Source: a virus
IMG/VR virus record: IMGVR_UViG_3300049459_000135
Coordinates: 1-57,715 of that record
DNA length: 57,715 bases
Reading direction: 5' to 3' (one strand)
In this document: positions 1-57,715 of the stretch, piece by piece
Numbering within the stretch: the first letter of the stretch is position 1
Layout of the letters: each line of letters opens with the position of its first letter
Made by a program: the position numbers and the translations under genes
Notes under the pieces: model-generated
What the model was told of the DNA's origin: nothing
Database searches by the model: none
Seen by the model: only the letters and a program-made list of their open reading frames with translations

Positions 1-262
1 CGCAACGGCGATCGTTGTCCCGCCCCACGTGCCGGCCGAGATCGTGCCGAGCGTCGTGAGATTCGTTGAACCGGCCCACGTTGAGAGCGCCGTATTCTCA
101 ACATTCCCGAGGCCTAAGTTAGTACGCGCACCCGCGGCGGTCGTACCACCCGTGCCACCGTTTGCAACGGCGATCGTTGTCCCGCCCCACGTGCCGGCCG
201 AGATCGTGCCGAGCGTCGTGAGATTCGTTGAACCGGCCCACGTTGAGAGCGCCGTATTCTCA
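1..262. repeat. 162-bp tandem direct repeat in the fibre-like gene
   Basis: Bases 2-100 recur exactly at 164-262, an offset of 162 bp (54 codons). A diverged copy of the same unit lies near 57454-57553. These encode the 54-residue protein repeats. The window ends also fall inside this repeat, so the true copy number may differ from what is assembled. Confidence 0.9.
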
Positions 263-609
263 ACGGAGCCTAACCCGACATCCGCCTTCGCAAGTGTTAG
301 GTCGGTCTTGAACTGCGACGGCGTGCGATTGGCCCAGGCGCCGGCCTTGAATTGCAAAACGTCATTGGCGCTCGGCGAAAGTCCGGCGATCGTCGTTAGA
401 TCACTGTCGGCCGTTTGCTTGCCGGCGACAGCGCTCGTGAGCGTCGTATCGGCGCTGTACAACTCCGTAAAGTTCGCGTTGATTTTCGCGCCCGCGACGG
501 GAAGGCTGTCGCCGGGCGGCGTGATTTTGACGGTTTGTTGCGCGGCTGGAAGTGCGAGCGCCATCGAGCACAGCGCGACGACTAAAGATAATTTAGGAAC
601 GAACTTCAC
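1..609 (-). CDS. Secreted fibre-like repeat protein, N-terminal part (continues across the circular joint)
   Basis: A GTG start at 609 follows an AGGAG ribosome site. The protein opens with a Sec-type signal peptide (about residues 1-23, hydrophobic core LSLVVALCSMALALPA), then a short linker and 54-residue repeats built around NTALSTWAGSTNLTTLGTI and GTWGGTTIAVANGGTG. The frame is open to base 1. Because bases 1-100 equal 57616-57715, it continues at 57615 and ends at 55960, giving about 754 residues. Such repeats are common in phage tail-fibre and receptor-binding proteins (family knowledge). A cleavable signal peptide is odd for a virion protein, so it could instead be exported by the lysogen or infected cell. 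It lies after the head genes and directly before the tail terminator. Confidence 0.8.
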   Translation of the reverse strand, partial: MKFVPKLSLVVALCSMALALPAAQQTVKITPPGDSLPVAGAKINANFTELYSADTTLTSAVAGKQTADSDLTTIAGLSPSANDVLQFKAGAWANRTPSQFKTDLTLAKADVGLGSVENTALSTWAGSTNLTTLGTISAGTWGGTTIAVANGGTGGTTAAGARTNLGLGNVENTALSTWAGSTNLTTLGTISAGTWGGTTIAVA

Positions 610-614
610 GGCGG

Positions 615-773
615 TTACTCCTGTTCCTGATCGAAGGTGATATCAGGCCGGTCGAACGTGATGTCTGGCCGGTCGAATGTAATCGGCACGCCTTCATTCA
701 CGTTGCGAATGACTCGAGCGCCTTGCACGCTCGCGTCAATGAGCCGCGCACCGATGAGCGTTGTAGTAATCAT
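615..773 (-). CDS. Small protein with FDRPDIT repeats, 52 aa
   Basis: ATG at 773 overlaps the upstream stop (ATGA) and the TAA at 617-615 sits within the ribosome site of the fibre-like gene, so the gene is tightly coupled at both ends. The C-terminal part carries a tandem repeat: ITFDRPD, ITFDRPD, ITFDQEQE. No family was recognised. Its place between the head-tail joining genes and the fibre-like gene suggests a small virion or assembly protein (inference). Confidence 0.6.
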   Translation of the reverse strand: MITTTLIGARLIDASVQGARVIRNVNEGVPITFDRPDITFDRPDITFDQEQE

Positions 774-1096
774 CGGATGAGCTCGATGACCAGTTGACCC
801 GCAACCGACACGCCGCGAATTGCGGTCACCGGCCCATCGACGACGGACGCGGTTGATTCACTCACGACGCCGGCTTTCCAGTCGATCCAACGTGCGTTAT
901 TGCTTTGAACTTTGGAGGGAAGCGAGGTCGTGTATTGAATTTTTCCCGAACCGCCTTCCGCGGGATGTAACGCGATCGTCGCAACTTTGCGCGCAAGCAC
1001 AATCGCCTCGCCGGTTGCCCCGTCGGCGACGATCGCTTCGCCATAGCCTTTGAAACTTCCGGCGTCGAGCGTCGTCGTATAAGTCTCGGTTTCCAT
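770..1096 (-). CDS. Hypothetical late protein, 108 aa
   Basis: Unrecognised, soluble, beta-rich looking protein (begins METETYTTTLDAGSFKGYG, ends QLVIELIR). It lies 7 nt after the head-tail joining gene and overlaps the 52-aa gene by four bases, so it belongs to the late structural operon. It could be a neck, collar or minor structural protein. Only position supports this. Confidence 0.7.
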   Translation of the reverse strand: METETYTTTLDAGSFKGYGEAIVADGATGEAIVLARKVATIALHPAEGGSGKIQYTTSLPSKVQSNNARWIDWKAGVVSESTASVVDGPVTAIRGVSVAGQLVIELIR

Positions 1097-1103
1097 GCGT
1101 CAC

Positions 1104-1421
1104 CTATTTAATAGTGCCGAGCTCTAAAATCGTTAGGCCGCTTTCATCGCCACCCGGCACGAGCTCGCGCAAGAATCTGAAAGTACCGTAACCTTGCACC
1201 TCGATTTGATCGTTCGTTGCAAGCTCGCCGATAACCGGCACGTAATGACAATCAAACGAGATTGCGAGCCCGACGACTTCACCGCCGGCAAGTGTTACGT
1301 CGCGGGCTTTATTCCAGAAGGCGCCCGCGATTTCCTCGCTGTTGACAATCGCGATGTCGCCGCCGGCCCGTGACCGGAAAATTCTTTCATCCATCCGTTT
1401 CATGAGGTCGGCGGCGGACAT
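1104..1421 (-). CDS. Head-tail joining protein, lambda FII-like
   Basis: 105 residues. The pattern GGEVVGLAISFD ... IEVQGYGTFRFLRELVPGGDESGLTILEL resembles phage head-tail joining (FII-type) proteins, which cap the filled head and form the tail docking site (family knowledge). It follows the capsid gene by 18 nt, the same order as in lambda (D, E, then the FII region). The match is by pattern and position, not by alignment. Confidence 0.65.
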   Translation of the reverse strand: MSAADLMKRMDERIFRSRAGGDIAIVNSEEIAGAFWNKARDVTLAGGEVVGLAISFDCHYVPVIGELATNDQIEVQGYGTFRFLRELVPGGDESGLTILELGTIK

Positions 1422-1439
1422 GGTTTTGTCTCCGTGTGG

Positions 1440-2477
1440 TTAAGTTGCTTTCCCGCGCAAGAGCATTGCGGGCCGCGTCGGCAGATACAGCGGATACGAA
1501 TACACTTCGAGATCGACGAAAAAATTTCTTTGATCGTCGGGAATGGTGAGCGCATAAAAAGGCTGGCCCGGCCTGTTCACGTTCTCGAAACTTTCGCCGG
1601 GCGCGTTCACGCGGAGGAATGAGCCGGGCGCCCCCACGGGGAAAAACTTAACTTTCGTCGGCGGCACCTCGACCGCGTGGTCATCACTGCCGATGTAATG
1701 CACCCAGTTGATATTGCCGAACACGAACTCATCGCCCCATCCTTGCTCGACGTTCGCGAATGCGCGACGTGCATCCGCCAAAGACAAGAACTCTTGATAT
1801 CGGTCGTGGACTTCCGTGTGTTTGATGAGCATCGCCCAAAAGTCATCGCCGGCCAGGCCGAACACGCGGACGCCGCGACTCCACGCGCCTTTAGAATTTC
1901 GGCGCATCGTGTCCCGAACCAGCGTGCACTTTTCCTGTAGCACGCCGACGGCTGGATTTGCGTTGTCGAGATCGAAGTCGATTTCGGCCGGTTGCGTGAT
2001 GTCCCACAGATCGAAATAGTTATAGATCACCGAGCCGTCGGCATCGAGTAGCAACCCCTGTGCGGCGCCGAGGCGCATGTTTTCATGCGTGAGCTCAACG
2101 TCGTTGCGCAACGAATCCATGCGACGCAACGTTTCGGATTGCACTTGCTCAAGTTCCGAGTCGGTACCGAACGCGCGAATGCCTTGGATTTCCGCGGCAT
2201 TCAGCCGATCGCCTTTCGCTATTCGCACCGTGCGAAAGTCGCGAATGTTGCGCGGGCTCTTTGTCGCCTGCGGCAACGGTGCACCGCGCGGCGTGACCGG
2301 CACGAGCGCCAGCACGTTGTCGCGCTTCTCGATTGCGATTGTCTCGGTTGAAATGTTCCGTTCCTCGAACATATTCAACGAACCGAGCCATTGCGGCTGA
2401 TAAGGCACTTCTTCGAGCGCGGCGGTTATCTCAACCGTCCCGAATGCGTTGTCATTAAAAATATCAATCGTAGCCAT
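1440..2477 (-). CDS. Major capsid protein, lambda gpE family
   Basis: 345 residues, a usual length for the phage capsid protein E family. The family look is clear: N-terminal MATIDIFNDNAFGTVEITAAL, an acidic IRAFGTDSELEQVQSE region, a helix rich in charged residues around ELTHENMRLGAAQGLLLDADG, and a C-terminal beta-rich part ending SYPLYLPTRPAMLLRG. It forms the icosahedral shell, with the decoration protein encoded just upstream and the protease/scaffold before that, as in lambda C-Nu3-D-E. Confidence 0.92.
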   Translation of the reverse strand: MATIDIFNDNAFGTVEITAALEEVPYQPQWLGSLNMFEERNISTETIAIEKRDNVLALVPVTPRGAPLPQATKSPRNIRDFRTVRIAKGDRLNAAEIQGIRAFGTDSELEQVQSETLRRMDSLRNDVELTHENMRLGAAQGLLLDADGSVIYNYFDLWDITQPAEIDFDLDNANPAVGVLQEKCTLVRDTMRRNSKGAWSRGVRVFGLAGDDFWAMLIKHTEVHDRYQEFLSLADARRAFANVEQGWGDEFVFGNINWVHYIGSDDHAVEVPPTKVKFFPVGAPGSFLRVNAPGESFENVNRPGQPFYALTIPDDQRNFFVDLEVYSYPLYLPTRPAMLLRGKAT

Positions 2478-2537
2478 CGAACTGACTCCTAAAAGAATGG
2501 GGAAGTGTGGCGAATGAATGCGCGCGGTTGGATTCGC

Positions 2538-2909
2538 TTACGGGCGCGGGATGATTCCGAGCGCGCGCAACCCAACGAGCGCCGCGGCGCGTTCGCCCGT
2601 GTCCAATTCGTCGGCGAACACAAGTTCGTTTTCATTCACCTCGGCGTCACGCACGATTGCGGTCGCTTCGATGTCACCGTCGGTTGCGTCCACGTTGTCC
2701 CACAGGATGCCGGCCACCGTGTCCGAGTCATCCGTGCCACCGGCTGCGGCAAGGCCGACGTACTTTCCCGATGCGGTGAGTTTTCCGAGCACGGCGCCGG
2801 CTTGCAGGACTTCGCCCGAGAGCACCGTGATTTGTTCCCGCGAGCGTGTCTTGTTGGATTCGCTCACCAAGAAACCGGCGGCGTGTACGCCTTCAGTAAA
2901 TTTCGTCAT
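2538..2909 (-). CDS. Head decoration protein, lambda gpD-like
   Basis: 123 residues. The central stretch (ITVLSGEVLQAGAVLGKLT ... VAGILWDNVDATDGD ... AIVRDAEVNENELVF) is typical of the HDPD decoration family, which binds as trimers to the expanded shell and stabilises it. It lies between the protease/scaffold and capsid genes, the expected place. Confidence 0.9.
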   Translation of the reverse strand: MTKFTEGVHAAGFLVSESNKTRSREQITVLSGEVLQAGAVLGKLTASGKYVGLAAAGGTDDSDTVAGILWDNVDATDGDIEATAIVRDAEVNENELVFADELDTGERAAALVGLRALGIIPRP

Positions 2910-2963
2910 GGTCTTTGGACTCCGAAAAAGATTAGGAAGAAATGCGAGGCGCGCGAGGCCGGG

Positions 2964-3440
2964 TTATCGCGCTTTTCGTTCCTTCAATTTCGTAACGGCC
3001 TTGCCCCATCCGGACGCCTTCGCCGCCGGCGTGCCCGGTGTCGGCGCATGGGCCGCGCGCGTAGCGTCTGAGGCGATCGCACCGACCGACACGCCGCGCT
3101 CCTTCATCGTGGCCAAAATCTTTTGGCTCGCGGCCTCTGCGGTCGTACCCTCTTTGATTGCCGCGGCGACCTCCGTCTCGAAGCCGGCCGGCGCAATGGC
3201 TTGAATCGCCACGATGCGCGCGCGCTCACCTTCGATCGCGGCTTTGACTTTCGCGTCGAGCTCCGCGAGGCCTTCGGTTTTTCCTTCGGCCTTGCCTTTA
3301 TCGAACGACTCGCCGCGAATCTTTGAAAGGTCCGGTTCTTTGACCGAGATTTCCTCCGGCTTGTGACCGGCCAAAATCGCGGCGTGTAGTTCGGCCGTGT
3401 TTGCTACCGCAACCGGCCCTTTTGCTGTCGATGTCGACAT
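2964..3440 (-). CDS. Scaffold protein from internal start (Nu3-like)
   Basis: In frame with the protease gene. An ATG at 3440 (MSTSTAKG) is preceded by a full AGGAGG Shine-Dalgarno sequence with 9 nt spacing, better than almost any other site in the window. It would give a 158-residue, highly charged, helical protein lacking the protease domain. Lambda makes its scaffold Nu3 in the same way from within gene C. The internal site is seen directly; its use is inferred. Confidence 0.75.
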   Translation of the reverse strand: MSTSTAKGPVAVANTAELHAAILAGHKPEEISVKEPDLSKIRGESFDKGKAEGKTEGLAELDAKVKAAIEGERARIVAIQAIAPAGFETEVAAAIKEGTTAEAASQKILATMKERGVSVGAIASDATRAAHAPTPGTPAAKASGWGKAVTKLKERKAR

Positions 3441-4283
3441 GGTGAATTGCCTCCTAGTGAATTGACTGGCAGGACCGGCCAGCGCGGATATAACGGACTC
3501 GAGAGAGCCAAGACGGTCGGCCATGCGCGCGTTGACCGCGTGCTGTCCGACCAGCAAGCCACCGCGGCCGAAGTCACGTTCGACAACGGCCGGTGAAACG
3601 TTGCGATGCTGCGCGACGGCTTCGACGAAGACCGTCGCCATGTCGTCGGCAATCTTTTGAACTTTCGCGCGGCCTTCATCCGTTGACGGATCAAGACGCT
3701 TATCAGGCGATGAGCTCGAGACGATTTCGATTGTGCGAACGTCAGACTTTGCGTCGCGCTTGCTCGTGTCTTTGTACGCAATGACGACGCCGATTGATCC
3801 GAGTACGGCGGTTGCGTCGATAATCATTTTCTCCGCGGCCGATGCAATCCAGTAACCGCCGCTCGCCACCATTCCGCCGCCGTAGGCCCACACCGGTTTG
3901 ACGGCTCGCGCTTCAAAGATCATTTGCGCAAGCTCGTGCATCCCTTTGGCATCGCCGCCCGGCGAGTCGATGTTCAACACAATGGCCTTCACTGCGCTGT
4001 CATCGACGGCCGCGCGAATGTCGGTCGCTAAAACATCGGTCGAAGTCGCGCCCGAAATTTCGGTGAACAGATTTGCGTATCTGAAAATAGGACCGATGAC
4101 CGGCACGACGGCCACGCCGTCGCGATTCTCAACGGTGCGCGTGTTCGCAAGCGGCTTGCCGGCTTTCGCGGCGAGCGCTTCCGGATCGCCCATACGATCG
4201 GCGATAGCTAGAAGTTGCTCGAGCGCATCCGGCAACATGGCCCACGGGCGCGTGAGCGCGACATCGAAAGCGCGAATAGTCAT
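2964..4283 (-). CDS. Prohead S49-type protease fused to scaffold
   Basis: 439 residues. Residues about 50-270 form a ClpP/SppA-like serine protease domain: NIDSPGGDAKG (105-114) and GGMVASGGYWIASA (136-149), with Ser141 the likely nucleophile. The C-terminal 158 residues are charged, helical and Ala-rich (KGKAEGKTEGLAELDAKV), as in phage scaffolds, and can also be made alone from the internal start at 3440. Role: removal of scaffold and itself during head maturation, as lambda gpC. It follows the portal gene, separated by a terminator-like hairpin. Confidence 0.9.
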   Translation of the reverse strand: MTIRAFDVALTRPWAMLPDALEQLLAIADRMGDPEALAAKAGKPLANTRTVENRDGVAVVPVIGPIFRYANLFTEISGATSTDVLATDIRAAVDDSAVKAIVLNIDSPGGDAKGMHELAQMIFEARAVKPVWAYGGGMVASGGYWIASAAEKMIIDATAVLGSIGVVIAYKDTSKRDAKSDVRTIEIVSSSSPDKRLDPSTDEGRAKVQKIADDMATVFVEAVAQHRNVSPAVVERDFGRGGLLVGQHAVNARMADRLGSLESVISALAGPASQFTRRQFTMSTSTAKGPVAVANTAELHAAILAGHKPEEISVKEPDLSKIRGESFDKGKAEGKTEGLAELDAKVKAAIEGERARIVAIQAIAPAGFETEVAAAIKEGTTAEAASQKILATMKERGVSVGAIASDATRAAHAPTPGTPAAKASGWGKAVTKLKERKAR

Positions 4284-4304
4284 TTCGGGAGCTCCATAAA
4301 GCAG

Positions 4305-4327
4305 AAACCCCGCACTAAGCGGGGTTT
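4305..4327 (-). terminator. Terminator-like hairpin between portal and protease genes
   Basis: A perfect 9-bp stem (AAACCCCGC / GCGGGGTTT) with a 5-nt loop includes the portal stop codon. On the minus strand the stem ends in TTT and is followed by CTGCTTT, a moderate U-tract. It could attenuate downstream head genes unless the polymerase is antiterminated, or protect the mRNA end. Confidence 0.5.
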
Positions 4328-6180
4328 TCTTCGGTCGGGTCTGGCGGCTCGTCGGGCGGATCTTTCATCGGATCGCGCTCCGGATCGGCCGGCGGTTCAT
4401 TTGCCGGCGGCGTATCGGGCGCCGATGGGCCGTGACCGTGCGCAGGTTGCAACGTGATCGGCCGCCGCGGCGGCTCGTCTTTCCACAATTGCAACGTTTC
4501 CGGCGACATCGGCGGCAATCCCATCCGCTCGCGGAATTGTTCCTCGTCGGCCGCTTGCGGCGTAAGCGCGCCGACTTTCACGGCAACGCCGTACGTCTCC
4601 GAATCGTTCATTTCCGCCCGTCGCCGGCGTGCAAGCTCGCGCTCGCGGGTCGCGCGTACATCGCTCCACGCCTCGCCCATCATCGCGGCGCATTCCATCG
4701 TTTCGTTAGACAGTCCTTTCTCGATGCGCATCGCCGCGGCTTCGGTCTCTTGCTTCTCATCCATCGAGCCGCGGGCCGGACCTATCCAGATGCAACGCAG
4801 GTACGCGGCGCGCCGTTGCGGATCGGCATAACCCGAGACGGGAATTTTGCTGCGGGCCACCGCTTCGTCGAACCACAGTTCGCGGACCGGCGAACAGAAT
4901 TGTTGAACGCGACTTTGCCGGCGTAGGGTGTAGAACCTCCACGCTTGCAGCATCGCCGCGCGCGCCGCGCTGTAGCTGGTCTGATAACGCAGCAAAAGCT
5001 CATCGACCGGAAGCTCGAGGGATGCGCCCATTTGCGTACACACCGCAGTAAAGAACGGATCGAAAGACGAATTCGGGCGGGTCGGGTTTGCGAACTCCGC
5101 CTCTTCGCCTGGCGCCAGGTCAACAACGGCACCATGCCCTAGTGATAAGTCGCCGGTCGGCGCCGGCGTCTTGTCGCCGGGCGCGGTTGCATTCGTGAAG
5201 GCCGCAAGCGGATTGCCGGCGGCGTTGAAAGCGTTTACGGGTTTCTTCAGAAATACCGTAAACATCGCGGAGATCACCGCGGCGATGAGCTCCGCACGGC
5301 TGTATTGCTCGAGTGATTGAAGCGGCTCGAGAATCGGCGCGAGGAACGGCACGCCGCGCACCTGCGCGATGCGCTCTTTATCATTGAAAATGTGCATTGC
5401 CCGGCGCCGTCCGGTCTGCGCGCCGAACACATCCACGACGTCCCATCCGTCGGGCGCCGTGCCGGCTTTATCGTCTGGATGGCGCCGGCGTATGTGATAG
5501 CGGACCGGCGCGCCGAGCTCATCCATTTCTACACCGTCAACCAAACTCGGCGACGGAAGCCGATTCGTCGGCGTCGAAACGCGCACGCCGTCGATAAGTT
5601 GGACCTTTGTTCCATACGTGCAACCCGGTCGCACTTCAAACGGCGTCAACGCGAATACATCGCCACCGAGCGTTGCGGAAATCTCGACGAGCAATTGCTG
5701 TGCGTAGTGATCTAGCATTGCCTCCGCGTCGCATTCCTGCGGATTCTCCGCATACCGTGCCCACTCGCGATTAATCGTTTCGTTCAACGCGATCGCGTCA
5801 TCTTCGCTCAGTCCGAGAAATTGCGAATCGACATTGCTGTGCGGGATTATTCCCGTGCCGATGACGTTCGTTCGGACTCGAGTCACGGCCGCGCGCGCGA
5901 CCATGTGACCGCGGAATGCATCGTTACTGCGCGCGATCATGGTCTCACGCTCGCGCGTCGGTAAGTCCGTTCGACCGCTTCCGAGTGCAGGAGCCCAATT
6001 CACCAAACTTCGCAACACGCGCGAAGCACCGCGCCACCGTGTTTCGCTCCGTTGCGGCGACGTGCCCGTCGCGCCGGTCGCCGTGAAAATCTTCAGTTGC
6101 GCACGCACGGCGCGCGAGAGCTCGCGGCGGACGGCGTACCCTGGCGCGTATCGCGCAATGGCTCGGTCGAGTCTGTTCAT
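4315..6180 (-). CDS. Portal protein, lambda gpB family
   Basis: 621 residues. The N-terminal half has the lambda-portal pattern (RERETMIARSNDAFRGHMVARA, TNVIGTGIIPHS, EWARYAENPQECDAEA), then a central wing region (LEPLQSLEQYSRAELIAAVI) and a tunnel region ending with a Pro/Glu-rich tail. It forms the dodecameric ring at the head vertex through which DNA is packaged. The start overlaps the gpW-like stop by 4 bases. Confidence 0.93.
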   Translation of the reverse strand: MNRLDRAIARYAPGYAVRRELSRAVRAQLKIFTATGATGTSPQRSETRWRGASRVLRSLVNWAPALGSGRTDLPTRERETMIARSNDAFRGHMVARAAVTRVRTNVIGTGIIPHSNVDSQFLGLSEDDAIALNETINREWARYAENPQECDAEAMLDHYAQQLLVEISATLGGDVFALTPFEVRPGCTYGTKVQLIDGVRVSTPTNRLPSPSLVDGVEMDELGAPVRYHIRRRHPDDKAGTAPDGWDVVDVFGAQTGRRRAMHIFNDKERIAQVRGVPFLAPILEPLQSLEQYSRAELIAAVISAMFTVFLKKPVNAFNAAGNPLAAFTNATAPGDKTPAPTGDLSLGHGAVVDLAPGEEAEFANPTRPNSSFDPFFTAVCTQMGASLELPVDELLLRYQTSYSAARAAMLQAWRFYTLRRQSRVQQFCSPVRELWFDEAVARSKIPVSGYADPQRRAAYLRCIWIGPARGSMDEKQETEAAAMRIEKGLSNETMECAAMMGEAWSDVRATRERELARRRRAEMNDSETYGVAVKVGALTPQAADEEQFRERMGLPPMSPETLQLWKDEPPRRPITLQPAHGHGPSAPDTPPANEPPADPERDPMKDPPDEPPDPTEENPA

Positions 6181-6401
6181 GATTGCGGCGTGATGTAGCT
6201 GATACGGTTGCGGCCCGCATGCGGGTCGAGTGTGCTAGCGAGACGTTGTTCGCATTCGGCGTGCAGCTTTTTCAAGGCGTCTAAGTCGGCCAACGTGACG
6301 CGCCGGCCTTCGTAGGTCACGTCTTGACCGCCGAGAATGACGTCCTCGATTGCCGTCCAAACGGCGTCGCGCCTGGCGCTCCAATCAATTGTTACGGCCA
6401 T
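6177..6401 (-). CDS. Head completion protein, gpW-like
   Basis: 74 residues, close to lambda gpW in length and position between terminase and portal. Features include RRDAVWTAIEDVILGGQDVTYEGRRVTLADLDALKKL, where the conserved strand (YEGRRVTLADLDAL) matches the gpW pattern. In lambda gpW closes the portal vertex after packaging. Confidence 0.85.
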   Translation of the reverse strand: MAVTIDWSARRDAVWTAIEDVILGGQDVTYEGRRVTLADLDALKKLHAECEQRLASTLDPHAGRNRISYITPQS

Positions 6402-8410
6402 TAGATTTCGACTCCTGTGCTTCGTGTCCCGCGGCTCGGAGCGTGCGCCGCCGGCGTCGCGGCCTTCGGTTGCGGATCGGTGAGCAAGTGCACGTTCATG
6501 GCATACGCCGCCGCCGTGTTGAGTGCTTCGGCATCAAGGTCATGATTCGCGCGGCGTGTTCGTATCCATCGGACGCGGCCCGACGGCAACACGACGCGGC
6601 CTTCCGAAACAATTTGCTGACAAAAGTCGTCGGTCGTCTCGCGCGCAAGATGCCATCCGCCCGGCTGATCCTCCGGCCAATCAATGCGCGAGTGAATCCA
6701 CGACTTGAAAAAATCCGAGTCCAAGTGAAACAACTGCAAGCCTTCCTTGATCGTCTTGCCGGAAAGCGTTATGTCGATCGCCGACACTTTTATCGGCTTG
6801 TCTTGCGATTCGTGTCCTTTGCTCGGAAACGCAAGGCCGAGGTGCGCGCGGCAAAATTTATAAATCTGATTGTCCGGCCGGCGCCACTTGTCGCCAGGCC
6901 TGAAGCCCGAATCAATGAGCATCATCTGTATGCGCTGGCCGTTGATCGGCGTGAGCAGCAAGCGCGCGAGCTCGAGCCACACATGATCGTGTTCAGTCTC
7001 GCCCATGAATTCGCCGTGACGAATCAACCACGACTCATAACGCGGCGCCCATCCGCGCACAGTCCAGATAAGCGAGCGCTTTTGGACATCGACGCCACAA
7101 CTTAAAATTTGCACGCCGGCCGGAATCTCATCGAATCCGTAATCCCGACGCAGGTCCGCGACGCGCTGCCAGTCCGGCGCCTCGCCGCCGACGCGAAACA
7201 ATTCGCCGAATCGGGTATTGATGACGCCTTTGATGCGCTCGATATCGCCGCTTCGCACGGCCTCGAGATAGGAGCGCGCGCGATCGCCAAACGAACGCCA
7301 CGGCGAGCACAGACCCGAAACCCAAAAGCTCGCCGTATCGTTTTCCTCCGGCTCGCCTTCGATTACACCGTCGTTCGTCACGCGCTGGCCCGGCGCGACG
7401 AACACACCGCGCGAATTCATTTCGACTTTGCTTGTGTCGTCGATGAGCGCCGCACAGTGCGGACATTGCAAACGCGCCTCGCGCTTCGCACGTTGCGGCG
7501 ACGCATCTTTCGGCCATACGAGCAAGCGAAATCGCGGAATGAAGTACGCCGCACAATGCGGACACGGCCAGGCCCACTCGTGCCGCGTGCCACCTTGAAA
7601 CAATTTCCAAATCGCGGAGCCGACTTCTTCCGGTTCCGCAACGGCCCATCGTTCTAAGCCGTGCTCATCCGTGTATGTGTCGACGTTCCCTTCGGTTGGC
7701 GTCGATGTCACGATGCTGACTCCATCCGCGTAGGACTCAAGACGCGCTTCAGCCATTTCGAGCGGCGAACCTTCACCGCCGACATTCTTCTTCATGCGGT
7801 CGAGCTCGTCGATTTCGACGATGGCCGCATTCTGGCCGGCGAGCTCCGTAGGGGAACCGGCCCACGCAAAACGAACTTCGACACCGGCGATAAGCTTCAG
7901 CGTCTTCGACGAGCTCTTACCCTTGGCCAATTGGTCCCACAGCGCCGGCACGCCGCGAATCATCTTGGTCCATCGCGGCTCAATCACCTTTTCAATGTTC
8001 GATTTTGTGGGACCTATGTAGATAATGGGCGCCGGATCATCGGCGAGTCTTTGCCCCTGCACGTTCATGAGCACGCCGTCGGTTTTGCTTGTCTGTGCTC
8101 CCTGCACGACGACGATGCGTTTTCTTCGACCGCTTACGACCTCGCGGCCTATCGGAATAATCCACGGCGTCCGATGACTGCGAAACGGTCCCGGCTCCGG
8201 GCTGCCCTTCGGCAGTATTCGATTCGCGTCCGCCCACTGGTCCGGCGTTCTCCGCGGCGGCGGATTCCATAGCGGCAACGTCGCACGCAACGCGCTCGCA
8301 AGACTCCGCAAGCCTTCCGATGACTTGCGCCAAGGTGGCGCGGACGGCGTGATGTTCTTCACGCAATCGCTCGCGGATTCTTCCCGCGTCACTAACTCCG
8401 GCGAATTCAT
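6401..8410 (-). CDS. Terminase large subunit, lambda gpA family
   Basis: 669 residues, usual for the family. It has WADANRILPKGSPEPGPF (about residues 59-76), a Walker A-like VVQGAQTSKTDG (102-112), ATPase motif AIVEIDELDRM, a CxxC pair (CPHC), and a C-terminal nuclease region with LSCGVDVQ and MLIDSGF. It cuts and pumps DNA as an ATP-driven motor with the small subunit. The start lies inside the small-subunit gene: the first 125 codons overlap it in another frame, and the conserved residues there show this part is truly coding. Confidence 0.93.
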   Translation of the reverse strand: MNSPELVTREESASDCVKNITPSAPPWRKSSEGLRSLASALRATLPLWNPPPRRTPDQWADANRILPKGSPEPGPFRSHRTPWIIPIGREVVSGRRKRIVVVQGAQTSKTDGVLMNVQGQRLADDPAPIIYIGPTKSNIEKVIEPRWTKMIRGVPALWDQLAKGKSSSKTLKLIAGVEVRFAWAGSPTELAGQNAAIVEIDELDRMKKNVGGEGSPLEMAEARLESYADGVSIVTSTPTEGNVDTYTDEHGLERWAVAEPEEVGSAIWKLFQGGTRHEWAWPCPHCAAYFIPRFRLLVWPKDASPQRAKREARLQCPHCAALIDDTSKVEMNSRGVFVAPGQRVTNDGVIEGEPEENDTASFWVSGLCSPWRSFGDRARSYLEAVRSGDIERIKGVINTRFGELFRVGGEAPDWQRVADLRRDYGFDEIPAGVQILSCGVDVQKRSLIWTVRGWAPRYESWLIRHGEFMGETEHDHVWLELARLLLTPINGQRIQMMLIDSGFRPGDKWRRPDNQIYKFCRAHLGLAFPSKGHESQDKPIKVSAIDITLSGKTIKEGLQLFHLDSDFFKSWIHSRIDWPEDQPGGWHLARETTDDFCQQIVSEGRVVLPSGRVRWIRTRRANHDLDAEALNTAAAYAMNVHLLTDPQPKAATPAAHAPSRGTRSTGVEI

Positions 8411-8768
8411 TTGCGCATCGTGGCGAGATCGCTTCCAGTTGAGCCGACACGTTCGTTGCGATCGCCTTCAACACTTCGGCGACGACAATCGCATCGACCA
8501 ATTGCCCGCGCCTTAGCGCGTTTTCCATTTCGATTTGTTCCGCCTTCGCAGTTTGAAAGCGGTCACGTTGCGAAAGCGGTTGCGCGTCGCGGCGCGCGAC
8601 GACCCACGGAACCGCGTCGGACAAATTGATGTCGGTACGCGCGCCTTGTCGGCCGCCGCCAGAATGCGGCATGCCTTCGCGCGTCCAGTTCGTGACGGCC
8701 TGTACACTCACGCCACAAAGCGCGGCGAATTCGCTTGCGCTCAATGTGGGTAAACGCTTGGCCATCAC
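8037..8768 (-). CDS. Terminase small subunit, Nu1-like
   Basis: 243 residues. An N-terminal helix-turn-helix (about residues 8-33: SASEFAALCGVSVQAVTNW) precedes a region rich in charged helices (AEQIEMENALRRGQLVDA), as in Nu1-type small terminase. It recognises the packaging site. The last 125 codons overlap the large subunit gene and give an Arg/Lys-rich, low-complexity tail (RPRGRKRSKKTHRRRAG), which may be a by-product of the overlap or a real DNA-binding tail. Confidence 0.85.
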   Translation of the reverse strand: MMAKRLPTLSASEFAALCGVSVQAVTNWTREGMPHSGGGRQGARTDINLSDAVPWVVARRDAQPLSQRDRFQTAKAEQIEMENALRRGQLVDAIVVAEVLKAIATNVSAQLEAISPRCANEFAGVSDAGRIRERLREEHHAVRATLAQVIGRLAESCERVACDVAAMESAAAENAGPVGGRESNTAEGQPGAGTVSQSSDAVDYSDRPRGRKRSKKTHRRRAGSTDKQNRRRAHERAGAKTRR

Positions 8769-8929
8769 GAACCGCGCAATTCAAGTTTCAAGTTATCCCA
8801 CGCGGGAAATACAAAAATAAATCGGGGTTCGCATTACCCGCGGAGGCCTTGATGCTGGACAGGACCCACGAACACATAATCGTGCATTATTTTTTCGTGG
8901 TGAAATGCAACCATGATTATTCTCGGCGT
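8769..8929. other. Gene-free stretch before terminase; possible cos region
   Basis: 161 bp without a convincing gene. It contains GC-rich partial palindromes (CCCACGCGGG at 8799-8808 and CCCGCGG), an AT-rich patch, and an inverted repeat CCACGAA ... TTCGTGG at about 8868-8902. In lambda, cos lies directly upstream of Nu1, so this is the best place for a packaging site. No exact cos sequence can be named. Confidence 0.3.
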
Positions 8930-9679
8930 TCACTTCTTGCGTAGGGCAATGGCGAGCGCCAGGTTGACGGGGAAGCGCCGCGTAAACGTTGAATCGAAGA
9001 CACGACGCGCGAGCTCAAACACTTTGTAACGCGGCTTGTATAGCGTGCTCCCCACAATAAAGAGCGCGCTTTGTACAGCGCTGCCTAGTGGGGAATCGAT
9101 GCGGTTATAGATGCCGCGCGGCAAGCGGCCACGTCGTGCCCGATTGTAGAAGTACACGCCACCGCGCTTTGCCTTGCGTCGTGCACGTTTGCCGCGGCTT
9201 ACACGATTGGAGTTTTGCAGCGGGTCACGGTGTCCGCCCACATCGGACAAGATGGCAACGATGATGCCCTTAGCGATATTGCCGAACGCATCCAAGCGAA
9301 TGCCACGACCGGGTACGACGAACTCGTTAGCACCGAGCACACCCGCCCGTCGCAACAGAAGCTCGAACGGCTTTGCCCGTCGCTGTCCGCCGCGCACTTC
9401 TTCCTCGAGATAGCGTGAGGGCGGCGTACCGCCGGCCGCTTCATTCCGCAAGAACACTTCCGCCGTGAGTGTTTGTTTGGTTGCTTTGATGTAGCGAACG
9501 GCCTTGCGTGTGAACTCGGTCGGCCGGTCGAACACTTGAGGAATGTTGTTTTCCCACGCATCACGCACGGCGAACGCGGCGTCATTCAAGGTCTGCATGC
9601 ACGCAAAAGGAAACTGACGCTTTTCAATGTCGTTCATATCCTTCACGAAGTCGCGCGCGTCGATAGCAACCTTGAACAC
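8930..9679 (-). CDS. Minor virion or neck-like protein, 249 aa
   Basis: GTG start at 9679 directly after the upstream TAA. The protein resembles a widespread phage family with PFACMQTLNDAAFAVRDAWENN, FDRPTEFTRKAV, SRYLEEEVRGGQRRAKPFE and a basic RGKRARRKAKRG stretch. Such proteins are often unnamed, and the basic, helical first half recalls gpZ-type tail completion proteins. It is the last gene before terminase in the late operon. The role is inferred from context only. Confidence 0.7.
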   Translation of the reverse strand: MFKVAIDARDFVKDMNDIEKRQFPFACMQTLNDAAFAVRDAWENNIPQVFDRPTEFTRKAVRYIKATKQTLTAEVFLRNEAAGGTPPSRYLEEEVRGGQRRAKPFELLLRRAGVLGANEFVVPGRGIRLDAFGNIAKGIIVAILSDVGGHRDPLQNSNRVSRGKRARRKAKRGGVYFYNRARRGRLPRGIYNRIDSPLGSAVQSALFIVGSTLYKPRYKVFELARRVFDSTFTRRFPVNLALAIALRKK

Positions 9680-9934
9680 TTATGCCTCCTTTCCCGTTGC
9701 AAGCATGTAGTGACGCACGAGTGCGCGGCTTTTGCACATTGACGAACAAAAGAGCTTTCGCGTATTGCGGGTACGGAAGCGCACGTCGCAGAAGGCGCAC
9801 TTGCGCACGGGTCGGCGCGATGCGTTCGCGATAATCCTTGCGCTCGTCGGCGAGAGATACATCTCGCTTTCCTCGCGTCCGCCGATGCGCCAGGTACCGA
9901 ACGATGTATGCACCCAAAACTCGACGACTTTCAT
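9680..9934 (-). CDS. Small zinc-finger protein, 84 aa
   Basis: Carries one probable zinc site, CAFCDVRFRTRNTRKLFCSSMC (Cys pairs about 20 residues apart, around residues 46-67), like short treble-clef fingers. It overlaps the neighbour upstream by 4 bases and directly abuts the 249-aa gene. Possible HNH-like remnant or nucleic-acid binding protein; no catalytic His-Asn pair is seen. Confidence 0.6.
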   Translation of the reverse strand: MKVVEFWVHTSFGTWRIGGREESEMYLSPTSARIIANASRRPVRKCAFCDVRFRTRNTRKLFCSSMCKSRALVRHYMLATGKEA

Positions 9935-10869
9935 TCAACCGTGACTTGCGTCGGCACGCCTGGCCGTGAGCTCACGACCACGGCTGCAGCGGCGCGCGCT
10001 TCTCCACCTGGTCCCGTGCAAACCAATTGATACGTCGCATTTCTGCTGATCGGCGGCAACACTTCATCACCGCTAATTGCCTTCGTTCCTTCCCACGCGC
10101 CCGATGCACTGCATTGCGTGGTGTTCGATGAGCTCCACACAATGCGCGGCGTGACGCGCTCGACGCCATCACTCGGCGCAACTGAAAATGTGAGCGTCGG
10201 CGGCGTCGGGTTTTCAACGGTCTTTGTTGCAACCCCTGACAGGTCGCTTTCGATGCCGGCAGCGTTCCTCGCCTTCACACCGAAAAACCAGATGCCCGGC
10301 GCAAGATTCGTCACGTTGTACGTGAGCACGCCGGCGCCGACATCGGCGACCTTTTGCGTAGGTGGGCTTGAGAGCGCCGCATAAATCGAGAAGCCCGCAA
10401 GATCGACGAGCGCCGACGCATCGGTGTTCGCGGTCGGAGCCACCCAGGTCAACCGCGCGGAACCGGAGGCAAGCACGTTGCCCGTCTCGATAATCGACTT
10501 GCTCAAGAAGGCCATCGCCGACGATGTGCCGGCGGCATTAAGGCATTGCTTTAAATCGGTCGAGATCGACGCGCCTTGTGGGCATGTGCGAATCAACCGG
10601 GTCACCGCAAGGCCGCCGTATAGCTGCCATGTGCCCGTCGTCGTCGAGTCAGTCGCCACGATGAGGTCGGCGGCCGGCGGCTTGTATTGATACATACCGT
10701 TTGCACAGTTCGGCCACGGCGCCACCGAATCGCCAGGCTTCGCGGTCGAGCACGTCAACACAAGCGGCGACGTTACGGGTGTCTGCGCGGCCTCGGCCGC
10801 TCGAGCACAAGCGAACAGGCACGCAATCGCGACCATCGCCAGTAACCCGGCGACGCTGAGGTTTTTCAC
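9931..10869 (-). CDS. Exported protein with fibronectin III-like and Ig-like domains
   Basis: GTG start at 10869 chosen because GGGAG lies about 9 nt upstream; a TTG at 10893 would add eight residues. About 312 residues: signal peptide (VKNLSVAGLLAMVAIACLFACARA), a Cys-containing domain, an FnIII-like domain around residues 130-215 (ARLTWVAPTANTDASA ... YNVTNLAPGIWFFGVKARNAAG) and an Ig-like C-terminal part (PRIVWSSSNTTQCSASG ... YQLVCTGPGGEA). It would leave the cytoplasm, possibly altering the cell surface. It is the first late gene after the terminator that follows the Q-like gene. Confidence 0.75.
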   Translation of the reverse strand: MKNLSVAGLLAMVAIACLFACARAAEAAQTPVTSPLVLTCSTAKPGDSVAPWPNCANGMYQYKPPAADLIVATDSTTTGTWQLYGGLAVTRLIRTCPQGASISTDLKQCLNAAGTSSAMAFLSKSIIETGNVLASGSARLTWVAPTANTDASALVDLAGFSIYAALSSPPTQKVADVGAGVLTYNVTNLAPGIWFFGVKARNAAGIESDLSGVATKTVENPTPPTLTFSVAPSDGVERVTPRIVWSSSNTTQCSASGAWEGTKAISGDEVLPPISRNATYQLVCTGPGGEARAAAAVVVSSRPGVPTQVTVE

Positions 10870-10883
10870 GGTGGAGCGCTCCC

Positions 10884-10913
10884 AAAAATGCAAAAGCCCG
10901 CGAGAGCGCGGGC
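10884..10913 (-). terminator. Intrinsic terminator downstream of Q-like gene (tR'-like)
   Basis: Minus-strand stem GCCCGCG-CTCT-CGCGGGC (10913-10896), followed by TTTT and then TTTTT. It lies between the Q-like gene and the first late gene, the same logic as lambda tR', the terminator that Q lets polymerase pass. Confidence 0.8.
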
Positions 10914-10974
10914 GTCACAAGGCGAGGTTCGGCAAATTTAGAAAATCATGCCGCTAAAAGCCGACATTAGCAAT

Positions 10975-11745
10975 TTAAGCGGCGTCAACGGCAAGCCGGT
11001 CGCTTAGGTGAGTCAACGCGCGCGACACCCAAAACTGGACCTCGTGTTGAAGGGGGTCGTAACGGTCCACCCACACACGGCGCCAGTGATCGGTCGAAAA
11101 TCCCGTGAGCCAAGCACGGTGCACGCTGTTTAACCGAAGCCGGCCAGTTCCGCCGCACGTGATGCACGCCGCCGCTTCGGGTAGTAATTCAGTCAATTGC
11201 GCGAACTGGTTTATCGTGCGTAGCACGCGCTTTAGCTCGCGCACCTCGGCCGGATCAGTGGCGCCCTTGATGATCTTGCGCCGCTGAATGTTCCGCTCGA
11301 GGAACACGGCCCGCCACTCGAGGCGCCGGAGCCGACGTATTGCGTTAGCTAGGTCTTGACGTTCCTGCGAGTCGTCGGCCGGCGCCTTGCGCTCGGGCGG
11401 CGCATCGTAAATGCCTTTACCGCGGCAGACAAAGCAGCGCTCCCCCTGCAAAGTCTCAAACACGGCCAGCGCGGCGACACGGCGATACGTCTCGAACCCT
11501 CGCCGCGACTTCCACTCGCGCTCGATCGCCAGGCCGATGATGTGTTGATGCAAGTACCGACAGAGCTCGGCATACACCTCGCGATCGCCGGCCAGGACAG
11601 CCATTCCCGCCAGAAAATTGGCGCGCTCGAGGCCTTGCAACGCATGCGCCACATCGGCGCGCGTCAACGAACCAAAGCCCGAGCGGCCGGTATCGACGCC
11701 ACGCGATCGCGTGGTAAGCAATAGCCATGCGTTCGCGGGGTTCAT
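10975..11745 (-). CDS. Late antitermination protein, Q-like
   Basis: 256 residues. Two DnaJ-type half zinc fingers, CFVCRGKGIYD (Cys104, Cys107) and CITCGGTGRLR (Cys194, Cys197), are followed by a helix and a C-terminal WRRVWVDRYDPLQHEVQFWV region. Lambda Q shows the same order, CxxCxGTG, CxxCxGVG, then a W-containing helix. Here the two finger halves are about 85 residues apart, much farther than in lambda, with a charged helical insert (RRLRRLEWRAVFLERNIQRR). It is the last gene of the early minus operon and stands before a terminator and the late genes, as Q should. Confidence 0.8.
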   Translation of the reverse strand: MNPANAWLLLTTRSRGVDTGRSGFGSLTRADVAHALQGLERANFLAGMAVLAGDREVYAELCRYLHQHIIGLAIEREWKSRRGFETYRRVAALAVFETLQGERCFVCRGKGIYDAPPERKAPADDSQERQDLANAIRRLRRLEWRAVFLERNIQRRKIIKGATDPAEVRELKRVLRTINQFAQLTELLPEAAACITCGGTGRLRLNSVHRAWLTGFSTDHWRRVWVDRYDPLQHEVQFWVSRALTHLSDRLAVDAA

Positions 11746-12026
11746 TGCGGCACAGCCTCCAATTCGATTTGAAGAATTTGACCGGGTTGGACCTTCACAT
11801 CACCGAGTACAAGCGCACGTTGCGGCGTGCTCGATGTATCTGAACCTAACGGCGATAATTCCAGAATCGTCACGCACTCACTGCGACGCACGTACCACGA
11901 TGCGCCGCGCAGAAAATACGTGCCGGCCGCAAGCGGCTCGGGCGATGCCCGCGGGACCGTGATTCCAAGACCGAAACAAAGTGTGCCCGTAATGGCTCCC
12001 GATAGAAGCATCGTCCTCGTTCGCAT
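11742..12026 (-). CDS. Small exported protein, 94 aa
   Basis: ATG at 12026 chosen over a TTG at 12041 because an AAAGGCGGG ribosome site precedes it. An N-terminal signal or anchor segment (MLLSGAITGTLCFGLGITV) is followed by a short beta-rich domain ending QPGQILQIELEAVPQ. It overlaps the Q-like start by 4 bases. Function unknown. Confidence 0.65.
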   Translation of the reverse strand: MRTRTMLLSGAITGTLCFGLGITVPRASPEPLAAGTYFLRGASWYVRRSECVTILELSPLGSDTSSTPQRALVLGDVKVQPGQILQIELEAVPQ

Positions 12027-12037
12027 CAACCCGCCTT

Positions 12038-12541
12038 TCAACGTGTGGTGAGCTTCAATTTGAATCGTTGACCATAGTGCGCGATCAAGAGCGCTTCCGC
12101 CCGATTGTGGTCTTTCTTTCGGTCAAGACTGGCCGTCGGATACATGAGGCGCGCGCGATCTAGCGCATCATCTTTTTCTTTCTTAAGCCCAAGCGCGCGT
12201 TTCCATTGCATCGGCGTAATGAGCTCGCCGCCGATACCTGATATTTGCAACGTTGCCAACGTTGAGCCAAGCGTGAGGCCTCGCGATATCGCCGTTCTCG
12301 AGCCGCCGAATTTCCTCTCGCCGCGGCCCGGCGGCATGGCTTGCAGTCGTTCGATAAATGCGCGCGCGGTGTTTCCGCCGCGCAACCGGCGCAACGTGCA
12401 TAAGAGCTCAGGCCCATCAACCCACGCCGCCGAATGATCGCGAACGATAACAAGATCCTCGAGGCCGACGAGCTCGCCGCGCTCATCGAGCGCGGCGACT
12501 GCACCCGTCACACCTACGTCAATGCCAAGCGTGATGAGCAT
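12038..12541 (-). CDS. RuvC-like Holliday junction resolvase
   Basis: 167 residues. RNase H-fold motifs: Asp8 in GIDVG, Glu64 in FIERLQ, and DHNRAEALLIA (Asp144, Glu149) at the C-terminus, the acidic set used by RuvC to bind metal and cut four-way junctions. In lambdoid phages a resolvase (Rap, RusA or similar) sits in this ninR-like position between the replication genes and Q, helping recombination and packaging of branched DNA. Confidence 0.88.
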   Translation of the reverse strand: MLITLGIDVGVTGAVAALDERGELVGLEDLVIVRDHSAAWVDGPELLCTLRRLRGGNTARAFIERLQAMPPGRGERKFGGSRTAISRGLTLGSTLATLQISGIGGELITPMQWKRALGLKKEKDDALDRARLMYPTASLDRKKDHNRAEALLIAHYGQRFKLKLTTR

Positions 12542-12550
12542 AGTTGCGAC

Positions 12551-13177
12551 TCAAGAAGCGCGCGCGCGACTCGATCGCTTGCCGCCGCCTTTGGTTTTTG
12601 CCTTCGCCTTTTTTTGCGAGGCACGGCCGATCGCCCTTCCAAGATTGCTCGTTTCGCCGGCGTTCTGATCCGGCGGCCCGACATCTTCACCGCCTTTGCT
12701 CAACGGCAATTCCTGTTGCTCGCCGCGCGTAGTAACGAGTGAGCCGCCGGCAAATGAGAGCTTCACCGGCTTATTTTTGTAATGGCAGAGTGCCAACACC
12801 GCTTTGTCGGATTGCGGTTGAAGTTGCATTTTGAAATTGACGATCGCGATTTTGCTGGTCGTGCTCGGCACAAGATAGATGCCGGACAAACGCGAGTCGG
12901 AAAATTCAAACTCATCGCCGCCCATCTCAAGCGCGGTCGCGAGGCCTTCATACTTATCGGAACACGGAATCTTTTTAACGCGGCGCCAGGCCTCGCCAAG
13001 TTGAACGGTCTTGCCTTGCGTATCCCACACGCGACTCGCAAAGCGTGGATCGTTATAAAGGCGATTGCATAACCCGTCGTCAATCTCGCCAGCGAACGCG
13101 ACCTCCCACGCGGTCGAATCGCCTTTGCCGGGTTGAACGGATTTAATGAACATGTTTTGCGCATTTAGCTCGAGCAT
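12551..13177 (-). CDS. Hypothetical early protein with basic tail, 208 aa
   Basis: Starts with a good AAGGA ribosome site. Residues 1-140 look beta-rich (FIKSVQPGKGDSTAWEVAFAG ... SKIAIVNFKMQLQP), while the last 40 residues are Lys/Arg-rich (KKAKAKTKGGGKRSSRARAS). It lies between the loader-like gene and the resolvase, so a DNA-associated role is plausible, but no family is recognised. Confidence 0.75.
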   Translation of the reverse strand: MLELNAQNMFIKSVQPGKGDSTAWEVAFAGEIDDGLCNRLYNDPRFASRVWDTQGKTVQLGEAWRRVKKIPCSDKYEGLATALEMGGDEFEFSDSRLSGIYLVPSTTSKIAIVNFKMQLQPQSDKAVLALCHYKNKPVKLSFAGGSLVTTRGEQQELPLSKGGEDVGPPDQNAGETSNLGRAIGRASQKKAKAKTKGGGKRSSRARAS

Positions 13178-13752
13178 GTGCTGCTTTCCTTTTTTGTTTC
13201 ACGTGGAGCGTTGTTCGCAAGCGCGAACGGTCGAAACTGAGTGAGCAAACCGAGAACGTCGCGCATGAGCTTGTTATGCATGTCCGGCGTACGCTTCCCG
13301 GCTTGCGCTTCCATCGCGCAAAGTTCATCGAGTAAGGCTTGCGCCTGGCGAACGATGTCGCCGCGGATTGCTTCAGGAATCTTTGCGAGCGGCGTGCCGA
13401 ATGGCCACAGTTGAAACACGACAGCGCCGTCGCGCTCGATCATCGACGAGATTGATGTGCGCCAATAGTTGCGCACATAGTCTGTTGTGTCCGACGTTTT
13501 GCGCGTCGCCTTTATCAGATAGCGTTCAATCTCATCAAGCGAAGGCACATAGTAGGGGCGTTGCCGACCTTCTAAAATTTCACCGCGGAAGAACGCAACG
13601 GCCGTGCGATGGTCGTCAATGGAATACTTATCGAGCATGCGGCACCAATCCGCGTTTGGCTGCTTACCGTGAGTTTGCAACCATCGGGCATGCCCGAAAC
13701 TTCGCCGGCATGCTTGCCAGAATCGTACGTGCGCTTTGTTGACGGTCGTCAT
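13165..13752 (-). CDS. Replication protein P-like (helicase loader candidate)
   Basis: About 195 residues from ATG 13752 (MTTVNKAHVRFW), which has GGCGAG upstream; an earlier ATG at 13773 would overlap the O-like gene more. The stretch WCRMLDKYSIDDHRTAVAFFRGE ... YYVPSLDEIERYL matches the loader pattern of a helical domain ending in a proline-containing (P-x-L/PS-x-x-E) segment. It directly follows the initiator-like gene, as P follows O in lambda. The family assignment is moderate. Confidence 0.55.
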   Translation of the reverse strand: MTTVNKAHVRFWQACRRSFGHARWLQTHGKQPNADWCRMLDKYSIDDHRTAVAFFRGEILEGRQRPYYVPSLDEIERYLIKATRKTSDTTDYVRNYWRTSISSMIERDGAVVFQLWPFGTPLAKIPEAIRGDIVRQAQALLDELCAMEAQAGKRTPDMHNKLMRDVLGLLTQFRPFALANNAPRETKKESSTCSS

Positions 13753-13753
13753 G

Positions 13754-14713
13754 TCAATACTCGCCCGGATCATCGCCGCCGGCGCCTTCCAAAAGTTCGC
13801 GCGCCTCGCGCTCGGTATCGTCGAACGTCTTGCGTGAACCGTTCGCGGACGAGCTCGTCGGTATCGGGTCGTGCATGCGCTTGAAACGCAGCCGAACGAT
13901 TTCCTTCACGAATGCGCTTTGCTGTTCGGCCGTTCCTTTGGTCGCCAGAAATTCGGCCTCGGTCACACGGATCGCGGCCGGCACCGGATCGTGTTCGCTC
14001 TCGCGCCAGTCGAGCCATGCGAGATAAGCCACCGGGTTGCACGTCGGCACCGCGCGTTGCCATTGCTGCAAGCTTTCTGTTTCTTGCGGGCCTGGCCGTA
14101 ATTTGCCCGACACGCGCCCCCGCTTCTGAGTGTGTGTGGGTTTGGGTTCGGGTACGGGTACGGGTACGGGAACGCGCGCGCGCGCGCGCCCGCGCGGAAC
14201 CCCATTACCGGCCGCATTACTTGTGCTCGGTAATGCGTTACGTGTAACGCTCGGTAATGCATTACCGGTTTGCTTATGTTTGTGCCGCCATTTGCGAACG
14301 CGCTTGCGATTCTGCAAGCGGCGTTTTTCCCTAGAATCCACGGCGTTTTTGTCCGCGTAGTCGGGCAAACTGATATTGCCGTCGGCCGCTTGGGCAAACC
14401 AATTCGACGGCAAAGCGCGAAGGATGGTAACGGGCAAGTGCGTTTCATCCGAGAGATGATGTAACGCGATTGCAAGCGCATTTCCCTCGCGCAAATACGT
14501 GTCGGCGTAACTCCAAAGTGAGCACAGCGAACCGGCCGCCGCGTGACGTGTAACGCTGCGTAACGCCTCTAAAAGCGTTTCCGAAAACTCGATTGTCGGC
14601 GCGCTTTTCTTAAGGTATTCAAGCCATTGCTCCGCGAGCGCCAGGACGCGCGGGTCGCCGAGTAAATCCTTGTCGAAACGGATGTAACCGCTCACGGCAT
14701 GCGCTCGAGGCAC
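13754..14713 (-). CDS. Replication initiator, O-like, with internal iterons
   Basis: 319 residues from GTG 14713. The N-terminal 120 residues (GYIRFDKDLLGDPRVLALAEQW ... LWSYADTYLREGNALAIALHHLSDE) look like a phage replisome-organiser domain. A basic linker (KRRLQNRKRVRKWRHKHK) and a low-complexity segment (RARARVPVPVPVPEPKP, encoded by GGGTAC and GCGC repeats) lead to a conserved C-terminal domain (CNPVAYLAWLDWRESEHDP). The coding sequence carries several GTAAYGC iterons. It probably opens the origin inside its own gene, as lambda O does. Confidence 0.7.
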   Translation of the reverse strand: MPRAHAVSGYIRFDKDLLGDPRVLALAEQWLEYLKKSAPTIEFSETLLEALRSVTRHAAAGSLCSLWSYADTYLREGNALAIALHHLSDETHLPVTILRALPSNWFAQAADGNISLPDYADKNAVDSREKRRLQNRKRVRKWRHKHKQTGNALPSVTRNALPSTSNAAGNGVPRGRARARVPVPVPVPEPKPTHTQKRGRVSGKLRPGPQETESLQQWQRAVPTCNPVAYLAWLDWRESEHDPVPAAIRVTEAEFLATKGTAEQQSAFVKEIVRLRFKRMHDPIPTSSSANGSRKTFDDTEREARELLEGAGGDDPGEY

Positions 14714-14772
14714 GCCGCTGTAATGCGACTTTGCGGAAATTTATTCGCCGAGGTAATGCACTCGAGCGTTAC
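14214..14772. repeat. GTAAYGC iterons, candidate replication origin
   Basis: Twelve copies of GTAACGC/GTAATGC on either strand: 14214, 14230, 14235, 14244, 14254, 14259, 14461, 14550, 14560, 14720, 14753, 14766. Included are the palindrome CGGTAATGCATTACCG (14252-14267) and the inverted pair GCGTTAC-GT-GTAACGC (14235-14250). They lie in and just upstream of the initiator-like gene. Confidence 0.65.
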
Positions 14773-14827
14773 ACGTTGCCGGGCACGCCTGCTCATACAA
14801 TTGAGCTCGCCGGAACCGTGGCAATAG

Positions 14828-14860
14828 AAAACGACCTCGCCGAGCGGCAACTCGGCGAGG
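14828..14860 (-). terminator. Intrinsic terminator upstream of O-like gene (tR1-like)
   Basis: Perfect 10-bp stem CCTCGCCGAG / CTCGGCGAGG (14835-14860), loop 6 nt, followed on the minus strand by TCGTTTTCTATT. It sits between the Cro region and the initiator-like gene, where lambda has tR1, so early right transcription would need read-through or antitermination to reach replication genes. The stretch 14714-15036 holds this terminator, iterons and an operator-like site, but no convincing gene. Confidence 0.85.
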
Positions 14861-15035
14861 TCTCGACGGTCGCACGCCGGGGGGGAATAGCGGCGACACG
14901 CTTACGTGAGAGCAAAGATTGTTCCATTCCGTTTCCCTCCCGAGTCTTGCCGGACTCGATTCACCACAAGGCGCGATTGCTCATTCGCACATAAAAGACG
15001 AAGCTCCGATGCCCGTCGTTATATAACTATGAGTA

Positions 15036-15059
15036 ATCAAGGCGATGCATCACCTTGAT
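15036..15059. repeat. 24-bp near-perfect palindrome
   Basis: Sequence begins ATCAAGGCGATG and ends CATCACCTTGAT; only one pair is mismatched. It lies right after an operator-like TATAAC site (15022) on the path from cro to the initiator-like gene. It could bind a dimeric regulator or act in RNA. Confidence 0.5.
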
Positions 15060-15351
15060 CCAAAGACACGCGGCATTGCACGCAATGCACGAAACCAACA
15101 CGGCCCCACATCAAGACGTTGTTTTGTTTTAGAAGCGCGAGCGGTTCGGATTGTCCGAACCGTGTCACGAAAACCGTGCTCGCTCTCGCAACATGAGTTG
15201 CTTTCTTGCACGGCTTAAACGAAAAATGCGGATACAAAAGGGAACCTCGATAATGAACGGCGACACAGGATTTAGAACCGGCGTGGCATTGCTGCAAAAA
15301 TGCGGCCTCGCGTTGAACGTTCAGCACCGGACACTCAACGGCGAAACCCAT
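15037..15351 (-). CDS. Uncertain open frame in the cII position
   Basis: 104 residues, eight cysteines, no recognised domain or helix-turn-helix. Position, between the Cro-like gene and the replication gene, is that of lambda cII, but the protein does not resemble CII. The ribosome site is weak and the frame contains a 9-bp perfect stem (CGGTTCGGA-TTG-TCCGAACCG, 15142-15162). It may be non-coding. Confidence 0.25.
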   Translation of the reverse strand: MGFAVECPVLNVQREAAFLQQCHAGSKSCVAVHYRGSLLYPHFSFKPCKKATHVARASTVFVTRFGQSEPLALLKQNNVLMWGRVGFVHCVQCRVSLDQGDASP

Positions 15352-15387
15352 ACTGTTCAGGCCTTGCAGCGCGTTAAACGACGACGG

Positions 15388-15591
15388 TCAAGAACTGCGC
15401 GTCCAAAGGTCGGGCCTGAACAAGCTGCGCGGGATGCTCAACCGGCGTTCGATTTGAATCGCCCGCTTGTCACAGACTCGCGCGCCGTGGAGCCATTTAG
15501 AAATTTGGGCTTGCGAGACACCGAGGCAAGCGGCGAGCTTGACTTGACTCCCGGCAAGCTTGATGGCACGTCTAACGGCTCGGCGACTCAT
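15388..15591 (-). CDS. cro: Cro-like repressor
   Basis: 67 residues with a helix-turn-helix at about residues 14-35 (GSQVKLAACLGVSQAQISKW), like Cro/YdaS-type proteins. It is divergent from the repressor gene. A good promoter lies so close that the mRNA should start a few bases before the ATG, so translation may be leaderless. Role: lytic switch protein that binds the shared operators and shuts off the repressor gene (inferred from topology). Confidence 0.8.
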   Translation of the reverse strand: MSRRAVRRAIKLAGSQVKLAACLGVSQAQISKWLHGARVCDKRAIQIERRLSIPRSLFRPDLWTRSS

Positions 15592-15600
15592 GGCGTGGAA

Positions 15601-15643
15601 TTTATAACTGATAATTGTATTACGTCAATAACCGATAACGATA
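15601..15643. promoter_or_regulatory. Right operator/promoter region: two operators, cro promoter
   Basis: Two palindrome-like sites, 15603-15619 (TATAAC-TGATA-ATTGTA) and 15627-15643 (AATAAC-CGATA-ACGATA), lie 24 bp apart. On the minus strand TTGACG (15628-15623) and TATAAA (15606-15601) with 16 nt spacing form a strong promoter for cro; both boxes overlap or touch operators. Confidence 0.75.
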
Positions 15644-15666
15644 AACGAAAGGCGCAGACTCGGAAC

Positions 15667-16128
15667 ATGAGAAAAACAACCTCCTACTCGGGGTTTTATC
15701 AGCGGCTTTGCGAAGCCGCGACGCCGCTTCTCGGCGAGAACTTCACACAAAAAGAACTCGGCGCGCTCTTTGGCGTCAGTCAGGCCACCGTGTCGCAATC
15801 CTGGATGCAAGACCGATTGCCCGAGATGGCGCGACTTGCGGAAATGGCGTCAACGCTGCGCGTGCGGCTCGATTGGCTTGTGAACAATCTCGGACCGAAG
15901 GACCTCGAGAGCGAAAACCCGCAACTACAGGCCTTGCTCGATCTTCACGGCAAAGACGAACTGTTCCGCGCGCTGGTCACTCAGTGGAGCGCGCTTAAAG
16001 ACAACTTGCCCGCGCGCGTGTTCGTTCTTCAAGCCGCGCAAATGCACGTGCAGAATCAAGGCACTACGCCGGCGCCCGCGTCGCCTTCCGTGTCGAAAGG
16101 CAAGGGCCGCCGCGTCCAGCGCGCATGA
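15667..16128 (+). CDS. CI-like lysogeny repressor, short form
   Basis: ATG 15667, 153 residues; an open frame reaches farther upstream to 15151 but that part runs through cro and the operators. Helix-turn-helix at about residues 26-48 (FTQKELGALFGVSQATVSQSW), then a helical domain (LQALLDLHGKDELFRALVTQW) and a Lys/Arg-rich tail. There is no LexA/S24 peptidase domain, so RecA-driven self-cleavage is not expected; induction must work another way. It is flanked by operator pairs on both sides. Confidence 0.8.
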   Translation: MRKTTSYSGFYQRLCEAATPLLGENFTQKELGALFGVSQATVSQSWMQDRLPEMARLAEMASTLRVRLDWLVNNLGPKDLESENPQLQALLDLHGKDELFRALVTQWSALKDNLPARVFVLQAAQMHVQNQGTTPAPASPSVSKGKGRRVQRA

Positions 16129-16174
16129 CATAACCGTCGCCGTCCGACCATGCGCGATGCGATGCGCGTCACGG

Positions 16175-16215
16175 TATAACAGTTACCTGTATTGCAAATA
16201 TAACCGTTAGTGATA
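16175..16215 (+). promoter_or_regulatory. Left operator pair before the early-left operon
   Basis: Sites 16175-16191 (TATAAC-AGTTA-CCTGTA) and 16199-16215 (TATAAC-CGTTA-GTGATA) are 24 bp apart, the same spacing as the right pair. They lie between the repressor gene and the first early-left gene, the position of lambda oL/pL. The -10 and -35 boxes are not clear. Confidence 0.7.
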
Positions 16216-16262
16216 TTCTGGCCGCCGTTGGATGCGCAAGCATCTGTTGCAGGTAAGGCCAA

Positions 16263-16463
16263 ATGTCGCGCGTCCCGCAAGACTTCGTTCCCTCGCTTCG
16301 CCGCTCCGGCGAAGGCTGGCAGCTAGAAAGCGGCCAGCGCGTGTTGATGACGTTCTTAGCGAAGGACGGCAACGGCGGCGTTTTGATGTTCCTCGACTTG
16401 CAGGAAATCGACGCCTCACGCGCCCGCGATGTCTTCACGAGCTCCACGGCGGCGGCGGCATGA
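16263..16463 (+). CDS. Hypothetical protein, 66 aa
   Basis: First gene of the early-left operon, with AGGTAAGG as ribosome site. Small, soluble, unrecognised (ESGQRVLMTFLAKDGNGGVLMFLD). It overlaps the next start as ATGA. The position corresponds to lambda N, but there is no Arg-rich N-terminal motif, so it is probably not an N protein. Confidence 0.65.
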   Translation: MSRVPQDFVPSLRRSGEGWQLESGQRVLMTFLAKDGNGGVLMFLDLQEIDASRARDVFTSSTAAAA

Positions 16464-16747
16464 GCGCTTCCCCTGAAATGCTGAAGGCCGCGGCCGACGC
16501 CAAACTCCGGCGCGCGCTCGAGCTCATCGAACGAGCACAGAACGACCTCGCTTCGGCATGCGCCGAACTGTCCGGCCTCGAAGGCGGTATCGCGACGTGG
16601 AAAGCAACGAATCAATTGCATGACCGCGTTCGCAAGCTTTGGTATCGCGCGGAGAAATTCCGCCGCGTCGGCCGCTATAAGCTCGACCAGATGAACCGAG
16701 ACGCGATCGCGCGCCGCGAAGCCGCCAAGCAAACGGCGGACGCATGA
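16460..16747 (+). CDS. Helical hypothetical protein, 95 aa
   Basis: Almost wholly helical and charged (LRRALELIERAQNDLASACAELSGLEGG), probably coiled-coil. Coupled by ATGA overlaps at both ends. Resembles a common type of unnamed phage early protein. Function unknown. Confidence 0.7.
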   Translation: MSASPEMLKAAADAKLRRALELIERAQNDLASACAELSGLEGGIATWKATNQLHDRVRKLWYRAEKFRRVGRYKLDQMNRDAIARREAAKQTADA

Positions 16748-17022
16748 GCAACGCAGACGACAACGCGCCGAATCCCGCAACCAGCGTAAACGATTGGATC
16801 GCGGCCGAGGTGCAAACGGGCGCGGATCATCGCGAGTTTGCGCGCGCCTACATCGACATTTCGATCCGAACACCGGATGCCGTCTTGCGCTCACGGATGC
16901 GCAACGCCGCGGCCACTTCCTTAAAGCTTGCGCGGGCGGCCGAGAAGCGCGCGCGCGAGCATGCCGACGCTTTGAAGGCGGGCCACTGGTCCGCCGGCGC
17001 CATCATCATCACGAACAACTGA
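16744..17022 (+). CDS. Hypothetical protein, 92 aa
   Basis: Helical, Ala/Arg-rich (NDWIAAEVQTGADHREFARAY, AAATSLKLARAAEKRAREHA). Overlaps the preceding gene by 4 bases. No family recognised. Confidence 0.7.
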   Translation: MSNADDNAPNPATSVNDWIAAEVQTGADHREFARAYIDISIRTPDAVLRSRMRNAAATSLKLARAAEKRAREHADALKAGHWSAGAIIITNN

Positions 17023-17031
17023 GGGCCTTCT

Positions 17032-17142
17032 GTGTTCGCCGAGACGGTCGCCGGCGATATTCGTTTTGCGCTCGCGATTCTCGCGGGCGTCTTCGTGCTG
17101 TTGTGTTTGATTGCTGTCCTGAGCCGGGCGAACGGCGAATGA
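17032..17142 (+). CDS. Small membrane protein, 36 aa
   Basis: GTG start after GAGG. One membrane segment (RFALAILAGVFVLLCLIAVL) fills most of the protein, with SRANGE at the end. ATGA overlap with the next gene supports it being real. Possible inhibitor of a host membrane function; unproven. Confidence 0.5.
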   Translation: MFAETVAGDIRFALAILAGVFVLLCLIAVLSRANGE

Positions 17143-17309
17143 TCGCGCCCGCTCATCGCCGCCGCGGCGTTCGCTGTCTTGCGATCGCGCCGTTTTTTCT
17201 TTTCCTCGTGATGTGTCAGCGCGCCGACCGCGCGAGCGATGCATTCCTTTGCGTGCATCACAGTCAATTCGACGGGCGTCCGCCCGACTGTCCTAAACGT
17301 TCACCGTAA
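17139..17309 (+). CDS. Small membrane or exported protein, 56 aa
   Basis: ATG 17139 overlaps the previous stop. Basic N-terminus, then a hydrophobic segment (CLAIAPFFLFLVMC) and a short polar C-terminal part with two cysteines. Could be a type II anchored protein or small lipoprotein. A longer frame upstream only runs antisense or out of frame with other genes. Confidence 0.45.
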   Translation: MIAPAHRRRGVRCLAIAPFFLFLVMCQRADRASDAFLCVHHSQFDGRPPDCPKRSP

Positions 17310-17321
17310 GAGGATTCCACC

Positions 17322-18167
17322 ATGCCCCGCCCACAAGCCGCGCATGCGGCGAAAGCCGCTCCTAAAGCGAATCCGCCCCGTCAAAGCGTAAGTTTGATTA
17401 CGCGCTTCGCGGCGAAATTCAACGTTGAACCGGACCGCATGACCGCGACGCTGAAACAGGTCGCCTTTCGTCAACGGGGCAAAGACGGCAAGCAACCGCC
17501 GGAAATCTCAAACGAACAACTCATGGCGTTGCTCATCGTGAGCGAGCAATACGGCCTGAATCCCTGGACCCGCGAGATTTATGCATTTCCGGACAAGTTC
17601 GGCGGCATCGTGCCCGTGCTCGGAATCGATGGGTGGATTCGTATCATCAACGAGCATCCGCAGTTGCGGGACATAGAACTCAAGTACCCGCAAGTCGAAG
17701 CGGATGAAATGATGCAGTGGTTTACGGTCATCATTTATCGGAAGGATCGCGAGAAGCCGATAGAGGTCACGGAATATTTAAACGAATGCTATCGCGAGAC
17801 GGACCCCTGGAAACAAATGCCGCGGCGGATGCTTCGGCACAAGGCTTTGATTCAGTGCGCGCGCATCGCGTTCGGTTTTGCCGGCCTTTACGATCCGGAC
17901 GAAGCCGAGCGAATTGCAAACGCGATTGACATCACGCCGGAATCCGTGCCGCCGAACAAGGCGCAATCGACTCCCCCGCAACAGTCACAAAACAGTTTGC
18001 CGGCGCCGACGAACGACGAGCAACTAAACCTCTTGCGCATGGCGATCGATCGAACCGGCGTGCCGGAAAATGCCGTGCTCAAGGAATTCAAAGTGAGCTC
18101 GTTAGACGAATTGAAGTTCGACGACGGTCAAGCCGCGCTCGAATGGATAGAGAGCAATGCGCCTTGA
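17322..18167 (+). CDS. bet: Single-strand annealing recombinase, lambda Bet family
   Basis: 281 residues. Core matches the Bet/RecT-like phage recombination family: KQVAFRQRGKDGKQPPEISN, IVSEQYGLNPWTREIYAFPD, VPVLGIDGWIRIINEHPQ, and CARIAFGFAGLYDPDEAERI. It binds single strands left by an exonuclease and anneals them to complementary DNA. The nuclease gene follows with an 11-base overlap. The C-terminal 70 residues carry a Pro/Gln linker and a small helical tail. Confidence 0.92.
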   Translation: MPRPQAAHAAKAAPKANPPRQSVSLITRFAAKFNVEPDRMTATLKQVAFRQRGKDGKQPPEISNEQLMALLIVSEQYGLNPWTREIYAFPDKFGGIVPVLGIDGWIRIINEHPQLRDIELKYPQVEADEMMQWFTVIIYRKDREKPIEVTEYLNECYRETDPWKQMPRRMLRHKALIQCARIAFGFAGLYDPDEAERIANAIDITPESVPPNKAQSTPPQQSQNSLPAPTNDEQLNLLRMAIDRTGVPENAVLKEFKVSSLDELKFDDGQAALEWIESNAP

Positions 18168-18738
18168 ATTCGAGCCGGTGGGCCATGTCTACCGATTAAA
18201 CGGTGTCCGCGTTCCCTCGGTCACGGACGTTGTGTCCATGCTCGAGGATTTCAGCGGCATTCCGCCGGCCGTTCTCGAGACGGCCCGCGTCTTCGGCGGT
18301 CATGTGCACGATGCGGTTGCGCTCGACATCCGCGGCGTATTGGACTGGTCGAACCTCGCCGCGCCGCTCGTGCCATATCTCAATGCTTGGCGCCGATTCG
18401 TTGCGGATTCCGGCATCGTGATAACGGCGAGCGAATTGCGCGTCGCGCATGCAAAGCTCGGTTACGCCGGGCGCCTCGATCTCAAAGGCCTGTTGAACAA
18501 GGCGCCGGCCATCATCGACGTGAAGTCCGGTGAGATGCCGGCGAGTGTTGGCCCACAAACCGCCGGTTACGAAGAAGCCTTGTCAGCGGCCTTCGGCATC
18601 AAAGTTCGCCGCCGCTTTTGCCTGCAATTAAACCCGGCGTTTTCGTGCGGCTACAAACTTCACTCGCTCGACAAGCGAACCGATTGGACCACGTTTGTTA
18701 GTGCACTCAACGTATGGAACTTCCGCCATGCCGCGTAA
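18157..18738 (+). CDS. PD-(D/E)XK nuclease, probable recombination exonuclease
   Basis: 193 residues. Motifs fit the Cas4/RecB-like superfamily: GGHVHDA (His), GYAGRLDLKG (Asp), AIIDVKSG (Asp-x-Lys) and PQTAGYEEAL. These give the metal-binding active site. Paired with Bet, it probably makes the 3' single strands that Bet anneals, the role of lambda Exo or similar nucleases. Confidence 0.85.
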   Translation: MRLEFEPVGHVYRLNGVRVPSVTDVVSMLEDFSGIPPAVLETARVFGGHVHDAVALDIRGVLDWSNLAAPLVPYLNAWRRFVADSGIVITASELRVAHAKLGYAGRLDLKGLLNKAPAIIDVKSGEMPASVGPQTAGYEEALSAAFGIKVRRRFCLQLNPAFSCGYKLHSLDKRTDWTTFVSALNVWNFRHAA

Positions 18739-19633
18739 ACAAACAACGGCCGCGAGCTCCGCGGCGGCGAACCTGGTCGAGCTGCCCGCAATTCCGCGGC
18801 CCGATGAGACCAACACGACGGCGGCGTTATCCACGCTCGAGCAAGCGAAGGCCTTCCGGATTGCCAACAATGACGGGCGCGACGCGGCCTGTGCTCGGAT
18901 GCTTGCGACTAAATCCGCATGGCAACAGTTAGAAGACGAGCGCGTCACGATGAAGGCGCCCATCTTGGAAGCCGGCAAGAAAGTTGACAACTTTTTTCGC
19001 GGCGCACTAAGCGCGCTCGCGCAATCGGAGCAATTGTACAAGACGGAAATCTCGCGGTACGACACGGAGGTCGAAGAGAAGGCGAAAGCCGAACAACGGC
19101 GGCTCGAGGAAATCGCACGCAAAGAACGTGAGCGCAAGGAAGCGGCAGCACGCGAGGCCGAACGCAAGGCCGCGGAGAAAGCCGAGACGGCGAGACGCGA
19201 GGCCGACGCGAAGCGCAAGGCCGAAGACGATGCGCGCAAAGCTGCGGACGAAGCGCGCGCGCGCGGCGATCGTGAAGCCGCTGCAGCGGCGCAACGCCAG
19301 GCAGAAGAGGCCGCACGCGCCGCTGTGCGCCTCGAGAACAAAGCCGAGCGCACCGAAGCGGCCGGGCAAATCAAGGCCGTGGCGCTACACGGCCAAGCGC
19401 AAACGATTGTGGCGCCGGTCGTGAGAGCGACGCCGCCGAAATTTGCCGGCGTTTCGAGCGCGCAAGTTTGGGATTTTGAGATCACCGACGAAAACAAAAT
19501 CAACCGCCCATTCATGACGCCGGACCTCGCGAAGATACGCAAGCAAGTCGCGGCGATGAAACAGCACGCCGGCGCGATCATCGGTGAAGGCATCCGCATT
19601 TTTCCCGCAAAGCGAATTAGCGGAAGGACTTAA
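18728..19633 (+). CDS. Coiled-coil protein of recombination operon, 301 aa
   Basis: ATG 18728 overlaps the nuclease gene end. N-terminal domain (NTTAALSTLEQAKAFRIAN ... TKSAWQQLEDERVTMKAPI) is found next to phage recombinases; the middle (residues about 120-210) is a long Ala/Glu/Arg/Lys coiled coil (KERERKEAAAREAERKAAEK); the C-terminal domain has KFAGVSSAQVWDFEITDENK and PFMTPDLAKIRKQV. It could organise the recombination complex or bind single strands. The opposite strand also shows a 323-aa open frame, an artefact of this composition. Confidence 0.85.
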   Translation: MPRKQTTAASSAAANLVELPAIPRPDETNTTAALSTLEQAKAFRIANNDGRDAACARMLATKSAWQQLEDERVTMKAPILEAGKKVDNFFRGALSALAQSEQLYKTEISRYDTEVEEKAKAEQRRLEEIARKERERKEAAAREAERKAAEKAETARREADAKRKAEDDARKAADEARARGDREAAAAAQRQAEEAARAAVRLENKAERTEAAGQIKAVALHGQAQTIVAPVVRATPPKFAGVSSAQVWDFEITDENKINRPFMTPDLAKIRKQVAAMKQHAGAIIGEGIRIFPAKRISGRT

Positions 19634-19635
19634 AG

Positions 19636-19857
19636 ATGCCAGTTAATCGCGAAATCGTCGGCGACCCCTATCTGTACCACGGTCGCACAGTCACGGGTCG
19701 CTACGCGGGACCGGACCTACTTTGTTACGTGAACGATGTGGAGCTCCCGCACTTTTACGCGGACCTCGAGGCCGTGCGCGGCGCCGGGCGCCGGTGGATC
19801 GATCACGAAATAGAGGAAGCGCGCAAGCGTGAAAATGAACGTAAACCCCTGCGATGA
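19636..19857 (+). CDS. Hypothetical protein, 73 aa
   Basis: Begins MPVNREIVGDPYLYHGRTV; contains short beta-strand-like segments and a charged end (EEARKRENERK). Starts 2 nt after the coiled-coil gene. Unknown function. Confidence 0.7.
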   Translation: MPVNREIVGDPYLYHGRTVTGRYAGPDLLCYVNDVELPHFYADLEAVRGAGRRWIDHEIEEARKRENERKPLR

Positions 19858-20086
19858 ACAAGACGAGCGCGAGGCCGCCGGCGTCGCGTTCGTTGCGGTC
19901 ACGGACCCGCGGAAAGTTATCGCCGGCCTTATGAGTCCACGCGAATGGCGCGTCGCGATGTATGAGATTGCGCGCGTATTCGGGCCACACATGCGCGCAC
20001 GAATCGACGCACACGTCGGCGCGCTCGAGCGGCACGTTGAACGACTGCAATACGCAAACTTGCGAAAGGGAAACACCAATGCCTAA
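19835..20086 (+). CDS. Hypothetical helical protein, 83 aa
   Basis: ATG 19835 overlaps the previous gene by 23 bases. Mostly helical (SPREWRVAMYEIARVFGPHMRARI). Stops inside the start region of the next gene (ATGCCTAA). No family recognised. Confidence 0.65.
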   Translation: MNVNPCDEQDEREAAGVAFVAVTDPRKVIAGLMSPREWRVAMYEIARVFGPHMRARIDAHVGALERHVERLQYANLRKGNTNA

Positions 20087-20438
20087 CGAAGCTTTTGAGA
20101 CATGGGCCATTGTCGAACTGTTCGGACATACGACGGTCGCCGGCAAGGTCACCGAGCAAACCATCGCCGGGCATGGATTTGTCCGTGTCGATGTGCCACA
20201 GGCCGACGGGACTTTTTATACGCGATGCTTCGGCGGCGCCGCAATCTATGGTTTCAATCCGTGCGAGGAAGTCACCGCGCGCAAATATGCGGCCCGTCTA
20301 AGTCCGCCGCTTAACCCTTATGTCGCGTTACCGCCGCCGGCGCCGGCGACCGAACCTGTACAGGTCGAAGCCTTCGGCGCCGGCGAGCGTGCACGCGATC
20401 GCGAGGAAGAAGACGACGAATTTCGCGAAATCGAATGA
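20079..20438 (+). CDS. Conserved phage protein of unknown role, 119 aa
   Basis: Contains WAIVELFGHTTVAGKVTEQTIAG ... FVRVDVPQ ... FGGAAIYGFNPCEEVTARKY, a pattern I recognise from many temperate phage early operons but without assigned function. The C-terminus is Pro-rich then acidic (REEEDDEFREIE). Confidence 0.75.
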   Translation: MPNEAFETWAIVELFGHTTVAGKVTEQTIAGHGFVRVDVPQADGTFYTRCFGGAAIYGFNPCEEVTARKYAARLSPPLNPYVALPPPAPATEPVQVEAFGAGERARDREEEDDEFREIE

Positions 20439-20448
20439 GGGTACGCCA

Positions 20449-20691
20449 ATGGGCTTTGATGAACAGGAAAAGCACGACGACACGACGGAAGCGCACGAGC
20501 TCCGCATAAAACGCTGTCGGTCGAGCAAGTGCAATGCGCGCATTGTGTATCTGAAAACAGCGGCCGGTAAATCGATTCCCGTCGATGCGGACACGGTGGC
20601 GCCGGATGATGAGATGTACGACTCATCTAAGCACACCTCGCACTTTGCAACGTGCGTCGATGCGAAGGATTTTAGGAAACCGCGCCAATGA
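20449..20691 (+). CDS. Zinc-ribbon-like protein, 80 aa
   Basis: CRSSKC followed by H-x5-C (HTSHFATC) suggests a metal site binding two Cys at each end. Contains IPVDADTVAPDDE. Coupled by ATGA to the HerA-like gene. Similar small ribbon proteins occur in phage early operons. Confidence 0.65.
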   Translation: MGFDEQEKHDDTTEAHELRIKRCRSSKCNARIVYLKTAAGKSIPVDADTVAPDDEMYDSSKHTSHFATCVDAKDFRKPRQ

Positions 20692-22409
20692 GTAAGGCGA
20701 TTCTCGGCGAGTTTATCGACGGCAAAGTCGCGCGTCTCGATGTGCCGCGCCTGATTATCTCGCGCGCACTTATTCAAGCAGACAGCGGCAGCGGTAAATC
20801 ATGGGCATTGCGTCGCGTGCTCGAGGCAACGGCTGGCAAAGTACAGCAATTCATCATCGACCCGGAAGGCGAATTTTCGACCCTGCGCGAAAAGTTCGAC
20901 CTCGTGATTGCCGCGGCCTACGGCGGCGATGCGCTCGCACATCCGAAGACGGCCCGGCTTCTCGCGTTACGGTTGCTCGAAACCGGCGCATCGGCCGTGC
21001 TCGATTTGTATGAACTCAAGCAACGCGAGCGACATACATTCGTCCGCATTTTTCTCGAGTCGATGATTGATGCGCCAAAGAAGCTTTGGCATCCGGTCCT
21101 AGTAGCCATTGATGAAGCACACATCTATTGCCCGGAAAAGGGGCAAGGCGAATCCGAAGCGACGGATGCGTGCATCGACCTTGCAACCCGTGGACGCAAA
21201 CGCGGTTTCGCATTGCTCGCGGCAACGCAACGCATCGGCAAATTCCATAAGAGTGCCGCGGCCGAGTTGAAAAACAAATTGATCGGCGCGACCGGCTTAG
21301 ATATCGACGTAAAGCGCGCGGCCTTCGAGCTTGGTCTAACGCCTAAAGAGGCTTTGGCAAAGCTGCGCGCGCTCGAGCCGGGACACTTTTTCGCGTTCGG
21401 TCCGGCATTCAATCAAATCGAGCCGCGCGAGCTCGTCACCGGCGCCGTTGAGACGACACACCCGACGGTCGGCCAACGTCAAACCATGACGCCGCCGCCG
21501 CCGACGGCCGCGGTTAAAGCGCTTTTGCCGCAACTGGCCGACTTGCCGAAAGAGGCCGAACAGGAAGCGCGAAGCATCGAAGACTTGAAACGCGAGCTTG
21601 CAACCACGCGCCGCGAGCTCGCCGAGTCCAAACGTGGGCAAGAGCGCCAGGCGCGGCAACCGTCAAAGCCGAGTGACGCCGAGCTTGCAGCGGCTGAGCG
21701 CCGCGGCTTCTTGCAAGCATCCGAACGCATCGCGAGCGAAATGCGGACGTTCGTCGAGCCGTTGGCGAGTCCACTAACGGCCGCTGTCGAATCGCTGCAA
21801 GGAATCCGCCACACGCTCGCACGGTTCAAGTTGCCGAAAATCACGTATGACGGCCGTGCGCCCGTGGTGGCGAAAGTCGTCGCGCCCGCGGCTACTCGTG
21901 CACGACAGCGTGATACGCGCGCGCCCGTTGCTTCGGCGCCGGCGGCGGACAATGGCGCGCTGCCTAAAGGTGAAGCCGCCGTCCTCGCGGCGTGTATTCA
22001 ATACCCGGAAGGCCTTCGACGCGAACAGTTGACCGTGCTGACCGGGTACAAGCGTTCCTCGCGCGATGCGTACATTCAGCGCTTGCGCGAAAAGGGATTT
22101 CTCGAGCTCGCCGGCGAGCGGGTTTGCGCAAGCGATGCCGGCCGCGATGCGCTTCCAAATGCCGAACCGCTGCCGACGGGTGCCGCACTTCAAGAGTATT
22201 GGCTGTCCCGTTTGCCTGAAGGCGAGCGCGTGATTTTAAGCGTGCTGATTGAAGGCTATCCGCAACCGATCGCGCGTTCGGAATTCGACGAGCGCACGAC
22301 TTACAAACGCTCGTCCCGCGATGCCTATTTGCAACGGCTGCAAGCTAAAGAGCTCGTGACGGAACCGGCGCGCGGCGAGGTCCGTGCAAGTGACGATTTA
22401 TTCAACTGA
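20688..22409 (+). CDS. HerA-like ATPase with C-terminal winged-helix repeats
   Basis: 573 residues. Walker A ADSGSGKS (31-38), FIIDPEGEF (56-63), Walker B LVAIDEAH (138-145) and an arginine/sensor stretch RGRKRGFALLAATQR (168-182) mark a HerA/DUF87-type DNA translocase. A coiled coil (about 290-330) follows. The C-terminal part has two similar winged-helix-like units sharing TxYKRSSRDAYxQRLxxK (near residues 450 and 540). It sits in the Bet/nuclease operon, so DNA-end processing or protection is likely; in cellular pairs HerA works with a nuclease. The substrate is unknown. Confidence 0.85.
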   Translation: MSKAILGEFIDGKVARLDVPRLIISRALIQADSGSGKSWALRRVLEATAGKVQQFIIDPEGEFSTLREKFDLVIAAAYGGDALAHPKTARLLALRLLETGASAVLDLYELKQRERHTFVRIFLESMIDAPKKLWHPVLVAIDEAHIYCPEKGQGESEATDACIDLATRGRKRGFALLAATQRIGKFHKSAAAELKNKLIGATGLDIDVKRAAFELGLTPKEALAKLRALEPGHFFAFGPAFNQIEPRELVTGAVETTHPTVGQRQTMTPPPPTAAVKALLPQLADLPKEAEQEARSIEDLKRELATTRRELAESKRGQERQARQPSKPSDAELAAAERRGFLQASERIASEMRTFVEPLASPLTAAVESLQGIRHTLARFKLPKITYDGRAPVVAKVVAPAATRARQRDTRAPVASAPAADNGALPKGEAAVLAACIQYPEGLRREQLTVLTGYKRSSRDAYIQRLREKGFLELAGERVCASDAGRDALPNAEPLPTGAALQEYWLSRLPEGERVILSVLIEGYPQPIARSEFDERTTYKRSSRDAYLQRLQAKELVTEPARGEVRASDDLFN

Positions 22410-22422
22410 AGAGAGAGCAGCA

Positions 22423-22659
22423 ATGTTGATCTTAAATACAAGCGCGGAAGTGAAAGCAAAACTTAGGTCCGTGTCACTTGCCGGCCTGACCTTTCTCGAC
22501 AGGTACGGCAACACGCACGCGGTCGGCGACAGAATCACGAATGCGCAACTTGTGTTCACCGATGGCGAAACGCTCACGCTCTTGCGCGAGGATTTCGACA
22601 GCTTGCACGATTCCGATTTTCGAGGGTGCAGCGATGAGCGACAAACCGCGAACGTTTAA
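22423..22659 (+). CDS. Hypothetical protein, 78 aa
   Basis: ATG 22423 chosen (GAGAGAG upstream) over 22384, which would overlap the ATPase gene. Predicted beta-rich (LAGLTFLDRYGNTHAVGDR ... LVFTDGETLTLLRED). Overlaps the ASCH gene by 26 bases. Unknown. Confidence 0.6.
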   Translation: MLILNTSAEVKAKLRSVSLAGLTFLDRYGNTHAVGDRITNAQLVFTDGETLTLLREDFDSLHDSDFRGCSDERQTANV

Positions 22660-23053
22660 CTTCAACTTTCGCGAGGAATTTGCCCCGAAGGTCGAAGCCG
22701 GTGAGAAGGTGCAAACGATCCGCTTGAATCGACGCGACGGCAGGAATCCACGGCCGGGCGATCGCGTGCAATTGTTCTCAGGATTGCGGACCGCGCGAAC
22801 GCGGCGAATAGGCGCCGGCCAGGTCACGGCATGCCTACGAGTGTATATCGAGCTCGGCGAGGCTAGTACGCATGTCACGCGCATCGACGGCGTGAACCTC
22901 AGTGCAGACGAAGCGGAGTCCTTCGCAAAGATTGACGGCTTCGAGAGTGCCAAACAGATGCGCGAATTTTTCCGCAAACAATATGAACCCATGCCGGAGC
23001 TCGAGGGCTTTTGTGTGCGGTGGACGCTCGATCGCAAGGCGCGAGCATGTTGA
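22634..23053 (+). CDS. ASCH/PUA-like domain protein
   Basis: 139 residues. NFREEFAPKVEAGEKVQTIRLN, PRPGDRVQLFSG and ACLRVYIELG match the ASCH fold, a PUA-like RNA or modified-base binding domain. In phages it may bind RNA or nucleotides; the role here is open. Confidence 0.75.
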   Translation: MSDKPRTFNFNFREEFAPKVEAGEKVQTIRLNRRDGRNPRPGDRVQLFSGLRTARTRRIGAGQVTACLRVYIELGEASTHVTRIDGVNLSADEAESFAKIDGFESAKQMREFFRKQYEPMPELEGFCVRWTLDRKARAC

Positions 23054-23322
23054 CAGACGAAGAACGCGAGAAGGCGCGCGCCGAATACGACGCGCTTCCT
23101 GGCACGCCGCCGGATTGGATCGCCTCGCGCACGCGCGTTGCTAGTCACAGCGAAAGCAAGGAACGCATTCAAGACATGGGGAAGGACGCGAAAGCCGCAG
23201 GTATGACTTGGGTACGGTTTACCGTCGAACCGACAAAACTTTACGTCGAAGGCTGGAAGGAAAGGCCGCGAAAGGAAGCGGCGTTTAATTCGGCATACGT
23301 TCCACCCGAGGCAAACACATGA
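23047..23322 (+). CDS. Hypothetical protein, 91 aa
   Basis: ATG overlaps the previous stop. Charged N-terminal helix (LTDEEREKARAEYDALP), then a basic segment; ends VPPEANT. Overlaps the next gene by 4 bases. Unrecognised. Confidence 0.65.
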   Translation: MLTDEEREKARAEYDALPGTPPDWIASRTRVASHSESKERIQDMGKDAKAAGMTWVRFTVEPTKLYVEGWKERPRKEAAFNSAYVPPEANT

Positions 23323-23693
23323 CACCGAGCGAATTGTTTTTAGATTCCTTCGCCGCCACCGGCGGCGCGCCGAGCGTTCAATGTGTCTGCGGTCGCACGC
23401 ACTACGCGCCGGACGCCGACTTCACGACGGACGCCGAACGCGCCGCGATCATTGGCCAGTCGCAAGCGCGGCCCGATTTGTATGTCTTGCATGAAGGACA
23501 AGACGGCTTGACCGCGCACGAAGTCAACGGGACGCCAGTCGTCGCGGACTGTCCATGTGCATGGCTGGCGAGATTTGAACGCCTGTTATGGAACGAGCGC
23601 GCGCGGATTCTCGACTACTTCGTGCGGCGCCAAACCGCGGACAAAGACGCATTGGCTCGGCTCGATGAGGCCACCGCGGGGGAAAGCACATGA
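23319..23693 (+). CDS. Zinc-binding hypothetical protein, 124 aa
   Basis: Two cysteine pairs, CVCG (near residue 22) and CPC (near residue 78), separated by a beta-rich region, suggest a zinc-stabilised domain. C-terminal helix RFERLLWNERARILDYFVRR. Coupled by ATGA to the next gene. Unknown role. Confidence 0.7.
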   Translation: MTPSELFLDSFAATGGAPSVQCVCGRTHYAPDADFTTDAERAAIIGQSQARPDLYVLHEGQDGLTAHEVNGTPVVADCPCAWLARFERLLWNERARILDYFVRRQTADKDALARLDEATAGEST

Positions 23694-23824
23694 TCTTAGA
23701 CGACGAGCTCGCGGCCGAACGCAAGGCCAAGCGCGAGCAACGCAAGCAATTCAACCGGCGCCGCTACATGCGTCGATGTGCTCGCATCGCGGCGATTCGA
23801 GCGAACGGGAGCAAAGCGCGATGA
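23690..23824 (+). CDS. Small basic protein, 44 aa
   Basis: Very basic helical peptide (ERKAKREQRKQFNRRRYMRR). Overlaps both neighbours by 4 bases, which supports it as a gene. Could bind nucleic acid. Confidence 0.5.
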   Translation: MILDDELAAERKAKREQRKQFNRRRYMRRCARIAAIRANGSKAR

Positions 23825-24288
23825 AGCTTAAGAAGTGTCCGGAATGCGGGTCGGCAAATATCCGCGCGCGCTTGAAAGTCCAGAGTCATGAAACGCTTTA
23901 CGACATTTGCGTCGATTGTTGCGCCGTGTGGGAGTCGATACCGGCAAGCGAACATTTCAAGCGCGATGGCGAGCTGATCGCGTTTAAGCAACCGTGTGAC
24001 AACTGCGCGTTTCGTTCCGGTTCACCTGAGAGCCAAGACAAGGAAGCCTGGCGCAATTTGCTCGAGCAATTGCGCGCCGGCGGCTCGTTCTTTTGTCACA
24101 AGGGGGTACCCATTAAAACCCTTGGCAAAGGACACGGCGCCGACTTCAAGTTTCCACTCCGGCCGGACGGCATGCCGGACAAGGATCAAATGCGTCTATG
24201 CCGCGGCTTTCTCAAAGCGTGGGCCGTGTGGATGGCACAAGAGCAACGCGCCGAAGCAAAGCACGATGAAACGCAAGCAAATTGTTAG
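23821..24288 (+). CDS. Double zinc-ribbon protein, 155 aa
   Basis: Starts with a ribbon, CPECGSANIRARL ... CVDCCAVW, then a second Cys group (CDNCAFRSGSPE, FFCHKG, LCRGF). The second part resembles small phage and bacterial proteins with CxxCxFR and a conserved Cys-His. Function unknown; may bind DNA or RNA. Confidence 0.75.
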   Translation: MKLKKCPECGSANIRARLKVQSHETLYDICVDCCAVWESIPASEHFKRDGELIAFKQPCDNCAFRSGSPESQDKEAWRNLLEQLRAGGSFFCHKGVPIKTLGKGHGADFKFPLRPDGMPDKDQMRLCRGFLKAWAVWMAQEQRAEAKHDETQANC

Positions 24289-24439
24289 GCTCGCGCGATG
24301 GTGCGAGGATCAGTCACGCCGATGCGCGGAGCTCGAGCGCGGTTCCGACTCGAATAAATTCCGTCGGTACCATCGGCACCGCGGAAAGAACTTCGCGCAA
24401 ATCGCAACGTTCATTCGAGAGAGTTTGCCGCAGTCATGA
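24266..24439 (+). CDS. Small basic protein, 57 aa
   Basis: ATG 24266 overlaps the previous gene by 23 bases and the next by 4. Arg-rich helical peptide (CEDQSRRCAELERGSDSNKF). Unknown. Confidence 0.5.
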   Translation: MKRKQIVRLARWCEDQSRRCAELERGSDSNKFRRYHRHRGKNFAQIATFIRESLPQS

Positions 24440-24810
24440 CCACGCGCGCGAAGTCGAAGCCGTTGCGGTTGACTGATCTAAGGCCGCAATTTATTCAATT
24501 GACCGACACGCGCGGCAGTTACCGACCGGTGAACACGCTCGGCGATGCGGACGGCTTAACGTTTCTGTGTCCAAGGTGTTTCAAGGCGAATCACAAGAAT
24601 GCCGGCGGCGTGCATGCGGTCATTTGCTGGTTTGAAGGTCGCGTGCCCGATGACATCCGGCCACGTCCCGGCCGGTGGACGCCGGGCGGGAGCACGTACG
24701 CCGATCTTTCGTTCGTGCCCGGTCCACACGACAAGCCGCATTCCGTGCTGTTGCTCGGCGCGTGTGGATGGCACGGCTTCATTGCAAACGGCAACGTGAC
24801 GGACGCATGA
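24436..24810 (+). CDS. Zinc-site protein related to DUF6527 type, 124 aa
   Basis: LCPRCFKAN near residue 44, then FEGRVPDDIRPRPGRW, DLSFVPGPH and a terminal CGWHGFIANG. The W-H-G-F/W-x-x-x-G ending is shared with the next gene, so the two look like distant relatives. Widespread in phages, role unknown. Confidence 0.75.
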   Translation: MTTRAKSKPLRLTDLRPQFIQLTDTRGSYRPVNTLGDADGLTFLCPRCFKANHKNAGGVHAVICWFEGRVPDDIRPRPGRWTPGGSTYADLSFVPGPHDKPHSVLLLGACGWHGFIANGNVTDA

Positions 24811-25100
24811 ACAAAGACTCCTGCGATATGGTTCGCGTGAACAGCGAAGAAGCCGTGACCGACGGGCCGTGCGGCGCGTTCTTCATTGAAACGCTTGCGA
24901 GTGGTCAAGTCATCATGTGGCACAAGTTGCCGGACGGAAACGCCGGCTTGCTGCGGTTGCGGCCCATCGTTGCCGGCGACGACGTGCATCCGTCTTGGGA
25001 ATGGAACGGCGATCGGGACAAGCCGACCTTGCGGCCGTCGGTGCACTTGCCTCGCCGTTGGCATGGCTGGTTTACCGCGGGCCGCATGGTGAGCTGTTGA
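24807..25100 (+). CDS. DUF6527-like protein, 97 aa
   Basis: HKLPDGNAGLLRLRP, PSWEWNGDRDKPTLRPSV and a terminal WHGWFTAGRMVSC are the family pattern. Coupled to the previous relative by ATGA. Function unknown. Confidence 0.75.
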   Translation: MNKDSCDMVRVNSEEAVTDGPCGAFFIETLASGQVIMWHKLPDGNAGLLRLRPIVAGDDVHPSWEWNGDRDKPTLRPSVHLPRRWHGWFTAGRMVSC

Positions 25101-25110
25101 GAGTGAACGC

Positions 25111-25323
25111 ATGACGACAATTCAATTGCGCGGCGACCCGTCAAAACTGTTGTGGTCTGACAAGAGTCCAGACGCCGGCGAGCCGACTTGCCTTTGTTCG
25201 GCGTGCGGCGCGTGGATTCCTGAAACCGCTTGTCCGCTTCGGCTCACTGACTCCGTGCGAAATCTCGAGGTTCGCTTTTGTGATGAGTGCGCCGAAACCT
25301 GGTTAGGCATTAAAACGCCGTGA
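25111..25323 (+). CDS. Small zinc-finger protein, 70 aa
   Basis: Two Cys pairs (CLCSACG and CDEC) about 30 residues apart form a likely zinc ribbon. Text between is CPLRLTDSVRNLEVRF. Unknown. Confidence 0.65.
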   Translation: MTTIQLRGDPSKLLWSDKSPDAGEPTCLCSACGAWIPETACPLRLTDSVRNLEVRFCDECAETWLGIKTP

Positions 25324-25357
25324 AGGCTTTCAACTTTTCACGCGGAGGCAAATAACC

Positions 25358-25588
25358 ATGCGGCTATGCAAACTCTCAGAGTACCGCCGCTTATTCTTTA
25401 CGCCGCAAAGTGCGCCGACACTCCGGACGTTGCGCCGGAATATCAAGAAGATACCCGGCGGCACGGTTCGCGACGGCCATTATTATGTTGATTTGGACAT
25501 GCACGCGAACGGCTCGGATTTAAGCGCCTCATTGCGCGAGCGGCAAGCCGAACTTGAGAAGTCACTAGAATTGCAAGGGCTCGTGTGA
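25358..25588 (+). CDS. xis: Excisionase (Xis-like)
   Basis: 76 residues. YRRLFFTPQSAPTLRTLRRN and IPGGTVRDGHYYVDLD match the lambda-type excisionase winged-helix pattern (helix, then a beta hairpin GTVRDGHYYV). It bends attachment-site DNA and steers integrase toward excision. Its stop overlaps the integrase start as TGATG, so the two are co-translated. Confidence 0.85.
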   Translation: MRLCKLSEYRRLFFTPQSAPTLRTLRRNIKKIPGGTVRDGHYYVDLDMHANGSDLSASLRERQAELEKSLELQGLV

Positions 25589-26763
25589 TGCTACATTCCG
25601 AGGCTATGGGTAGACCAAAAAAATATAACTTTCCGGACAACATGACGTTTGACCGGAAAAATAACTCTTACAAAGTTCGTAACCCGCTCACGGGAAAGCG
25701 CGTCACATTTGAGAACGAAGCGACGGCCAGGACGGCCGCCGGTAAGCTAAATGAATGGCTCGTAATCGAAGCACGGCGCAAGCTTTTGGATGATGGGCGC
25801 CCGCGTGTTTCGCACGTGATTAAACGATGGCGCGAAGAACGCTTGCCCTATCTGCCTTGGGACACGAGCACGCGCGAAGGTAACGGCTATCGAATCACGC
25901 GCATCGAAACCGAACTCGGCGAGCGGCCGATTGCGGACGTCACGTGTAGCGAGGCTGAGGAATGGCTAAAGTTTTGCGGCACGGCCGACCAGTTCAACGG
26001 CTGGCGCCGGCTATTCTGCGAGGTATGGGAATTCGCATACTCGAAGCGAATCGTCGAACGCATCGAGGTCGATCGAATTCAAGAGCGAAGCACGAGCAAA
26101 AAACTTGCGATCAATCGAAAGAAGCGCCAGCGTTTAGAGATGCAAGGCTTCGTTGCCACGCATACCCACGCGCCGGCATGGCTACAAATCGCAATGGAGC
26201 AATCGTTAGTCACGCTGCAATCGCGCCTCGAAGTGTGCAATATGAAGCACACCGATTACCGGACCGGATACCTTTACGTGATCCGGGACAAAACGAGCGC
26301 CGATAGCGACATGGCGTTCATCAAAATCAAGCTTACGGATCAACTCGAAGACATACGCCGCCGCGCCTTGAAGTTGGACGACATCGTGTCGCCGTTCCTG
26401 ATCCATCGCCGGCCGGACCGGGCGCGCCGCGAATGGATGGACGGCAAAGCGCACTGGTCGTATATCAATCCGAATTACGTAAGCCGCGCCTTTCAGGATG
26501 CCCGCGACGCCAGCGGGTATTACAAGGACCTCGAGCCGGACGAAAAACCGTCGTTCCATGAAATCCGGAGCCTCGGCGCCCGCATATACCAAGCGCAAGG
26601 CAAGTCGAAGAAGTTCATTCAAATGCTCATGACGCACGCCAGCGCGAAGACGACGGAAATCTATCTTGAAGGCGGCGCCCAAGCCTTGACGGATGACGAT
26701 TACGTGACCGTCGCGGCGCCTCTGACGCTCGCTTCCGTGTGGTCGCTTTCGCCTCAAGTGTGA
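25588..26763 (+). CDS. int: Tyrosine-type integrase, lambda Int-like
   Basis: 391 residues from ATG 25588 (AAGGG 6 nt upstream); a GTG at 25585 is also possible. N-terminal arm-binding domain (MGRPKKYN ... YKVRNPLTGKRVTF). Catalytic domain: Arg in QSRLEVCNMKH, HEIRSLGAR (His, Arg), and THASAKTTEIYLE with the nucleophile Tyr. The spacing resembles lambda Int. It joins phage and host DNA at attP, which should lie just downstream. Confidence 0.93.
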   Translation: MLHSEAMGRPKKYNFPDNMTFDRKNNSYKVRNPLTGKRVTFENEATARTAAGKLNEWLVIEARRKLLDDGRPRVSHVIKRWREERLPYLPWDTSTREGNGYRITRIETELGERPIADVTCSEAEEWLKFCGTADQFNGWRRLFCEVWEFAYSKRIVERIEVDRIQERSTSKKLAINRKKRQRLEMQGFVATHTHAPAWLQIAMEQSLVTLQSRLEVCNMKHTDYRTGYLYVIRDKTSADSDMAFIKIKLTDQLEDIRRRALKLDDIVSPFLIHRRPDRARREWMDGKAHWSYINPNYVSRAFQDARDASGYYKDLEPDEKPSFHEIRSLGARIYQAQGKSKKFIQMLMTHASAKTTEIYLEGGAQALTDDDYVTVAAPLTLASVWSLSPQV

Positions 26764-26856
26764 CCGAAAGGGACGTTTCGGTATGTTCGCGAAATTCGGG
26801 GTTTTGCAATTAAAACAGTTGCTTGGTAGGCTCCGCGCACATTACTCTCAAGGCCG

Positions 26857-26888
26857 TGACGTGGGTTCGAATCCCACTGGGAGCGCCA
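26857..26888 (+). other. attP candidate: 3' fragment of a tRNA gene
   Basis: Directly downstream of int stands a complete T-arm (GTGGG-TTCGAAT-CCCAC, 26861-26877), then TGGGAGC, discriminator G and CCA (26878-26888). No matching 5' half (GCTCCCA) is present at tRNA distance, so it is a fragment rebuilding the 3' end of a host tRNA after integration. The amino acid cannot be told. A T-run (26892-26897) follows. Confidence 0.75.
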
Positions 26889-26950
26889 CCGTTTTTTGTG
26901 AGCCGCGACGGTCACTTACACGCGCCGCGCGGCCCGAAATCCGAAAACTT

Positions 26951-26993
26951 CCAGACAAATACAAGACAAACTTTTTTTGTCTGGTTTGTCTGG
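26951..26993. repeat. Inverted repeat near attP
   Basis: Arms CCAGACAAA and TTTGTCTGG flank an inner AGACAAA / TTTGTCT pair around a T-run. It may be Int or Xis arm-type binding sites of the attP P' side or a terminator for int. The rest of 26764-27165 shows no gene. Confidence 0.5.
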
Positions 26994-27165
26994 ACCGGCG
27001 CCGCGGCTCGAACGCCGCGCATGCGGTCCGCCGGGCGCCTCGAGCGCCAGGCCGCACGCGCCACGCCCCCCCACGCCGCGCGCCCGCCTTGCGGCGATCG
27101 GCCGCCCCAGGGTTCCGAATACCGGCCGCGCGCCGGCGGCCGTCCCAGGCCGCGACGTTCGTTCC

Positions 27166-28695
27166 GTGAGCATCCGCCTTCTGTGCGGTGACTGCCGCGC
27201 CGTCTTGCCGACCTTGCCGGCCGATAGCCTCGACGCATGCGTGACGGACCCGCCTTACGAAATTGGATTTATGGGCCGCGCCTGGGACCGCTCCGGCGTT
27301 GCCTTCCAGGCCGACACCTGGCGCGCGGTCTTGCGCGTGCTGAAGCCGGGCGCGCACTTGCTCGCCTTCGGCGGCGCGCGAACGTATCACCGTATGGTCT
27401 GCGCGATCGAAGACGCCGGCTTCGAGATTCGCGATTGCGTCATGTGGTTATACGGCGAAGGTTTCCCCAAAAGTTTGAACGTCGCGGCGGCGATCGACAA
27501 AGCAACTGTGCGCGATAAGCACACCGGCGAGTTAGTTATGGGCCGCGACACGCCGGCCTTGCGTGCGGTCTGCCGCGTGATCCGTTCGGCGATGGAAAGC
27601 CGCGGCTTGAAGTCGCGTCATCTCGTTCTGCAGTTCGGTAACTGTCATCCGCGGTTGATTGACCATTGGGCCGCGCGCGACACGGATTCGCAACCGACTT
27701 GCCCGACGTGGGACCAGTGGCACACGCTGAAAAGCGCGCTCGGACTCGGCGACGAGCTCGACGGCGAGGTGTGGCGATTGAACGGCCGCAAAGGTCAACC
27801 CGGCGAGGCCTGGCAAGAGGCCGACGTTATCGGCACCTATAGCGGCATGCCCGGCGGCATGGGCGGCGAGCGATTCACCGCGCGCGACAATCTCATGCGC
27901 GCGCCGGCGACGGACGCCGCGCGCCGTTGGCAAGGATGGGGAACCGCGCTAAAGCCGGCGCATGAACCGATTGTGCTCGCGCGCAAGCCATTCGCCGGGA
28001 GCGTCGCGGAGAACGTCACGCGCTACGGAACCGGCGCGCTCAATATCAACGCTTGCCGCATCAACGTGACGGATGAGAGTTACGCGCGCAATTGCTCCGG
28101 CGATCGCGGCCACGATGGCACACGGGACGAAGGCGCGGTAACGAGTATTCGCGCCGGCGGCGGCGCCTTGTGTGAGCTCGGACGCTGGCCGGCGAATGTC
28201 GTGCACGACGGAAGCCCGGATGTCGTGAAGGTCTTTCCGAACGCGCCAGGCGCGCAAGGTTTCGTGCATGGCGATGAGCCGAGCCAAAGCACCTTGAATG
28301 CCTTCGGTGACTTCGAGCGCCGCGGCCGAAGCGTCCCACGCGCTGACAGCGGGTCGGCCGCTCGATTTTTTTATGTGGCGAAGGCCTCGCGCGAGGATCG
28401 TGACGCCGGCCTTGCATCGCTCACCCGCGCCGCGCGCAATTCACATCCGACCGTGAAGCCTACCGAGCTCATGCGCTACTTGTGCCGGCTCATCACGCCG
28501 CCCGGCGGCACGGTGATTGATCCGTTTTTAGGAAGCGGGAGCACGGGCCGCGGCGCGTTCCTCGAGCAATTCGAGTTTGTTGGCATCGACCTTGCGCCGG
28601 AGAATATCGACCTCGCCGCGGATCGCATCCGCGCGATCGCCCCGCTATTTGCGGAAATCGAAATCAACCGGGAAGCCGCGTCCTCACGTCCCTGA
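27166..28695 (+). CDS. DNA methyltransferase (N4/N6, DPPY type)
   Basis: GTG start at 27166, 509 residues; the frame stays open farther upstream but that part is low-complexity. Motif IV DPPY (28-31) precedes the AdoMet motif DPFLGSGSTG near residue 445, the beta-class order. Between lies a large, less common target-recognition region (KPAHEPIVLARKPFAG, GALNINACRI). HPTVKPTELM precedes the AdoMet motif. It probably protects phage DNA from restriction. No partner endonuclease is next to it. Confidence 0.88.
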   Translation: MSIRLLCGDCRAVLPTLPADSLDACVTDPPYEIGFMGRAWDRSGVAFQADTWRAVLRVLKPGAHLLAFGGARTYHRMVCAIEDAGFEIRDCVMWLYGEGFPKSLNVAAAIDKATVRDKHTGELVMGRDTPALRAVCRVIRSAMESRGLKSRHLVLQFGNCHPRLIDHWAARDTDSQPTCPTWDQWHTLKSALGLGDELDGEVWRLNGRKGQPGEAWQEADVIGTYSGMPGGMGGERFTARDNLMRAPATDAARRWQGWGTALKPAHEPIVLARKPFAGSVAENVTRYGTGALNINACRINVTDESYARNCSGDRGHDGTRDEGAVTSIRAGGGALCELGRWPANVVHDGSPDVVKVFPNAPGAQGFVHGDEPSQSTLNAFGDFERRGRSVPRADSGSAARFFYVAKASREDRDAGLASLTRAARNSHPTVKPTELMRYLCRLITPPGGTVIDPFLGSGSTGRGAFLEQFEFVGIDLAPENIDLAADRIRAIAPLFAEIEINREAASSRP

Positions 28696-28977
28696 AAACT
28701 CCGGCATCAATTCGCGCGCTTCAGATTCGCGCCGCGGTTTCTGTGGCTTTGCTCTGATCCGATGCAAGTGACCTTCCGGCACGCACCATAGTTCACCGTG
28801 TAAATCCCGCACGAGATAGCGCGGCCAGATGCAACCGATGCGCTCGACTCGGCCCCGCTGGTCAACCGTTCGTCGATACCATTTTTTCGGTCCAGTCACT
28901 AAAATCCGTTGCCACGGCGTTTTGAATCTCTTGTCGGGTTGCATCCAAAGGGATTCACCTATGCTGTACTTCGCCAT
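28684..28977 (-). CDS. Hypothetical protein, 97 aa
   Basis: Converges on the methyltransferase gene, overlapping its end by 12 bases. Basic, beta-rich (YSIGESLWMQPDKRF, IWPRYLVRDLHGELWCVPE). Second gene of a short minus-strand pair. Unknown. Confidence 0.65.
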   Translation of the reverse strand: MAKYSIGESLWMQPDKRFKTPWQRILVTGPKKWYRRTVDQRGRVERIGCIWPRYLVRDLHGELWCVPEGHLHRIRAKPQKPRRESEARELMPEFSGT

Positions 28978-28986
28978 GCAATCAAC

Positions 28987-29199
28987 CTACAGAAAAACGA
29001 ACGCTAGCAACGCGACAACAAACACGACAAAAAGGAAAAGCGCGCCATACACCAACGGAGCGTAGCGAGCCGCCTTGCGCTCATCCCTGAATAAAGCGCC
29101 ACAGATGCCCGACGTACATCCGCACAATTCCTTGCTCGGGTCATCGAGCGCGCGATAAATCATCCACCCACATTTTGCGCATCGGCCCGTCCGGGTCAT
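28987..29199 (-). CDS. Zinc-site membrane protein, 70 aa
   Basis: N-terminal CAKCGW ... CGCTSGIC metal site, then a single C-terminal membrane segment (GALFLFVVFVVALLAFVFL). The N-terminus would face the cytoplasm. It is divergent from 29276, with an operator-like site between. A lysogen-expressed accessory gene is likely; role unknown. Confidence 0.65.
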   Translation of the reverse strand: MTRTGRCAKCGWMIYRALDDPSKELCGCTSGICGALFRDERKAARYAPLVYGALFLFVVFVVALLAFVFL

Positions 29200-29213
29200 G
29201 GTGACGCCTTTTC

Positions 29214-29243
29214 GTTATCCAAGCATCATAACCTCCGATTATA
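29214..29243. promoter_or_regulatory. Operator-like site in a divergent promoter
   Basis: Site 29227-29243 (CATAAC-CTCCG-ATTATA) differs from the TATAAC-N5-GTTATA consensus by one base in each half. A half site GTTATC (29214-29219) stands 24 bp from the matching half, the spacing of the immunity operators. It lies between 29199 (minus) and 29276 (plus). Confidence 0.5.
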
Positions 29244-29275
29244 TTTTTCGGTACTCACACGCCACGGGGTTATAC

Positions 29276-29779
29276 ATGAGTAAAGAATCGCCATCACCAT
29301 TCGGCACCGGACCCTATGAAAGCCTTTGCACCCACTGTTTGACTGAGGCGGGCGCCGAGCTCGTCATGCTGGTCATCAAAGGCGGGAAGCACGGCGCCGG
29401 CTTTGAAGTGCAAATGACCGACCCGAAAAACGTCGCCTTGATGCCGCGGATTCTCGAGGATTTAGCGCGCGGCATTCGCGATGCCGAAAAAGCGAAGCGT
29501 CTCGCGGCAAGCAAATACGATCGTGAGGCCGTGCCGGCGCCGGAAATCTATGCATGGGTGGGAGAGGATGAAGGCGGTTCCGGCGATGTGGGATTAAAGC
29601 AAGGCGTCGTTCCCGCGGGATGCGTCCCACTGGTTGCGACCGAATGCGCGAAAGTCGATACGCCGCGTCTTCGCGATCAACTGCAAGTGCAAGCGATGAA
29701 GTATGGAAAAGAGATTAGCCTTGTGCGTTACGTTCCGGTTCAAGTCGTATCGCTTATCAAGCCGGAAACACGGCAATGA
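29276..29779 (+). CDS. Hypothetical protein, 167 aa
   Basis: ATG 29276 chosen (GGGG upstream) instead of 29198, which would cross the divergent promoter. Contains one Cys pair (CTHC), a helical middle (RILEDLARGIRDAEKAKRLA) and a basic C-terminal part (ISLVRYVPVQVVSLIKP). Overlaps the lipoprotein gene by 4 bases. Confidence 0.65.
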   Translation: MSKESPSPFGTGPYESLCTHCLTEAGAELVMLVIKGGKHGAGFEVQMTDPKNVALMPRILEDLARGIRDAEKAKRLAASKYDREAVPAPEIYAWVGEDEGGSGDVGLKQGVVPAGCVPLVATECAKVDTPRLRDQLQVQAMKYGKEISLVRYVPVQVVSLIKPETRQ

Positions 29780-30126
29780 AAGCCGCGGCCATCGCAATCG
29801 TTTGTCTGATCGCGAGCGCATGCGGTCGTCACGATGCACAACGGGTCGACGACAATCGCGCCGTGCACTGTGCGTATCTGTCGCCGCCGATTGGCGATTG
29901 CGCGGTGACCGTCCAATACGATCGACTCACGTCGCCGCACTGTTCAACGGTCGAAATTGACCTTGGCGTCGGAAACGTTCCCGCGCTCATCCACAATTAC
30001 AGCGGCACGTATTCGCTGCATGATTCGATCGATTTTAAGGTCGGCAAGTGCGTTCTATATCTAGACAAGTTGCACCCGCTGAGTGCAACTGCTGATAGCC
30101 GCGCGACATCAATCCGGCCGCAATGA
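29776..30126 (+). CDS. Phage lipoprotein, paralogue of 37831 gene
   Basis: 116 residues. Signal peptide with lipobox IASAC (Cys16). The mature part has PPIGDCAVTVQ ... SPHCSTVEIDLGVGN, matching PPIGECASIIV ... FPHCSEINFRSGD in the gene at 37831. It likely sits in the host envelope during lysogeny; superinfection exclusion is one possibility. Confidence 0.7.
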   Translation: MKAAAIAIVCLIASACGRHDAQRVDDNRAVHCAYLSPPIGDCAVTVQYDRLTSPHCSTVEIDLGVGNVPALIHNYSGTYSLHDSIDFKVGKCVLYLDKLHPLSATADSRATSIRPQ

Positions 30127-30260
30127 GGATGCCGGGCACGCCGGCCAGCGCAAACAACTGTCAAATTCCTCAAAGTGTTAAATCGGCTGCAACGGTAGCG
30201 TAAAACCCGCCCGGCCGCCGCAATCGCGGCGCGACATCCCGTTCGCGCCAGCAATACCGG

Positions 30261-30309
30261 CAAAGTGTGAAGCCGGCCATTTTTTCCGGCCGGCAATTCT
30301 GGCCTAATG
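30261..30309 (+). repeat. Intergenic repeat element, copy 1
   Basis: 49 bp, identical to 30957-31005. Contains GCCGGCC ... GGCCGGC inverted arms, a T6 run and GGCCTAAT, and stands 33 bp before a start codon. T-rich box and CCTAAT are 17 bp apart, like -35/-10 boxes. Confidence 0.8.
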
Positions 30310-30341
30310 GCACCCATCGGCAACGGCCAAAGGTGCTCGCG

Positions 30342-30941
30342 ATGTATACGACGATTCGCAAAAACTCATTGAAGAAAATCGGCAAGCTTCTTCGCGCCGC
30401 CATTCTGATTACTGGCTACAAATACGACGACATGGGCAGCACGGCGGACCGGACCACGGCCGCCGGCGTGTTGGCACTCGCCGAAGACTTCCACAGTGTG
30501 TATCTGGATTCGCTCGGCGTCTTGCATGTCTGCATCACGCAAAATCATACCTACAAAGCTTTTCCGTCCGAGGAAGCGGCGCGCAAGTCTCTGACGCCGG
30601 AAGCCGTCGTGAAATATTTCGGCGCCGACGCGAAGACCTCGAGCACGCCGGCGAGCAAGTCGCAACCGGACGAGCTCGTCACGGCTGACATAACCGACTT
30701 GCGAATTGCCCGCGTTGCGCGCGACTGGACGGCGATCGCCGGCGAGCCGGTGTTCGTCGAAGTATTTCAAAATACTTTCCTGGCGCGCCTTACAGAACTC
30801 GGCGCCTTGCGGCTCGAGCACAAGTACGCATCGCCGAAAGCGCGCGCGGTTAAAGAGCGCATGGGCGATTCGTGGACGTTCCGCCTTGAGACAACGCTAG
30901 GCGTCAAGCCGGATGTCGAAGCCGCCCGCGGCGTGAACTAG
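30342..30941 (+). CDS. Hypothetical protein, 199 aa
   Basis: ATG 30342, ribosome site AAGGTG. Residues 1-90 contain AGVLALAEDFHSVYLDSLGV and FPSEEAARKSLTP; the C-terminal 80 residues (WTAIAGEPVFVEVFQNTFLA ... FRLETTLGVKPD) seem a separate domain. No family recognised. It is preceded by the repeat element. Confidence 0.7.
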   Translation: MYTTIRKNSLKKIGKLLRAAILITGYKYDDMGSTADRTTAAGVLALAEDFHSVYLDSLGVLHVCITQNHTYKAFPSEEAARKSLTPEAVVKYFGADAKTSSTPASKSQPDELVTADITDLRIARVARDWTAIAGEPVFVEVFQNTFLARLTELGALRLEHKYASPKARAVKERMGDSWTFRLETTLGVKPDVEAARGVN

Positions 30942-30956
30942 CGCGCTGCGTCAGTC

Positions 30957-31005
30957 CAAAGTGTGAAGCCGGCCATTTTTTCCGGCCGGCAATTCTGGCC
31001 TAATG
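30957..31005 (+). repeat. Intergenic repeat element, copy 2
   Basis: Identical in 49 bp to copy 1; lies 39 bp before the start at 31044. Confidence 0.8.
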
Positions 31006-31043
31006 CATCCATCGCAACGGCGCACACTTTAGAGCAAAGCAAC

Positions 31044-31232
31044 ATGACGATTAAGAAAAGCACGCTGGTTAAAATTCGCACTTGGAACGGCGGCGAAGTC
31101 TGCGCAAAGTTGCTCGCGGATTACGTGCCGACTTATGCGGCAACGATCGAACGGCCGAACGGCGGACATCTCGTTCTTATGGCTTGGCGGATTGAATCCA
31201 TCGAAGTCATCAACTCGATCGAGGCCGCGTAA
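31044..31232 (+). CDS. Hypothetical protein, 62 aa
   Basis: Small beta-rich protein (STLVKIRTWNGGEVCAKLLA, GGHLVLMAWRIESIE). Directly follows the second repeat element. Unknown. Confidence 0.6.
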   Translation: MTIKKSTLVKIRTWNGGEVCAKLLADYVPTYAATIERPNGGHLVLMAWRIESIEVINSIEAA

Positions 31233-31250
31233 GCGGCCCAAGGTTAGAGA

Positions 31251-31451
31251 GTGAATACGAAACACGCCGCAATCCTCGCAACGCTTGGACTTGCAAATAA
31301 CGGTTACACGTTCCGCTATGCGCTTTCGCTCGAGCAAATCACCGCGGCGGAAGCGGCACGTCGGGACGGCCTGGTCGGCCGCCAGGGACTCAACAAACCG
31401 GGTACCTCTCTTGACGTATCTGTGTATTACATCATCGGCGCGACTGGTTAA
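31251..31451 (+). CDS. Hypothetical protein, 66 aa
   Basis: GTG start after GAGA. Contains LGLANNGYTFRYALSLEQIT. No family recognised; 19 nt after the previous gene. Confidence 0.5.
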   Translation: MNTKHAAILATLGLANNGYTFRYALSLEQITAAEAARRDGLVGRQGLNKPGTSLDVSVYYIIGATG

Positions 31452-31495
31452 GACAAACACGCGCCCGGATCGAATGGACTCACCACGAAGGCACC

Positions 31496-31690
31496 ATGAA
31501 CGAAAGCGAGAAACGTAGCGCGGACCTCGAGCAAGCGCGCAGAAACTTTGAAAATGCTTTCTCAGAATACTTGGCCGCGAGCCGCATGCACGAAGCCGGC
31601 GCAATGGACGCCGCGAGTTTGCAAACGGTTCGCGAGAAATACGACGACGCCGATGTGGCGCTCCGACAGATTGAACGACACGAGGGTTAA
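31496..31690 (+). CDS. Small helical protein, 64 aa
   Basis: Charged helix pair (SADLEQARRNFENAFSEYLA, ADVALRQIERHEG), likely a short coiled coil. Unknown. Confidence 0.6.
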   Translation: MNESEKRSADLEQARRNFENAFSEYLAASRMHEAGAMDAASLQTVREKYDDADVALRQIERHEG

Positions 31691-31693
31691 ACG

Positions 31694-32038
31694 GTGAGCA
31701 TCGAGACGGGGGATTCGACGGCGGTAGTTTTGCAGTTCAAACAGCGGGACGAAGCGTCGCGCTTCTCGCTCGAGGTTTGGGAACGCGAATACTTTATGAC
31801 TCTCGCGATGGACATCGCGTCGGGTGGCGGCTTCGGTGAGCGTAACGAGCTCGACGTGTTGCGCGAAGCGGCCGAACGGCAACCTTGCGCGATGGACGCC
31901 GATATCAGGTTGCAAACCTTCCTGGCCGAATTGATGGCAGGCAAAACGGCGCGCGCGCAAGGTGCCCTTAGTGCACTGCGGTCGGCGGTCTTTCTTCAAC
32001 GACATTGGGATCGGCGCCGCTTGTGGCGGGAATTGTGA
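31694..32038 (+). CDS. Hypothetical protein, 114 aa
   Basis: GTG start 3 nt after the previous stop. Contains FKQRDEASRFSLEVWERE and a C-terminal helical part (AQGALSALRSAVFLQRHWDR). Its stop codon lies inside the third repeat element. Confidence 0.6.
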   Translation: MSIETGDSTAVVLQFKQRDEASRFSLEVWEREYFMTLAMDIASGGGFGERNELDVLREAAERQPCAMDADIRLQTFLAELMAGKTARAQGALSALRSAVFLQRHWDRRRLWREL

Positions 32039-32079
32039 GATAGGACGTTTTTTCCGGTCGGAAAATATGGCCTAATAGG
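32035..32079 (+). repeat. Intergenic repeat element, copy 3 (diverged)
   Basis: Shares GATAGGAC, the T-run before CCGG, and GGCCTAAT with the other copies, but the GC arms have changed (GGTCGGAAAATAT). Stands 29 bp before the gene at 32109 and overlaps the upstream stop codon. Confidence 0.7.
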
Positions 32080-32108
32080 CGCCAGGTTACAGCACACGGG
32101 CGGACGGT

Positions 32109-32675
32109 ATGAACAACGGTTTTCTTTACGTTAACGAGACGACGGTTAAAACCACGATGAACGGGACCGAATACACCGTGATGCGCTACCGCGACGGGTT
32201 TCGGGTTTTCGTGGTCAATGCCATGGTGCGGGCGCACCGTAACGGGTATGCGACCGGCCGGGACTTCGCCACGCTCGAAGCCGTCGAGAAGAAATACAAA
32301 GGCCTCGCCGGCGTCGCGGCCGTCTTCCCGCAAATTGGCGAAGCCGACAAGGCGGCGCCGGCGTTCGCCGCCCTTACGACGTGCCCGTGGACGGTCGCGG
32401 ATCACAAGGGCGCCGGCGTAGAAGGCTGGGAGCTCGACGACTTATACGGCCTTCCGCTCATTGCGGCCGTGAATACGCAAGGACTCGAGCCGGAAGCCTT
32501 GGACCCGGTGTTCGCCAATGATGATGACGCACTTGCACACGTGCGCCAGCGCGCCGCCGACGGGTCGGAGCTCCACACGCGCGCGCTCGCGATTCACGAA
32601 AAGGCCTACGCGAAGGTTATGCAAGACGGCGACGGATGCGTGCGCCGACGTGCGGCCGGCGAAACTGTGAGATAG
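32109..32675 (+). CDS. Hypothetical protein with shared C-terminal domain, 188 aa
   Basis: N-terminal part: YVNETTVKTTMNGTEYTVMR, LEAVEKKYKGLAG. The C-terminal part (about 110-175: FANDDDALAHVRQRAADGS, then ELHTRALAIHEKAY) closely resembles the gene at 33070 (FTSDDQALEHVQKLAAEGS, then PLHARALKIHEQF). A duplicated domain with unknown role. Confidence 0.7.
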   Translation: MNNGFLYVNETTVKTTMNGTEYTVMRYRDGFRVFVVNAMVRAHRNGYATGRDFATLEAVEKKYKGLAGVAAVFPQIGEADKAAPAFAALTTCPWTVADHKGAGVEGWELDDLYGLPLIAAVNTQGLEPEALDPVFANDDDALAHVRQRAADGSELHTRALAIHEKAYAKVMQDGDGCVRRRAAGETVR

Positions 32676-32709
32676 GACATTTCTTCCGGCCGGCAATTCT
32701 GGCCTAATG
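32667..32709 (+). repeat. Intergenic repeat element, copy 4
   Basis: GTGAGATAGGAC as in copy 3, then TTCCGGCCGGCAATTCTGG and CCTAATG as in copies 1 and 2. Lies 37 bp before the gene at 32747. Confidence 0.75.
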
Positions 32710-32746
32710 TACGCAACACAGACGAACGGGCGGGGCGGCGGCGATC

Positions 32747-33043
32747 ATGGCGACGGCAAGCGTTAAATACTTTAGCGGTGACACACTCTTAAAGTCGCCG
32801 TTTCCCGTCGATAACAAGAAATTCGCCGCCGCCTTTGGCGCGCTGCGCGGCAAGCGAAACGACAGTTTTACGAAATGGGTAGGCATTCCCGCGGACGGTC
32901 CGCCGGCGGTCATGCCGGTAACGCGAGTGATCTTTTTCAAATCGAATCCGTCGCTACACAAGTGCGACGCGCGCTGCACAAATGCCAAAGGCCACAATTG
33001 CGAATGCAGTTGCGGCGGCAAGAATCACGGCGCCGGCGGCTAA
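32747..33043 (+). CDS. Protein with C-terminal Cys-rich KCDARC motif, 98 aa
   Basis: N-terminal YFSGDTLLKSPFPVDNKKF, then VTRVIFFKSNPSLHKCD. The ending HKCDARCTNAKGHNCECSC is a motif I know from many unnamed phage and bacterial proteins, with five Cys and two His that could bind metal. Preceded by repeat copy 4. Confidence 0.7.
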   Translation: MATASVKYFSGDTLLKSPFPVDNKKFAAAFGALRGKRNDSFTKWVGIPADGPPAVMPVTRVIFFKSNPSLHKCDARCTNAKGHNCECSCGGKNHGAGG

Positions 33044-33069
33044 ATCTCAACTTAGGACAAGAGGCAACT

Positions 33070-33348
33070 ATGAGCGACGACAGCACTAAGCCCGCATTTC
33101 CCAACTTTCCCGGCGTCGATTGGACGAACGCCGATGACTCCGCGGCCGAGGTCGAAGGATGGTGCATTGTGGAAGGTGACGACTTCCTTGATTTGGAACG
33201 CATCGACGAATTTGACGACGAACCGGGCCGCGAGCCGGCGTTCACGTCGGACGACCAAGCGTTAGAGCATGTGCAGAAACTCGCGGCCGAAGGTTCGCCG
33301 TTGCATGCGCGCGCGCTCAAGATTCACGAACAGTTTAAAGACTGCTAG
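33070..33348 (+). CDS. Acidic protein, paralogue of the 32109 C-terminal domain, 92 aa
   Basis: Good ribosome site AAGAGG. Very acidic middle (DDFLDLERIDEFDDEPG), then the domain shared with 32109 (HARALKIHEQF). May be a truncated copy of that gene family or a separate single-domain protein. Confidence 0.7.
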   Translation: MSDDSTKPAFPNFPGVDWTNADDSAAEVEGWCIVEGDDFLDLERIDEFDDEPGREPAFTSDDQALEHVQKLAAEGSPLHARALKIHEQFKDC

Positions 33349-33350
33349 CA

Positions 33351-33602
33351 ATGCCCGTGCGTCTCGAATCAGTCGCGCCGTTCTTTAAGCAGAACGGCGC
33401 GAAGGTGTGGTATCCGGCGGAGATGCGGATTATCCACGCGCAGCGCGCGCGGAAGTTACGGCGCCGCGGCGAGCTCGTCGAGCTGAGCGAATTCAAGACC
33501 AAGAACGGCGCACAGGTTTTCATGTGGTTCGTCATTCCGCGCGACAACTCGGCCGACACATTCGACCCGGACATCGAGCGCGATATTTACGAAGAGGATT
33601 GA
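33351..33602 (+). CDS. Hypothetical protein, 83 aa
   Basis: Beta-rich with AQRARKLRRRGELVELSEFK and a Trp-Phe strand (QVFMWFVIPRDNSAD). 2 nt after the previous stop. Unknown. Confidence 0.6.
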   Translation: MPVRLESVAPFFKQNGAKVWYPAEMRIIHAQRARKLRRRGELVELSEFKTKNGAQVFMWFVIPRDNSADTFDPDIERDIYEED

Positions 33603-33605
33603 CTT

Positions 33606-33782
33606 ATGCAGGTAGACGCTTCGGTGCGTCGCTTTGGCGAAAGTCTGAGCGACGACAGACTTGCGGCGATCGTCGATAACGGCGGCGTCGATTTGGCGCC
33701 AGGCGAAGCGGCAAAGATCGCCGCGGAATTGCTCGCGCGTCGCGCGGCCTCACATCAACACGGGAGTAACAACCATGCGTAA
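33606..33782 (+). CDS. Small helical protein, 58 aa
   Basis: SLSDDRLAAIVDNGGVDLAP then a basic helical stretch; overlaps the next start by 8 bases. May pair with the helix-turn-helix protein downstream. Confidence 0.5.
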   Translation: MQVDASVRRFGESLSDDRLAAIVDNGGVDLAPGEAAKIAAELLARRAASHQHGSNNHA

Positions 33783-34065
33783 ACGCAGAAACGATGCAAC
33801 CAGCGTGCACGACGAGCTTGCGAAGCTCGAAACGGTGTCCGGGCCGACGCTCCGGAAACTCGGCGACTTGCTCGAAGGTAGCGTGTCGGGCAATGAGCTC
33901 GAGCGCATGTACGAAGGCGCCGGCTTCTCGCAAATCGGCATTGCGGCGGCGACTGGTATCTCAACGCGCACAATGCGCAACGCCATCAATGCGCGCAAAG
34001 TTCGCAAGCCTATTGAACTCGCCGTGCGGCACGTGCTGCATTTATTGCAGGTCTCCACGAAATGA
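33775..34065 (+). CDS. Helix-turn-helix protein, 96 aa
   Basis: Residues about 50-72 (SQIGIAAATGISTRTMRNAI) form a probable helix-turn-helix, followed by a short helical tail. Likely DNA-binding regulator. Coupled by ATGA to the next gene. Confidence 0.6.
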   Translation: MRKRRNDATSVHDELAKLETVSGPTLRKLGDLLEGSVSGNELERMYEGAGFSQIGIAAATGISTRTMRNAINARKVRKPIELAVRHVLHLLQVSTK

Positions 34066-34439
34066 GCACGCCGAACGCGAAAAAGCTCGCGGAACAATTA
34101 GAACGCGGGCGCGTGGTCATACGGGAACTCATCGAGTTTTCGTTTCCGCCCACTGGCAGCGGTACCGACTTGTATTTGCACGACAAGCACACGAAGGCCG
34201 TCCGAGAGGCGCGCGAGTGGTTTGATGAGACCAAACCGGCAACGGTCGGGAAGCCGCGCGAACCTATCGGCCTCTTGCGTGAGGCCTTGGCCGGTCTTGA
34301 TCCAGCGCTTAACGTGAGTTTGCGCGCGGACATTGAAGCAACCCTCGAGGCGCACGATAAGGCGCCGCCGTGGAGCTCCGAGAACGGCGCCGGCGGCCTT
34401 ATCGAGATCACGTTAGACGAAGCAAGCGGCCGGTCATGA
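34062..34439 (+). CDS. Hypothetical protein, 125 aa
   Basis: Helical N-terminus (KKLAEQLERGRVVIRELIEF), then LHDKHTKAVREAREWFDE and GLLREALAGLDPAL. Unknown. Overlaps the next gene by 4 bases. Confidence 0.6.
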   Translation: MSTPNAKKLAEQLERGRVVIRELIEFSFPPTGSGTDLYLHDKHTKAVREAREWFDETKPATVGKPREPIGLLREALAGLDPALNVSLRADIEATLEAHDKAPPWSSENGAGGLIEITLDEASGRS

Positions 34440-34726
34440 TCCTGACCGGCGAAAGCAAAACCCGCGCGCTTGCGATTCTTGCGATGACACTCGAGAGCCG
34501 CACCATGGTCGAAGCCGCGGGGAAATACACGATAAGCCCGGAGCGATGCGGCCAAATCTGCAAGCAAATCGCTTGGCAAATGGTCACACACGCGCGCGAT
34601 ATGGGCGCCAAGGTTCCACCGCACGACCCGTTTTCGCATGCCGACCGGCTGATTTATCGCGATTTCTGGCGCGAGATGATCGAACGGGAGCGGGAATACA
34701 CACCTCCGCCCACTACCGGGGGATAG
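34436..34726 (+). CDS. Hypothetical helix-turn-helix-like protein, 96 aa
   Basis: LAMTLESRTMVEAAGKYTIS then PERCGQICKQIAWQM resembles the sigma-factor-like helix-turn-helix (TMVEAAGKYTISPERCGQI). Could be a small DNA-binding regulator. It ends with a Pro-rich tail. Confidence 0.55.
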   Translation: MILTGESKTRALAILAMTLESRTMVEAAGKYTISPERCGQICKQIAWQMVTHARDMGAKVPPHDPFSHADRLIYRDFWREMIEREREYTPPPTTGG

Positions 34727-34765
34727 GCGTCGGCAGAATACGAGCCTATATTCCGGCGCTTGTCG

Positions 34766-34782
34766 TATAACCGTGAGTTATA
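34766..34782. promoter_or_regulatory. Perfect operator palindrome upstream of the LuxR-type gene
   Basis: TATAAC-CGTGA-GTTATA, the only perfect match to the consensus in the window, ending 3 bp before the ATG at 34786. Binding here would block transcription or ribosome access of this gene. Confidence 0.65.
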
Positions 34783-34785
34783 AAA

Positions 34786-35073
34786 ATGCTGCAAGTCCAA
34801 GAAAACCGCCAACGCCGCCCGGTCTCAATGGCCGGCCTAACAGAAAAAGCGTTTCGCCGAAAAATTGCCGGCGTTCCCGAACTCGGCGAGCCATACACGA
34901 AAGCCGAAGCGAAGGTCGCCAGATGGTTAGCGCGCGGGCGAACGCTCGAACAAACTGCCGGGCAACTACGCTTGTCCGTAAACACAGTCAAGACGCACAC
35001 AAAACGTGTGTATCGCAAACTCGGCGTACATAGCCAAGTGCGCTTAATCTGCAAGACTTACGGCATTCGGTGA
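34786..35073 (+). CDS. LuxR-type (GerE) helix-turn-helix regulator, 95 aa
   Basis: The C-terminal part, TKAEAKVARWLARGRTLEQT then QLRLSVNTVKTHTKRVYRKL, is the canonical GerE DNA-binding domain, with no receiver or sensor domain. A standalone regulator. No Shine-Dalgarno is seen before ATG 34786; the next ATG (34828) also lacks one, so translation may be leaderless. The operator just upstream suggests repression in the lysogen. Confidence 0.8.
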   Translation: MLQVQENRQRRPVSMAGLTEKAFRRKIAGVPELGEPYTKAEAKVARWLARGRTLEQTAGQLRLSVNTVKTHTKRVYRKLGVHSQVRLICKTYGIR

Positions 35074-35108
35074 ACGAAAAGCACAAACGCTTTGAAGTAA
35101 AGCCGGAC

Positions 35109-35137
35109 GCCGGCGCCTAATCGGTGCGGGCGCCGGC
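35109..35137. terminator. Strong stem-loop after the LuxR-type gene
   Basis: Perfect 9-bp stem GCCGGCGCC / GGCGCCGGC with an 11-nt loop, but no T-run directly after it on either strand. May limit transcription from the LuxR gene. No gene is seen in 35074-35212. Confidence 0.35.
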
Positions 35138-35212
35138 TAGCCGGCCAATGAGTAAAAAAACGCGCACGCAAAGCCGCCGTGAATAGGATTCAAAAACACG
35201 TGAGGCGCACCC

Positions 35213-35368
35213 ATGACGTATCGACAATACGAGAAGAAGCGTATCGACATCGAACGGGCGATCATCGAAACAAATGCGGAATACTTGTCGAAACTCTCTT
35301 CGCTCTATATCGAACTCCTAACGCTGACAATGGAGCGTGATCGCCAGCGCTCGACAAGCACTAAATGA
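35213..35368 (+). CDS. Small helical protein, 51 aa
   Basis: ATG with GAGG upstream. Helical and charged (MTYRQYEKKRIDIERAIIET). Unknown. Confidence 0.5.
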   Translation: MTYRQYEKKRIDIERAIIETNAEYLSKLSSLYIELLTLTMERDRQRSTSTK

Positions 35369-35382
35369 TGATGGGGGAAAAT

Positions 35383-35805
35383 ATGAAAATGCTTACACTG
35401 CCGCGGTTGAAATTGTTTTTCGTGTTCGCCGTGCTCGTGATACTCGTGAGCGCGTGCGCCGGCGAATCGGCGCGAACGGATGCGGCGAAATGGGTTGCGT
35501 ATGTGTGCGGTCAAGCGGACCCGGCCGTCCGCTCGACGTTGATCCGACAAACGGAGCGCACCGAGAGTCAGACCTTTCGCTGTCCGGTCGCGGGAAAGCC
35601 GGTAAATCTCTCGACGACGGGATGGCACTTCATCGACCCGGACGAAGCATTGAGACGACAAGGGGTTTCCGACCTCACGGTCGAGAAGGTCAACCAAGTT
35701 TGCAGCATGGCGCCCGGTCCAGAGCGCGACGACTACATGCGTCAGATGAAGGAGGCGAAAATATACTTTACATGCCCCGATAAAACCGCGAACACCGGAA
35801 CCTAG
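35383..35805 (+). CDS. Phage lipoprotein, 140 aa
   Basis: ATG 35383 (GGGGG upstream). Signal peptide LFFVFAVLVILVSAC with lipobox VSAC, then a Cys-containing globular part (WVAYVCGQADPAVRSTL ... FRCPVAG ... YFTCPDKTANTGT). Expected in the envelope of the lysogen or infected cell. A role in exclusion is only a guess. Confidence 0.7.
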   Translation: MKMLTLPRLKLFFVFAVLVILVSACAGESARTDAAKWVAYVCGQADPAVRSTLIRQTERTESQTFRCPVAGKPVNLSTTGWHFIDPDEALRRQGVSDLTVEKVNQVCSMAPGPERDDYMRQMKEAKIYFTCPDKTANTGT

Positions 35806-35815
35806 CGGGCGTGCT

Positions 35816-36304
35816 GTGAGACTCTATAACGATCTATTCGGCGTTTATCCGGCCGCGGATGAGTTGCTTAAGATGCTCGGCCTTGAGCGCGCGGCGGTTC
35901 CGCGGTTCCGCGATTGTTATTTGTCGGAAGACGCGAAACACATCATCGTAATGACGCGCACGGGCGGGACGTACAAACTTAAATGGCAAGAGCAAAACGC
36001 AGAATTGCGCAAAGTGTTCGGCTTCGTGCTCGATGCGGAACTGTCGATCGATGTCACGTACATCACCTTTCACTATCTCTTACCGACGGCATTCAAGGCA
36101 CGGGCTGAAGAACTGCGCGCCTCGATTCCTGTGCGCAATCCGCTGAAACTATGGCGCGAGATGCAAGAGCGCATAAACGCGCCGAATGGGTTGCGTGACC
36201 CGATTGTCGAGCGCTGGATGAAAATTCTTGAGCCGGCGGTCGAGCGCGCGACGGCCGAAGCAACAAAGTTCGGCATTTCGCAAATGTTCGACGACGACAT
36301 ATGA
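35816..36304 (+). CDS. Hypothetical protein, 162 aa
   Basis: GTG start. LGLERAAVPRFRDCYLSEDA and SIDVTYITFHYLLPTAFKAR suggest a compact soluble fold; helical C-terminus (WMKILEPAVERATAEATKFG). Overlaps the YkgJ-type gene by 4 bases. Confidence 0.65.
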   Translation: MRLYNDLFGVYPAADELLKMLGLERAAVPRFRDCYLSEDAKHIIVMTRTGGTYKLKWQEQNAELRKVFGFVLDAELSIDVTYITFHYLLPTAFKARAEELRASIPVRNPLKLWREMQERINAPNGLRDPIVERWMKILEPAVERATAEATKFGISQMFDDDI

Positions 36305-36948
36305 GCACGGCCGTCGATGTCTCGCGATTTCCGCCGGCCGTTCGGGAACGGCTCAAGGTCGCGAAAGCAAACGCCGAGCGCAATGCAAACCTCGCCGCTG
36401 CGCAATTGACCGCTGAGCAGGTTCAAAAAGTCAACGAACGAATAAACCGCTTGGTAAACAGCACCGAGCCGGTTTGGAGTCGCTTACGTCAATTGTATGT
36501 GCTCGTCGCGGAAGTGACGGCCAGTGTTGCGGCTCACGCGGCTTGTCACCGCGGTTGCTCGCACTGTTGTTATACCGGCGTGCGTATCTATGCGCCCGAG
36601 GCGAAAATGCTTGGCTCGGATATCGGAAGCGCACCGACAGAACCCAAGTCGCGCCGGCTCGGCAATTGGGCGCCGAATGGCTATGAAAGTCCGTGCCCGT
36701 TCTTAGTCAAGAATGAGTGCTCGATTTATGAGCATCGGCCGTTTCCGTGCCGCATCCATTACAACATGGACGTCGACTCGCTCTTATGCGAGCTTCACGC
36801 CGGCGTGACGATTCCGGTGTACTACTGGAATAACGTCGCGTTCCATATGGCCTATGCGATGATTTGTGGCGTTAAGCGAAATCGACCGGTTCCGCTCGCA
36901 GACATCCGCGAGTACTTCCCCACGGACAAGCCGGAGTGTGAAAGGTGA
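36301..36948 (+). CDS. YkgJ-type cysteine-cluster protein, copy 1
   Basis: 215 residues. Cys82-x3-Cys86-x2-Cys89-Cys90 (CHRGCSHCC) starts the YkgJ/CxxCxxCC domain, continued by PCPFLVKNECSIYEHRPFPC with further Cys. Such proteins are thought to bind Fe or Zn clusters. The helical N-terminus (residues 15-75) differs from typical short family members. The paralogue lies at 37175. Confidence 0.8.
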   Translation: MSTAVDVSRFPPAVRERLKVAKANAERNANLAAAQLTAEQVQKVNERINRLVNSTEPVWSRLRQLYVLVAEVTASVAAHAACHRGCSHCCYTGVRIYAPEAKMLGSDIGSAPTEPKSRRLGNWAPNGYESPCPFLVKNECSIYEHRPFPCRIHYNMDVDSLLCELHAGVTIPVYYWNNVAFHMAYAMICGVKRNRPVPLADIREYFPTDKPECER

Positions 36949-37178
36949 GCGAAAGCGAATTGAAGGTGTGCCAAGCCTGCAAGTGTCCGGGCCGCTATGA
37001 ATCGGTGAGCGCCAATGACTTGCGATGGTGGAAAGTCGCGTGTGACACCGCGGGCTGTCCGGGAACCAAATATATAAAGCTGCACTCTACGAAGCGCGAG
37101 GCCGCCACAACGTGGAACAGACGACGGGGCGGGAAGGCCGGCATGATGGCCGCCGAATTGAAGACGGCCGCGTCATGA
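36945..37178 (+). CDS. Restriction alleviation (Lar)-like protein
   Basis: 77 residues. CQACKCPGRYES, then WWKVACDTAGCPG and a terminal TKREAATTWNRR are the Lar zinc-ribbon pattern. Lar modulates host restriction enzymes (family knowledge). It stands between the two YkgJ-type genes, overlapping both by 4 bases. Confidence 0.75.
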   Translation: MSESELKVCQACKCPGRYESVSANDLRWWKVACDTAGCPGTKYIKLHSTKREAATTWNRRRGGKAGMMAAELKTAAS

Positions 37179-37834
37179 AGAAGCACCGCGACCCGGAGGA
37201 GCCACACTTCCCGAAGCGCATCCGCGCGCGGTTGCGAGTTTCAGGGGATAACGCCGCGCGCAATGGTGAAGCAATTGATGCGCGCATGGGGAAAGAACGA
37301 CGCGAGGCGCTAATCGCGAGGCTGGACGCTTGCGTGACCGGTGTCGGAACCGCTGAAACACGCTTGCGTGAGCTTTACGCGATCGTTGACGAATGGATGT
37401 CGTACAACGGTGAAAACGTTGCGTGCCGGCGTGGGTGCAATCATTGTTGCCACATTGCCGTCGCGGTGTTTGAAGATGAAGCGAAGATGATCGGCGCGCA
37501 TCTGAACGTCGAACCGGAAAAGCCGCCGCGGTACCGCATGGATTTTAACGACGTTCCATTCGGCCCAAGCTTCCCGTGCACGTTTCTGAAAAACGGCGAG
37601 TGCTCGATTTATGAGCATCGACCACTGAATTGTCGGACACACGTCAACATGGACGTCGACGCGCTTTTGTGTGAAATGCGGGACGGTGCGTGTTATTCCG
37701 CACCGCTCATGAATTCCGTGCTGTTTAATTGCGCGTACATTTATATCTGTGCGCCGGGCGCACAATTCGGTGAACAGCCGAAGCTCGCAGAGCTGCGCGA
37801 GTTTTTCCCGCTCAAAAAAACAGGCGAGTCATGA
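37175..37834 (+). CDS. YkgJ-type cysteine-cluster protein, copy 2
   Basis: 219 residues. Cys84, Cys88, Cys91, Cys92 (CRRGCNHCC), then FPCTFLKNGECSIYEHRPLN and CRTHVNMDVDALLCEMRDG, the same scaffold as copy 1 (CSIYEHRPFPCRIHYNMDVD). Clear tandem duplication around the Lar-like gene, with conserved Cys in both. Confidence 0.8.
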   Translation: MKKHRDPEEPHFPKRIRARLRVSGDNAARNGEAIDARMGKERREALIARLDACVTGVGTAETRLRELYAIVDEWMSYNGENVACRRGCNHCCHIAVAVFEDEAKMIGAHLNVEPEKPPRYRMDFNDVPFGPSFPCTFLKNGECSIYEHRPLNCRTHVNMDVDALLCEMRDGACYSAPLMNSVLFNCAYIYICAPGAQFGEQPKLAELREFFPLKKTGES

Positions 37835-38217
37835 TGAAAAGGCTAGGCGTCGTTTTGTTGTTCGTATGCCTGGCGTTGCTGCCCGCGTGTGAGGATAAGC
37901 CACCGGTCGGGACGATATGGGAACTTACCGGACATTGCGATTGGCGGAAGCCGCCCATCGGTGAGTGCGCCTCAATCATCGTGCACGGCGATACACTTCT
38001 TTTTCCGCACTGTTCTGAAATCAATTTTAGATCGGGGGACGCGCGGAACGTTTACACGACATCCACGGAAACCGGCACCGAGCCGCAAGTACGGCCGGGC
38101 GGCGTGGTCGCTTGCAAGATATGGCCGGACCTCTTGCACGCTGGCAATCCGCACGGAATCCCCGCCATAGGCCACGGACCGCGCGCTACCGTTGTGCAGG
38201 ATTCCATGCGGCGATAG
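37831..38217 (+). CDS. Phage lipoprotein, paralogue of 29776 gene
   Basis: 128 residues. Signal peptide LGVVLLFVCLALLPAC with lipobox LPAC. Mature part shares PPIGEC and FPHCS with the lipoprotein at 29776. Ends antisense to the next minus gene, overlapping 32 bases. Last gene of the plus-strand accessory region. Confidence 0.7.
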   Translation: MMKRLGVVLLFVCLALLPACEDKPPVGTIWELTGHCDWRKPPIGECASIIVHGDTLLFPHCSEINFRSGDARNVYTTSTETGTEPQVRPGGVVACKIWPDLLHAGNPHGIPAIGHGPRATVVQDSMRR

Positions 38218-38476
38218 CGGCTTTTGATGCTTCGTGCAGTGCACGCCATTGCGCCTTTTGTTCGTCCGTGAGGCCTCGACCCGCGGCGTTCGCTTCTTCG
38301 AGCTGCGCCAGTAACACGCGCGCGTCTGACTCTGCGAGCGCACCTTGCTGAAACGCCAGGCCGACCAATCCGGCGGCGGCGCCGATGTCTTCGCCTTTGC
38401 CTTCAAACGCCGGGTTAAACGCAAGCGTCGAGAAGGCGCCGGCAATCTGTCCAAGCAATTGAAAATCGATGTTCAT
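38186..38476 (-). CDS. Hypothetical late protein, 96 aa
   Basis: Helical (LGQIAGAFSTLAFNPAFEGK, LAESDARVLLAQLEEANAAG). Last gene of the late operon after the lysis genes, overlapping the lipoprotein gene upstream by 4 bases. Unknown. Confidence 0.65.
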   Translation of the reverse strand: MNIDFQLLGQIAGAFSTLAFNPAFEGKGEDIGAAAGLVGLAFQQGALAESDARVLLAQLEEANAAGRGLTDEQKAQWRALHEASKAAIAAWNPAQR

Positions 38477-38853
38477 TGTGCAACCCGCCTTTGATACGTG
38501 GAAACGAGAGGTGTCGCGCGCGTGATGATCTCGTTAAGCGCATTGATTGCGCCGGGCACGTCTTCCGGCTTCTCGATGCGTAAACGGCTGAGCCCGACGG
38601 AAGCCGCGTCCATTTCTTCGATCACCGGCGAGGCCTCGCGGTCCGCGTCCTGTATCGCCTGTTTGATGTGATCGGGGACGCTCGCGTCTTTTATCAAGGC
38701 CGCGCCGCGTGCTTCGGCAATCGTGAATTTCGCATAGAGCGCATCCGCTCGCGCCTCCGGTGTTTTGCCTTGCATCGTGACGCATGCCGACAAAGCCGCG
38801 ACGGAGAGAATCACGATTGCGAACAGTCTGAAGTGAGCGTGTCGCGTGGTCAT
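38473..38853 (-). CDS. Late lipoprotein, possible lysis-associated, 126 aa
   Basis: ATG 38853 has GAAGGA 9 nt upstream; an ATG at 38862 is nearly on top of that site. Signal peptide FAIVILSVAALSAC with lipobox LSAC, then a helical domain (ALYAKFTIAEARGAALIKDA, AINALNEIITRATPLVSTYQ). It could act with the holin and endolysin, as an outer-membrane spanin-like part, but it lacks a clear spanin pattern. Confidence 0.65.
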   Translation of the reverse strand: MTTRHAHFRLFAIVILSVAALSACVTMQGKTPEARADALYAKFTIAEARGAALIKDASVPDHIKQAIQDADREASPVIEEMDAASVGLSRLRIEKPEDVPGAINALNEIITRATPLVSTYQRRVAQ

Positions 38854-38858
38854 AGTTT

Positions 38859-39140
38859 TCATTCCTTCTGCGTTGATGGCGTTGATGGCGTTGATGGCGT
38901 TGATGGCGACGAATCGGCGCCGGTCGCGCGCGTGCGCTGAAACCAAAAATACAAGATCACGAGTCCGCCGGACGTGAGGAACGAAACGAACACGCGAAAG
39001 CTTTCCTCTTGTTCTTTCGTGAGTCGGGCGAACCCAAGCTCGTACAGAATGACGACGACAAACAAGCCGAGCATGTACAGCGCCGACAACAGAATTTGCG
39101 CGAGTGTCGTGTAACGATCGACTGCATTAAGTTGTTGCAT
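38859..39140 (-). CDS. Holin candidate, 93 aa
   Basis: ATG 39140 (MQQLNAVDRYTTL). Two membrane segments, ILLSALYMLGLFVVVILYEL and FVSFLTSGGLVILYFWF, with a short loop, then a tail of Pro-Ser-Thr repeats (SSPSTPSTPSTPST) encoded by four 9-bp repeats at 38872-38907. Size and topology suit a class II holin. It lies downstream of the endolysin gene. An internal repeat of this kind can slip in length. Confidence 0.6.
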   Translation of the reverse strand: MQQLNAVDRYTTLAQILLSALYMLGLFVVVILYELGFARLTKEQEESFRVFVSFLTSGGLVILYFWFQRTRATGADSSPSTPSTPSTPSTQKE

Positions 39141-39163
39141 CTGTTTGGTTCCAAGCGGGCGGA

Positions 39164-39195
39164 AAATCGCCCGCCTAAAGACGGGCGGGCGATTT
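39164..39195 (-). terminator. Intrinsic terminator in the lysis region
   Basis: Perfect 12-bp stem AAATCGCCCGCC / GGCGGGCGATTT with an 8-nt loop, followed on the minus strand by TT. It lies after the 39206-39610 gene and before the holin candidate, so read-through or another promoter would be needed for the last three genes. Confidence 0.8.
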
Positions 39196-39205
39196 AATCG
39201 ACGTA

Positions 39206-39610
39206 TCACCGACGCAAGCCGGTACCTGGGTCGACGGTGCCGCCGTCCGTTTCCGTCGTGGTCGGCGCCGGCTCGCCCGTGTCTTCCGTGGGCAACGGGT
39301 TTTCGCTAATGGCTGACAAAAGGTCCGTGCCGCCATTATCGAGATCATCGGCCAATTGATTGAGCGCCGCCGGGTCGTCGGCATGGCGGCGGACGTAATC
39401 ACCGAACTGGCGAATAAGCGTCGCTCCGCTCGCGTCGCGGCCTTTCGCATTGGCAACCGATTGTCGGATTCGATCGAATGCTTGTGACATTTCTGACTCC
39501 TGATCTAACAGTTTTTGAACAAGGCGCAAAAGTTCCTCATTTGCGCCGCCTTCGCCGTGCACGTGCACGTGCACGTGCACTGATCCACCGAAATCAATTT
39601 CAAACTTCAT
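39206..39610 (-). CDS. Hypothetical protein with His-Val repeats, 134 aa
   Basis: Begins MKFEIDFGGSVHVHVHVHG, encoded by a (GTGCAC) repeat at about 39557-39581, then helical segments (ANEELLRLVQKLLDQESEMS, TLIRQFGDYVRRHADDPAAL) and an acidic/Thr-rich tail. Overlaps the endolysin gene by 4 bases. Found downstream of endolysins in related phages, role unknown. Confidence 0.65.
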   Translation of the reverse strand: MKFEIDFGGSVHVHVHVHGEGGANEELLRLVQKLLDQESEMSQAFDRIRQSVANAKGRDASGATLIRQFGDYVRRHADDPAALNQLADDLDNGGTDLLSAISENPLPTEDTGEPAPTTTETDGGTVDPGTGLRR

Positions 39611-40146
39611 TTGCCTCGCGCCTCCGTTGCCAGATATTCCCGCGAAACGTTGTGCGTATCGATGAGCCGGCGTGACCAGCCAAGGCCGAAGTCATCGTCA
39701 ATTGAATCCTGAAGCATGTAGTGATAGGCGCGCAATGCATGGAACTCGCTAAGCTCCACAAGGCCAGCACGCTTTGCGGCATCAATTGTTTTCGGGCCTA
39801 GCCATCCATCCGGCGTCACGCGGAGGCTTTTTTGTAGCCATCTCCGCACCTTGCTCGCATCCGTATTCACCGCGGCATCGAACACCGCAACGGCGAACGC
39901 CGGCGGAAGCTCCCCGCAATGACACGCATCGAAGTAACGCACGCGGTAAATGCGTTCAATCTGCGCATCGTTGAGGTCGGTCACGCGCGACGGCAAATTC
40001 CACTCGGGAAACAAACGCCGCGTATCGTCGAGCGTTGCTTGCGTGATGCCGCGGAAGGTTAAGCCGCCCGGATCATTTGGATGGTTCGATTTGCCTTTTT
40101 CCCATCCGAGCGTGTGCGACATGGCGAGCTGAAACGAATCAGTCAT
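39607..40146 (-). CDS. Endolysin, glycoside hydrolase 108 type
   Basis: 179 residues. N-terminal GWEKGKSNHPNDPGGLTFRG with Glu16 as likely catalytic acid and DPGG, matching GH108 (lysozyme-like) phage enzymes; C-terminal peptidoglycan-binding-like part (FDAAVNTDASKVRRWLQKSL). It cleaves the cell wall at lysis. No signal peptide, so holin-dependent release is expected. Confidence 0.9.
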   Translation of the reverse strand: MTDSFQLAMSHTLGWEKGKSNHPNDPGGLTFRGITQATLDDTRRLFPEWNLPSRVTDLNDAQIERIYRVRYFDACHCGELPPAFAVAVFDAAVNTDASKVRRWLQKSLRVTPDGWLGPKTIDAAKRAGLVELSEFHALRAYHYMLQDSIDDDFGLGWSRRLIDTHNVSREYLATEARGK

Positions 40147-40631
40147 GATGGCTTACTCCTTCCATCGCCTCGACGAAACTCGCGCCGGAATTCCTCGAGG
40201 GCGCCGAGTCGTTCATGTATTTCATTACCCTTTTTGTGAATCCATCCCCTGATACCTTCCCGATTATTTCCAATCTCACGCTCGACGGCCTCGACCCGGC
40301 GCCGTAGCTCGTGCACTGCCTCGTGCGAAGTCTCGCCGCGCGAGTCTTTCCATTGGCGCAGTTCGTCGATGAACTCTTCAGATTGCCGTAAACGTTCGAC
40401 GAAACCGGCGTATCCATTGACCGGCTTGTCTTCGATGCGTCCTAAGCGTGTCTCGAGTGTGCCGGCGCGCTTGTGGATTTCCTCAAAACGATAATTGATG
40501 TGCTTCTCTCGCTCGGCGTCCGTTGCCGCGATTCTCTCGACGCGCGTGCGATCGCGCGCCCACGCACCGAATGCCCCGAGTGCGATCGACACGATAGGCG
40601 AAATCCATATTGCCCACTCGGGCGCGGCCAT
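40143..40631 (-). CDS. Membrane-anchored coiled-coil protein, 162 aa
   Basis: One N-terminal membrane segment (WAIWISPIVSIALGAFGAWA), then an uninterrupted coiled coil (RFEEIHKRAGTLETRLGRIE, VHELRRRVEAVEREIGNNRE). Overlaps the endolysin start by 4 bases. Could be a holin-like or inner-membrane spanin-like protein. Confidence 0.7.
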   Translation of the reverse strand: MAAPEWAIWISPIVSIALGAFGAWARDRTRVERIAATDAEREKHINYRFEEIHKRAGTLETRLGRIEDKPVNGYAGFVERLRQSEEFIDELRQWKDSRGETSHEAVHELRRRVEAVEREIGNNREGIRGWIHKKGNEIHERLGALEEFRREFRRGDGRSKPS

Positions 40632-40635
40632 CTAT

Positions 40636-41772
40636 TCACGCTCCTAAGTAGTAGAGATAAAACGAAGGCAATCGACCGATGTTAACTGGATCAGTTTGCA
40701 CCGTCCCGCTTGCATCATGTTGGACAAAAAGCTCGATGTAATCGCCGGCGGCGAGCTCCACGGGCTGCGCGTGTTGGATGGATCGCACGTCCGCGTTGTG
40801 CTCAACGTAGACGATATCCGACGAGCCGTTTTTGCGGACGATGAGCCGCCGATAACTTCCATCGCCGGAATTCGTGAGCGTGATATTAAACCCGGCAACG
40901 AATGTACCCGTTTTTCCCGATGGCACCGTGAAGCGATATGCGTCCGTGAATTGATCGAAGTAACTATCCGTATCGATCTCCGTCACGTTCCATCCGCCTA
41001 AATGCGCGTCGTCAGTCCACGTCAGATAATTCGTTGTCGAAACCATGACGCCGCTAAACGTGCTCGAGCCGCCGCCGCCCCCGCCACCGCTGCCCGTTGC
41101 CGCCGCCCCAACGCGCCAACGTTGGACGCCGGTGTCATCTTGCCGAAGAATGAGCACGCCACCGAGCGGCGGAATGTCGAAGTCTTCAGCGTTCGGACAC
41201 AAAAAGCATTCATCAATCCCGCCCGCATCGTGCTCGATGGTAAGCACGCCGACCGCGCTTGCATTCCACAGCCAAAAGCGATGACCTTCTTCGGTAACGG
41301 TGAGTCTTTGAAACGACGAGCCGGCGTCATCCGGCGTTAAAAATACGTCGCTCGTGTCCTCATCAAAGCCGGTCGTGTCGAAGCTAAGACTTGCGCCCGG
41401 ATCAAGAACCGTTGCGACGTTAAGCGGATCGTATGCGCCGGCGCCGCCGCCGGCGGCCTCGATCCAAACGTCCGCAATGAATTCAAGGCGCATCGCCTCA
41501 TCGACCACGAACGCGGCCCAGCCCGTCTCGGGCGTAATGAATTTCCACCCGCCCGAGTAATACGCAACGTCGTGCTCGGCGCCGCCTTCATCTGCAGCGG
41601 TCAATATGTACCGGTCGCCGTCGGCCGGCACGCCGGGAAGGCTCGCGACGCGCGACAGCACGCGCAATTGACACACGACTTCGATCGCGCGCCACCCGGC
41701 GTTAACTTTGACCTCGGGTTGCGCTTGCGCGGGCGCGAGCTCCGGCAATTTTAAAATCGGCGTCTCGCTCAT
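40636..41772 (-). CDS. Tail tip or fibre protein with DUF2793-like and C1q-like domains
   Basis: ATG 41772 overlaps the tip protein stop (ATGA), 378 residues. The N-terminus (ILKLPELAPAQAQPEVKVNA then GWRAIEVVCQLRVLS) fits the DUF2793 pattern found behind tail-tip proteins; the middle is Gly-rich (GSGGGGGGGSS); the C-terminus (GTFVAGFNITLTNSGDGSYR then RLIVRKNGSS) resembles a C1q/TNF-like head. Likely receptor-binding. Confidence 0.75.
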   Translation of the reverse strand: MSETPILKLPELAPAQAQPEVKVNAGWRAIEVVCQLRVLSRVASLPGVPADGDRYILTAADEGGAEHDVAYYSGGWKFITPETGWAAFVVDEAMRLEFIADVWIEAAGGGAGAYDPLNVATVLDPGASLSFDTTGFDEDTSDVFLTPDDAGSSFQRLTVTEEGHRFWLWNASAVGVLTIEHDAGGIDECFLCPNAEDFDIPPLGGVLILRQDDTGVQRWRVGAAATGSGGGGGGGSSTFSGVMVSTTNYLTWTDDAHLGGWNVTEIDTDSYFDQFTDAYRFTVPSGKTGTFVAGFNITLTNSGDGSYRRLIVRKNGSSDIVYVEHNADVRSIQHAQPVELAAGDYIELFVQHDASGTVQTDPVNIGRLPSFYLYYLGA

Positions 41773-44700
41773 ACGATGGCCTCGACTGGATGGCCTCGGC
41801 CGACGATGGCCGAGAGTTGATAAACAAGCACGCGGACCGGATCGCCTGGCGTCAAGCCGTCGGCGGTTTGGTCCGCGGCCGAATAGATCACGGTCGGCGT
41901 GGAGCTCGTGAGCGTCCGCACAACCGACGTTAAATCCATGATGTCGATTTCGTACGCTTCGGTTTCCTCCGACAACGGCACGTCGGCGCCGCCGTGAAGG
42001 GTGTCGCCGAAGCGTCCGCGGCGCGTCCATGTAAGCGTTAGATTGTCGGAGCCGTCGCGCGTGCCGGCGAGGTCCACGGGGGAGAACGGCTTTAACGCTT
42101 CGCCGGCGCCCGCAAAGGTTTGATTAACGCCGGTCGCATCCGATGCATTGACGGTGATGGCGCGATAAATGAATGACGCGCCGATTTGTGAGTGTTGAAG
42201 CGGCAAACGGCCGACGCCGGGACCACTCAACAAAACGAACGTGTCGGCGATGAGTGAACCGCCGACGTTGTGCTCTGTCCCGCGGCGCCCGCGCAGTAAT
42301 CCAGTCAGGCGCCAATTGTTCGCCGTGTATTCCACGGCATCGCGGAACTGGACAATTTCCCAGCGGCCATGTGCGCCAATCGCCGCGGCGTTCGCGCCGG
42401 CGAGCACATCGGCCTCGGTGCGCGACTCGAGCGAGAACCGTTCCGGCAACTCGACAAGCAATTCGTTTGCATCATCCCATGTCGTCGTAATGCCGGACGG
42501 GAGCGCGGTGACGAGCTCGCCGACGCGCGCTTCGGATGTGATCGTGAGCAATTGCGTGAACGTCGTTCCATCGACGGAGCGACGGACCGCGACGCCTTGC
42601 CACCGATTACCGGCGCCGGTCGCCATCGCCGCGGCATAAATACCCGCGTCGTCGTCTTCATCCCGAAGCGGCGCCAGGTCGAGCAATACCAAGTCGGAGG
42701 CCTTCAGAATCGTGATGACTTGCGGCGATCGATTCGGCACGGAGGCAACCGCAGTTGACACGAATGCGTCGGCGTCGTCGCGCACCGTTTCAAACCTGCG
42801 CAAGATCGGTATCGATTCTGTGATGTTGACGATTCGCACGCGCTGTATGCGGCCGTCAATGGGCACCGTCACGGCGTCCGCGCATTCGAGCGCCGATTGC
42901 GATTGATCGCCCGCGAAGGAATGCGACCAGCGCGACACCCAGGCATCGGCTTGCACGATTTCGGCGATTTGCTTCGCTTGATCGTCCGTGATGCCGGCGA
43001 CGACATCAAGGTCGATGTCTTGCACGGCGTCGGTTTCCACGCGCACCGAGCTCTGTTGCTCGCCGCGTTCATAGTCGCGGCTTTCCGCCAAGTAATGCAC
43101 GCGCACGACGCGCGGGAGCTCCACGTCTTGCGCCTTCTTCGTCGTGATCAGCGGCGGCCGGTCCGTGCCGGCCTCATGCGCGCCTAAGTCTTCCTCAGTC
43201 AGCGCCGCGACAATGGGCTTGCCGCGCACGACAAAGCGCAACGTTTCGTCACTCTCGACGATATCGAAGAGGCCAATCGGTCGAAGCGGTTCGATGAGCG
43301 ACCTTGCGGTGGAGACACGAGTCGATGCAAAAAAGCCGACGTTGATCGTTCTTAAGTCTTCGACATCAATGTTAGTCAGGCCCACGCGCGCACACACCTC
43401 GCGCACGATTTGCGCGAGTGAAACGTACGTGCTATCGAGCACCGTGCGCCGCCGTGTAATGGAGTAAAGACGCGGCACATCTGGCGCGCCACTGCCCAAA
43501 TGTTGCGGGTAAATGTCGTCGCCGCTTTCGTTGAGCAGCGGATTGACAAAATGCTTGCCGCCTTCTATCAAGCCCGCCGCATACGCTTCGGTGTAGGCAT
43601 TCGTCCAAAATTCCTCGGACAAAGCGTCGGGCGTCTCTTCGATGATGTTTTGCGGAAAGGCGGGACCGAGCGGCAAGGCATCCACATAACCAATTTGCAA
43701 AGCCCAAAAGAAAAAGCCTTCGTCGGTCCAGTATTTACTTTCCGCAATCGTTCCGTCTTCAAGCTCGCAAAAGTTCGGGCTGATAAAATCCGCCGGCGGC
43801 AGGCCGAGCGGCAAACAAGGATTATCCGGCGCGCGATACTGCGCTTTCACTTCGATGAAAACGCAGCGCCAAAAATGCGCGGTCGATTCCGGCGATGGAT
43901 CGCCGAAGCCGTTTACGAAAAAGTCAGAGGTCGGCGCGGAACTCGGCGGCGAGTTTTCGCCGGGCACGACTTCCATAACAAAGACACCGCCACCTTGCGA
44001 TGTAAACGTGTTCATTAGTCTGACGATGAACTGCCCGAAGCCGATAAAGCCAGGATTGCCGGGACTTATCGGCGACTGAAGCGAGAACTGCGACGAGTAC
44101 GCCGGAAGCGCCATTGCCTCGTTAAATTCCTCGAGCGAGAAGCCGAACGCAAACTCCGTGTAAACATGCGAAACACGGTCGCCGTAAATATTCGCTGGCA
44201 ATGTCGAAACGAGAATGTGACCGTAGGCTTTATCGCGTTCCTCAATGATGAACTGCAACTGAATTTCGGTATCGGTCACGTCATTGATTGGATTCCCGCT
44301 TGTGTCCGTGTGGTCCGTGCTGTACTTGTGAACGTTGCGCGGGTTTTGCGCGCCGCCGCCGAGGAACGTATACCGAGCCGACGGCGAATATTCCGTGACT
44401 TCGACGACGGCTTCGTTAGCGGTCGTCATCAAAAAGCGGAAGCTCGGATGATGCCGGCCTTGATCGTCTTTTAACTGCCGATGCGGCATGACGATATAGG
44501 CTAACCCTCGATAGGCCGGGACATTGCCCGCGCCCTTATCAAGCTCGATCGTCGGGTCGGGCAACTGGTCTTCGTTGCCATCGTAAAAAACAAAAGCGTC
44601 GGCATATGCCGCGCTCGCCGATTGCCGTTCGTTATAGGTGTCTGCGCTCTCGTCCTCGCGAATCGGTCGCACGTCATAGACGATTGCGCCGTTCTCCCAC

Positions 44701-45089
44701 ACCGCGGCAATGCCGAGGCCTTCGGCGTGCTCGCATAAGCCAATGGCGATATTTTGATAATACGAATACGTCGTGACACTTTGCTCGGGCGCCCCTTTGC
44801 CGCCTTGCTTTTCCGTCGTCTCGACCTCGACGAGCTCGCCGAGATGTATCACCGTGCCCGGCACCGGCGGCGAACCCCACGGGATAATCACCGGGCCGCC
44901 GATTTCCGCCGTCGTCGTGTTCAAGTCCTCGAGGCGCGGACCGCTAGCGCTCGGAAGTTGCGTCGGAAATAACGCGGAGCCGGCTAACAACCCGAGTTGA
45001 AACCCGTAGGCCGCGCCCGCCGGTCCACCGACGACGAATCCAATGACGCCGCCGACGACGGCTGTTATGCCTTGACCGAAGTTACTCAT
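41769..45089 (-). CDS. Large tail tip (host specificity) protein, GTA/phage J-type
   Basis: 1106 residues. N-terminal Gly-rich hydrophobic segment (AVVGGVIGFVVGGPAGAAYG), a conserved GPRLEDLNTTTAEIGGPVII region and PWGSPPVPGTVIHLGELVEV, then the TIM-barrel-like and tail-tip domains (SFRFLMTTANEAVVEVTEYS, SITRRRTVLDSTYVSLAQIV, FYLAESR-type strands) and FnIII-like C-terminal part. It is the tip protein that sets host range in this tail type. It follows the NlpC/P60 gene by an 8-base overlap. Confidence 0.88.
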   Translation of the reverse strand: MSNFGQGITAVVGGVIGFVVGGPAGAAYGFQLGLLAGSALFPTQLPSASGPRLEDLNTTTAEIGGPVIIPWGSPPVPGTVIHLGELVEVETTEKQGGKGAPEQSVTTYSYYQNIAIGLCEHAEGLGIAAVWENGAIVYDVRPIREDESADTYNERQSASAAYADAFVFYDGNEDQLPDPTIELDKGAGNVPAYRGLAYIVMPHRQLKDDQGRHHPSFRFLMTTANEAVVEVTEYSPSARYTFLGGGAQNPRNVHKYSTDHTDTSGNPINDVTDTEIQLQFIIEERDKAYGHILVSTLPANIYGDRVSHVYTEFAFGFSLEEFNEAMALPAYSSQFSLQSPISPGNPGFIGFGQFIVRLMNTFTSQGGGVFVMEVVPGENSPPSSAPTSDFFVNGFGDPSPESTAHFWRCVFIEVKAQYRAPDNPCLPLGLPPADFISPNFCELEDGTIAESKYWTDEGFFFWALQIGYVDALPLGPAFPQNIIEETPDALSEEFWTNAYTEAYAAGLIEGGKHFVNPLLNESGDDIYPQHLGSGAPDVPRLYSITRRRTVLDSTYVSLAQIVREVCARVGLTNIDVEDLRTINVGFFASTRVSTARSLIEPLRPIGLFDIVESDETLRFVVRGKPIVAALTEEDLGAHEAGTDRPPLITTKKAQDVELPRVVRVHYLAESRDYERGEQQSSVRVETDAVQDIDLDVVAGITDDQAKQIAEIVQADAWVSRWSHSFAGDQSQSALECADAVTVPIDGRIQRVRIVNITESIPILRRFETVRDDADAFVSTAVASVPNRSPQVITILKASDLVLLDLAPLRDEDDDAGIYAAAMATGAGNRWQGVAVRRSVDGTTFTQLLTITSEARVGELVTALPSGITTTWDDANELLVELPERFSLESRTEADVLAGANAAAIGAHGRWEIVQFRDAVEYTANNWRLTGLLRGRRGTEHNVGGSLIADTFVLLSGPGVGRLPLQHSQIGASFIYRAITVNASDATGVNQTFAGAGEALKPFSPVDLAGTRDGSDNLTLTWTRRGRFGDTLHGGADVPLSEETEAYEIDIMDLTSVVRTLTSSTPTVIYSAADQTADGLTPGDPVRVLVYQLSAIVGRGHPVEAIV

Positions 45090-45501
45090 AGGCCACGCTC
45101 GGCAAGTTCCAAATGCTGTCAGTCATGCGCAACCACGGCTCGCCGTAACGATGTTCGACGACGCGGCCCGCGCGTTCATAGCAGTGAATCAAATTGCGGC
45201 CCGTGCACAGCGCAACGTGCGAGGCAATCGATTCGCGCGGCCATCTAACGAGAATGAGCGTCGCCGGCGCCGCGCTATCCGTGCGCGTGCAATATCGCTC
45301 GAGGATTTCGCCGAGCTCGCGCGATGGGCCGCGACCGTAGTCGCGCGGCTCCGCGTAGTCGGCCGGCAAAGCACCGCACGAGCGCATGAGCTCCACAAGC
45401 AAGCCGGCGCAATCCACGCCAAGCCGTGAACGGCCTTGATGTCGAAACGGCACGCCGACCCACATGCGCGCCGCGGTGATGATCGATTCGGGCGTATTCA
45501 T
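45082..45501 (-). CDS. NlpC/P60 tail peptidase
   Basis: 139 residues. Catalytic Cys31 in GVDCAGLLVEL, His95 in ASHVALCTG and a later polar residue give the papain-like triad. In tails with DUF2163 and a big tip protein this enzyme helps assembly or opens the cell wall during injection. Confidence 0.9.
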   Translation of the reverse strand: MNTPESIITAARMWVGVPFRHQGRSRLGVDCAGLLVELMRSCGALPADYAEPRDYGRGPSRELGEILERYCTRTDSAAPATLILVRWPRESIASHVALCTGRNLIHCYERAGRVVEHRYGEPWLRMTDSIWNLPSVAYE

Positions 45502-46397
45502 GTCGCGCCTTTCAGTAACGCCAGCACGCCAGGAATAAAGACGCCGTAGGCGCGCATGTTGTCTAAGTTGTTATGCACGTCTTTGCACGTCTCATAACGT
45601 CGATCGCATCCGGGCGGCAAAATAAAAGTGTCGCCTGGCGCAACGTCCGCCGGCGTTTCCTCAAGCAGTTCAATGTCGAGCACGTCTTCGTCGATAGCTG
45701 CATGCTTGACTTGACGATTGAAGCCGTCGCAATCGCCGGATGTAAACGTGGTTCGCGCCGTGTCGTAATAGGTATCCGTTAGCGGCGCCGCGCCGGCATC
45801 TAACAACACGGTGAACCGCTTGCGACTCGTGACGGCCGTGATCGTGCCCGTGCGCGTGATAGGCGCCAGGTCCTTTTTGCACCGCGCGTCACCGAATACA
45901 ACGACGTTGCAGGTTTCGCCGTAGGTTTGCCCGACATTTTGCGAGAGCAATTGCGTGAGGCCGCGAACTTCCGTTCGATATTGCCCGTTACTATCACGCT
46001 CGAAATTGCCTAAGAAGCCGTGACGCTTGTACAGCGCGCCATCATTCGGCGCCTGCCAGTTCACAACGAACAGTGTCACGCTTGCTTTGTCGAGCACACC
46101 GGATTCCATGTCCGCCACCGTCACGTCGGGAATCAAAAGCTCGTCGCCTCGCGCCGCGCCTTCGACCTCCATATTGTCCACGCTCATGTCGGAGTTTGAC
46201 GTCACCTCCGACCCGCGAACACCGGCTTGCGAGAGGTAGACGCCGGCGAGCGGTCCGGTGTCGATCGCTAAGTCGCGGTCGTGCTCCGTGCTGAGAATTC
46301 GGCCGCCGTTTCGTTTCACGACACGCCAGCACACGGCGAGCGTTGTGACTTCACTTTGCAGATGCGCAAACAGCGCCGGCGTTATGGATGTTTTCAT
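45498..46397 (-). CDS. Tail hub protein, DUF2163/BR0599 type
   Basis: 299 residues. N-terminal SVDNMEVEGAARGDELLIPD and AGVRGSEVTSNSDMSV with ILSTEHDRDLAI; C-terminal LTQLLSQNVGQTYGETCNVV and FGDARCKKDL, a Cys-rich end (CDGFNRQV, CDRRYETCKD). Matches the DUF2163 plus phage_BR0599 pair of gene-transfer-agent-like baseplates. Confidence 0.88.
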   Translation of the reverse strand: MKTSITPALFAHLQSEVTTLAVCWRVVKRNGGRILSTEHDRDLAIDTGPLAGVYLSQAGVRGSEVTSNSDMSVDNMEVEGAARGDELLIPDVTVADMESGVLDKASVTLFVVNWQAPNDGALYKRHGFLGNFERDSNGQYRTEVRGLTQLLSQNVGQTYGETCNVVVFGDARCKKDLAPITRTGTITAVTSRKRFTVLLDAGAAPLTDTYYDTARTTFTSGDCDGFNRQVKHAAIDEDVLDIELLEETPADVAPGDTFILPPGCDRRYETCKDVHNNLDNMRAYGVFIPGVLALLKGAT

Positions 46398-47068
46398 GCG
46401 CGCGGCAGTTCTAGAATCGAGAAACTTGCTTCGTCAAGGCGGAAATCTTCGACGCGCAACGGCAACTCGGAATCAAAGCGCGCGGGTATGTCGAACTGTC
46501 CGCCCCACGTGTTCGGCACGCCGTCGAAACCCAAGCCGACGGTTATAATTCCGGTCGATGTGTCGAGCGTCCATGTTGCCGCGTCTTGCTCCGCGCCGAC
46601 TTCGTTCGCAACCGCAATTGCGTCGGCAACCGGTTTCGCAATCCGTCGCTCATAAATCAGCAGCGTCGGACCTTCACCGATTTTGTATTGCTTCCAGAGC
46701 TCGAATTGCGTGCCCGAACTGCCGTCGACTTCGATTAACGGTTGATCGGTTGCGGCCGGTTGCACGTCCACCTCATCGACCACAAACCCTTGCTCGGTGG
46801 ATAGGTAATCGGTCGGGTCTTGCACGCGAAAGCCGGCCGTGCGCGCGCGCATCACGCGAAAGAAGCGCAACAGATACGGAATATCTGAAACGCGATCGCG
46901 TGGAATCGTCACGCCGATGCGTATGCGCGCCTCATCGACAAACAGATTGCGGGATTCTCGGCGGCGACCGCGCTTAGTGATGGACGTGTCATATTCGGCC
47001 GAAACCTCATACACCCATCCGCGCGGAAGCTCGAGACGGGGCGCCTCGATAAAAACAGGAACAGGCAT
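46394..47068 (-). CDS. Distal tail protein, DUF2460 type
   Basis: 224 residues. RLELPRGWVYEVSAEYDTSI, RDRVSDIPYLLRFFRVMRAR and GFRVQDPTDYLSTEQGF fit DUF2460. It forms the ring where tube meets tip. Order DUF2460-DUF2163-NlpC-tip matches the canonical module. Confidence 0.88.
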   Translation of the reverse strand: MPVPVFIEAPRLELPRGWVYEVSAEYDTSITKRGRRRESRNLFVDEARIRIGVTIPRDRVSDIPYLLRFFRVMRARTAGFRVQDPTDYLSTEQGFVVDEVDVQPAATDQPLIEVDGSSGTQFELWKQYKIGEGPTLLIYERRIAKPVADAIAVANEVGAEQDAATWTLDTSTGIITVGLGFDGVPNTWGGQFDIPARFDSELPLRVEDFRLDEASFSILELPRA

Positions 47069-47079
47069 AAGAGCAACCC

Positions 47080-50073
47080 TCAGTTATTGCGGCGAACGGC
47101 GTCGGCGACTGCGCGCCCGGCGCCGGCGGCGGCTTGCGTTGCCGTGCGGCGGCCCGTCTCACGGTCGGGTGCCTGAATGGTCTGATAAATGCGAACGGCT
47201 AAAGATGGCTCGCCGTCCCGTCGGGACGAGCTGGTCCGCAAAGCGTTCGCCGGCGGCGCCATGCCGACTAAACCGCCGCTTGCAAAGCGCGGCATGTGAA
47301 CCGCGGGCATGCCCCGCGCATTGAACTCGCGCAAGAATTGCAGCGCGCCCGGCTGCTCGACGACTCGATTGCGCACGACAAATTCGCGATTACTGATGCG
47401 TAGGAGATTGCCCCGGCCCGCAACGGCAAGAATTGAATCGGACACGCCAGTACCCGGCCCGCGCACAAGTCCGCCTTCAGCCAATGCGGCGGCACCCGCG
47501 ATGCTCGCGACACCCGAGCCGGCCGACGCGGCGCCGGCCGCCGCCGCCGCTGCCGCGAGTTGCGCTGCCGCGGCACTGATCGCCGCGGCGCCGACGTTCA
47601 GCGATGCGCCGGCCGCCGACAGTGTGGTTGCGGATGCGGCGACGGCGGTCGCTCCACCGGTGACGGTTGCACCCGCGGTTGCAAGACTGGCCGCGGCGGC
47701 TTCGGTCGCCGCCGCGCGTGCCGCGGCTTGCGTTGTCTCGGCGGCGGCGGCGGCCTGACCCGTGACGGCTCCCGCCCCGCCTTGCGCCGCATCGGCTCCG
47801 ATGCTGAGCGCGCTTTCAATGCCGCGCGTCAACTGCTTGCTAATAATGTCCGCGCTGAAGTCTTTGAACACTTGCAACAGTGTGTCACCGAGTGATCGCA
47901 CGGCGTCTTCGAGCGAATGAATTTCGTCGATGTGTTGGAAGATATCGCGGAAGCCTTCGCGCAAGCCTTCGCTCGTTTGTTGTTTGAACTGCGCGACAAC
48001 ATCGGTTGCGCCCTTAAAGCTCGCTTCGATTTGCGCGACGGAATCGGCGTACTGTTGGGCTTGGGTGATGAGCTCCGGAACGCCGGTCTTTTGCGCCGCT
48101 TCCAATTGTTGCGCGGAGATCGCCTTCAGGACTTCGAGCCGCTTGCCTTCCAAAGCAATAAGACGGTCTTCGCCTTCGACTTGCCCTATGACGCCGGCTT
48201 CCTGGTCTCGGCGGATTTGCTCCGCGTCGCGATTGAAGGAGTCGAGCGCCGTGCGTCCGCGGCGACTGACTTCCTCGAAATCAAATTGAGATGTTCGCGC
48301 GGCCGACAGTCGTCGCACCTGGTCGTCAATCTCCGACTGATCGGCGCCCGCGCGCGTGAGCAATTCGCGGAGCTCGCGCGACTCGACGGTGAGATTGCGC
48401 AGGAAAACCGAATGTCGATTGCCTTCGAGCTCATCCAACGTATTGAAGGCTTGGATTTGCTCTTGCGTGAGTTGCCGTTGCGCGGCCACCTGTTCGGCGT
48501 CTAACGCTTGCATCGTTCGCGCGTGCTCGACCTCACTCACTTGAATCTTGGCGTCAAGGTCGGCCAATTGCTCACGCAGTTTGAGCCGGCGCGCTTCGAT
48601 GTCTGCATTCAGCGATGCGCCTTGCGTGGATGCTGCCGCCGGTGTCGCGGGTTTCTGGCCGACCGCTTGCGCGCGCACGGCCTCGCGCTGGCGTGTCAAT
48701 TCGCTGATTTGCGCGCCTTCGTTTTGCAAAAGCACCTGGCGTTGCGCGCGTAGGTTCGCAATTTCCGCCGCGGCCTGTTTGTCCGCGAGCTCGCGCCGGC
48801 GCCGGTAGTACTCCGTGAGACTGATTAAGCCGGCCTTGTACGCTTGCTCGTTCGCGTCGGCCATTTGGTCGAGATGCGCTTTCTGCAGCGATAGCTCATT
48901 GTCGAGTTGAGATTTGAGAAACGCCGCGCGCGCTTGCGCGACCCGCTGGTCTATCGCGTTGATGGCTGGCGCAACGGTGCCCGTTTGTTTGCGTTCTTTC
49001 GGCGCCGGCGGCGTCGCGAGCTTTTCGTAATCGTCGGCGATGTCCTGCACATAGCCTTTTGCAATCGCGCTGGTTTCATCAAAAAACCGCGCGACCGCGG
49101 CTTTCGCAGCCGTGAAATCTAAGGTCGCGAGCGCAACCCCGCTGTCAACGGCCAGGCGAATAAACGCGCCGAAGGCGGCCGTCTGCGCGCCGATGAGTTT
49201 CCCGATAGTCGTAAAGACGAACACGGCCGATTTAAGTAGCCACCCGAGCGCGGTTCCGAGCGCGCGGACCGGGCTGATACCCTCGCTTTCGATCGCGGCG
49301 CCGAACGCTTCCAGCGCATCCGTGATCGGCGGCAAGAAGCCGGAAAGGAAAAAGCTTGCGGTACCTTCGGCTTGAATTTGCAGGTTTTGAAATGCGTCAT
49401 TGGCGCGGGCCGCGGCTTGCGCCAAGTCGGTTCCGACCAGCACGCCGGCTTTTCGAGCCGCTTCAATAAAGGGCTCGATACCCTGTTCACCTACGGCGTT
49501 TAGCGCCGGTATCAACTCGTTCGCGCTCTTATTAAACAACTGAGTGGCGAGTGCGGATTTTGTGGCGCCGTCGGGAATGTTAGCCAGGCGCGAGGCGATG
49601 AGCTCGAGCGCGCGCGGCGCGTCCAAGCCTTTCAAGTCTTCGACCGCAAGACCGATGCGCGAGAATGCGTCGGCCGTCTCAGGTGCACCGGAACGCAATT
49701 CATCCAAGCGCCGGCTCGTCGCAAACAATAGGCCTTGCAATTCCTCTTGACTGCTATTGCTCGTGACGAACGCATGCGTTAGGCCGCTGATTTCCTCCGT
49801 TGTACCGCCGACTTTTTGTTGTAGCTTGCCGGTTGCGTCTGCGGCCTCGAGCGCGTGCTTTGAAACCGACAGGATTGCAAAGCCCGTTGCCGCAAGGCCA
49901 AGCGTCGGAAGCAATGCTTTTAGATCAAGCGCGGCTTGTTTCAATAGCGTAAGGCCGCCGGTCGAGCGCTTGTTCGACTTGTCGGCTTCGTTTTGCAGTT
50001 GCCGGAGCCCGGCCAACACTTCTTGAAGGCCTTCCGGAGTCAACCTAACGCGGATGTCTGCGGGGTTACTCAT
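47080..50073 (-). CDS. Tape measure protein
   Basis: 997 residues, the longest tail gene apart from the tip protein. Begins MSNPADIRVRLTPEGLQEVL then a coiled region, has hydrophobic stretches (TLGLAATGFAILSVSKHALE), long charged coils and an Ala-rich part near 780-860 (AAAETTQAAARAAATEAAAA). Its length (997 aa) suggests a tail of about 150 nm by the usual 0.15 nm per residue rule. Confidence 0.9.
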   Translation of the reverse strand: MSNPADIRVRLTPEGLQEVLAGLRQLQNEADKSNKRSTGGLTLLKQAALDLKALLPTLGLAATGFAILSVSKHALEAADATGKLQQKVGGTTEEISGLTHAFVTSNSSQEELQGLLFATSRRLDELRSGAPETADAFSRIGLAVEDLKGLDAPRALELIASRLANIPDGATKSALATQLFNKSANELIPALNAVGEQGIEPFIEAARKAGVLVGTDLAQAAARANDAFQNLQIQAEGTASFFLSGFLPPITDALEAFGAAIESEGISPVRALGTALGWLLKSAVFVFTTIGKLIGAQTAAFGAFIRLAVDSGVALATLDFTAAKAAVARFFDETSAIAKGYVQDIADDYEKLATPPAPKERKQTGTVAPAINAIDQRVAQARAAFLKSQLDNELSLQKAHLDQMADANEQAYKAGLISLTEYYRRRRELADKQAAAEIANLRAQRQVLLQNEGAQISELTRQREAVRAQAVGQKPATPAAASTQGASLNADIEARRLKLREQLADLDAKIQVSEVEHARTMQALDAEQVAAQRQLTQEQIQAFNTLDELEGNRHSVFLRNLTVESRELRELLTRAGADQSEIDDQVRRLSAARTSQFDFEEVSRRGRTALDSFNRDAEQIRRDQEAGVIGQVEGEDRLIALEGKRLEVLKAISAQQLEAAQKTGVPELITQAQQYADSVAQIEASFKGATDVVAQFKQQTSEGLREGFRDIFQHIDEIHSLEDAVRSLGDTLLQVFKDFSADIISKQLTRGIESALSIGADAAQGGAGAVTGQAAAAAETTQAAARAAATEAAAASLATAGATVTGGATAVAASATTLSAAGASLNVGAAAISAAAAQLAAAAAAAGAASAGSGVASIAGAAALAEGGLVRGPGTGVSDSILAVAGRGNLLRISNREFVVRNRVVEQPGALQFLREFNARGMPAVHMPRFASGGLVGMAPPANALRTSSSRRDGEPSLAVRIYQTIQAPDRETGRRTATQAAAGAGRAVADAVRRNN

Positions 50074-50763
50074 CGACGTAGATGTCCTTTAGTATGGGCG
50101 GAACTTCCGGGTATGGGCCGCGCTTGTCCTCGCTCACGTAGGGTGCGCGAATGTTCCAAACTAACTCGCGATGCTGATAGATGCGCAACGCGCGTTCGCG
50201 CTCGATCGCGAGGTAACACACGAGTACTTCGACCAAAGGCCAGCGCGCGATATCGCGCGCTCGATCGAAATCCGGACCGGCAACCAATCGAACAATTCCG
50301 GTCCACTCGCCGAGGTCTAGGATTCCGCGTTTTCCGGCGCGGTCGGTTTGGCTTCGGGAACGTCTGACGAAAAACTCCGGAAACGATTGTGCCAGTCGAT
50401 CCCTTGCCGAAAAAAACCGAACACGACCTCGATCGTTAATTCATAAACAAGCTCGCGGTCTTTGGCTGTGTCACACCTCGAGATATGTGCGGCCGTTTGT
50501 GCGGCGAGCTCCGGCGTCCAGTCTTGCTCGCCTATGCCCATCGGCAAGAGATAGCCGCTTAACAGCGTCGGCACGATTCCGCATGAAATCGCGGCGGCTT
50601 GCAGTCGCGCCATGTATTGCGCATCTGTTTCGCCGTTGCCCGGTAACACGCGATCTAAGCCACTCTCGCCGAGGCGCCCTAACAGAAAATGGTCGAGCAT
50701 CACGGTTCGCCGGTCCATGTTAATAACCGTGAACGCTCGACCACCCAGCACAATGGAAGACAC
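50066..50763 (-). CDS. Tail assembly chaperone G-T, -1 frameshift product
   Basis: Heptamer T_TTT_TTT (50416-50410) lies exactly in the chaperone gene frame (GGT TTT TTT). A -1 slip there opens a frame to 50066 without a stop: 118 plus 114 codons, 232 residues. The end of the -1 frame (GPDFDRARDIARWPLVEVLV then CYLAIERERA) has no good start of its own (TTG at 50287). Lambda makes gpG and gpGT this way. Confidence 0.7.
50317..50763 (-). CDS. Tail assembly chaperone, gpG-like
   Basis: 148 residues, GTG start directly after the tube TAA. GLDRVLPGNGETDAQYMARL and RELVYELTIEVVFGFFRQGI are helical. In front of the tape measure gene, where such chaperones coat it during tail assembly. Confidence 0.75.
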   Translation of the reverse strand: MSSIVLGGRAFTVINMDRRTVMLDHFLLGRLGESGLDRVLPGNGETDAQYMARLQAAAISCGIVPTLLSGYLLPMGIGEQDWTPELAAQTAAHISRCDTAKDRELVYELTIEVVFGFFRQGIDWHNRFRSFSSDVPEAKPTAPENAES

Positions 50764-51546
50764 TTACGCGGCTTCCGGATACTCGACTTTGTAAAGCTCC
50801 GTGTAACGCGAGTCCTTCAGCATCGTGAACCGTATTCCGACGGCGCCGTATCCGTCTTGAACCAGCGCGTACGCGCCTTCCGGTGTCAGTTGCGCTTTGT
50901 ACGCGGTGACGATTCCTTTCGCGCTTATGCCATCGACGTTCGTGTCATCCGAGAAGAACGTAAACCGCACATAGGAATTAAGGCGGCTCGAGCCAATGAT
51001 TTTGTCGACGCGCTGTTCGCTTGCGTTGAACGTCACGACGATTTCGTCGCCCGTCTCGGCCAGTCCGCCGTCAATAAGCTCGATTCGGCCGCGCTCGGGA
51101 TAGTGCCGATAATCCGTATTGAGCACGAGCGCCTTCGAGCCGTCGGCGATGATGCTCGTGATGGTCGTTCCGAAAAACCCGAGATCGAAGACACCGCCGG
51201 CGACGGCATCGAAAGTTGCGTTTTCTGCGGTCACCGCGTCTTGCGTCAGTTCGGTGAGCGTGCCGAGGAAGTACCGGCGAAGATTCGCCCGCGTGTGCTC
51301 GTCGCACTGGATGACAATCGCCGGTGTTTGCCGCGTGTTGCGACGGTCGAGCAACGGCGCCGCGGCCTCCGTTGAGCTGTATTTTTCCTGTGTTTGAACG
51401 TCGCCCGGCTCGAGCGATACCGACTCAGAATTTCCGAGCGGTAGACCGTCGAAGTTATCCGCCGGCGGCGTGTTGAAGTCCAGCCAATCCGCGACTACGG
51501 CGGCCCCTTTGCCAATCTTTAGATTTCCACCTTGTGCCGGAATCAT
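50764..51546 (-). CDS. Major tail tube protein
   Basis: 260 residues, usual for the family. LDFNTPPADNFDGLPLGNSE, VFDLGFFGTTITSIIADGSK and RYFLGTLTELTQDAVTAENA, with a C-terminal beta part (YVRFTFFSDDTNVDGISAKG). It forms the hexameric rings of the tail tube. The sugar cassette lies directly upstream. Confidence 0.85.
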   Translation of the reverse strand: MIPAQGGNLKIGKGAAVVADWLDFNTPPADNFDGLPLGNSESVSLEPGDVQTQEKYSSTEAAAPLLDRRNTRQTPAIVIQCDEHTRANLRRYFLGTLTELTQDAVTAENATFDAVAGGVFDLGFFGTTITSIIADGSKALVLNTDYRHYPERGRIELIDGGLAETGDEIVVTFNASEQRVDKIIGSSRLNSYVRFTFFSDDTNVDGISAKGIVTAYKAQLTPEGAYALVQDGYGAVGIRFTMLKDSRYTELYKVEYPEAA

Positions 51547-51570
51547 TGTCGCTAGTCTCCTAGTTTGAGG

Positions 51571-52287
51571 TTATCGCCAGTTGTCCCGGACCCACGCATG
51601 CGCGCGCTGGATGTCCGGTTGCCACGGATCGAACTTCCCGTGAAAGAAAACAATTCGCGCGTCAGGCGGAAGACGCCCGCCCTGACGCCGCACTTCGTTG
51701 ATGTACGAATACACGCCGTCGCTTGGCGTAAAGCGCGCCTCGTGTGGTCCGAGCGCGCATGCAATCCATGCTTGATCGCTTCCGATGTAGCCGCGCTGCA
51801 GGCCTTCTCGCGGTGAGCTCCGCGGGTCGAAGCGGTCCCACACCTGGCGCCGGGCGCCGGCGGTCAACAGAATCAAGCTTCCGTTGTATGGCGTCGAGCG
51901 TGCCGTGTCGCCCCACATCACGAAGTCTTCGGGCCGCTCGAGAATCGGCGCGAGGTCATCGCGAATCACGCAATCGAGGTCAAGCGATGCGATTCGCGGC
52001 CCGATAAGGTCGGCCGCTTCCTCTGAAAACATTTTCAGGCGCCGGTAACAGCTTGGATTGCGCGAGCTCGTCGGATTCGGAATATCCGCGTAATCGCTCC
52101 ACAAAGGAACGATACGGACGTCGGCATCAATGCCGGCCGGATCATCCGTGATGCACACGAATTCGTGCGGCTTGCGATAGTGTCGCGCGACCATCGAGCG
52201 CAACACGTTCACGTGCTCGGCCGTGAATGTCGATCGATAACCGGGCGGGCCGCGCCACTTCCAACAACAAATGACTAGGCGCGCCAT
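51571..52287 (-). CDS. Glycosyltransferase-like protein 1
   Basis: 238 residues from ATG 52287. HVNVLRSMVARHYRKPHEFV then CITDDP; a DxD metal motif (DLDC at 103-106), NGSLILLTAGARRQVWDRFD, and IGSDQAWI. This fits a GT8-like fold with UDP-sugar binding. The second copy follows upstream (52275), overlapping by 13 bases. Part of the sugar cassette. Confidence 0.75.
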   Translation of the reverse strand: MARLVICCWKWRGPPGYRSTFTAEHVNVLRSMVARHYRKPHEFVCITDDPAGIDADVRIVPLWSDYADIPNPTSSRNPSCYRRLKMFSEEAADLIGPRIASLDLDCVIRDDLAPILERPEDFVMWGDTARSTPYNGSLILLTAGARRQVWDRFDPRSSPREGLQRGYIGSDQAWIACALGPHEARFTPSDGVYSYINEVRRQGGRLPPDARIVFFHGKFDPWQPDIQRAHAWVRDNWR

Positions 52288-52973
52288 CGTTCGTAAGCCG
52301 CAAACAGGCGCGGCGCGCGCAACTTGCATTCCATGCTCCACGGTTTCAGCGCGCCGGCGAAGAACACCGCGCGCGCGCCTTTCAAGTCGCGTTCGCTTTT
52401 GAGCTCGGAGAACTGCAAGACGCCGTGCTCCGGCCCCCAAGTCGCCGGCGCCGGAATGTGTAACGACATCCACGCTTGATCCGAACCGCCGATACATCGG
52501 CCGTTATGCTTGGCTAACGCGATCATCGCCGGCGAGGTCGCCGGGTCGAATGCGGCCCACACATGCGGATGAACGCCGGCACTTAATAGAAACATGCTTC
52601 CGTTGATCGGCGCACTTTTCCCGCGCACGGCTCTAAAGGGCTCGTCAGTTATGAGCGGCCCGAGCTGCTCGAGCAAGACACAATCGAGGTCGATCGACAG
52701 GATGCGCGCACCGAAGCGTCGCGCCGTTTCCTCATCAAACAAGCGAAGTCGCGCATAACAGTTTTGCATCTTCTTTTGCGTCATCGCCGGCATGTCCCAC
52801 AGCGGCGCCGTTTCACATTCCGTAATGCCGGCGGCGTTGTCAGTCACGCAAATGAGTCGATGCGGCCGGTTGAGATGCGCGCGGAGCATGCGCGCGAATG
52901 TATTGACGTGCTCGGCGTTATAGACGGGGCGCCACCCGCGCCACAGCCAACAGAGGACCGTAAGCTCGCTCAC
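52275..52973 (-). CDS. Glycosyltransferase-like protein 2
   Basis: 232 residues, GTG start at 52973 overlapping the epimerase stop (GTGA). Paralogue of the gene at 51571: VTDNAAG, DLDC (95-98), NGSMFLLSAGVHPHVWAAFD and GGSDQAWM. Two related transferases in a row suggest sequential sugar additions. Confidence 0.75.
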   Translation of the reverse strand: MSELTVLCWLWRGWRPVYNAEHVNTFARMLRAHLNRPHRLICVTDNAAGITECETAPLWDMPAMTQKKMQNCYARLRLFDEETARRFGARILSIDLDCVLLEQLGPLITDEPFRAVRGKSAPINGSMFLLSAGVHPHVWAAFDPATSPAMIALAKHNGRCIGGSDQAWMSLHIPAPATWGPEHGVLQFSELKSERDLKGARAVFFAGALKPWSMECKLRAPRLFAAYERWRA

Positions 52974-53905
52974 ACTTTGCCGGCCGCATAGCGTGGGCCG
53001 AACCACTCAATAAACTTCGCGAGTCCTTCGGAGAGCTTGGTCGACGGGTTGTACCCGATGAGGTCGGCGACTGCGCGACACTCGGCCGTCGGGACGCAGA
53101 AACCTTGCCGCGGTCCGAGGGTTCCGACGCGCACCGCTTGAAGTCCGGCGTATTGCTCGAGCAATTGCAACACGTCATCGAGATCGGCAAGCGCGTCTTC
53201 CGCGACGATTGTCGAGACGACCCAAGGCCGCGGCAAAGGCGCAACCAGAAAACGCACCATGCATTCCACCGCATCGGCGACGTACACGAACGCGGTCTTA
53301 TAGTTGAAGCCGCCCGCGGTTACGTCGATCGTCTGGCCCGCATAAAGCCGGCGCGCCAGTTGATAGATGCCCACATCCGGCCGAATGTATGGCCCGTAGG
53401 TGGAACCGAAACGAAGGCCGACCGTCTCGAGGCCGAATTGTGCGCTGTAGACGTGAGCGCACTTTTCGTTGAAATCCTTCGTCGCGCCGTACATCGAAGT
53501 CGGTAAAACGCCGTCTTGCACGAATGTTGATGAGGCATACAGCACGCGGCGGATGCGCTTCAGTCGCACCGCTTCGAGCATGTTCACAAACGCTGTCAAG
53601 TTGCCTTCGGCATACGAAAGCGCGTGCTCGGTCGTGTGCATGACGCTGTACTGAGCGGCCATGTGCACAAGGTCCGTGAAGTCCAATAGTTCAAACAGCG
53701 TCCGCACCTGGTCGAAGTTCGCGAGGTTCACATCGTATCCCTTGAAGTTTTCAAACTTCGCCAGGTTCTCGATGCGCGCCGCCTTTGGGCTTACGGCTTT
53801 CGTTACCTTGTCGATGCCATAAACAATATGACCCTGCTTTAAGAGCCGCACCGCAAGCGAATAGCCGAGGAATCCATAGGCGCCCGTGATTACGATTTTT
53901 TGCAT
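52970..53905 (-). CDS. NAD-dependent sugar epimerase/dehydratase
   Basis: 311 residues, extended short-chain dehydrogenase. Nucleotide site GAYGFLG (8-14), acidic residue near DKVTK, active-site Ser/Thr in ASSTF (124-128) and Tyr139-x3-Lys143 (YGATK). Converts a nucleotide sugar, as in LPS and O-antigen pathways, probably supplying the cassette transferases. Confidence 0.88.
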   Translation of the reverse strand: MQKIVITGAYGFLGYSLAVRLLKQGHIVYGIDKVTKAVSPKAARIENLAKFENFKGYDVNLANFDQVRTLFELLDFTDLVHMAAQYSVMHTTEHALSYAEGNLTAFVNMLEAVRLKRIRRVLYASSTFVQDGVLPTSMYGATKDFNEKCAHVYSAQFGLETVGLRFGSTYGPYIRPDVGIYQLARRLYAGQTIDVTAGGFNYKTAFVYVADAVECMVRFLVAPLPRPWVVSTIVAEDALADLDDVLQLLEQYAGLQAVRVGTLGPRQGFCVPTAECRAVADLIGYNPSTKLSEGLAKFIEWFGPRYAAGKV

Positions 53906-54789
53906 GCAAATACACCCGCGTCGATTTCATCGCACAGCACGCGCCAGATATCGGCGCCCATGAACGACGTTCCAATAAAAGCGCAACCCGCATAGGCCGG
54001 TTGCTTCCATCCGAGCGTCGTCTCTAAAACCTTCCAGGCGCGCGTATCCAGATCGCGCACTAAATCGATGCCGCACCATTTCGTCTGGGCGCCTGCAAAG
54101 AACTCATTCGCCGCCTCGAGCACGTCGGACGTTTCAGCATCGAGCGTCGTCACCGGTTGGCACCGTCCGGAGCCGGACGCGAACGGCACGTCATCGCGAT
54201 TGTGCCGGCGCAAAATGAGCCGTTGGCGTCCGACCGCAACCACGCGATAGTCGTAATCGTTGCCCGGCAAAAACTTTTGCCATATCACGTAACCGTGTTG
54301 CACGCTGTAGCGCGCTTGAATGCCGTGAGGTCCAAACGCCGCGGCGAGCTCGCGCACCGCTTCTTCGCCTGTGCGAATTAAGCGAACGTTGTGCGAGGCC
54401 GAGCCTTCGGAACTCTTCGACACGAACGGCAGGCCGAGAGAGTCCACGGCAAAGGACGCGAGCCGTTGCGCGTTGTCGAGTGATCGAAAGACCAGCGTCG
54501 GCGGCATCCAATTGGAAAAGGCGATCGATTGCGCAAGCTTGTCGTCGTATAAGCGCAATTGCGTAATGTCCGGAATCAACACAAGCGGCGTGACGTGCAG
54601 GCCTTCAGCCGTTGCTTTCTCGATCCTGATCCGCGGCGGCGTCTGATTCACCCGCATGAACGCATAACCGTCGAAGACATCCACATCCGCCGCACATCGA
54701 AACAGGCGCGCGGTCCACCCGCGGCGCGTTGCTTCGGCGTGCAAATCGCGGCCCCATCCGCCGATATCGTCGAGGCACCATAGGTTCAT
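53890..54789 (-). CDS. ATP-grasp ligase-like protein
   Basis: 299 residues. RimK/ATP-grasp features: LYDDKLAQSIAFSNWMPPTL, LGLPFVSKSSEGSASHNVRL (glycine-rich loop with Lys-Ser), FLPGNDYDYRVVAVG, IDLVRD and KVLETTLGW. Such enzymes link an amino acid or similar group to a carboxylate. Overlaps the epimerase by 16 bases. Confidence 0.75.
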   Translation of the reverse strand: MNLWCLDDIGGWGRDLHAEATRRGWTARLFRCAADVDVFDGYAFMRVNQTPPRIRIEKATAEGLHVTPLVLIPDITQLRLYDDKLAQSIAFSNWMPPTLVFRSLDNAQRLASFAVDSLGLPFVSKSSEGSASHNVRLIRTGEEAVRELAAAFGPHGIQARYSVQHGYVIWQKFLPGNDYDYRVVAVGRQRLILRRHNRDDVPFASGSGRCQPVTTLDAETSDVLEAANEFFAGAQTKWCGIDLVRDLDTRAWKVLETTLGWKQPAYAGCAFIGTSFMGADIWRVLCDEIDAGVFACKKS

Positions 54790-55517
54790 GCGGCGTTCAC
54801 TCGCGGCACGACCGGCCGCGCCTTGTGTTGTTTGAAGAGATTGTCGGCTTCGGAGTTGCGGAGCTCCGCCGTCGCGCCTTTGCGAAACGGCCGCGCAACG
54901 GAGCCGAGCAACACGTCCGTCGTGAACTCCACTAAGCGGCCGGCAACCTCACGCTCTAACATCTCACGCAAGACCGGCCCGGCCAGGCGATCGCGAACGA
55001 CGGTTTCGGATAGCACACTTGCAAGCGGTCCGCCAAAGACGCGGAAGTCTCCGCGGTACGCATTAAAGAACTCGCGCCATCGACCTATATGCACTGCGGG
55101 CGCCTCGCTTTTGCCGGGTGTCGCGGCGGTCGGATTGTGGAAATAGACGGCACCGCTAAAACAATCCATGCCGATAAGAAAAATCGGACGGCAACCCATC
55201 AAGCGCGCGACCCATGCGGCGGCGATTCCGCTATTAGGCTGCGGCGTCTCGAGGATGCGGAAGTCCGCCCACAGGTGGCGCGAGATGAGCGGCACCGCGA
55301 ACGGGCGCAATTGCTTGTCGAGCTTGTCAAGCGCGATCGCGTATTCGCACGGCCGCAATTTGAAGCCGTGCCCGTTCACGGAGATATGAAGCGCATCGAC
55401 GGGCGCGCATTCCATTTCACGAGGCGCGGACGGTCCACCGCCCACGATGACGGCCGCACGGCCCGCGTGCACGCCGATGAGCTCGCGCACCGTGCGATAG
55501 AGCGGCCAAGGGCTCAT
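54786..55517 (-). CDS. MAF/DUF115-like glycosyltransferase-related protein
   Basis: 243 residues. AAVIVGGGPSAPREMECAPV then DALHISVNGHGFKLRPCEYA and NSGIAAAWVARLMGCRPIFL then IGMDCFSG fit the DUF115/MptE-like group, known in flagellin glycosylation (Maf) and in phage genes. The GGGPS near the N-terminus suggests nucleotide binding. First gene of the cassette. Confidence 0.7.
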   Translation of the reverse strand: MSPWPLYRTVRELIGVHAGRAAVIVGGGPSAPREMECAPVDALHISVNGHGFKLRPCEYAIALDKLDKQLRPFAVPLISRHLWADFRILETPQPNSGIAAAWVARLMGCRPIFLIGMDCFSGAVYFHNPTAATPGKSEAPAVHIGRWREFFNAYRGDFRVFGGPLASVLSETVVRDRLAGPVLREMLEREVAGRLVEFTTDVLLGSVARPFRKGATAELRNSEADNLFKQHKARPVVPRVNAA

Positions 55518-55960
55518 TGTTTGGCGGCGAGGTTCGCGCGCTGCGTCTGGTAGGTCACCGTCCACGTGACCGTCGCGGCAATGTAAAAGAGGTCGTGATT
55601 CTGTGTTTCCCATACGGTCGCGGTTTCCTGTATGTCGAAAACGAGACCGCCGAGATTCGAGCCGGCGAGCACTGACACGAGCCACGTCAAAGAAGGTTCC
55701 ACGCTGTCGTCGGCGTCTTCCGGGTCTTCGACCGCATCGACGACTTGCGTTGCAAGCGTGAGCGCACGTTTTGTGACCGCGCCGGAGCGTCCGCCCGGTT
55801 GCGCGTTTTCTTCTTTCACGAAGAAGACGCCGAGCCGTTGTGAGGTCACACGCTGGCCAGGGATAAACCGCCGGCGCGTTGCTTCCGGAACGCCGACCGG
55901 TCGCGCCGTGTTGATTGCCGTGATGAAAGCGTCGCGGATGTCTTGGCGAACGGTGCTCAT
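55514..55960 (-). CDS. Tail terminator protein, gpU-like
   Basis: 148 residues. RQDIRDAFITAINTARPVGV and LTWLVSVLAGSNLGGLVFDI, with a beta-rich C-terminus (FYIAATVTWTVTYQTQRA), fit the gpU position and size. The start overlaps the fibre-like stop by one base. The cassette follows by a 4-base overlap. Confidence 0.65.
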   Translation of the reverse strand: MSTVRQDIRDAFITAINTARPVGVPEATRRRFIPGQRVTSQRLGVFFVKEENAQPGGRSGAVTKRALTLATQVVDAVEDPEDADDSVEPSLTWLVSVLAGSNLGGLVFDIQETATVWETQNHDLFYIAATVTWTVTYQTQRANLAAKQ

Positions 55961-57715
55961 TAGAAACCCATCGCCATAAAGTTGACGACATCCGCGCTTA
56001 CTGTCGTCGCCGAGATGGTGCACGAAGTCGTCGTGCTCGCGGTTTGCGTGAACGTCACCGGCGTTGTGATGTCTTGCGCGTGACACGTCCAGCCATTCGG
56101 CGCCGTGGGCAACGTGATTGTTACGGCACACGTGCCCGTCGTGCCCGAGGCAAACTTGCCCGCGATCGCGCCGCCGACCGTCGCGGAGTTGGAGCAACCC
56201 GACGCCGTAAACTTCGTCCCGCCCGATGACAAGGCGCCGGCGATAACGACTTTTCCGCGCGTGCCCGCGCCCGACGGTGCGCCGCCTCCAAGCGTCACGT
56301 CGGCGCCGTTGCCGGCCGATGCGCCGCCGGCGCCGCCGGTGATAGATATCGCGCCACCCGCGCCACTCGTGCCGCCACCTTGCCCGCCCGCAATCGTGAG
56401 CGGGCCGCCGGTTGCCGTGCCCGTTGCCTGTCCGCCGGTCATCGTGATCGCCGCGCCCGCGGCGTTCGTCCCGCTTGACCCGCCTTGGTCGATGTTCACC
56501 GCGCCCGGAATGCCTGTTCCGGCCGGTGAGCCGCCTTGCACGGTGAGCACGCCGCCGTCGCCGCTGGTCGTGCCACCCTGGCCACCGCGCACCGTGAGCG
56601 GGCCGCCCGTGCCCGTGCTCGCCGTGACATTGCCGCCGGTCACTTGGAAACCAGAAGTCGATACGGCGTTGCGGATTGCGCAACCCTGGCCCGCGTCACC
56701 GCATGTCAACGTGTTAAGCGATGAGTCGTACGCAAAACCGGTATCGGAACCAAACGCACCGCTATTGCGAAATTGAACCTCAGTTCCGGAGCCAGCCGGC
56801 GCCGTAGCGGCGCCGGTCGTGCCGCACGACCATGTGTTCGTCGCGGTCGTATAGTTCAAATGGTTTCCGGCGCTATCGGTGCAGTTCGGCAATGCCTTCG
56901 CAACCCACGCCGTACCACTCGAGACAAGCGTTGTGTCATCCGCCGCGCTTGAAAGATTCGTGCCCCCGTTCGCGAACGCCAGCACACCACTTATTGACGC
57001 ACTGGCAACGTCGACCGGCATCCATGAATAGGTACTAGAGCCGGTGACAGTTAGGACCTTTCCGACAACGCTTGAATTGGCGATCGGTGTAACGGCACTT
57101 GTTCCGTTGCCTTGCAATAGCCCGGTGAGCGTCGCCGCACCCGTGCCCCCTTGCGATACGGTCACCGCTGCATTGGTCGTCAGAATCGTCGACGTCGCAT
57201 TCGGCAACGTAAACGTTTTCGTGCTCGTCGTCGGCCCCGTGAATGCCATAAAAGCATTGCCCGTGCCGCCGTTCGTGCCGGACAGAAGTCCCGTCACCGC
57301 CGATGCGCTCGAGAGATTGACCGCGCCAAATCCGACGGCGGCGCCTGATCGGCGAAACACTTGGTCGTCTGAGCCGGCGACGATAGACGCAAGGTCGGCG
57401 GTCGAGTTGCCCACAACGCCGAGCACGGACAACGCGCTACCTTGTGCGATGTTCGCGAATGCGATGTCGGTCCCGCCCCACGTGCCGGCCGAGATCGTGC
57501 CGAGCGTTGTTAGATTGGTTGAACCGGCCCACGTCGAGAGCGCCGTATTCTCAACGTTCCCCAGGCCTAAATTAGTTCGAGCGCCCGCGGCGGTCGTGTC
57601 ACCCGTGCCACCGTTCGCAACGGCGATCGTTGTCCCGCCCCACGTGCCGGCCGAGATCGTGCCGAGCGTCGTGAGATTCGTTGAACCGGCCCACGTTGAG
57701 AGCGCCGTATTCTCA
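55960..57715 (-). CDS. Secreted fibre-like repeat protein, C-terminal part
   Basis: Continues the reading frame of 609-1 through the circular joint. It contains the last repeat copy (NTALSTWAGSTNLTTLGTI, then GTWGGTDIAFANIAQG), a middle with GTW-like strands and a Gly/Thr-rich stretch of short GGxGG repeats (GGPLTIAGGQGGGTSGAGGA), and a C-terminus with several Cys (CSNSATV, CAVTITLP, CHAQD, CTISATTV). Likely trimeric fibre-like shape. The gene stops at 55960, adjacent to the tail terminator. Confidence 0.8.
   Translation of the reverse strand, partial: ENTALSTWAGSTNLTTLGTISAGTWGGTTIAVANGGTGDTTAAGARTNLGLGNVENTALSTWAGSTNLTTLGTISAGTWGGTDIAFANIAQGSALSVLGVVGNSTADLASIVAGSDDQVFRRSGAAVGFGAVNLSSASAVTGLLSGTNGGTGNAFMAFTGPTTSTKTFTLPNATSTILTTNAAVTVSQGGTGAATLTGLLQGNGTSAVTPIANSSVVGKVLTVTGSSTYSWMPVDVASASISGVLAFANGGTNLSSAADDTTLVSSGTAWVAKALPNCTDSAGNHLNYTTATNTWSCGTTGAATAPAGSGTEVQFRNSGAFGSDTGFAYDSSLNTLTCGDAGQGCAIRNAVSTSGFQVTGGNVTASTGTGGPLTVRGGQGGTTSGDGGVLTVQGGSPAGTGIPGAVNIDQGGSSGTNAAGAAITMTGGQATGTATGGPLTIAGGQGGGTSGAGGAISITGGAGGASAGNGADVTLGGGAPSGAGTRGKVVIAGALSSGGTKFTASGCSNSATVGGAIAGKFASGTTGTCAVTITLPTAPNGWTCHAQDITTPVTFTQTASTTTSCTISATTVSADVVNFMAMGF
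57616..57715. repeat. 100-bp terminal direct repeat (circular joint)
   Basis: Identical to bases 1-100 and, except for one end base, to 163-262. The end of the window continues into the start, so this is a circle or a circularly permuted unit of about 57,615 bp. Because the overlap lies inside the 162-bp repeat, the number of repeat copies at the joint is uncertain. Confidence 0.85.

Follow-up and report, generated by a model that had tools for sequence, protein, structure and literature searches.

A putative virion-glycosylation cassette in the tail operon of a temperate phage and its recurrence in phages with unrelated heads

To our knowledge, proven glycosylation of phage virions is known mainly from mycobacteriophages. 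Both capsid and tail tube proteins are glycosylated there (Freeman 2023, as cited in PMC11600133 and PMC12363180), and the cluster O mycobacteriophage Corndog carries an O-methyltransferase gene and three transferase genes between the portal and protease genes (PMC4351075). Other sugar-transferase loci of viruses include the gtr serotype-conversion cassettes and a cassette of Tetraselmis viridis virus S20 (NC_020840), in which GT-D, GT2-like, 'sialyltransferase'-like and methyltransferase genes lie between the major capsid and head closure genes.

We analysed a stretch of 57,715 nucleotides from a temperate phage (IMG/VR record IMGVR_UViG_3300049459_000135), here called the window. Inspection of the open reading frames on its minus strand identified five co-oriented overlapping genes at 51571-55517, inside the tail operon. 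A first-pass annotation had described them as a sugar/ligase cassette. All five ORFs were found at the same coordinates, and both flanking genes are matched by PHROG families:

55514..55960, minus strand: tail terminator, outside the cassette, upstream boundary (phrog_4204, E 4.5e-10; overlaps the DUF115 gene by 4 nt)
54786..55517, minus strand: DUF115/MptE-like, GT42-sialyltransferase-like putative transferase, 243 aa (PF01973 below the cut-off; phrog_4603)
53890..54789, minus strand: RimK/LysX-fold ATP-grasp ligase, 299 aa (LysX profile match; AlphaFold2 and Foldseek; invariant residues)
52970..53905, minus strand: extended SDR, UDP-glucuronate 4-epimerase-like NDP-sugar epimerase, 311 aa (PF01370; 5u4q, 6zl6; invariant motifs)
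52275..52973, minus strand: GT8a, glycogenin-like glycosyltransferase, 232 aa, start codon GTG (phrog_1962, E 1.5e-5; supported GT8 clade)
51571..52287, minus strand: GT8b, glycogenin-like glycosyltransferase, 238 aa (phrog_1962, E 1.4e-14; glycogenin profile match; phage relatives)
50764..51546, minus strand: tail tube, outside the cassette, downstream boundary (phrog_807, E 8.8e-31; NF052337, 106.7 bits against a cut-off of 60)

Overlaps within the cassette are 4 nt (DUF115/ATP-grasp), 16 nt (ATP-grasp/SDR), 4 nt (SDR/GT8a, with the GTG start of GT8a at 52973) and 13 nt (GT8a/GT8b). The gap of 24 nt between GT8b and the ATG of the tail tube gene contains a Shine-Dalgarno-like GGAG. No sigma-70-like promoter was found within the cassette, and its GC3 and codon usage resemble those of the virion genes of the operon. 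This is consistent with the earlier placement of the cassette in the late structural operon. No membrane segment is predicted in any of the five proteins.

The position of the cassette resembles that of Corndog's small run of transferases and O-methyltransferase, which also lies within a virion operon. A further likeness to the mycobacteriophage cassettes (Corndog gp35-38, Che8 gp110) is the modification of virion proteins (capsid, tail tube) in the cytoplasm, shown there by others and proposed here. However, the window module contains an SDR epimerase and an ATP-grasp ligase, and methyltransferases are present only in some of its relatives. The GT8b homologue of S20 is 55% identical to the window protein, whereas the S20 cassette has no ATP-grasp gene. 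The gtr cassettes are likewise glycosyltransferase loci carried by temperate phages. However, the window locus encodes no GtrA flippase, no GtrB bactoprenol transferase and no membrane proteins, and it lies within the late operon rather than next to the integrase gene. The enzyme set differs from known virion glycosylation and is apparently undescribed.

The ATP-grasp protein has no match in Pfam and only weak RimK/LysX matches in NCBIfam. Its profile matched LysX (3vpd, E 2.5e-5). The AlphaFold2 model (pLDDT 88.7), when compared by Foldseek, matched ArgX, LysX and RimK at E 1e-13 to 1e-11 with TM about 0.7 (ArgX 3vpb, E 1.1e-13). Residues K84, K125, D242 and E256 are invariant across ten relatives. 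The ATP-grasp fold, the conserved ATP-binding lysines and the metal-binding acidic residues place the protein in the RimK/LysX group. RimK-type enzymes have a metal-binding Asn after the conserved Glu. This place is taken by Thr/Ser in the window protein, and the aligned relatives have T/S/G two residues after E256 instead of the ExN motif near the C-terminus.

Scans with the single ATP-grasp or DUF115 proteins retrieved nothing, and relatives emerged only with profiles. The ATP-grasp family is absent from 50,697 phage records. Bacterial hosts of the family were considered and rejected: at E 1e-20 there was no match in 754 proteobacterial genomes, 385 from the class to which G002 belongs (Bradyrhizobium, carrying locus L105) and 369 from that of G010 (Luteimonas, carrying locus L112). 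With this profile, E values in phage records are about 1e-111 to 1e-130. The ligase is phage-specific.

The SDR protein matches PF01370 (E 4e-29), 5u4q (E 4.7e-47) and 6zl6 (E 1.8e-19). The depositors' label of 5u4q is dTDP-glucose dehydratase. The GxxGxxG and YxxxK motifs noted at first pass are present as G8xxG11xxG14 and Y139xxxK143 and are invariant in the relatives. With these, the catalytic S/T-Y-K and best homologues of the 4-epimerase type, the protein has the features of an NDP-sugar epimerase. Judged by sequence, the likeliest reaction would be the conversion of UDP-glucuronate to UDP-galacturonate.

GT8a and GT8b are about 40% identical to each other, and the DLDC motif reported earlier is seen in both. 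They have the DxD, downstream DQ and HxGxxxPW-type motifs and profile homology to GT8 structures. The family profile of GT8b matched glycogenin (E 2e-6) from the DxD to the HxGxxxPW region. The likeness to the GT8 family (glycogenin, LgtC) covers the DxD, NG, DQ and HxGxxxPW regions. However, the window proteins have no Pfam match and form a separate phage clade. GT8a belongs to a supported clade (98/95) composed solely of ATP-grasp-linked phage GT8s; it co-inherits with the ligase. The phage relatives of GT8b are 52-59% identical to it. In a tblastn search of 50,697 phage records with GT8b, only Tetraselmis viruses S20 and SI1 and EBPR siphovirus 3 matched; no mycobacteriophage record did, and homology to the proven mycobacteriophage transferases was not observed.

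The DUF115/sialyltransferase-like protein is the weakest assignment of the five. It scores 20.1 bits against PF01973, where the cut-off is 34.6, and matches phrog_4603 ('alpha-2,3-sialyltransferase') at E 0.003. A profile built from nine phage relatives reached GT42 sialyltransferases and MptE only at E 0.03-0.1, and the AlphaFold2 model from two sequences (pLDDT 44.6) was too poor for fold comparison. The protein shares with the Maf/DUF115 flagellin glycosyltransferases a short DUF115/MptE-like signature and a weak similarity to GT42 sialyltransferases. However, it is small and far under the family cut-off, and the cassette contains no nonulosonic-acid synthesis genes. The label 'MAF-like' is a lead, as the PF01973 match is below the cut-off, and the tight link to Maf proteins drawn at first pass is not supported.

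Related modules were found in a number of phage loci. Locus L143 contains ATP-grasp, SDR, GT8a and GT8b in this order, uninterrupted, between a MuF-type head gene and protease/capsid genes. The proteins are 37-53% identical to those of the window, with the exception of GT8b (about 35%). The order ATP-grasp, SDR, GT8, GT8 is kept in L132 and L141, where two methyltransferase-like genes are inserted. A three-gene form (ATP-grasp, SDR, GT8) follows the capsid gene in L102 and L103. The first-pass annotation had proposed a search for a recurring set next to tail genes as a check, and absence of the set from related phages as a refutation; the set recurs next to virion genes, in these loci and others, and so passes that test. 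For instance, the capsid gene of L135 and L136 is followed by DUF115-like, ATP-grasp and GT8a genes. The ATP-grasp gene had a GT8 gene within about 1.4 kb in all relatives with sufficient flank (10/10), and no GT8 gene was observed in 79 control structural loci (1.1 Mb).

Since the four-gene order recurs in phages with unrelated heads, it is no one-off insertion. The capsids of the module-bearing phages fall in at least four PHROG families (29, 247, 264, 3437), and thus the module has moved between lineages. The nearest relative, L006, retains DUF115 (40% identical) and GT8b at the same site, whereas the middle genes differ, two being methyltransferase-like. Thus the cassette is swappable. In most relatives the module is placed among virion genes. 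Sugar-transferase genes inside a virion structural operon were found in the window, L006, L102, L103, L104, L132, L134-L136, L141, L143, L105, L113 and L018. Candidate prophages with a GT8 cassette in environmental strains are L105 (Bradyrhizobium sp. JYMT SZCCT0428), L112 (Luteimonas saliphila SJ-9) and L113 (Alcaligenaceae CAII-56). In L138, ATP-grasp, methyltransferase, GT2 and GT8 genes are located near a DNA polymerase gene, away from virion genes.

It is moderately probable that the cassette is a mobile virion-glycosylation module, transcribed along with the late morphogenesis operon and acting in the cytoplasm, where its enzymes would be made during head and tail assembly. The core four genes probably add an unusual sugar to the virion, since phages that are not related carry them in the same order and mostly amid genes for building the particle. 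The SDR would convert a host precursor into an unusual NDP-sugar, and GT8a, GT8b and the DUF115-like protein would place a short glycan onto an abundant virion protein. The ligase would join an amino acid or other amine to the glycan, for example as an amide at the carboxylate of a uronic acid; alternatively, its acceptor may be the acceptor protein itself. The benefit could be, for example, particle masking or altered adsorption. That the target is a virion protein, and which one, is inferred, as are the sugar, what the ligase does and any advantage gained. Against virion glycosylation stand the location of the L138 module, the Thr/Ser in place of the metal-binding Asn of RimK-type ligases, the sub-threshold DUF115 assignment, and the lack of detectable kinship between the window's GT8 and the mycobacteriophage transferases.

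Alternatively, the enzymes may alter LPS, capsule or another host glycan in the course of infection, for example blocking superinfection or keeping progeny from sticking to debris. Phage glycosyltransferase clusters, mainly those of cyanophages, have been interpreted so (PMC7824862); moreover, the SDR is similar to epimerases from the O-antigen and capsule pathways, and a distant relative of it in a cyanophage adjoins Wzy/Wzc genes. However, the cassette encodes no membrane protein, flippase, polymerase or lipid-linked transferase, its position between late virion genes makes it likely to be silent in lysogeny, and the module is repeatedly sited within head and tail operons of unrelated phages. 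Thus modification of the host surface during assembly, also suggested at first pass, seems improbable. The chances are somewhat lower still that the RimK/LysX-like ligase attaches amino acids straight to a protein of the virion or host, with the sugar genes acting separately. The folds closest to its predicted structure, ArgX, LysX and RimK, ligate amino acids to proteins, and for R2K ATP-grasp ligases of jumbo phages, modification of host proteins has been predicted (PMC7824862). However, the constant pairing of the ligase with GT8 and its co-inheritance with GT8a point to a single common pathway.

Phage glycosyltransferases commonly target modified DNA bases (Pyle 2024, as cited in PMC12619734), and the transferases and ligase might build a hypermodified base. 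However, no cytosine C5-methyltransferase, TET/JBP oxygenase, hydroxymethylase or base kinase was found among about 40 window proteins searched, and the GT8s match the glycogenin group rather than DNA transferases. DNA hypermodification was rejected as very unlikely. The slightest chance is that these are unselected moron or passenger genes acquired together and having no shared product, as copies from unrelated head lineages keep the gene order despite deep divergence (about 35-53% identity), the motifs are intact and the codon usage is operon-like. Anti-phage defence was also rejected, PADLOC yielding no match of note.

Returning to virion glycosylation, the first-pass annotation had presented a phage tail protein as an inferred target. 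The published glycosylation of mycobacteriophage capsid and tail tube makes this less of a leap. However, the tail tube is just one candidate among others, because the module also adjoins the capsid gene in podophage-like contigs. A neighbouring Gly/Ser/Thr-rich fibre gene was rejected as a recurring acceptor, such ORFs being found near 1 of 33 GT8 loci and 3 of 40 control loci. A more specific version is tentative and rather unlikely. The ATP-grasp ligase, the SDR and the two GT8s would form a phage-specific four-enzyme pathway making an amino-acid-amidated uronic-acid glycan on virion proteins. It would be exchanged between unrelated tailed phages with its middle genes swapped as in a serotype locus, so that related phages would show different particle glycans.

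If the virion-glycosylation reading is true, glycosylation of phage particles would have more than one origin and would spread in cassette form among phages of unrelated head families. Such cassettes would be a source of cytoplasmic protein-glycosylation enzymes, and the purpose of particle glycans would become testable outside Mycobacterium.

Five genes lie on the minus strand between the tail terminator (55514..55960, upstream) and tail tube (50764..51546, downstream) genes, as in the first-pass annotation, which considered them a sugar/ligase cassette:

54786..55517, minus strand, DUF115-like protein
53890..54789, minus strand, ATP-grasp protein
52970..53905, minus strand, SDR protein
52275..52973, minus strand, glycosyltransferase GT8a
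51571..52287, minus strand, glycosyltransferase GT8b

Adjacent genes from the tail terminator through GT8b overlap by 4, 4, 16, 4 and 13 nt. A sigma-70-like promoter was not detected anywhere in this stretch, and terminator-like sites show no excess over the shuffled expectation. GC content, third-position GC and codon usage match those of the neighbouring virion genes. All five proteins lack membrane-like hydrophobic segments.

In the SDR protein, both the NAD-binding motif and YxxxK are present. Among solved structures its closest relatives are 5u4q (E 4.7e-47) and 6zl6 (E 1.8e-19); 6zl6 is a UDP-glucuronate 4-epimerase, and the sequence of 5u4q is that of such an enzyme. Pfam missed the ATP-grasp protein and both GT8 proteins. 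The ATP-grasp profile matches LysX, and the predicted model (pLDDT 88.7, confident) matches ArgX, LysX and RimK, ligases coupling amino acids to proteins. None of the ATP-binding lysines or metal-binding acids varies among ten relatives, whereas the Asn that usually binds metal has given way, in most cases to Thr or Ser. The two GT8 proteins share about 40% identity, and a profile of their family matches glycogenin (E 2e-6) and a GT8 Skp1 galactosyltransferase; they are therefore GT-A, GT8-type transferases. The least secure of the five assignments is that of the DUF115-like protein: the Pfam MptE-like match is below the cut-off, the similarity to GT42 sialyltransferases is weak, and the predicted structure is unusable.

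A small family of ATP-grasp relatives emerged when 2.9 million viral contigs were searched with profiles. GT8 genes occur within about 1.4 kb of the ATP-grasp gene in all ten loci with enough flank, and no GT8 was detectable in 79 control structural loci (1.1 Mb) picked via the capsid protein. The set recurs beside virion genes in other phages. One locus (L143) has the ATP-grasp, SDR, GT8a and GT8b genes in the window order with no intervening gene, in the midst of MuF-type head genes, protease and capsid. Two others (L132 and L141, the latter contig terminating within GT8b) retain this order with two inserted methyltransferase-like genes. In L102 and L103, ATP-grasp, SDR and GT8 genes immediately follow the capsid region, and the head operons of L104 and L134 contain ATP-grasp and GT8 genes. 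In two podophage-like contigs (L135 and L136), the capsid gene is followed by DUF115-like, ATP-grasp and GT8a genes, with a T7-type head-tail adaptor and a tail protein close by. Since the capsids of module-bearing loci belong to four different PHROG families, the module has moved between phage lineages. One relative speaks against placement among virion genes as an absolute rule: a 70-kb contig contains an ATP-grasp, methyltransferase, GT2 and GT8 run (L138:7998-10954) that is not among virion genes but near a DNA polymerase gene. In the maximum-likelihood tree, GT8a of the window falls into a supported clade (98/95), every member of which neighbours an ATP-grasp gene; thus the ligase and this GT8a travel together. 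The ATP-grasp protein was found neither in 50,697 phage records nor in 754 genomes of two proteobacterial classes, and hence seems confined to phages and not yet sampled in isolates.

L006, whose capsid is 56% identical, is the nearest relative; its corresponding site retains DUF115 (40%) and GT8b (55%) at the two ends. The middle genes are swapped for those of a methyltransferase, a protein that resembles methyltransferases but has no Pfam match, and a third protein of 472 aa (L006:6581-7999) that also lacks a Pfam match and belongs to no known family. With its ends kept and its middle exchanged, the site may be under selection for a changing product, as at polysaccharide loci. In prophages from genome assemblies, DUF115-like and GT8b genes lie between the capsid and head-tail adaptor genes (L113, an Alcaligenaceae strain), and a longer glycosyltransferase cassette follows the capsid gene (L105, a Bradyrhizobium strain). 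Another long version is carried by Tetraselmis virus S20.

The window is a virus record and carries an exact 100-nt terminal repeat (1-100 = 57616-57715). Thus it probably represents an entire circular genome of about 57.6 kb (about 57,615 bp), and very probably either that or a circularly permuted phage genome. The phage looks temperate; the window encodes a tyrosine integrase, a CI-like repressor domain and RecT. The integrase gene has a tRNA-Ser(CGA) gene as its neighbour (25585-26763 and 26992-27080), a likely attachment site. The head genes (GpA terminase, lambda-type portal, S49 protease, capsid E) are lambda-like. Between head and tail genes, a minus-strand fibre-like gene is cut by the record ends (about 1-600 joined to 55963-57715) and is in frame across the repeat. 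Its product combines ENTALSTWAGSTN repeats with a C-terminal part rich in Gly, Ser and Thr and an N-terminus that is hydrophobic and resembles a signal peptide; L006 has no such gene at the corresponding place. Four similar repeats of 46-70 nt (30251-30320, 30947-31016, 32031-32076, 32651-32720; about 74-85% to reference copies), each with a CCGGCC...GGCCGG-type palindrome and apparently upstream of small plus-strand ORFs, are possible operators or promoters. Two neighbouring genes (36301-36948 and 37112-37834) encode the CxxCxxCC metal-chelating domain (PF03692), apparently following tandem duplication.

The cassette most likely serves to glycosylate a virion protein in the cytoplasm, given the repeated placement of the module among virion genes, the inferred co-expression, the lack of a membrane or lipid-linked step, and the published mycobacteriophage precedent. 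The SDR would supply an NDP-uronic acid, the GT8 proteins and the DUF115-like protein would build the glycan, and the ATP-grasp ligase would amidate it. The main rival is modification of the host surface, the interpretation given to glycosyltransferase clusters of jumbo cyanophages (PMC7824862); however, the cassette lacks the membrane proteins used by such systems and is located in a late operon. DNA modification is unlikely, as no base-modifying partners were found among the roughly 40 window proteins searched. As for the target of virion glycosylation, the tail tube, one of the targets suggested in the first-pass annotation, has no advantage as a candidate over the capsid, since podophage-like contigs, which should lack a tail tube, also carry the module beside capsid genes.

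Phage transferases are described as glycosylating the capsid and tail tube of mycobacteriophages (Freeman 2023, as cited in PMC11600133 and PMC12363180), and Corndog has an O-methyltransferase and three transferases in the portal to protease interval (PMC4351075). A search of open-access papers did not turn up the enzyme set of the cassette, which we provisionally consider undescribed. Virion glycosylation is a kind of phage system already known; the set of enzymes that may perform it here is different.
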